A stretch of DNA of 23,568 bases from a virus, in IMG/VR virus record IMGVR_UViG_3300020162_000965, positions 1-23,568 of that record. One strand, given 5' to 3'. A model generated the notes under the pieces. The model had not been told where the DNA came from. It saw only the letters and a list, made by a program, of their open reading frames with translations, and did no database searches. The first letter of the stretch is position 1. Each line of letters starts with the position of its first letter. A program made the translations under genes and the position numbers. Shown here in pieces: positions 1-23,568 of this stretch.

Positions 1-971
1 AGAATGGTAAATTCTTTGTTGCAACTAAGTCCGCTTTCAACAAGAATCCTAAGATTAATCACACAGAATCAGATATTGACAAGAACCACGGACACGCACC
101 TGGTCTTGCAAAAACACTTAAACACGCATTAAAACACTTACCAAAAGTAACACCAAAACATGGTGTTTACCAAGGTGACTTGATGCATCATGCAGATACT
201 AAACAATTACATGAAGATTTTATAATTGAAGCTAAAGATAGTAAAGTATCTTTTACACCAAACACAATCACTTATACACCGAAAAGCAAAGAAGATGCGG
301 ATAAGGTTAAAAAGTCAAAAGTTGGTATTGTAGTTCATCACAAGTATAGTGATGACATGAAAAGTGCTTCGCCTCATGTTGACCTTCACAATTTCAAACA
401 ACATCCTGATGTTCACCTCCATGGTGCGGAACATGATACTAGCAAAGTTAAACATTCCTCAGAGAATGAACACACTTTCCAAAAACACATGGCTGCAGCC
501 AAAGATATCCATGACACACATGGACATAAAATGTATGATGCAGTTCACCACAAACATAGTGGGGAAACTGGTCACCTATCTACATACATTAACAAAACAG
601 TTAGACACGATGAAGTTCCTTCTGTCAAAGGTTTCAAAGAACACTTGCATAATGAACATGAAAAAATGGCATCTAAAGTGAAAACTGAAAAGGCAAAAGC
701 TGAAAAGACAGGTGAAGGTAAGTCACAAATTGCTCACGTAGAAAAACACAAAGCACATTATGGCCATTTGTTTAATATGCACCATCACCTACATCAAGCC
801 AAAAATGCATTGGTAAATTCTTTGGAAACACATGAAGGACGTTATCATCACCACATTGAAGGTAAGAAGTCTAAGCCAGAAGGTTTTGTTGTTCACCACG
901 CCAACGAACCAACCAAATTAGTGAATCGTGCAGAATTCGCTAAACAAAATTTATTAAAAGTACGTAAATGA
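1..971 (+). CDS. 5'-truncated His-rich protein (DUF6267-like), possible ligase/nucleotidyltransferase fold
   Basis: The reading frame is open from base 3, so the gene begins upstream of the window; the TTG-ATG at 180-185 is internal, because the codons before it (HGVYQGDLMHH) read straight through. I recognise the N-terminal part visible here (NGKFFVATKSAFN, NHGHAPGL, GVYQGDLM) as a family common in T4-like aquatic phages, which I believe is DUF6267. The protein is very rich in His and Lys. Several pieces resemble polynucleotide-ligase/nucleotidyltransferase motifs: GVYQGDLM near codon 56-63 as motif III, VGIVVH as motif IIIa, PEGFVVHH near the C-terminus as motif IV, and the following TKLVNR as motif V. 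The catalytic KxDG motif would lie upstream and cannot be seen. A His-rich helical stretch sits between the putative motifs IIIa and IV. The stop overlaps the next start as ATGA (968-971), which implies translational coupling. Family membership is likely; the fold assignment is inference. Confidence 0.75.
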   Translation, partial: NGKFFVATKSAFNKNPKINHTESDIDKNHGHAPGLAKTLKHALKHLPKVTPKHGVYQGDLMHHADTKQLHEDFIIEAKDSKVSFTPNTITYTPKSKEDADKVKKSKVGIVVHHKYSDDMKSASPHVDLHNFKQHPDVHLHGAEHDTSKVKHSSENEHTFQKHMAAAKDIHDTHGHKMYDAVHHKHSGETGHLSTYINKTVRHDEVPSVKGFKEHLHNEHEKMASKVKTEKAKAEKTGEGKSQIAHVEKHKAHYGHLFNMHHHLHQAKNALVNSLETHEGRYHHHIEGKKSKPEGFVVHHANEPTKLVNRAEFAKQNLLKVRK

Positions 972-2770
972 AGTCATTTTTAGATATACTACAAGAAGAT
1001 AAATCTGGTGAAACCCACCATGTTTTTACTTTTGGTAGAATGAATCCGCCTACTACTGGCCACTTGAAGTTAATTGACAAAGTTAAAGAAGTAGCTAAGA
1101 AGCATAATGCAACACATACAGTGGTAACCTCTCATTCTCAGGATGCAAAAAAGAATCCACTTTCTGCTTCTCAAAAATTAAAACACCTAAAACGTTATTC
1201 TCCAGGAACTCACTTTGAGGCTTCTTCAAAAGAACATCCTACGTTCCTACATCATGCCGCAGAACTACACAAAAGGGGTGTAACACACCTTCATATGGTG
1301 GTCGGTTCCGACCGTGTGCATGAAATGAAAACAAAATTACACCATTATAATGGTTCACATGAAGGTTCATTATATCATTTCAAAAAGATTCATGTACATT
1401 CAGCTGGTGAACGTGATCCGGATGCAGAAGGCACAACTGGTATGTCCGGTACCAAGATGCGTGAACACGCCAAGAATAAAGACGTTGCAAAATTCAAACA
1501 AGGTATTCCACATCATGTATCGGATACTCATGCAAAAGAATTGATGCATGACACAAGAAAAGGAATGGGATTACACGAATCTTACAATCGTGGCATTTTC
1601 AAGGCCATTTTTGTAACAGGTGGACCAGGTTCCGGTAAAGATGTTATCATCCGTGAAGCAATTGCAGAATCAAAAGCAGTAGAGTTAAATTCAGTACAAG
1701 CTTTTGATTATTTGATGGACAAACAGAAGTTGTCAGAAAAAACTAATGACTTTCGTAGGGAAGCAATTAGAAATCGTGGTCCGTTAATTATTAATGGGCC
1801 TGCGGATGACCATTCTCGCATCATTACAATCAAGGAAGAACTGGAAGAACTTGGTTATGAAACAATTATGGTATTTGTTAATACTACAGACCGAGCTAGT
1901 CAGGAAAGAAATCTTAGACTTACAAAGATGATTGCCGAATCAATCAGACGAGAAAAGTGGGAACTCGCCCAAACCTGTAAAGAATCTTACGTTCAAAATT
2001 TTGATAATTTCATATATTTTGACAATAGTTCCGAAATTGAATCTATTGAGGAAGATATTACTGAGACCTATAAAAAAATAAATACATTTATAGAAAGTAA
2101 AAATTATGGCGAAATTTCTTATTCGTGGTTGGAAAATCATGGTAGGTTGAATGCCAATGTTCCATTTAATTATTTTAAGGAAAATTATCATGCTAAAGAA
2201 AGTATTAGACTGGTTGAAAATAAAACCAAAAACGAACCAAAACTCCGTAGTGGAGGAGGCCCAAAAGCCGATGGACCAGACGACATTACACCAGACAACA
2301 GAGCAGGTGACCCCAGTTCCGGTGATATCAAGTGGAACGGAAACAAAAGAAGAGGTAGTTACATCTTCAAAACCTACAGCGAAGAAGCCAGTGGCCCAAA
2401 AATCAAAATCTACCCAGAGCCAAAAGAAAGCAACTTCTCCAAAGACAAAGACAAAGTAAATAAAAAGAAATACTCCGATGTTCCCACAGTAAGTCAGAGA
2501 CTTAGAAATGTGACGACCATCGGACCAGAATTCGATACACGCCAACAGGGAACAGTATACCCTATGTCTGGTCTAGGCGATGTAACATATAGAGAACAAG
2601 TGGAATTTAAGAACTTTAGAAATAGAGTTAAAGAAGCAATTGACGATCCAGGTGCAAATGACATGGGTGTTGGTGGAACTTTAGGTGGTGCAACCAATAA
2701 AGAACCAATGCAGTCATACAAAGACCAGGATAGAAATGTAAAGATTGTAACTAAAAAGAAAAAGAAATGA
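968..2770 (+). CDS. Nucleotidyltransferase-P-loop kinase fusion with N-terminal capsid-targeting-like sequence
   Basis: This 600-residue protein has four parts. Residues 1-10 (MKSFLDILQE) match the T4 capsid-targeting sequence and end in an L-x-E head-protease site. Residues about 18-180 are a cytidylyltransferase/NMN-adenylyltransferase-like domain, with GRMNPPTTGH (23-32, the HxGH element as TTGH), VVGSDR (111-116) and MSGTKMR (159-165, the ISSTxxR-type element). Residues about 208-375 are a P-loop kinase-like domain with Walker A GGPGSGKD (218-225), LIINGPADD (273-281) and an Arg-rich lid-like stretch near 314-329. The C-terminal 220 residues are low-complexity and charged, ending in a module (MGVGGTLGGATNKEPM) that I know from other virion proteins of aquatic T4-like phages. 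An NMNAT-like domain followed by a kinase recalls bacterial NadR, but the substrate cannot be read from sequence. The gene overlaps both neighbours by ATGA. The domains are well supported; the reaction is not. Confidence 0.85.
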   Translation: MKSFLDILQEDKSGETHHVFTFGRMNPPTTGHLKLIDKVKEVAKKHNATHTVVTSHSQDAKKNPLSASQKLKHLKRYSPGTHFEASSKEHPTFLHHAAELHKRGVTHLHMVVGSDRVHEMKTKLHHYNGSHEGSLYHFKKIHVHSAGERDPDAEGTTGMSGTKMREHAKNKDVAKFKQGIPHHVSDTHAKELMHDTRKGMGLHESYNRGIFKAIFVTGGPGSGKDVIIREAIAESKAVELNSVQAFDYLMDKQKLSEKTNDFRREAIRNRGPLIINGPADDHSRIITIKEELEELGYETIMVFVNTTDRASQERNLRLTKMIAESIRREKWELAQTCKESYVQNFDNFIYFDNSSEIESIEEDITETYKKINTFIESKNYGEISYSWLENHGRLNANVPFNYFKENYHAKESIRLVENKTKNEPKLRSGGGPKADGPDDITPDNRAGDPSSGDIKWNGNKRRGSYIFKTYSEEASGPKIKIYPEPKESNFSKDKDKVNKKKYSDVPTVSQRLRNVTTIGPEFDTRQQGTVYPMSGLGDVTYREQVEFKNFRNRVKEAIDDPGANDMGVGGTLGGATNKEPMQSYKDQDRNVKIVTKKKKK

Positions 2771-3252
2771 AATCTTTCAAAGAATTTTTATATGAAGTAG
2801 ATGCATTAACTATGAAACAAGATGCTGAAGAAATTAAGCGTCAGAAAAAACATCTAAAAGATAAAGTTAAAGAATATCAAGACCAAGCAAATAGGGAAAA
2901 ATCTGTTGGTCAATATGGTGGTGCAGCAAGCGCCAAAGCAAAATCATTTGAATTGGCTGCAAATAATATTAAAGAATCTACACCTGCATGGCAACGTTCG
3001 GCTGGAAAAAATCCAGAAGGTGGGTTAAATAGAAAAGGTATTGCTTCGTATCGTAGAGAAAATCCAGGTTCTAAACTTTCAATGGCTGTTACAACAAAGC
3101 CATCTAAGTTGGATCCAGATAGTAAAGCTGCAAAAAGAAGAAAGTCATTTTGTGCCAGAATGTCTGGTATGAAAAAGAGATTAACATCTGCTAAGACTGC
3201 TAATGATCCTGATTCAAGAATCAATAAGTCTTTGCGTAAATGGAATTGTTAA
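2767..3252 (+). CDS. Small basic phage protein (DUF6321-like) with capsid-targeting-like N-terminus
   Basis: This 161-residue protein starts at an ATGA overlap with the upstream fusion enzyme. Residues 1-10 (MKSFKEFLYE) have the capsid-targeting pattern and an L-Y-E site at 8-10. A Lys/Glu/Gln-rich helical segment follows (about 15-70). The C-terminal 90 residues form a widespread phage domain, which I believe is DUF6321, with TPAWQRSAGKNPEGGL, a RRKSFCARMSGMKKR core, DPDSRINKSLRKWNC at the terminus and two conserved Cys. Its biochemical role is unknown to me. The strong positive charge would suit a DNA-associated internal head protein, but that is inference. Family assignment is good; function is open. 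Confidence 0.85.
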   Translation: MKSFKEFLYEVDALTMKQDAEEIKRQKKHLKDKVKEYQDQANREKSVGQYGGAASAKAKSFELAANNIKESTPAWQRSAGKNPEGGLNRKGIASYRRENPGSKLSMAVTTKPSKLDPDSKAAKRRKSFCARMSGMKKRLTSAKTANDPDSRINKSLRKWNC

Positions 3253-3265
3253 ACGGAGAACAACA

Positions 3266-4210
3266 ATGATAAATTTCAATAAAAAAGACCCAGTTGCTGA
3301 TGTAATCAGAGACATTATGGAAAAAGAACTATCTACAGCACAAAAGAAAATTGCTGCACTTGCTGGAGATAAAAAAACAATTGATGCTTTGGATTTGGCG
3401 GCTCTACGTGCTGGCAAAAAACCAACATCAGAAGAAGCAGTTGAAGAAAATGCCTTTGATTATAAAAGTCCTCGTCCAATAGAACCAAAAGGTGGATCTG
3501 GCATAAAACAAGGTTCACGTTATGGTGGTTCTAAACAAAAAGAAAAGCCAGAACAAGAAGAACCTAAAGAAAAAATGAAGGAAGAAATTGATCCTTCTGA
3601 TAGAACAAAAGATACTCTTGCTGGTCGCACAAAGACCAAACAAAAAGACGATGTTGGTCCAGGTTCAGATGGCAAAAGCACTAAAGTTAAATATCATCCA
3701 GGTCCTATGACTCTTAAAGGCATGAAAGAAAAATATGAAGAACCAATCATTGATGAATTGATTAATGAAGTTCTTTCTAAAGATGCAGATGCTGGTGATT
3801 ATATTCACGACTTTGTTCACTCAGACAATCCAAAGTTTGCTGGTAAATCTAAAGCAGAACGTAAAAAAATGGCTCTTGGTGCTTACTATGGAAAAAAGAA
3901 TGAAGAATATGTTGAAGAAGGTATGTTGAAAACTGTTGCTAAGAAAGCATTTAAGGCATTAACTGGTGGTTCAGATGAGGACCAACTAGAAGCATTGAAA
4001 AAAAGAATGTACAAGCCTGAACCTGCTAAGAAACCAACTAAAGAAGAAGTTGTAATGGAAGGCCGTTCTCCAGTATCATCTCCAGGCATGGACACTCCTT
4101 TTGTTACTGATGCAGAAAACAAACCTTTATCAAACGCAAAAGAATTGGCTGCAAAAACCATGAAAAGAATGAAGAATGAAATGCTTGGAAAAGCAGGAAC
4201 ATCCGAATAA
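3266..4210 (+). CDS. Highly charged modular virion-region protein, unknown function
   Basis: I place the start at ATG 3266, preceded by GGAG at 3255-3258 with good spacing. An in-frame ATG at 3203 lies inside the upstream gene and has no comparable ribosome site. The product is 314 residues, dominated by Lys, Glu and Pro, with probable disordered linkers. A recognisable module near residues 170-210 reads LSKDADAGDYIHDFVHSDNP and then KFAGKSKAERKKMALGAYYG. I know close variants of it from many virion-associated proteins of aquatic phages. A basic segment (MLKTVAKKAFKALTGG) follows. The composition resembles prohead core or scaffold proteins of T4-like phages, but no signature proves this. It sits between two other charged proteins in the virion block. 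Confidence 0.8.
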   Translation: MINFNKKDPVADVIRDIMEKELSTAQKKIAALAGDKKTIDALDLAALRAGKKPTSEEAVEENAFDYKSPRPIEPKGGSGIKQGSRYGGSKQKEKPEQEEPKEKMKEEIDPSDRTKDTLAGRTKTKQKDDVGPGSDGKSTKVKYHPGPMTLKGMKEKYEEPIIDELINEVLSKDADAGDYIHDFVHSDNPKFAGKSKAERKKMALGAYYGKKNEEYVEEGMLKTVAKKAFKALTGGSDEDQLEALKKRMYKPEPAKKPTKEEVVMEGRSPVSSPGMDTPFVTDAENKPLSNAKELAAKTMKRMKNEMLGKAGTSE

Positions 4211-4219
4211 GGTAAAAAA

Positions 4220-5563
4220 ATGAGCAATAGAGCAGAATTACTTAAATCAATTATTAAAGGTACTGGCATTTCCGAAGATGCAGCCTTAGACAAATACCTA
4301 TTGTCTAGAGGAATTAATCCACAGTTTGCCACTAAGGACCAAAAAGTTGCTCATTCCAAAACTACAAACTTCATCAATTGGAAAAAGAATAGAATGATGG
4401 AAGAAACTTTGGATGAAAAAGTTGACAAAAAAGATACAGTTACATTAGATATTCCTTTATTGATTCGTGTTTTAGAATTGGCTCGTGAAGATATCAAAAC
4501 AGACATGGACTTGCATCGTGTTGTAGAAAAATTGATTAACATCCGTAACAAAGGTATGTTGACAATGAAAGACTACAACTACATTGCTAAAATCCATGAA
4601 GAAGTTTTTGCAGAAAGCCATGTTGCTATCGCTATGGGTAAAGAAATGGATGATGAGGGCAGTATGATTATGAATCAATTGGATCAAATGGAACGTTCCA
4701 TCAATATGATGCGTGATACTGTCAAAGACCCAAAAATGCAAGTTCCTGCTTGGGTTCAATCCAAAGTAACTTTAGCCGCTGATTATATTGAAACAGTTGC
4801 TGGTTATATGTCAAGTAAAAATGAAGAAGTTGAACCAATTGATGAAATATCAAAAGAATTGACTCACGCATACTTTAAAAAATCAATTAAAGATACGTCT
4901 AAACAGAATAGAAAACAACGTATGTCCGGTCAAGGCCGTGCAATCAAAAGATTGACAAATAAGTTAACTTTACCTGATACTGTTGCAAAAGATTATGCAA
5001 AAAACAAACCTGGTCAATATGTTGGTGATTCTGTTGAACATGATGGTACACCAATAGTAGAAGCACAATCAGCTGCATTGAGATTCCAAAAAGCACTTCA
5101 ACGTGAAAAAGCAAAACGTGAGGAACAAGAACGTAAAGATGCAGAGTCTAAAGCTCGTGCAGAAAAGTTATTGAATCCATCTAAATCAATTAAAGAAGAT
5201 AAGTTTCAGGACTCAATGGCTGCAACACAAACTGTTGGCATGGAAGTGGATAATCCATCAGATGCTGAAAGAAAAAGTCAAAGGTCCAAATCTGCTCGTA
5301 TAATCAAATCCATCTATAAAAGAAAAAATATGAAGGAAGAATTATACGACCACGAAAAGGAAGATAAACCCACAACATCATATGGTAAAAAACCAAAGAT
5401 GAGTGTAACAAAACCAACAGATAATGTCGGCGAAAATAAACCAGACGCTGCCGCTGTTCTGACAGGTGGAAAAACATTAACAGGCCAAACGAGAGATACT
5501 ATTGAGATTGACCCAATGATGAAAAAGCGTCCAGGATCTGATCCTACTGGTAAAAACAAATAA
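4220..5563 (+). CDS. Large charged virion-region protein, putative head/core-associated
   Basis: This 447-residue, mainly helical and charged protein starts nine bases after the previous stop. Three recurrent phage modules can be seen. Residues about 75-115 (TLDIPLLIRVLELAREDIKTD) form an amphipathic domain. Residues about 140-200 hold DEGSMIMNQLDQMERSINMM, then VPAWVQSKVTLAADYIETV, a module I know from many phages. Residues about 208-245 begin with IDEISKELTHAYFKKSIKDT. A long Lys/Glu/Arg-rich helix (about 283-315) and a disordered C-terminus ending in GKNK follow. These modules typically occur in structural or core proteins, but no enzymatic motif is visible. The adjacent late promoter and structural gene support a virion role. 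The exact role is unknown. Confidence 0.8.
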   Translation: MSNRAELLKSIIKGTGISEDAALDKYLLSRGINPQFATKDQKVAHSKTTNFINWKKNRMMEETLDEKVDKKDTVTLDIPLLIRVLELAREDIKTDMDLHRVVEKLINIRNKGMLTMKDYNYIAKIHEEVFAESHVAIAMGKEMDDEGSMIMNQLDQMERSINMMRDTVKDPKMQVPAWVQSKVTLAADYIETVAGYMSSKNEEVEPIDEISKELTHAYFKKSIKDTSKQNRKQRMSGQGRAIKRLTNKLTLPDTVAKDYAKNKPGQYVGDSVEHDGTPIVEAQSAALRFQKALQREKAKREEQERKDAESKARAEKLLNPSKSIKEDKFQDSMAATQTVGMEVDNPSDAERKSQRSKSARIIKSIYKRKNMKEELYDHEKEDKPTTSYGKKPKMSVTKPTDNVGENKPDAAAVLTGGKTLTGQTRDTIEIDPMMKKRPGSDPTGKNK

Positions 5564-5565
5564 CA

Positions 5566-5573
5566 CATAAATA
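5566..5573 (+). promoter_or_regulatory. Putative T4-type late promoter (CATAAATA)
   Basis: The octamer CATAAATA differs from the T4 late consensus TATAAATA at the first base only and fits the NATAAATA pattern reported for T4-like cyanophages. It sits just after a stop codon in one of the few intergenic gaps, 33 bases before the start of a structural-type gene. That gene also has a strong AGGAG ribosome site (5597-5601). Confidence 0.6.
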
Positions 5574-5606
5574 AGCAACATAACCAAAGGTTAAAAGGAG
5601 ACAAAA

Positions 5607-6209
5607 ATGTCAGCATGGTCAAATACAGATTTATATGCAAATACAAAACCAAAATTTCCAGAACTGAGACAAGTTCGGGAAGTTTATAACCTGAGCGTGG
5701 CAAATAGTGCCGCATCAGGTGCAGCTACCATCACTTTCACCTATAATGATGGTGGCCAAAATAACGTAGCAAACGTTGGTGTAATAGTTGGAAGTTATGC
5801 TTACGGTCCAAACTTAACAGCCAACGGTACTCCAAACTTCTTTGCTGGAAATACTAGAGTTACAAGTGTTAATGGTAATACACTAACATTTAATTCTGGA
5901 ACAACTGGTGTCATAGCTTCTGGTACAATAATTGAGTTTGACCAACAAATTAAATGGCAAACTGGACCAGCAAACACATTTAATCAAGACACAGTTTTAG
6001 TTACTGCTACCCGTGCTGCTAATGCTTCTTGGGGTTCAGCAAACCACGCAGAAGGCGCACATACTGGTTGGGTTCATGTCGTTTCTGGTACTGGTGGCCG
6101 TTTAGGACGTAAACAAGTAGAAACATTAGTTTGTTTAGCTAATGCAGTTGCTTATAACGCACTTTCTGGTAATACAAGTAACAGCGGAACTTATTACGCT
6201 GGTCTATAA
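5607..6209 (+). CDS. Putative virion structural (head decoration-like) protein
   Basis: This 200-residue protein is rich in Ala, Gly, Thr, Asn and Val with predicted beta-structure, unlike the charged proteins before it. The N-terminus (MSAWSNTDLYANTKPKFPELRQVREV) and the C-terminal pattern HTGWVHVVSGTGGRLGRKQ followed by VETLVCLAN resemble a virion-protein family I know from T4-like aquatic phages. Its own late-type promoter (5566), a strong AGGAG ribosome site with six-base spacing, and a rho-independent terminator directly downstream (6217) make it an isolated, probably highly expressed transcription unit, as expected for an abundant virion protein. I cannot say whether it decorates the head or belongs to the tail. 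Confidence 0.75.
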   Translation: MSAWSNTDLYANTKPKFPELRQVREVYNLSVANSAASGAATITFTYNDGGQNNVANVGVIVGSYAYGPNLTANGTPNFFAGNTRVTSVNGNTLTFNSGTTGVIASGTIIEFDQQIKWQTGPANTFNQDTVLVTATRAANASWGSANHAEGAHTGWVHVVSGTGGRLGRKQVETLVCLANAVAYNALSGNTSNSGTYYAGL

Positions 6210-6216
6210 TGAAAAT

Positions 6217-6240
6217 GGGCACCTTCGGGTGCCCGTTTCT
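6217..6240 (+). terminator. Rho-independent terminator with UUCG tetraloop
   Basis: GGGCACC (6217-6223) pairs perfectly with GGTGCCC (6228-6234) around a TTCG loop closed by C-G, which is an exceptionally stable hairpin. A T-rich tail (GTTTCTAT) follows. It begins eight bases after the stop of the structural gene and is the clearest terminator in the window. Confidence 0.92.
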
Positions 6241-6245
6241 ATACT

Positions 6246-6632
6246 ATGTTTGATAATTTGAATGAAGATAATTTTTTAATGTATGCTGTGAAGTGTTATA
6301 CATCACCGCATTGTATTATGTCAGAATTTGAGGGAGATATTAAAAGAACAAAATACCTGAAAAGGTTATTTCGTAGATATAAAATCACCAAGACAATCAA
6401 AGAAAGACTTATTCTAAATCATATTATCTTATTGAATAATGTTTTTGGAACAGAAGCATCTGCAAGAATATTATTCTATAAGACCGATGAACGAGATTAT
6501 GATATACTGAAAACTTTTTTATCTTACTTAAACCTTGCACCTGATGTGGTGTATGGAATTAGAGGTAAAAATATAATAGTAACGGAAATTCCTTTAGATA
6601 AAAATGTCGCAGAGATATTAACACAAATATGA
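6246..6632 (+). CDS. Conserved T4-like phage protein of unknown function
   Basis: This 128-residue, mainly helical protein contains FDNLNEDNFLMYAVKCY, KRTKYLKRLFRRYK, LKERLILNHIILLNNVFG-like (here IKERLILNHIILLNNVFG) and ARILFYK. I recognise it as a family conserved in T4-like cyanophages and their relatives, without known function. It starts six bases after the terminator tail and has no evident Shine-Dalgarno, so its transcript source is unclear; read-through or an unseen promoter is possible. The stop overlaps the next start as ATGA. Confidence 0.8.
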   Translation: MFDNLNEDNFLMYAVKCYTSPHCIMSEFEGDIKRTKYLKRLFRRYKITKTIKERLILNHIILLNNVFGTEASARILFYKTDERDYDILKTFLSYLNLAPDVVYGIRGKNIIVTEIPLDKNVAEILTQI

Positions 6633-6931
6633 AAACATTCAAACAATACATAGAAGAAGTTAAGGAACCAACTGGTGGTCTGAAAAAGGCTTGTTGGACT
6701 GGTTATACTGCTGTTGGCATGAAAATGAAAGGCGGCAGAAAAGTTCCTAATTGTGTACCAGAAGAAGTTGTAAAAGAAGATGGCATGGGCGGCGGTGTTG
6801 TAGCCGCTAACAATGTTGGTTCTGGAAACATTGCTGGTTCTGGCGGCCAAGGTGGTGAACCTGGTGTCAATCCTAAAAAGAAAAAAGGTCCTGTACTAAT
6901 ACAGATGGCCAAAAGAAAATCACCAATGTAA
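6629..6931 (+). CDS. Small Gly-rich protein with capsid-targeting-like N-terminus
   Basis: This 100-residue protein starts at an ATGA overlap. Residues 1-10 (MKTFKQYIEE) are the closest match in the window to the T4 internal-protein leader, with I-E-E at 8-10 as the predicted head-protease site. Next comes a compact motif CWTGYTAVGMKMKGGRKVPN ending in CVP (about 22-44), common in aquatic phage proteins. Then follows a Gly/Asn-rich segment (NNVGSGNIAGSGGQGGEPGV) and a basic tail. I recognise the modules from other virion-associated phage proteins; no enzymatic function is visible. A packaged internal head protein is the best inference. Confidence 0.8.
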   Translation: MKTFKQYIEEVKEPTGGLKKACWTGYTAVGMKMKGGRKVPNCVPEEVVKEDGMGGGVVAANNVGSGNIAGSGGQGGEPGVNPKKKKGPVLIQMAKRKSPM

Positions 6932-6937
6932 TTTATC

Positions 6938-7393
6938 ATGTGGATGTTGCAATGGTTACCTAATTGGATCTTCTACGCCGTCTTAATAACCGGCGTTTTT
7001 GGTTTGGTCGTATCATATTTCATACGATTTCTTAGTTTCATTCCTTTACTCTACGTCTACAAAACTCCCATACAACTTGGTTCAATAATCGCAATTGCAA
7101 TTGGTACTTTTATGGCCGGTGCAATACATGATAATGAAGCGTGGGAAACAAGAGTCAAGGAGATGCAGGAAAAAGTTGCAGCAGCAGAAGCACAATCAAA
7201 AGAAGAAAATGTGAAGATTGTGGAAAAAGTGATAACAAAAACTCAAGTAATAAAAACCCGTGGCCAAGACATTGTTAAATATGTTGACCGTGAAATTGTC
7301 AAGTATGATGAAAAGTTTGCTAAAGGTGGAATTTGTGAAATTCCACAAGAATTTATTAAAGCACATAATGATGCAGCAGAGGCACCAAAATGA
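6938..7393 (+). CDS. Putative inner-membrane spanin (Rz-like)
   Basis: This 151-residue protein has two hydrophobic segments (about residues 8-29 and 46-62). A Lys/Glu/Ala heptad-like coiled coil follows (about 66-120) and then a short C-terminal region with one Cys. Its 3' end overlaps the lipoprotein gene at 7390 by ATGA. A membrane-anchored coiled-coil protein translationally coupled to a small lipoprotein is the architecture of Rz/Rz1 spanins, which fuse inner and outer membranes at lysis in Gram-negative hosts. Classical Rz has one N-terminal membrane helix, so two are unusual; with both ends in the periplasm the coiled coil would still be correctly placed. The call rests on architecture and context, not on sequence similarity. 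Confidence 0.6.
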   Translation: MWMLQWLPNWIFYAVLITGVFGLVVSYFIRFLSFIPLLYVYKTPIQLGSIIAIAIGTFMAGAIHDNEAWETRVKEMQEKVAAAEAQSKEENVKIVEKVITKTQVIKTRGQDIVKYVDREIVKYDEKFAKGGICEIPQEFIKAHNDAAEAPK

Positions 7394-7644
7394 AATATCT
7401 ATTACTTTTATTGATGGTTGGTTGTTCTACCACTGTTCCAGTTACCGCTAAGTTTCCCGATGTACCTGAAAGGTTGTTACAAAAATGCCCTCAATTAGAA
7501 AAATTAGAAAACGAAGCAAAGTTATCAGGCATAGCAAAAACAGTAACAAATAATTACACTACATATTACGAGTGTGCAGTTAAAAATGATGCATGGATTG
7601 AATGGTATCAAATACAAAAGAAAATCTTTGAAGAAATAAAGTAA
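7390..7644 (+). CDS. Outer-membrane lipoprotein, putative o-spanin (Rz1-like)
   Basis: This 84-residue protein has a short signal peptide and lipobox (LLLLLMVGC, Cys12). The mature part contains FPDVPERLLQKCPQLEKLEN, with further Cys near residue 64, and ends in a basic/acidic helix. I recognise similar small lipoproteins in lysis regions of aquatic myoviruses. It is coupled to the upstream coiled-coil membrane protein by an ATGA overlap, and the endolysin lies about 1 kb downstream. An outer-membrane spanin partner is the best inference; it is larger and less Pro-rich than lambda Rz1. Confidence 0.65.
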   Translation: MKYLLLLLMVGCSTTVPVTAKFPDVPERLLQKCPQLEKLENEAKLSGIAKTVTNNYTTYYECAVKNDAWIEWYQIQKKIFEEIK

Positions 7645-7654
7645 GGAAAAACAA

Positions 7655-8089
7655 ATGAAAAAGATATTACTAACTCTACTTGTACTACCACTACTTGCAT
7701 TTGCACAGAAACAACCAACTGGCGTGACATACGATGCTCAAGTGTTGAGAGTGAATGATGGTGATACAATTGTTATCTCTGCACCATTCTTACCCGCACC
7801 TCTTAAACCCGAGCTTGCAGTTAGAATATATGGAGTTGATACTCCAGAAAAAGGACATAGAGCTCAATGTGAGAAAGAGGATCAAAGAGCTCAGCTTGCT
7901 AGTAAATTTACTTACAATATGATTGCAAAGGGTGGTAAGATTCAAGCTACTCTTTATGGTTGGGATAAATTTGGTGGTCGTGTGCTAGGTGATATTATTG
8001 TCAACGGTCAAAGTGTTCGTGCTGGACTGATTAGTAACGGACTTGCTCGTGAATATTACGGAGACGCAAAGCAATCTTGGTGTAACTAA
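7655..8089 (+). CDS. Exported staphylococcal-nuclease-like (thermonuclease) protein
   Basis: This 144-residue protein has a Sec signal peptide (MKKILLTLLVLPLLAFA, probably cleaved after residue 17) and a complete SNase domain. Catalytic and Ca-binding equivalents are visible: DGDT (35-38), R57 in VRIYGVDTPE, D62-T63 and E65, and R109 in WDKFGGRV. There is one extra Gly compared with the usual DKYGR spacing. SNase enzymes cleave DNA and RNA in a Ca-dependent way. The signal peptide implies action in the periplasm or outside. The ribosome site is AAGGA at 7644-7648. It lies between the spanin-like pair and the endolysin, so it is probably produced late. Confidence 0.9.
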   Translation: MKKILLTLLVLPLLAFAQKQPTGVTYDAQVLRVNDGDTIVISAPFLPAPLKPELAVRIYGVDTPEKGHRAQCEKEDQRAQLASKFTYNMIAKGGKIQATLYGWDKFGGRVLGDIIVNGQSVRAGLISNGLAREYYGDAKQSWCN

Positions 8090-8100
8090 AGGAAATAGAT

Positions 8101-8616
8101 ATGGTACTTTCAAAATTCAAAGAGAGAGCTGGTTGGATTATTACATTGTTTGCTGCAATGCTTGCTCTCAATTCAATACTAGACGGTGGCAACTCATCTC
8201 AAATACTTAGCGACACTATCGAAGCAAGTAACGTGTGGTCATTCTATCAGGCAAAGTCTATCAAGCAGAACCTGACAGAGATAAAATATGACGATGCCGT
8301 TGCTCGTAAAGATTTCAAAACTGCTGATGGTTTGAAAGCAAAGATTGATAGATATGAGAGTGATCCTAAGTCAGGCGAGGGTAAAAAAGAATTGATGGAG
8401 AAGGCAAGAGCAATAGAAGCAAACAGAGCGCTCTGTGAACTCCGTAGCCCTTGGTACACTTTTTCTAATGCACTTTTTCAAATTGCTATTGTAATTATGG
8501 CTGCAGCAATGATAACATTGAGTATGAGAATGTACTGGATAAGCATAGGAGCAGGTATTTTATCTTTCTTTCTAATGCTTCAAGGATTTTGGTTATTTTT
8601 ACCGATAACAATATAA
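8101..8616 (+). CDS. DUF4337-type membrane protein
   Basis: This 171-residue protein has one N-terminal hydrophobic segment (about 9-27) and two C-terminal ones (about 119-140 and 143-169), around a charged helical middle. The ASNVWSFYQAKSIKQ signature (about 42-56) is characteristic of the DUF4337 family, found in bacteria and phages, with no established function. It has a good AAGGAAA ribosome site (8089-8096). Its position inside the lysis island suggests a role at the inner membrane, for example as a holin-related or ion-leak protein, but this is only contextual. Confidence 0.8.
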   Translation: MVLSKFKERAGWIITLFAAMLALNSILDGGNSSQILSDTIEASNVWSFYQAKSIKQNLTEIKYDDAVARKDFKTADGLKAKIDRYESDPKSGEGKKELMEKARAIEANRALCELRSPWYTFSNALFQIAIVIMAAAMITLSMRMYWISIGAGILSFFLMLQGFWLFLPITI

Positions 8617-8625
8617 GGAAATGAA

Positions 8626-9249
8626 ATGGAACTAACAAAACAACAATTAAAAGAACTACTTCCGAAGAACCCATACATAGACCACTGGCACCGTGCATTG
8701 TCTATTCTTTTACCTGATTATGAAATCAATACTCCAAAAAGAATAGCTGCATTTGTTGCTCAGTGTGCTCACGAATCTGGAAACTTTATGATTCTTAAAG
8801 AGAATCTAAATTACAAAGCGGCAACACTTAGAAAGATTTTTCCAAAGTATTTTCCTACTGATGCAATGGCAGCAGAATATGCCGCCAAACCAAATAAACA
8901 AGAAGCAATTGCAAACTTAGTTTATGCAAATCGTATGGGCAATGGTGCTCCTGAAACGGGTGACGGTTACAAGTATTGTGGTCGTGGTTTGATTCAGTTG
9001 ACCGGTAAATCAAACTATATTGCATTTGCTGACTCACTAGAAATTTCTCCAGAAGAAGCATCCGAATATCTTGCAACATTCGAAGGTGCAGCACAATCTG
9101 CTTGCTGGTTCTGGGAAACTAATAACTTGAATCAGTGGGCAGACAAAGGTGATATTGTGACATTAACTAAGCGTATCAATGGTGGTACAATTGGTCTTGA
9201 AGATAGAATTAAACATTATGAACATGCCCTTCACGTATTAGGACATTAA
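8626..9249 (+). CDS. GH19 chitinase-like endolysin
   Basis: This 207-residue protein is a glycoside hydrolase family 19 lysozyme that would cleave peptidoglycan glycan strands at lysis. Visible signatures are FVAQCAHESGNF (catalytic Glu50), ANRMGNGAPETGDG (second catalytic Glu candidate, Glu110), YCGRGLIQLTGKSNY (118-131), and the late WADKGD and RINGG segments, the latter binding substrate in the family. There is no signal peptide, so release should depend on a holin. The whole protein is one catalytic domain without a separate wall-binding module, the normal size for Gram-negative phage endolysins of this family. The ribosome site is AAGGAAATG. Confidence 0.92.
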   Translation: MELTKQQLKELLPKNPYIDHWHRALSILLPDYEINTPKRIAAFVAQCAHESGNFMILKENLNYKAATLRKIFPKYFPTDAMAAEYAAKPNKQEAIANLVYANRMGNGAPETGDGYKYCGRGLIQLTGKSNYIAFADSLEISPEEASEYLATFEGAAQSACWFWETNNLNQWADKGDIVTLTKRINGGTIGLEDRIKHYEHALHVLGH

Positions 9250-9250
9250 G

Positions 9251-9466
9251 ATGACATTCCTATCAAGCATGCTTGGTGATGGATCAGGTGAAATAAGTAG
9301 TAAGAGAACGATTACGTTTCTTGCTTTTGTAATGTGTTGTCTAGCATTCATTGCCAATTTATTTTGGAATATGACAATGGACTTAACAATATATCAAAGC
9401 ATGATGTATATCGTAATTGGTGGATTGGGCTTCACACTGACTGAAGCGTTTGCACCTAAAAAATAA
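9251..9466 (+). CDS. Small two-helix membrane protein, holin candidate
   Basis: This 71-residue protein starts one base after the endolysin stop. It has a short soluble N-terminus, two hydrophobic segments (about residues 22-40 and 47-65) and a basic C-terminal tail (APKK). Size, topology and adjacency to the endolysin fit a class II-like holin that would permeabilise the inner membrane. No family-specific motif confirms it, and at least two other membrane proteins in this cluster are alternative holins. Confidence 0.55.
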   Translation: MTFLSSMLGDGSGEISSKRTITFLAFVMCCLAFIANLFWNMTMDLTIYQSMMYIVIGGLGFTLTEAFAPKK

Positions 9467-9478
9467 GAAAGTAAAGCA

Positions 9479-9703
9479 ATGAAAACAATAATAACATTAG
9501 TTGCTTTGTTATGTTTAGCTGGATGTAGTGATAGATTTAGATATCCTTGTCAAGATCCAGCAAATTGGGGAAATGCGGAATGCAAGAAACCAATATGTGA
9601 AGTTACGAGAACTTGCCCTGACTTACTTGTTAAGACGAGTGATCCAATAGCTGTACCAGCTCCAGCTGAGCATAAAATTGATAAAAAAGGAGATTGTAAA
9701 TGA
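9479..9703 (+). CDS. Cys-rich lipoprotein of the lysis island
   Basis: This 74-residue protein has a signal peptide with a textbook lipobox (LAGC, Cys16). The mature part has five further Cys in the pattern YPCQDPANWGNAECKKPICE and then TCP, suggesting disulphides in the periplasm. The Pro/Ala-rich C-terminus ends in KGDCK. I recognise closely similar lipoproteins in aquatic myoviruses, without known function. It could be a second o-spanin-like component or an envelope modifier. The next gene starts at an ATGA overlap. Confidence 0.75.
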   Translation: MKTIITLVALLCLAGCSDRFRYPCQDPANWGNAECKKPICEVTRTCPDLLVKTSDPIAVPAPAEHKIDKKGDCK

Positions 9704-10137
9704 TTAGAGAATTATTTGTAGATACGCCACGTTATACGTCACAAGAGTTGATGGACCGCTTAAAGTTTTTTATCGGTATCATTCTATCACTAACTCTGTT
9801 TGGTATTGTGTTCGTTGTTCTTTACAGCCTTATCTTTGTAACTCAGCCAATTGATGCAATAAGCCCAATGGATAATAAGTTCTTTGAATTAATTATTCCT
9901 ATTGCAACATTCTTAACTGGTACTCTTTCTGGTATCATGCTTGCAAGTACACCAGAAGCACAAGCAAAGGCACTAGAAGCAGCAAATAAGGGATGGGACA
10001 AACCACCTTCTCCACCACCTGCACCAACACGTAGCATATCAATTTCACCAACAGTGGATGCACCAATAACCGCACAAGTATTAACGGGTTATGGCGGCAA
10101 AGCAGCACCAGCACCAGCACCTCAACCAGAAATTTAA
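9700..10137 (+). CDS. Two-helix membrane protein with Pro/Ala-rich tail, holin-like
   Basis: This 145-residue protein has a charged N-terminus, two membrane segments (about residues 22-49 and 63-85) and a long Pro/Ala-rich tail (PPSPPPAP, then PAPAPQPEI). The second helix region (FELIIPIATFLTGTLSGIML) is conserved in homologues I know from aquatic phages. The start overlaps the lipoprotein gene by ATGA and has AGGAG at 9688-9692. A holin or antiholin role fits the topology; the extended tail is unusual for a holin. Confidence 0.65.
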   Translation: MIRELFVDTPRYTSQELMDRLKFFIGIILSLTLFGIVFVVLYSLIFVTQPIDAISPMDNKFFELIIPIATFLTGTLSGIMLASTPEAQAKALEAANKGWDKPPSPPPAPTRSISISPTVDAPITAQVLTGYGGKAAPAPAPQPEI

Positions 10138-10146
10138 GGAACTATT

Positions 10147-10347
10147 ATGAAAAAATTATTCTTTACTCTATGCCTATTATTATCTTCAGTTGCCTTTGCA
10201 GCTGAAATAAAAGAAGTTTGCCGTGATAAAGTGGACAAAACCGGTAAACCTGTTATGGATAAGAAAACAGGAAAGCCTGCACAAGATTGTAAAAAAATCA
10301 AAATCCACAAAAAACTAGAAGGCACAGAAGTACCTGTGAAAAAATAA
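10147..10347 (+). CDS. Small secreted Lys-rich protein
   Basis: This 66-residue protein has a clear Sec signal peptide (MKKLFFTLCLLLSSVAFA, cleavage near residue 18-19). The mature part is short and basic with two Cys (VCRDK, then QDCKKIK) and an internal repeat-like TGKPV/TGKPA. It has no catalytic signature. It is predicted to be periplasmic, possibly with a disulphide. The function is unknown, and its position suggests an envelope role late in infection. The next gene begins immediately after its stop. Confidence 0.7.
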   Translation: MKKLFFTLCLLLSSVAFAAEIKEVCRDKVDKTGKPVMDKKTGKPAQDCKKIKIHKKLEGTEVPVKK

Positions 10348-10656
10348 ATGGCAACTACAGTAGAGAGAATAGGTATAGTTGAGACTAAGGTAGAAAACCT
10401 TAACGAAAAGATGGATCATCTGAAAATGGATGTTAAAGACATGCACGATTGCCTTGACAGAACCCGTGACGATATAAAGGGTCAACTGAAAGAGATGTAT
10501 GATGCCTCCTGTACTCAACACGCCGAATTGTCTAAAGAAATATCCACCATTAAATCTCAAAGAGATAAATTAATGTGGACAATTGCCGGTGTTATTGGTG
10601 CTGGAGGATTCTTTGCTGGCCACGCCGACAGGATACTAAAAATATTTGGTGGTTGA
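10348..10656 (+). CDS. Coiled-coil protein with C-terminal membrane anchor (XhlA-like)
   Basis: This 102-residue protein has an amphipathic coiled coil (about residues 5-75, heptads such as VETKVENLNEKMDHLKMDV) followed by one C-terminal hydrophobic segment (about 76-95, with TIAGVIGAGGFFAG). This architecture matches the haemolysin XhlA family, which cooperates with holins in some phages. There is no signal peptide, so the coiled coil would be cytoplasmic with tail-anchored insertion. The ATG follows the previous stop directly (TAA-ATG), so coupling is likely. It is the last gene before a hairpin and a new promoter. Confidence 0.65.
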   Translation: MATTVERIGIVETKVENLNEKMDHLKMDVKDMHDCLDRTRDDIKGQLKEMYDASCTQHAELSKEISTIKSQRDKLMWTIAGVIGAGGFFAGHADRILKIFGG

Positions 10657-10665
10657 TTACCAAAT
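10644..10665 (+). other. AT-rich hairpin at the end of the lysis island
   Basis: ATTTGGT (10644-10650) pairs with ACCAAAT (10659-10665) around an eight-base loop that contains the stop codon of the XhlA-like gene. No T-run follows, so it is at best a weak terminator. It separates the lysis island from the promoter at 10672. Confidence 0.35.
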
Positions 10666-10671
10666 CTCTAC

Positions 10672-10700
10672 TTGACACTTTATTAAGGTTCTGTTACAAT
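10672..10700 (+). promoter_or_regulatory. Sigma70-type promoter before primase
   Basis: TTGACA (10672-10677), a 17-base spacer and TACAAT (10695-10700) form a near-consensus bacterial promoter. Transcription should start about 23 bases upstream of the primase ATG. It opens the replication and nucleotide-metabolism block. Confidence 0.88.
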
Positions 10701-10729
10701 CACAGAACTTTAATCTCATTGGTTTCGTT

Positions 10730-11743
10730 ATGTCCGTTTTTATTGATAGAACATTTTTATTGAGGGTTTCTCCGAAACTCAACAAATTCGCACAGAAGAA
10801 GGAAGACCTGTATAACTTCAGGTGTCCTCTTTGTGGTGACTCACAAAAAAATAAATCCAAAGCCCGTGGTTACGTTTACCGCAAAAAGAATGACTATTTC
10901 TATATGTGTCATAATTGTGGTGTGTCCACTACTTTCTATAATTTATTAGATAAAGTGGATCCTAACCTTTGTAAAGAATACTCGTTGGAAAGATATAAAA
11001 ATGGTGAACAGGGAAATAACAATTACGTTAAACCAACTTTCGATGAATTCAAATCTGAAACCCCGAAGTTTCGTATTAAACTGGACATACCAACGATTGA
11101 ATCGTTATCAGAGGAACATTTTGCTAAGGTGTATGTCAACTCCCGCAAAATACCAAAGTCGTTCCATGCGAACTTATATTTTGCACAAGACTTTAAAAAC
11201 TTTGTCGAGAGTTTAAATATTGAAAAAGATGGACTTATAGATAATGATCCACGTTTGGTGATTCCTTTCTATGATGAAGATAAAAATCTTGTTGCTTTTC
11301 AAGGTCGGGCTCTAGGACAATCTAAACTAAGATATATCACCGTAAAGACTGACAGTGAGAATCATAAGTTATTTGGAACAGATAGGATCAACAAGGAAGA
11401 ACTTGTTTATGTTGTGGAAGGTCCTATTGACTCCATGTTCTTGGAGAACGCTGTGGCAACTGCTGACTCTAACCTAATGGCTGCAACCAAATACTTTGAT
11501 AGGGAAAAACTTGTCTTGGTGTATGATAATGAACCACGGAATAAAGAAATTGTCAAACAAATGGAAAAGGCCATTGAGGAACATTATAGTGTAGTTATTT
11601 GGCCTGAAATGATTGAGGAGAAGGATATTAATGATATGATTTTGAGTGGTTTTTCATCTGATGAAATCCAAGATATCATAAGTATGAATACCTTTGTGAA
11701 TCTTAGAGCTAAGATGGAATTTATTAATTGGAAAAAGGTTTAA
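10730..11743 (+). CDS. 61: DNA primase, T4 gp61-like
   Basis: This 337-residue primase would synthesise RNA primers for lagging-strand replication with a replicative helicase (gp41 type, not in this window). The N-terminal zinc ribbon has CPLCGD (Cys32, Cys35) and CHNCG (Cys60, Cys63), with the conserved KSKARGY between them. A TOPRIM catalytic core follows, with YVVEGPIDSMF (Glu230, Asp234) and LVYDNEPRNK (Asp266), and EKDINDMIL near the C-terminus. The length matches T4 gp61. It has its own sigma70-type promoter but no evident Shine-Dalgarno, so the short leader may be read in another way. The next gene begins two bases after the stop. Confidence 0.95.
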   Translation: MSVFIDRTFLLRVSPKLNKFAQKKEDLYNFRCPLCGDSQKNKSKARGYVYRKKNDYFYMCHNCGVSTTFYNLLDKVDPNLCKEYSLERYKNGEQGNNNYVKPTFDEFKSETPKFRIKLDIPTIESLSEEHFAKVYVNSRKIPKSFHANLYFAQDFKNFVESLNIEKDGLIDNDPRLVIPFYDEDKNLVAFQGRALGQSKLRYITVKTDSENHKLFGTDRINKEELVYVVEGPIDSMFLENAVATADSNLMAATKYFDREKLVLVYDNEPRNKEIVKQMEKAIEEHYSVVIWPEMIEEKDINDMILSGFSSDEIQDIISMNTFVNLRAKMEFINWKKV

Positions 11744-11745
11744 TT

Positions 11746-12393
11746 ATGAATGTAAAATTGATATCATACACACAGGGAACAGACGGTAAGAATTTGTTAG
11801 AACAGGTTGCTTTTGCAGCCAGAGTCTCAAATCCTGCCAATCAAAATAATACCGAAACTTCTGAAAAGTTGGTTCGTTATCTTATCAAAAATCAACATTG
11901 GTCACCACTTGAAATGGTGAGTATATGTTTAGAAATAGACACTACACGGGACATTGCACGACAGATTCTAAGGCATCGTTCATTTTCCTTTCAGGAATTT
12001 AGTCAACGATATGCTGATGCATCACAATTAGGTTTTGAATTAAGGGAAGCACGATTACAAGATACAAAGAATCGTCAGAATAGTATCGAAACTGATAATG
12101 AAAATTTACATGACCAATGGGCATATGCTCAAGCGGCAGTTGAAGAACAAGCCAAGATAGCATATCAATGGGCACTAGATAATGGCATTGCCAAAGAGCA
12201 AGCGAGAGCAGTATTGCCAGAAGGCATTACAAAATCACGTTTGTATATGAATGGAACGCTTCGTTCTTGGGTTCACTATATACAACTCAGGTCAGCAAAT
12301 GGTACACAGAAAGAACACCGTGATGTAGCGTTGGCTTGTGTTGATGCAATTGAACCAATTTTTCCAATGATTAAGGAATATGTAAATGTATAA
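11746..12393 (+). CDS. thyX: FAD-dependent thymidylate synthase ThyX
   Basis: This 215-residue flavin-dependent enzyme converts dUMP to dTMP using methylene-tetrahydrofolate and NAD(P)H. The signature RHRx7S is present as RHRSFSFQEFSQR (76-88). HWSPLEMV (51-58) and LPEGITKSRLYMNGTLRSW match the dUMP and FAD binding regions of the family. I choose ATG 11746, preceded by AAAAAGG with seven-base spacing; an in-frame ATG at 11728 would overlap the primase gene and lacks a ribosome site. It overlaps the next gene by eight bases. It supplies thymidylate together with the downstream reductase. Confidence 0.95.
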   Translation: MNVKLISYTQGTDGKNLLEQVAFAARVSNPANQNNTETSEKLVRYLIKNQHWSPLEMVSICLEIDTTRDIARQILRHRSFSFQEFSQRYADASQLGFELREARLQDTKNRQNSIETDNENLHDQWAYAQAAVEEQAKIAYQWALDNGIAKEQARAVLPEGITKSRLYMNGTLRSWVHYIQLRSANGTQKEHRDVALACVDAIEPIFPMIKEYVNV

Positions 12394-12733
12394 TGATGTA
12401 GTAAAATTTATTGAAGCATGTGACCAAGAACGTAATGAGAAAAATACATTATTGTATGCAGACTTGATTAAAGAAGAATGTACAGAATTTTGGGATGCAG
12501 AAGCAGTAAGTGATGAAGTAGAACAACTTGATGCTTGTATGGATATGATTTGGGTTATTCTAGGTTATTGTTACATGAAAGGTTGGAATGTACATGGTGC
12601 ATGGAATGAAGTAGCAACATCTAACCTTTGGAAGATTGATCCAAAGACAGGTAAAGTAAACAAAAGAGAAGATGGTAAAGTGTTGAAACCAGAAGGTTGG
12701 ACACCACCACAATTAGAACAATTTATAAAATAA
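12386..12733 (+). CDS. MazG/HisE-like nucleotide pyrophosphohydrolase
   Basis: This 115-residue helical protein has the metal-binding pattern of all-alpha NTP pyrophosphatases: KEECTEF (EExxE) followed by DEVEQLDACMDMIW (ExxxxDxxxD-type). The C-terminal segment with EVATSNLWKIDP and KREDGKVLKPEGWTPPQL is typical of phage members. It would hydrolyse a nucleoside triphosphate to the monophosphate plus pyrophosphate, possibly a dUTPase-like step feeding ThyX just upstream. The substrate cannot be read from sequence. It overlaps thyX by eight bases. Confidence 0.85.
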   Translation: MYNDVVKFIEACDQERNEKNTLLYADLIKEECTEFWDAEAVSDEVEQLDACMDMIWVILGYCYMKGWNVHGAWNEVATSNLWKIDPKTGKVNKREDGKVLKPEGWTPPQLEQFIK

Positions 12734-12749
12734 TAATAAGGCAAAAAAT

Positions 12750-14543
12750 ATGGAAGAATATCTAGGAATTAAAATTGATTTAGAAAAGGATAAACTGTTC
12801 GATGAGTTAGGCATTAAAAGACTTAAAGAAAGTTACATGAAAGAAGATGAAACATCACCACAACACCGATTTGCCTTTGTATCAAAAAGTTTTGGAAGTA
12901 ATCCTGAACATTCTCAGCGCCTTTACGATTACGCCTCTAATCATTGGCTTAGTTATAGTACTCCAATTCTTTCTTTTGGTCGTTCTAAGCGTGGGCTCCC
13001 TATTTCATGCTTTCTTAACTTTATTGAAGATACAGCGGAGGGTCTAGTTGATAATCTTAGCGAAACTAATTGGCTTTCTATGCTTGGTGGTGGTGTTGGC
13101 ATTGGTTTTGGAATCCGCTCCACTGATGATAAGTCTACTGGTGTTATGCCTCATCTTAAAATTTATGATGCGAGTTCTTTGGCTTATCGTCAAGGTCGCA
13201 CTCGCCGTGGTTCTTACGCCGCTTATCTGGACATTAGTCATCCTGACATTACTGCTTTCTTAGAAATGCGTAAACCAACAGGTGACCCCAATGTTCGTTG
13301 CCTGAATCTACATCACGGTATTAATATCACCGATGATTTTATGAACATCATTGAAAAGTGTATGTTGGACTCCGAAGCAAATGATGATTGGAATTTAATG
13401 GATCCACACACAGGAGAAGTGAGAGAAACAGTATCTGCCAAACACCTATGGCAACAAATCTTAGAGTTGCGTATGCATACAGGTGAACCATATATTCATT
13501 ACATTGATACAAGTAATAGAATGATGCCACAATTTCTAAAAGATAAAGGTTTAAAGATTCATCAATCAAACCTTTGTTCTGAAATCATTTTACCAACAAA
13601 CAAAGACCGTACCGCTGTTTGTTGTTTATCGTCTTTAAATTTAGAGAATTATGATGAATGGAAAGATAATGAACTTTTTCTACGGGACGTGGCCGAAATG
13701 CTTGATAACGTGCTTCAATATTTTATTGATAATGCTCCTGAACATATTGCTCGTGCCAAGTATTCTGCTATGCGTGAACGTTCTATTGGCGTTGGTGCTT
13801 TGGGTTTCCATGCTTATCTTCAGCGAAAAGGTATTGCCTTTGAGGGAGTGATGGCAAAAGTTACTAATAATCAAATCTTTAAAAATATCAGAAAAGGATT
13901 AGATGATGCAAACCAATTTCTTGGAAAAACTAGAGGTGAAGCTCTTGATGCTGTCGGCACTGGCCAGCGCTTCAGCCACCTTATGGCTATTGCTCCAAAT
14001 GCTTCTTCGTCTATCATTATGGGAAATACTAGCCCTAGTATTGAGCCTTACCGTGCTAACGCTTACCGTCAAGACACTCTTTCGGGTTCTTTTTTAAATA
14101 AGAATAAGTATTTGGACAAAATCATCCAAAAACACGCAGAGATTCATCCAGAAGGATGGGCAGATGAAGTTTGGAGTAGTATTATTGCTAATGATGGTTC
14201 TGTACAACATTTTGAGTGGTTGGATGAAAATGACCGTGCAATCTTTAAAACATCCATGGAAATTGACCAACGTTGGGTAATTGATTTGGCTGCTGACCGT
14301 CAACAATATATTGACCAAGCACAATCATTGAATGTGTTCTTCCGTCCAGATTCAAACATTAAATACTTACACGCCATTCATTTCATGGCATGGAAAAAAG
14401 GATTGAAAACACTTTACTATTGCCGTTCTGAGAAATTGGCCAAGGCAGATAAAGTGTCTAAGAAAATTGAGAGACAAGTCATTAAAGAAATTGATATGAC
14501 ACAAATTGCTCAGGGTAACGATTGTATAGCTTGTGAAGGATAA
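12750..14543 (+). CDS. nrdA: Aerobic ribonucleotide reductase large subunit (short form)
   Basis: This 597-residue class I reductase alpha subunit makes deoxyribonucleotides with NrdB (15121). Visible residues are Cys87 in ISCFLN (first active-site Cys), Asn274, Cys276 and Glu278 in NLCSE (catalytic thiyl site), Cys291/292 in AVCCLSSLNL (redox partner), SLAYRQGRTRRGS (specificity region), YYCRSEK and the C-terminal CIAC (592-595) that exchanges electrons with thioredoxin. It is much shorter than E. coli NrdA (about 760 residues) and begins directly at the catalytic body. The N-terminal ATP-cone that mediates dATP shut-off is absent, so feedback inhibition is probably lost. Confidence 0.95.
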   Translation: MEEYLGIKIDLEKDKLFDELGIKRLKESYMKEDETSPQHRFAFVSKSFGSNPEHSQRLYDYASNHWLSYSTPILSFGRSKRGLPISCFLNFIEDTAEGLVDNLSETNWLSMLGGGVGIGFGIRSTDDKSTGVMPHLKIYDASSLAYRQGRTRRGSYAAYLDISHPDITAFLEMRKPTGDPNVRCLNLHHGINITDDFMNIIEKCMLDSEANDDWNLMDPHTGEVRETVSAKHLWQQILELRMHTGEPYIHYIDTSNRMMPQFLKDKGLKIHQSNLCSEIILPTNKDRTAVCCLSSLNLENYDEWKDNELFLRDVAEMLDNVLQYFIDNAPEHIARAKYSAMRERSIGVGALGFHAYLQRKGIAFEGVMAKVTNNQIFKNIRKGLDDANQFLGKTRGEALDAVGTGQRFSHLMAIAPNASSSIIMGNTSPSIEPYRANAYRQDTLSGSFLNKNKYLDKIIQKHAEIHPEGWADEVWSSIIANDGSVQHFEWLDENDRAIFKTSMEIDQRWVIDLAADRQQYIDQAQSLNVFFRPDSNIKYLHAIHFMAWKKGLKTLYYCRSEKLAKADKVSKKIERQVIKEIDMTQIAQGNDCIACEG

Positions 14544-14546
14544 AAA

Positions 14547-14873
14547 ATGGACATAGAAATCACAGAATCAGCTAATGCAAAAATATCCGACATTTTAGCT
14601 GAAGAAAACAATCCAGATACAAAACTAAGAGTATTTGTACAGGGTGGTGGTTGTTCAGGATTTCAATATGGATTTACATTAGATGAAATAAAAAATGAAG
14701 ATGACTGGATTATAGAAAAACCAGGATTGACTGTTCTCATTGACTCTATGAGTATGCAATATCTACAAGGCGCATCAATAGATTATAAAGAAACACTTAT
14801 GAGTAGTGAATTTGTTATTAAAAATCCAAATGCACAATCCACTTGTGGATGTGGAAGCAGTTTTACAGTATAA
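14547..14873 (+). CDS. A-type iron-sulphur carrier (IscA/ErpA/HesB-like)
   Basis: This 108-residue protein begins three bases after nrdA. Its three conserved Cys are in place: GGGCSGFQY (Cys36) and STCGCGSSF (Cys100, Cys102). FTLDE and [12 protein letters not shown] complete the family pattern. A-type carriers bind iron or Fe-S clusters and hand them to target enzymes. Sitting between nrdA and thioredoxin/nrdB, it may support iron loading of the diiron NrdB or of a host Fe-S protein; this is inference. The ribosome site is GAAGGA at 14536-14541. Full length, no truncation. Confidence 0.93.
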
Positions 14874-14881
14874 GGAAAAAA

Positions 14882-15124
14882 ATGAAAAGAATTCTTAGAT
14901 TTACAGCATCATGGTGTGGTCCATGTAAAGCATTAGCAAAAAACTTAGAAGTTGCTAATTTGACATTTCCAGTTGAAGTTGTTGATATTGATATTCAGTC
15001 AGATATTGCAACTGATTTTGGCATCCGTAGTGTACCAACTTTAGTATTGATGGACGGCAATACTGAGGTAAAAAGACTTGTTGGTTCAAAGACGGTTAAC
15101 GAATTACAAGAGTGGGCAGTATGA
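14882..15124 (+). CDS. Short thioredoxin
   Basis: This 80-residue thioredoxin has the active site WCGPCK (Cys12, Cys15) and the cis-proline segment SVPTL. It is shorter than cellular thioredoxins (about 105 residues), as is common for phage redoxins. I place the start at 14882, preceded by AAGGA (14873-14877); an in-frame ATG at 14843 lies inside the Fe-S carrier gene. It is coupled to nrdB by an ATGA overlap and is the likely electron donor to the CIAC tail of NrdA. Confidence 0.93.
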   Translation: MKRILRFTASWCGPCKALAKNLEVANLTFPVEVVDIDIQSDIATDFGIRSVPTLVLMDGNTEVKRLVGSKTVNELQEWAV

Positions 15125-16107
15125 TTAAAAAGACAGATACAAAACTAACAGAAGAAAGAAGTTATTTCAAACCTTTTAACTATGCATGGGCTTATGATGC
15201 ATGGTTGAAACATGAACAATCACATTGGCTTCATACAGAAGTACCAATGCATGAAGATATTAAAGATTGGAAGAAAGTTTTAACTAAAGAAGAAAAACAA
15301 TTTCTAACACACATCTTCCGTTTCTTTACACAAGGTGATATTGACGTTGCTGGTGGTTATGTTAAGAATTATCTTCCTCATTTTCCACAACCAGAGATTC
15401 GTATGATGTTGATGGGTTTCGCAGCTCGTGAAGCATTACACGTTGCAGCATACTCACATTTGATTGAAACTCTTGGCCTACCAGAAGCAACATACAATCA
15501 ATTCTTAGATTATCAAGAAATGAAAGACAAACACGATTATGTGTTGGACATTTCTAATGCAAATGGAGATGCTGCTTCAACTGCAACTCACATCGCCGTG
15601 TTCAGTGCTTTTACTGAAGGGATGCAGTTGTTCAGCAGCTTCATTATGTTGTTGAATTTTCCACGTACCGGTAAGATGAAAGGTATGGGACAAATCGTTA
15701 CTTGGTCTATTGTTGATGAAACTATGCACGCTGAGAATATGATTAAATTATTCCGCACATACATAGAAGAAAACAAAGATATTTGGAATGACGAACTCAA
15801 ATCAAGAATCTACACCATTGCAGAAAAGATGGTTGAACTGGAAGATAAGTTTATTGACCTCGCCTTTTCTATGGGCGCTATGGACGGTCTTTCTAGTGAA
15901 GATGTTAAAAAGTATATTCGTTATATTGCTGATAGGCGCCTTATATCTCTTGGTCTTAAAGGTATTTTTAAAGTGAAAAAGAATCCATTACCTTGGGTAG
16001 AGGAAATGATTAACGCACCAACACATACAAACTTCTTTGAGAATCGTGCCACTGACTATGCTAAGGGTGCATTGTCTGGAGATTGGGGTGATGTTTGGGC
16101 TAACTAA
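15121..16107 (+). CDS. nrdB: Ribonucleotide reductase small subunit, diiron-tyrosyl radical type
   Basis: This 328-residue subunit holds the radical cofactor. By alignment with E. coli NrdB I see all metal ligands: Asp in QGDIDV, Glu and His in REALHVAAY, Glu in FTEGMQ, Glu and His in DETMHAEN. The radical Tyr is present four residues after the first His (HVAAY), so it is a classical tyrosyl-radical enzyme. The C-terminus (SGDWGDVWAN) would dock on NrdA. I use ATG 15121 (ATGA overlap with thioredoxin) rather than the in-frame GTG at 15112. It ends 11 bases before the zinc-ribbon gene. Confidence 0.95.
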   Translation: MIKKTDTKLTEERSYFKPFNYAWAYDAWLKHEQSHWLHTEVPMHEDIKDWKKVLTKEEKQFLTHIFRFFTQGDIDVAGGYVKNYLPHFPQPEIRMMLMGFAAREALHVAAYSHLIETLGLPEATYNQFLDYQEMKDKHDYVLDISNANGDAASTATHIAVFSAFTEGMQLFSSFIMLLNFPRTGKMKGMGQIVTWSIVDETMHAENMIKLFRTYIEENKDIWNDELKSRIYTIAEKMVELEDKFIDLAFSMGAMDGLSSEDVKKYIRYIADRRLISLGLKGIFKVKKNPLPWVEEMINAPTHTNFFENRATDYAKGALSGDWGDVWAN

Positions 16108-16118
16108 AAGGAAACACA

Positions 16119-16310
16119 ATGTCAACAAAAACAATAACAGCGGAGTGTAGTAACTGTGAATCCAGTTACGATATAATTTATATGGAAGAATTAGTTTCAG
16201 AAGAATTACCAGAATTTTGTCCGTTTTGCGGCGAACCAATTGATACGTTGTCCGAAGAAGAATATATAGAGGACGATGAACTCAATGATGATGAAAAATG
16301 GGACAACTAA
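16119..16310 (+). CDS. Small zinc-ribbon protein with acidic tail
   Basis: This 63-residue protein has two CxxC knuckles (CSNC and CPFC, about 24 residues apart), so it probably binds one zinc. The C-terminal third is strongly acidic (EEEYIEDDELNDDEKWDN). Similar proteins are common in T4-like aquatic phages. The acidic tail could mimic DNA or contact a basic protein, but nothing shows the partner. The start is preceded by AAAGGAAA (16107-16114). It overlaps the next gene by 13 bases. Confidence 0.8.
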   Translation: MSTKTITAECSNCESSYDIIYMEELVSEELPEFCPFCGEPIDTLSEEEYIEDDELNDDEKWDN

Positions 16311-16714
16311 ATTGGTTATACAATGATACAGATTTTACAGAAGAATTAATTGGTGATAATTATGGTTTTGTTTACCGGATTACCAACACGGTAGATGGTA
16401 GACAATACATTGGTAAGAAATTCTTTTACACATCCAAAACAAGACAAGTTAAAGGTAAGAAGAAACGTTTCAAAATTTCTTCGGACTGGCAAACTTACTA
16501 CGGTTCTAGTGACATTTTACAAAAAGATGTTATACTACACGGTCAAGATAACTTTAAAAGAGAAATCATCCACTTATGCAAAAGCAAAGGTGAATGTGGT
16601 TATCTTGAAGCAAAAGAACAGTTTGTGAATGGTGTGTTAGAAAGTGATAAGTATTACAATAGCTGGATTATGGTTAGAGTAAGAAAATCACATATCAAAG
16701 GATTACAATGTTAG
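16298..16714 (+). CDS. GIY-YIG-type endonuclease, probable Seg/homing-like
   Basis: This 138-residue protein contains YGFVYRITNTVDGRQYIGKK (about 23-42), a GIY-YIG core in which the paired tyrosines and the spacing are kept although GIY reads FVY. SSDWQTYYGSS (about 66-76) and EAKEQFV (catalytic Glu candidate) follow. Free-standing GIY-YIG nucleases of T4-like phages (Seg proteins) often act as mobile genes that spread by cutting related genomes. No separate DNA-binding module is evident. It overlaps both neighbours, by 13 and 7 bases, so it is well integrated rather than freshly inserted. Confidence 0.82.
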   Translation: MGQLNWLYNDTDFTEELIGDNYGFVYRITNTVDGRQYIGKKFFYTSKTRQVKGKKKRFKISSDWQTYYGSSDILQKDVILHGQDNFKREIIHLCKSKGECGYLEAKEQFVNGVLESDKYYNSWIMVRVRKSHIKGLQC

Positions 16715-17043
16715 AGTATTTTAAAGACATGACAGATTATGATGTTTTGTTTTGGTTACCAACAGAGAGAGAAGATGTTATGAAGGTTGAAAGTTGTAAG
16801 TATAAAAAACCAGGCGAACAAATTGGTGGAAATGAATTAGGTCCCGAATATCACATTGTAGTATTTAAGTTTGATTCTGAAACTGGCACATATGACCATG
16901 ACAGATGGGATGCCATTTTGACGGATCCTAGGGTTTATGTTTCTGGATTAATTCCACAAAATTGGTATGGATTGGTGGCCAGAAAAACCACCGAATCGAA
17001 GGAATTTGTTGATGACATACTTGACAAGATTATAGCAATCTGA
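16708..17043 (+). CDS. Hypothetical protein
   Basis: I do not recognise this 111-residue protein. It is acidic with mixed alpha/beta character, aromatic-rich segments (VLFWLPTERED, IPQNWYGLVARKT) and no signal peptide, membrane helix or catalytic motif. It overlaps the GIY-YIG gene by seven bases, and its last codons contain the -35 element of the promoter for RNase H. Confidence 0.75.
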   Translation: MLEYFKDMTDYDVLFWLPTEREDVMKVESCKYKKPGEQIGGNELGPEYHIVVFKFDSETGTYDHDRWDAILTDPRVYVSGLIPQNWYGLVARKTTESKEFVDDILDKIIAI

Positions 17044-17049
17044 TACAAT
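17021..17049 (+). promoter_or_regulatory. Sigma70-type promoter before RNase H
   Basis: TTGACA (17021-17026), a 17-base spacer and TACAAT (17044-17049) give a near-consensus promoter. The -35 lies inside the end of the preceding gene, and the -10 begins one base after its stop. The leader to the ATG at 17081 is about 25 bases. Confidence 0.85.
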
Positions 17050-17080
17050 GTCACTTTATTGAAACTATTGAAAGTTTATT

Positions 17081-17938
17081 ATGATTCTCGTTGACCTTAA
17101 CCAGGTTTTGTTAGCTGGTCTAATGGCACAAATTTCCAACCAGAAAAATGTAAAGTTGGAAGAAAGTCTTATCAGACATATGATCCTGAATATCATCAGG
17201 AGTCACCTAAAGAACTTCCGCAAAGAATATGGCGAAGTTGTGTTGTGTTCTGACAACCGTAAGTACTGGCGCAAGGAATTCTTTCCTTTCTACAAAGCTG
17301 GTCGTAAAAAATCCCGTAAAAATTCAGACTTGGATTGGCACCTTATCTTTGATATGCTTGCCAAGTTTAAGGTCGAACTCAAAGAAAATTTCCCATACAA
17401 AGTTATTGATGTTGAAGGTGCGGAAGCCGATGATATTATTGGTACACTTGTTCCCCGTCATATCATGCATGAAAACATCCTGATTATTTCCAGTGATGGA
17501 GATTTCTTGCAATTACAGATGTATAATGGTCGTAGTAATTACACCATTAAACAATACAATCCAACACAGAAGAAATTTCTCATTTCAGAAAACCCTATGG
17601 AAGAACTGAAACAGAAGATTATCAATGGTGATAAAGGTGATGGCATTCCAAACATTCTTTCACCAAGTGATACCTTTGTCCGTGAAATCCGACAAAAGGT
17701 AATGACAGAAGCCAAACTTACCAAATTCATGTCGGAACATTATACTGAATATGATGAAACTGCTAAAATTGGTTTCTCACGAAATCAGACATTGATTGAC
17801 CTGCGTAATATACCAGGTGATATACAGTCTAAAATTATAAATACTTATGAAGAAACAGTACCAGTTAAAGGAAAATTACTGGATTATTTTATTGCAAACA
17901 AACTTTTTAATTTGATGGAAGTAATTGAGGAATTTTAA
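17081..17938 (+). CDS. rnh: RNase H / 5'-3' exonuclease, T4 Rnh-like
   Basis: This 285-residue flap nuclease would remove RNA primers and adjacent DNA from Okazaki fragments, complementing the primase. It belongs to the T4 RNase H/FEN family. Acidic metal-site residues are visible: Asp5 (VDLNQ), Asp58 (CSDNR), EGAEADDIIGT (112-121), ISSDGDFLQL (136-145) and GDKGDGIP (183-190). LSPSDTFV after the GDKGDG loop is typical of T4-type members. The length is close to T4 Rnh (about 305). Its stop and the next start overlap as TAATG. It has its own sigma70-type promoter. Confidence 0.95.
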   Translation: MILVDLNQVLLAGLMAQISNQKNVKLEESLIRHMILNIIRSHLKNFRKEYGEVVLCSDNRKYWRKEFFPFYKAGRKKSRKNSDLDWHLIFDMLAKFKVELKENFPYKVIDVEGAEADDIIGTLVPRHIMHENILIISSDGDFLQLQMYNGRSNYTIKQYNPTQKKFLISENPMEELKQKIINGDKGDGIPNILSPSDTFVREIRQKVMTEAKLTKFMSEHYTEYDETAKIGFSRNQTLIDLRNIPGDIQSKIINTYEETVPVKGKLLDYFIANKLFNLMEVIEEF

Positions 17939-18363
17939 TGAAAAGCTTATATGAAGTATTTGATGAATTTGAAGAAGCAAATAACAAAAAGCAACGGATG
18001 GATATAATTCAAAAGAATCTATCCAGTACTCTCGTAAAAGTTTTAGAGATGGCTTATCATCCAAATATTCAGTGGAAGGTAAAAGAGTTACCACACAATT
18101 ATAGATTGCCAACGGACACTTTACCCGGAATAACTTATGATAGTTTGGATGCACAACTGCGCCGAATGTATGTATTCAGTGAAGGTAATCTAACAGCAGA
18201 GAAATTAACACCAAAAAGACGGGAAGAATTGTTGTCACAAATCCTGGACGCTATTGAACCCCGTGAAGCAGAAATCATTTTGGGTATTTTACAAAAAGAT
18301 TTAGGTGTTAAAGGCCTTGATTACAAATTTGTCAAAGAAGCCTTTCCAAATCTATTACCATAA
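17938..18363 (+). CDS. Conserved T4-like phage protein (DUF6433-like)
   Basis: This 141-residue helical protein has signatures I recognise from a family I believe is DUF6433: MKSLYEVFDEFEEA at the N-terminus, PTDTLPGITYDSL, LTPKRREELLSQILD, EPREAEIILGI and GLDYKFVKEAFPNLLP at the C-terminus. It is very conserved in T4-like aquatic phages, next to replication genes, but its function is unknown. The position after rnh recalls T4, where small replication accessory genes follow rnh, but no loader or helicase motif is visible. Confidence 0.83.
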   Translation: MKSLYEVFDEFEEANNKKQRMDIIQKNLSSTLVKVLEMAYHPNIQWKVKELPHNYRLPTDTLPGITYDSLDAQLRRMYVFSEGNLTAEKLTPKRREELLSQILDAIEPREAEIILGILQKDLGVKGLDYKFVKEAFPNLLP

Positions 18364-18378
18364 CTACAGGAGTATTAA

Positions 18379-18561
18379 GTGTCAAAATTTGTGGCCAAGT
18401 TTCGCAAGAATGATTATGATGATGATTTTTCACCCAAGCGCAATCGCCGTAGGGATGAAAAAATTGAAAAAAGGAAGATTAAACATAATTACGATGATTA
18501 TGATTATGACGCAGGTTATGGATCATTAAAAAGAAGCAATAAAGCACGAAAAAGTTACTAA
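18379..18561 (+). CDS. Small charged protein, GTG start
   Basis: This 60-residue protein starts at GTG 18379, supported by AGGAG (18367-18371) at seven-base spacing. It is made mostly of Lys, Arg, Asp and Tyr with no hydrophobic core: KFRKNDYDDDF, RRDEKIEKRKIK, DDYDYDAGYG. It is probably disordered and may bind nucleic acid. I recall similar small proteins in related phages but no function. It is the last gene of its unit before a palindrome and a new promoter. Confidence 0.7.
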   Translation: MSKFVAKFRKNDYDDDFSPKRNRRRDEKIEKRKIKHNYDDYDYDAGYGSLKRSNKARKSY

Positions 18562-18579
18562 TGTTGTATTCCTACAACA
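18562..18579 (+). other. Palindrome upstream of the promoter at 18584
   Basis: TGTTGTA (18562-18568) pairs perfectly with TACAACA (18573-18579) around TTCC. No T-run follows, so it is a poor terminator. It lies four bases before the -35 element at 18584, a position suited to an operator or activator site. Confidence 0.5.
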
Positions 18580-18583
18580 CGGC

Positions 18584-18612
18584 TTGACATTTGATTGTAA
18601 AACGAGTATAAT
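18584..18612 (+). promoter_or_regulatory. Consensus sigma70-type promoter
   Basis: TTGACA (18584-18589), a 17-base spacer and a perfect TATAAT (18607-18612) make the strongest host-type promoter in the window. It is followed by GGAG (18625-18628) and ATG at 18636. Confidence 0.92.
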
Positions 18613-18635
18613 TCATATTCGTTTGGAGTAATATT

Positions 18636-18974
18636 ATGATGTTTCATGTGAATCTACGCAAGTCAAAGCAAAAAAATGTGACAAAAGCCGCTCGTGAGCA
18701 ATATGAGCAGTGGTTGGCTTCGCACCAAAAACCCATAATCAAAAAACTACATACTCCAAACACCCAATTATCAGGATATTCTTTGTCGGCGCCTCCGGGT
18801 CGTGAAACAAAACACTATCCGTCATTGGACACAGGCTTAGGCACTGCTACAAAAGCAGCTCCTAAGATTTACACAGGCACAAAGGTGATGGGAATTGCAA
18901 CAATGCACAAATCAAACGCTGTACCTGTCTTTAACAGTGAAGAAGCTGTAGAAATTTCAAGCATGAGGCGATAA
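18636..18974 (+). CDS. Conserved phage protein of unknown function
   Basis: This 112-residue basic protein has GYSLSAPPGRETKHYPSLDT, a TATKAAPKIYTGTKVMGI segment, and MHKSNAVPVFNSEEAVEISS near the C-terminus. I recognise it as very widespread in phages of several types, not only T4-like ones, with no known function. GGAG lies seven bases before ATG 18636. It is the first gene after the strongest promoter, which argues for early, abundant expression and perhaps a host-takeover role; that is inference. Confidence 0.83.
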   Translation: MMFHVNLRKSKQKNVTKAAREQYEQWLASHQKPIIKKLHTPNTQLSGYSLSAPPGRETKHYPSLDTGLGTATKAAPKIYTGTKVMGIATMHKSNAVPVFNSEEAVEISSMRR

Positions 18975-18975
18975 A

Positions 18976-19146
18976 ATGAGTAAAAAAATGAGTTTCGTAG
19001 TAAAACTAGAACGTCCTGTGTGTCGTACACCGATTAAACCGGTACAAGAACACAAAAATGTCGCAAAATATGACCGCAAAAACGCTAAAAAAGCGATTAT
19101 GTCGTCTTTTTCTGAGCTAGGAGACAAAAATGTCGCAAAATACTGA
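18976..19146 (+). CDS. Small basic protein (56 residues), unknown
   Basis: Direct translation from ATG 18976 gives 56 residues starting MSKKMSFVVKLERPVC and ending DKNVAKY. It begins one base after the preceding stop, and a second in-frame ATG (18988) is possible. The product is basic and contains KNVAKY twice (from the 19-base direct repeat at 19052 and 19124). No family is recognised. Its 3' end overlaps the next start by 17 bases in another frame. Confidence 0.6.
   Translation: MSKKMSFVVKLERPVCRTPIKPVQEHKNVAKYDRKNAKKAIMSSFSELGDKNVAKY
19052..19142 (+). repeat. 19-base direct repeat spanning a translation start
   Basis: ACAAAAATGTCGCAAAATA occurs at 19052-19070 and again at 19124-19142, exactly 72 bases apart. 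The second copy carries the ATG of the 52-residue gene at 19130. The first carries an ATG in the equivalent position (19058) that opens only a 20-codon frame (MSQNMTAK, stop at 19118-19120). Confidence 0.85.
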
Positions 19147-19288
19147 GACAATGGTGCCAGCAGACTTGGTTTGTGACAGCCTTGAGCCTTGGCAACGATT
19201 GGAAAATGTCATAAAAATGTGGGCTGCACAAACAGGATACGAAAATGACCAAGATTGGTACAAGAAAATGAAAGAATACTATGAATAA
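19130..19288 (+). CDS. Small acidic protein (52 residues), unknown
   Basis: Direct translation from ATG 19130 gives 52 residues beginning MSQNTETMVPADLVCDSLEP and ending MKEYYE. AGGAG (19119-19123) lies at good spacing, better than for most neighbours, which makes the gene convincing despite its size. It is Trp/Tyr-rich at the C-terminus (WAAQTGYENDQDWYKKMKEY). Unrecognised. It overlaps the previous gene by 17 bases and the following AbrB-like gene by 8. Confidence 0.7.
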   Translation: MSQNTETMVPADLVCDSLEPWQRLENVIKMWAAQTGYENDQDWYKKMKEYYE

Positions 19289-19463
19289 AGTATACAATTA
19301 CGAAGAATTGTTTCAGAATATTCCTGGAGACCCAGATAATTTCCTTTTCACCATTCCTCCAGAGATGCTGGAGGAAACTGGATGGAAAGAAGGTGATACA
19401 CTAAAAATATCCGCAGAAAATGGATCAATAGTGTTGTCAAAAAAAGACACCACCGTAACATAA
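19281..19463 (+). CDS. AbrB/SpoVT-like small DNA-binding protein
   Basis: This 60-residue protein has the swapped-hairpin AbrB pattern: FLFTIPPEMLEETGWKEGDT followed by LKISAENGSIVLSKK. Members bind DNA as dimers, either as transcription regulators or as antitoxins; no toxin gene is adjacent. A family member with the same N-terminus (KVYNYEELFQNIPGDPDN) occurs in related phages next to the CobT-like gene. Its stop lies two bases before the promoter of that gene, which contains an inverted repeat, so it could regulate it; this is untested. Confidence 0.82.
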   Translation: MNKVYNYEELFQNIPGDPDNFLFTIPPEMLEETGWKEGDTLKISAENGSIVLSKKDTTVT

Positions 19464-19465
19464 AT

Positions 19466-19495
19466 TTGACAATGTAACATGACTAATGTTACAAT
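19466..19495 (+). promoter_or_regulatory. Sigma70-type promoter before the CobT-like gene
   Basis: TTGACA (19466-19471), an 18-base spacer and TACAAT (19490-19495) form a near-consensus promoter. The spacer and part of the -10 are occupied by a perfect inverted repeat. The ribosome site is AAGGAA at 19509-19514, before ATG 19521. Confidence 0.83.
19473..19493 (+). promoter_or_regulatory. Inverted repeat inside the promoter, operator candidate
   Basis: TGTAACAT (19473-19480) and ATGTTACA (19486-19493) are perfect inverted repeats with a five-base centre (GACTA). They fill the -35/-10 spacer and overlap the -10. GTAACAT also occurs at 19455-19461, and GTAACATG again at the start codon (19516-19523). 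A dimeric regulator bound here would block polymerase. Confidence 0.6.
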
Positions 19496-19520
19496 AGAGT
19501 TATATTGTTAAGGAAGTAAC

Positions 19521-21629
19521 ATGGAATTAATTGACTCAAAATCACTCTTAGCCAAACTAATGGCCACAGAAAACCTGACCATTGAACACCGTAATGTTCG
19601 CACAGCATCCTTTGATGTTAAGAACCGTGTTTTGGTTATCCCTACACTAGATAAAAATTTATCGGCCGCATTATATGACCTTTTTACAGGTCACGAAGTT
19701 GGCCATGCTCTGTACACTCCAATGGACGGAATGATTGAAGCAAAAATACAAAAAGTTAATAAAGATATTGCCAATGTGGTTGAAGATTGCCGTATTGAAC
19801 GTAAAATCAAAAACAAATATCCAGGTTTAAGATTGCCTTTTCTTAAAGCCTATCGGGAATTGATTGAAAAAGATTTCTTTGCCACCAAAGGCAAAAACCT
19901 GAATCTTATGAATTTCTTGGACCGCCTTAACCTTTATACAAAAGGTGGCGTATCTTTGGGTATTAAATTTGATGATGTTGAACGTGGTCTGTTGAATGAT
20001 GTTGAAGCAACAGAAACCTATGATGACGTAATTGAAGTTTCCAAACGTATTGCAAAATATATGCAAGAACAGTTAGAGGAACAAAAAGCCAAAGACAAAG
20101 AAAAGTCACTTGAAGAAAATGAAGATGATGACGATGACTTTGACTATCAAAGTGAATTAGAGGAAATTGATGTTGGTGATAAATCACAATCAAAACCTAA
20201 TTCTTCTATTGAAGATGGTGATGGTGAAGATTCTGATAGTGACGAAGATACTGATTTTGGTGATTCGGATATTGGTGATGAAAACCTGAAAGATTCACAA
20301 AGCGATCCAGAAATTCGTTCATTTACCGATGAAGCCTTCCGTGAGAATGAAAGTAGATTGTTTGAATTTGGTGAGGATTATACTTATGCCAATATTCCAA
20401 AAATGGAAATTGACAAAGTAATCTATGATTACAAGCCTTTGTGGAAACGTTACAAAGAAGAAGATGATTATCTTTCTGTAAAACCAGAAATATATTTACA
20501 GATTCGCCGTGAATCAAATAAAGTGGTTTCTTATCTTGTCAAAGAATTTGAAATGCGTAAGAATGCCGACCAACTGAAACGAGCCAGCACTGCAAAAACT
20601 GGTGACTTGGATATGAAGAAACTTTTCTCATATGGTTTCAGTGAAGATATTTTTAAGAAAGTTACGGTTGTTCCTGGTGGTAAATCACATGGACTTGTAT
20701 TATTCTTGGATTGGTCTGGTTCAATGACTGAACACATTTCCAACACTATGAAACAATTGCTTAATCTTACACTATTTTGTAAGAAAGTAAATATTCCTTT
20801 TGAAGTTTATACTTTTGTAGAGGACATTGATTCACAATTCAATTACTACGTCAAACCTAAAAAAGGCGATTTAGCTGCAAAGAAATTTGGCCTCTGTAAT
20901 ATTCTTTCAAGTAGAATGTCAGCTGCTGAATTTACTTATGCTGGTTCTGCTCTTGTGTCAATGTGTGGTTGTGGTCCGACTGGTAGAAAAACCAGAACAC
21001 CATACTGGATGACCATGTCAGGTACTCCATTGAATGAAGCAGTTATTGCTGCCATGGAAATTATTCCACACTTTCAAAAGAAATACAAGTTACAAATTGT
21101 GAACACTGTATTTCTGACAGATGGTGAGGGAGCTCCACTTTATGAAGTCTATACAGATGATGAAGGTCACATTGAGTATCATTCACGCTACAATAGAAAA
21201 AATCTTGTGATTCGTGACCCAGTTACCAAAGAACAAGAGATACTAAGACCAAATTCAATTTCATTTAATCAAACAAGTGCTTTGATTCGTTTGTTGAAGA
21301 AACGTACAAATTCAAACATCATTGGTTTCTATGTATTGAACGTCAGAGAACTTAATGGTTCTGCTGGCAATATGTTCTTTCCTGATTACAATGAAAGATA
21401 TAAAGTCAAAGAACAATTTAGAAAAGATAAATTCTTTGTGGTTCAAAACACTGGATTCGATGAGTATTATTTGCTCCGGTCAAACGGCCTAGATACTGAT
21501 GAAGATGCAACATTTGAGGTTAAAGAAAATGCCACTAAACGTGGTATTGTCTCCGCATTTTCTAAGTATGCTGGTAACCGAATTAACAATCGTGTTATTC
21601 TGAACCGATTTATCAATTTAATTACATAG
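19521..21629 (+). CDS. cobT: CobT-like VWA protein with zinc-peptidase-like motif
   Basis: This 702-residue protein has three regions. The N-terminal region carries FTGHEVGHALYTP (HExxH-type motif, His58-Glu59, His62) and VVEDCRIERK (85-95), giving a plausible third ligand. An acidic, Asp/Glu/Ser-rich linker covers about 190-270. The C-terminal VWA domain has a full MIDAS: DWSGS (397-401), Thr502 in SGTPLNE and Asp534 in FLTDGEG. The annotation derives from the CobT subunit of aerobic cobaltochelatase, which works with the AAA+ ATPase CobS. T4-like aquatic phages often carry a CobS/CobT pair of unknown role, and no other cobalamin gene is visible here. CobS is not within this window. A chaperone- or protease-like remodelling role fits the motifs as well as metal chelation. 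Confidence 0.88.
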   Translation: MELIDSKSLLAKLMATENLTIEHRNVRTASFDVKNRVLVIPTLDKNLSAALYDLFTGHEVGHALYTPMDGMIEAKIQKVNKDIANVVEDCRIERKIKNKYPGLRLPFLKAYRELIEKDFFATKGKNLNLMNFLDRLNLYTKGGVSLGIKFDDVERGLLNDVEATETYDDVIEVSKRIAKYMQEQLEEQKAKDKEKSLEENEDDDDDFDYQSELEEIDVGDKSQSKPNSSIEDGDGEDSDSDEDTDFGDSDIGDENLKDSQSDPEIRSFTDEAFRENESRLFEFGEDYTYANIPKMEIDKVIYDYKPLWKRYKEEDDYLSVKPEIYLQIRRESNKVVSYLVKEFEMRKNADQLKRASTAKTGDLDMKKLFSYGFSEDIFKKVTVVPGGKSHGLVLFLDWSGSMTEHISNTMKQLLNLTLFCKKVNIPFEVYTFVEDIDSQFNYYVKPKKGDLAAKKFGLCNILSSRMSAAEFTYAGSALVSMCGCGPTGRKTRTPYWMTMSGTPLNEAVIAAMEIIPHFQKKYKLQIVNTVFLTDGEGAPLYEVYTDDEGHIEYHSRYNRKNLVIRDPVTKEQEILRPNSISFNQTSALIRLLKKRTNSNIIGFYVLNVRELNGSAGNMFFPDYNERYKVKEQFRKDKFFVVQNTGFDEYYLLRSNGLDTDEDATFEVKENATKRGIVSAFSKYAGNRINNRVILNRFINLIT

Positions 21630-21637
21630 GAGTTTAA

Positions 21638-21868
21638 ATGATTATATACTCAGAATTCGTTAACGAAAACAAAAAAGCAACAGTTTCAAAAATGAAATTG
21701 GAAGGATACGACAACACTTTTCAGAAATGGGAAGTTTCAATGTATATTGATGGTCGTGTAATTCAACGAGTTACAACTCACAGTGAAGAAAAGGCCGAAC
21801 ACATTGCTGAAGATTTCGTTCAGAATGAGAATGGTGGCATTTCATCTTTGTTGAGTGAGTATGTCTAA
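21638..21868 (+). CDS. Hypothetical small protein
   Basis: I do not recognise this 76-residue protein. It begins MIIYSEFVNEN and contains a beta-rich middle (FQKWEVSMYIDGRVIQRV) and an acidic helix (SEEKAEHIAEDFVQNE). AGGAG at 21628-21632 supports the start. It follows the CobT-like gene by eight bases, so it is probably co-transcribed. Its end overlaps the next gene by eight bases. Confidence 0.72.
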   Translation: MIIYSEFVNENKKATVSKMKLEGYDNTFQKWEVSMYIDGRVIQRVTTHSEEKAEHIAEDFVQNENGGISSLLSEYV

Positions 21869-22118
21869 GCGAGAACGTGACAAAGATTATCAAGCAGCAA
21901 AAGATGTGCTTGATGACCTTATAGAACGATGCAAGAATGTAAGAGAGTATAAAATCTCTTGTTACTTAGACGAAGCTTGGGTTCCTGCAGGTCAAATGCC
22001 TTTTGATATTATCATCAGGAATGGTATTGTGACTTGTAGGGTTTTGGCGGAGAGTAAATTGGAGGCAGCCTTAATGATTGCCAGCGAATTACCTGTTATT
22101 ATGTTTATTGATGATTAA
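21861..22118 (+). CDS. Hypothetical small protein
   Basis: This 85-residue product starts at ATG 21861; an in-frame GTG at 21855 would add two residues with no better ribosome site. It has a charged N-terminal helix (KRERDKDYQAAKDVLDDL) followed by alternating hydrophobic strands (FDIIIRNGIVTCRVLAESK) and a helix. No family or catalytic motif is recognised. It overlaps the previous gene by eight bases. Confidence 0.7.
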   Translation: MSKRERDKDYQAAKDVLDDLIERCKNVREYKISCYLDEAWVPAGQMPFDIIIRNGIVTCRVLAESKLEAALMIASELPVIMFIDD

Positions 22119-22120
22119 TT

Positions 22121-22399
22121 ATGGATAAAAAGACTAAAGAGATTTTTTGTATTACACAGGAAGAATGTGCTGAGGTTACACAGTCCATTTCTAAAATTTT
22201 TAGATTTGGATTTGACTCAGTACATCCTGTCACCAACAAGAGCAATATGCAAAGCTTAGAAGAAGAAGTTGGTGACCTTCTAGCGATGATTGATATTATG
22301 GTAGAGAAGTGTATTATCTCTGATTCCAATATCAATGCTGCTAGAATTGCAAAGAAAGAAAAATTGAAGATTTGGTCTAATATCTACAAAGAGGTTTAA
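22121..22399 (+). CDS. MazG-like nucleotide pyrophosphohydrolase
   Basis: This 92-residue helical protein carries the MazG-type metal site: QEECAEV (EExxE) and SLEEEVGDLLAMIDIM (EExxDxxxxxD). It would hydrolyse a nucleoside triphosphate or an alarmone-like nucleotide; phage MazG proteins have been proposed to act on (d)NTPs. It is the second, clearly different member of this superfamily in the window (the other is at 12386). Full length for a single-domain phage form. Confidence 0.87.
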   Translation: MDKKTKEIFCITQEECAEVTQSISKIFRFGFDSVHPVTNKSNMQSLEEEVGDLLAMIDIMVEKCIISDSNINAARIAKKEKLKIWSNIYKEV

Positions 22400-22400
22400 T

Positions 22401-22859
22401 ATGAAGTATGATTATGAATTGTATGATAGGGTTCTTACTAATCTGTTGATAGATTCCTTACGTGATCCTGACAACTTTGTGATTGGTGAAAACATTTCAG
22501 ATATACCTGAAGTAAAAATTACCTTTGAAGGTTATGGTGACCTTGAGGAAGAAATTGATGGTGAATATGTTTATACCGAAGGTGGTAATAAGAACATGGA
22601 ATCATATGCCATTTTCCTACACAAAGATACACTAAAAGAAGATTTTGAATTTCCTGAACATGATGTATTTGGATTTACATTTGGTGCCATGATTCAACAC
22701 AGACCAAAGGAAGAAGTTTGTATCTATGGTTGGTATGATGTTGAAACGGATACATGGGATATTCTTCCATTGGAAGATAGGCTGAGTGAAGATAATGCAA
22801 TGAAGCCTAAAGACGTTATGAAGATTATCAAAGGACTGAATAAACGTTACTATGAGTGA
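22401..22859 (+). CDS. Hypothetical acidic protein
   Basis: This 152-residue acidic alpha/beta protein is not recognised. It contains ITFEGYGDLEEEIDGEYVY and VFGFTFGAMIQHRPKEEVC followed by IYGWYDVETDTWDIL. No membrane segment, signal peptide or catalytic motif is visible. The GAGG ribosome site at 22390-22393 lies inside the preceding gene. It overlaps the next small gene by eight bases. Confidence 0.75.
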   Translation: MKYDYELYDRVLTNLLIDSLRDPDNFVIGENISDIPEVKITFEGYGDLEEEIDGEYVYTEGGNKNMESYAIFLHKDTLKEDFEFPEHDVFGFTFGAMIQHRPKEEVCIYGWYDVETDTWDILPLEDRLSEDNAMKPKDVMKIIKGLNKRYYE

Positions 22860-22989
22860 TGAAGAAGCTTTAACAATCTATGAGAACATGAAAAGAATCT
22901 ACGGAGAAAACTTACCGGATCTTGAACATGAACCTATACGATTCAGATATTATTATACATTATATAAACATTTCCATAAGGTGAACTGA
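22852..22989 (+). CDS. Small conserved protein (45 residues)
   Basis: Direct translation from ATG 22852 gives 45 residues: MSDEEALTIYENMKRIYG, then an acidic Pro-containing segment (LPDLEHEPIRF) and a Tyr-rich basic end (YYYTLYKHFHKVN). It overlaps the upstream gene by eight bases, and its stop overlaps the next start as TGATG, so it fills the space exactly. I recall similar short proteins in T4-like phages of aquatic bacteria. Function unknown. Confidence 0.72.
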   Translation: MSDEEALTIYENMKRIYGENLPDLEHEPIRFRYYYTLYKHFHKVN

Positions 22990-23324
22990 TGGTAATCATT
23001 TCAAATATTCCAAATACTGCTGATAGTTGGATCGGTACTTCTAGTAATTGGTCCACAACATACGAGTATGCCATACAAGGTCAGATGTTTGCAGTCAGTT
23101 ATATATTAAAGGATTCTCATGCCTATGCAAGTGAAGATTTGCAGAAACAACACATCAAAAAACAACTAGCACTTGAACTAGCCAATAAAATGCTGGAGGC
23201 CGGTGTAATTGAATTCACACAAATAGTTGATCCGTTGTCTTTTTCCAGAAAAATTAATGCTCGGTGTTATCTAGTTCCAGACGACCAGGTTAAGATATTG
23301 AGGACACTATATAAGGATAAATGA
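22989..23324 (+). CDS. Hypothetical protein
   Basis: I do not recognise this 111-residue protein. It has an aromatic/Ser-rich N-terminus (NTADSWIGTSSNWSTTYEY) and a C-terminal helical segment (QKQHIKKQLALELANKMLE) before a beta-rich end (INARCYLVPDDQVKIL). No signal, membrane segment or motif is evident. It overlaps both neighbours (TGATG and ATGA). Confidence 0.72.
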   Translation: MVIISNIPNTADSWIGTSSNWSTTYEYAIQGQMFAVSYILKDSHAYASEDLQKQHIKKQLALELANKMLEAGVIEFTQIVDPLSFSRKINARCYLVPDDQVKILRTLYKDK

Positions 23325-23568
23325 ATCCGAAATATAAAAGCATATTAATAACTGCCGGTGTACTACTTGGAATTCCACTTATGGTTTTCTTACTGATAGT
23401 GTTCCGTGATTTTTTGAATATATTTTTTATTGTGATTCTATTTTTCACTTGTCTTGGTTTAACATCATATGGATTATATCAGGTTGTTTATGAAGAACTT
23501 ACCAGACGGTCCAACCTGCATGAACAATTATATTACGGCAAATCACCAGAAGTACGTAGATGGCTCGA
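23321..23568 (+). CDS. 3'-truncated membrane protein
   Basis: From ATG 23321 the frame stays open to the window end (82 complete codons). The start overlaps the previous stop as ATGA. Two hydrophobic segments (about residues 8-27 and 32-52) are followed by a soluble part (VVYEELTRRSNLHEQL, then SPEVRRWL). No family is recognised; the rest of the gene lies outside. Confidence 0.7.
   Translation, partial: MNPKYKSILITAGVLLGIPLMVFLLIVFRDFLNIFFIVILFFTCLGLTSYGLYQVVYEELTRRSNLHEQLYYGKSPEVRRWL

Follow-up and report, generated by a model that had tools for sequence, protein, structure and literature searches.

Several described systems pair a AAA+ ATPase with a protein carrying a VWA domain. In aerobic cobaltochelatase the pair is CobS and CobT, whereas in NorQ/NorD, as in CbbQ/CbbO, a MoxR-type AAA+ protein has a VWA-MIDAS partner with an N-domain and a flexible linker. 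In two papers on NorQD, the AAA+ pore holds a finger of the VWA domain, the proposed role of the MIDAS is to grip an acidic site of the target, and the target is opened by a rotation against the N-domain that is powered by ATP (PMC13036017, PMC9976466). The target of NorD is nitric oxide reductase, and no peptidase motif is described for NorD in the accessible portion of the 2026 NorQD paper, which has no mention of either HExxH or metalloprotease.

Pairs of this kind have also been noticed in phages, under conflicting labels. Among the core genes of cyanophages is cobS, which has been listed as cobalamin-related (PMC3037559), and Liu et al. 2021 (PMC8651126) propose the phage pair as a B12 booster and call the second gene a CobT "mistakenly annotated as a peptidase". 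In group 2.2 jumbo phages a MoxR ATPase lies beside a vWA protein with an N-terminal metallopeptidase domain, for which virion assembly and processing are proposed (PMC7824862), so that a similar architecture is already in print. Since none of the three jumbo phages ME3, GAP32 and RaK2 matched our profiles for the family studied here or for CobS, we treat that pair as a precedent for the architecture and not as a shown homologue. The closest described relatives are the cyanophage "peptidase" proteins of phrog_459 (T4-like GC 146), which are full-length homologues of the protein examined below and have both of its metal sites and a CobS-type partner; the clade of our sequence differs from them in that CobS lies 15-18 kb downstream rather than adjacent.

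A peptidase-type site and a VWA metal site in one protein

The window, i.e. the whole stretch of 23,568 bases that was analysed, is a linear virus record, probably a fragment of a virus genome, with T4-like gene content (primase, NrdA, NrdB, thymidylate synthase, a MazG-type hydrolase and T4 RNase H). Its zincin-VWA gene (Table 1) encodes a protein that matches the phrog_459 "peptidase" profile over its full length (E 1.7e-194, residues 5-701 on 5-735 of 736), as well as 463 phage records (query coverage of at least 80% in 441, all <60% identity), 450 of which are named Synechococcus, Cyanophage or Prochlorococcus. Carriers of the gene number hundreds of T4-like phages, marine and freshwater. 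A Pfam search gave no match for the window protein, and a sequence search of solved structures, with either the protein or the 111-member profile described below, returned low-complexity or chance matches only.

Some neighbouring genes deserve mention in their own right. Directly upstream of the zincin-VWA gene (19281-19463, +) lies a small MazE/AbrB-type antitoxin-like protein (PF04014, E 6.4e-8), with no toxin evident beside it. The ribonucleotide reductase cluster includes an A-type Fe-S biosynthesis domain protein (14547-14873, +; PF01521, E 2.3e-21), with NrdA on one side and a thioredoxin-like ORF on the other. Positions 3-2770 (+) encode a DUF6267 protein and, after it, a nucleotidyltransferase that may include a AAA part (PF01467, weak AAA_19; phrog_2071 "ATPase"); phrog_455 is common to both.

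Table 1. Positions of the zincin-VWA gene and its sequence features in the window
Feature	Position	Strand	Evidence
Zincin-VWA protein, 702 aa, phrog_459 ("peptidase" or "CobT" of cyanophages)	19521..21629	+	phage-record matches
N-terminal zincin-like domain, residues 1-203	19521..20129	+	AlphaFold model, zincin matches
HEVGH (58-62), with H58 and H62 as putative zinc ligands and E59 as putative catalytic Glu	19692..19706	+	identical in 111/111
NVVEDCRIE, residues 85-93, E88 candidate third zinc ligand	19773..19799	+	N85, E88, D89, R91, E93 invariant 111/111
Acidic linker, residues 190-264	20088..20312	+	33 D/E of 75; 206-256 disordered in model
VWA domain from about residue 390, C-terminal helix 673-701	20688..21626	+	MDN1-MIDAS Z 18.2, NorD VWA Z 16.2
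MIDAS motif 1, DWSGS (397-401)	20709..20723	+	D397, S399, S401 invariant
MIDAS T502	21024..21026	+	T 152, S 5 of 157 aligned rows
MIDAS D534	21120..21122	+	invariant

An earlier note, made from the DNA letters alone, had described this ORF as joining HEVGH, with a Glu further downstream, to a complete VWA metal site through a 75-residue acidic linker, and each of these elements is present as described. The downstream Glu is E88, the linker has only 6 K/R, and the MIDAS set of the window protein is complete (DWSGS, T502 and D534). The peptidase reading in that note hinged on conservation of the active-site residues among homologues, and this is what was observed. We aligned the window protein with 110 homologues from IMG/VR and genome contigs, all 111 sequences being distinct and the homologues 31-79% identical to the window protein. 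Identity across all rows is seen at 43 of the 702 positions, among them H58, E59, H62, N85, E88, D89, R91, E93, D397, S399, S401 and D534. In a larger alignment H58 and E59 were kept in 145 of 145 aligned rows, although this count, like the 157-row count given for T502, takes in overlapping loci. Among the eight histidines of the window protein only H58, H62 and H390 are invariant in the 111 rows, while the others vary (H23 is identical in 74, H405 in 30, H517 in 4, H550 in 5 and H554 in 2). Obviously, a pattern as short as HExxH can arise by chance, and it did so in 155 of 20000 shuffles of the window protein; thus its presence would be merely suggestive, and it is the identity in 111 of 111 sequences that leads us to count it as real. 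The catalytic Glu of zincins acts as a general base and is not a metal ligand, so the invariance of E59 argues for chemistry beyond metal binding.

The predicted fold agrees with the motif. The AlphaFold model has a pLDDT of 84.1 for the whole protein and of 93.9 for residues 1-203 (pTM 0.89), and its N-domain consists of three strands followed by the HEVGH helix (49-65) and the E88 helix (81-99). This succession of an HExxH helix and a Glu helix is shared with ArdC, with the minigluzincins abylysin and selecase, and with the M48 peptidases ZMPSTE24 and BepA. When the N-domain was compared with the PDB by Foldseek, the first 16 matches were ArdC, abylysin, selecase, jannalysin and IrrE/PprI (E from 0.047 upward; ArdC and IrrE are also zincins). 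The first 22 VIA matches were zinc peptidases or zincin relatives only, with ZMPSTE24 and BepA among the best (Z 6.3 to 4.5; best match 6sna, Z 6.3 over 125 residues at 3.9 A), and no matched entry was titled as a VWA fusion. As to the peptidase fold that the earlier note had suggested looking for, the leading matches are all zincins and the domain is confidently modelled, but Z values up to 6.3 are modest and no Foldseek E reached 0.001. Since such a match alone is no proof, it is its agreement with the invariant motif that carries the case.

The full-length model had NorD in the NorQD complex as its top Foldseek match (E 4.2e-4), and in the VIA comparison MDN1/Rea1 and NorD entries took all of the first seven places (Z 18.2 to 14.9), ahead of the best adhesion-type VWA at 13.6. 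Midasin and NorD, which the modelled VWA domain resembles most, are each a component of a AAA+ motor.

The CobS-type AAA+ partner

The earlier note had also remarked that no CobS is found within 2 kb of the gene, which is literally true but uninformative, because the window holds only 1.9 kb on the 3' side. The partner that it implied to be missing is in fact a regular companion of the gene. Outside the window clade, CobS lies directly downstream within 2.1 kb in 35 of 38 loci, and in the three exceptions the sequence stops 1898, 183 and 0 bases past the zincin-VWA gene. These 38 loci (L060-L098 minus L083) were fetched through the zincin-VWA protein, and L099-L173, having been fetched with CobS, were excluded from the count. 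In S-PM2 the zincin-VWA gene (p122) sits between gp46 and CobS (p123), as it does in S-CAM1 and, apart from one small ORF in between, in S-SSM7. A CobS-type AAA+ gene also lies next to or near the zincin-VWA gene in Pelagibacter phage Mosig and Stenotrophomonas phage DLP6, and in two genome contigs the pair is adjacent in other arrangements, divergent in one (L189) and in reversed order in the other (L190). In group totals over the phage collection the two genes are equally frequent under each name (Synechococcus 365, Cyanophage 61, Prochlorococcus 24, Pelagibacter 3). All five CobS proteins compared matched AAA_5 and, weakly, CbbQ_C, i.e. they are of the NorQ/CbbQ type. A linked MoxR-type AAA+ gene is thus found in loci of the family, though outside the window itself.

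Within the window clade the spacing differs. None of 52 loci of this clade has a AAA+ partner in the locus. The only two contigs of the clade that extend for more than 16 kb on the 3' side, however, each contain a same-strand CobS with intact Walker motifs, 18.3 kb downstream in G012 and 14.7 kb in G025. Both share with the window the order RNase H then zincin-VWA, and G025 also has NrdB upstream. Two further contigs, G023 and G022, with 15.3 kb and 14.5 kb of 3' room, have no CobS there, which would fit an 18-kb spacing but does not count as support for it. Given a clade spacing of 14.7-18.3 kb, the absence of CobS from a window that stops 1.9 kb 3' of the gene is expected. A window phage devoid of any CobS was considered and judged unlikely, since G012 and G025 carry it downstream; from their sequences, the window phage likely has its own CobS beyond the window end.

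The wide spacing is also what might speak for a different arrangement, in which the protein is a stand-alone virion-maturation peptidase, its VWA domain merely targeting it and the link to the AAA+ protein being loose. The window-clade pair is indeed unlinked, as just described, but CobS is kept even there and is adjacent almost everywhere else, and the VWA domain resembles those of AAA+ partners rather than adhesion VWAs. We consider this explanation very improbable.

The association does not hold in the reverse direction for all phages. Cases from Staphylococcus and Microbacterium phages indicate that not every phage CobS-like AAA+ protein has a zincin-VWA partner, no HExxH-VWA neighbour having been found in the flanking stretches read there (by a motif scan for one Staphylococcus downstream neighbour and by annotation for the rest). 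In G012 (L179:3476-7576) CobS is preceded by a AAA+ ATPase (phrog_2376), rIIB and rIIA, and in Microbacterium phage Cece (L205:3689-8172) the CobS-like AAA+ gene also lies beside rIIA/rIIB. A zincin-VWA gene and a CobS gene occur on a 188-kb contig of Nonlabens xiamenensis (L191), perhaps from a co-sequenced or resident T4-like phage.

Relation to CobT and the cobalamin reading

Direct comparison with cellular CobT gave little. The window protein matched neither PF11775 (CobT-type VWA) nor PF06213 (CobT N-domain), the latter being matched by none of 13 family members either, the NCBIfam CobT model was reached by 2 of the 13 with a best E of 0.38, and an hhalign comparison of the family profile with 10 cellular CobT proteins was insignificant (probability 1.8, E 0.027). 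The connection runs instead through phage proteins of intermediate sequence. Protein L018 of coliphage CMS-2020a matches both CobT Pfam families (E 7.6e-28 and 2.1e-81) and carries LDHEVAH...NALEDVFIE, where it matches the window-family profile (33.8 bits in all, 28.2 for the HExxH stretch). An intact site is likewise present in Roseophage CRP-810 and Rhizobium phage RHph_Y2_17_1, whereas Pseudomonas phage Nican01 and Stenotrophomonas phage ANB28 have lost both His and kept the Glu (SExxK and RExxT, respectively). The ICP2 (HECYH) and Gordonia (HEIGH) proteins carry an HExxH as well, but they stand outside alignment A6 and a homologous position is not implied. A direct alignment of GHEVGHAL over RGHADSIAL has been superseded, since the phage intermediates place LDHEVAHIL over ADSIALKL. 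Membership in DUF2201_N (PF13203), an HExxH-VWA family, was also considered and rejected, as only one of the 13 members matches it (E 0.94); the sole DUF2201_N match in 120 Pseudomonadota genomes, which lies below the cut-off, is, by sequence reading, an M48-like TPR protein.

In the same 120 genomes we found 32 CobT loci, of which 31 have no HExxH at the site: 30 have none anywhere and one has an unrelated HExxH at residue 196, although the Glu equivalent to E88 is kept in CobT. The remaining locus (L233:5088-7283, in a bacterial genome) encodes a divergent zincin-VWA CobT-like protein with HECGH at the site, beside a primase of phage/plasmid type as we read its neighbours, and this gene is probably in a mobile element. 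By sequence, then, the intermediate phage proteins connect the window family with cellular CobT, remotely. Because the peptidase-type site is kept and a remote kinship with CobT exists through phage intermediates, the labels "peptidase" and "CobT" are each half right. One may tentatively go further and arrange these proteins as a single series, from intact (T4-like phages, coliphage, roseophage, rhizophage) through decayed (SExxK, RExxT) to absent (chromosomal CobT), in which the phage "CobS/CobT" pairs would be AAA+-driven metalloproteases and cellular CobT a descendant or sister with a dead zincin domain; we regard this as possible, though short of an even chance. Within the literature searched we found no printed statement describing cellular CobT as an inactivated zincin or phage CobT proteins as keepers of the site.

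The kinship is one of the few points in favour of the cobalamin explanation, according to which the phage pair would join host CobN in inserting cobalt and so raise the B12 supply. Besides the published proposal (PMC8651126), a Prochlorococcus genome has two PF02514 proteins, a family that includes CobN. Yet the phage protein matches neither CobT Pfam family and barely the NCBIfam model, it keeps a site that cellular CobT in Pseudomonadota lacks in 31 of 32 loci, no CobN-family gene was found in the four complete phage genomes examined, and the window phage has class I NrdA/NrdB. Class I ribonucleotide reductase needs no B12. We also know of no de novo corrin synthesis through CobN in E. coli, Vibrio cholerae or Pelagibacter, hosts of phages with related pairs. 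The class I NrdA/NrdB genes, the lack of CobN in the four phages and the retained peptidase site together disfavour a role in B12 supply, which we hold to be unlikely, and for this zincin-VWA family the "cobalamin" label is probably a misnomer.

A proposed motor-driven protease and a possible chaperone

Since a strictly conserved peptidase-type site is combined with a domain of the motor-partner type, the pair is probably an ATP-driven machine for protein remodelling or protein cutting rather than a part of B12 synthesis. What the computations show is how the protein is built, that its two metal-site motifs are invariant and that the gene is coupled in the genome to a CobS-type AAA+ gene. Of the specific explanations, the one we favour, with a little better than even confidence, is that the protein is the VWA co-factor of a phage MoxR-type AAA+ ("CobS"), fused by an acidic flexible linker to an intact zincin-type metallopeptidase domain that would cut a target protein. 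By analogy with NorQD, CbbQO and midasin, the AAA+ hexamer would act on the VWA domain in the way that NorQ drives NorD, an acidic residue of the target would be gripped by the MIDAS metal, and ATP hydrolysis would pull or twist the gripped target open. The zincin domain, tethered near the ring by the linker, could then cleave the opened protein, as the conservation of its site and the invariance of E59 suggest. The target could come from the phage, as a structural or replication protein, or from the host. A AAA+-VWA machine for remodelling or proteolysis was the alternative offered in the earlier note, and the invariant sites, the zincin-like N-domain and the resemblance of the VWA domain to those of AAA+ partners speak for it, whereas the supposed lack of CobS that accompanied the proposal found no support.

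Three points weigh against cutting. The zincin matches are weak (all Z <8, no Foldseek E <=0.001); a non-proteolytic role can suffice in relatives, given that Nican01 and ANB28 have lost both His; and cellular CobT uses the corresponding domain without the site. Alternatively, the AAA+/VWA pair might open a metalloprotein of the phage or the host without proteolysis, HExxH binding or handing over metal or only recognising the target. For such a metal-insertion or maturation chaperone there is a precedent in NorQD, where cNOR is opened for iron (PMC13036017, PMC9976466). The VWA fold match to NorD and the persistence of the gene pair in the relatives that lost both His are also consistent with it, and possible clients are at hand in the window, namely the class I ribonucleotide reductase NrdA/NrdB and the A-type Fe-S carrier. 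However, E59 is hard to account for as a residue that only binds metal, and the N-domain of NorD is said to mediate target specificity and not to be a metal site. We consider a chaperone rather doubtful.

The proposed motor-driven protease bears on the two labels now in print, "peptidase" on the one hand and "CobT mistakenly annotated as a peptidase" on the other. It matters for the reading of cyanophage cobS too, since the zincin-VWA partner of that gene bears an invariant peptidase-type site. If proteolysis is indeed what the pair performs, very abundant marine viruses would possess an unusual ATP-driven protease, in which a MoxR protein is the motor, the VWA domain the grip and the zincin the cutter.
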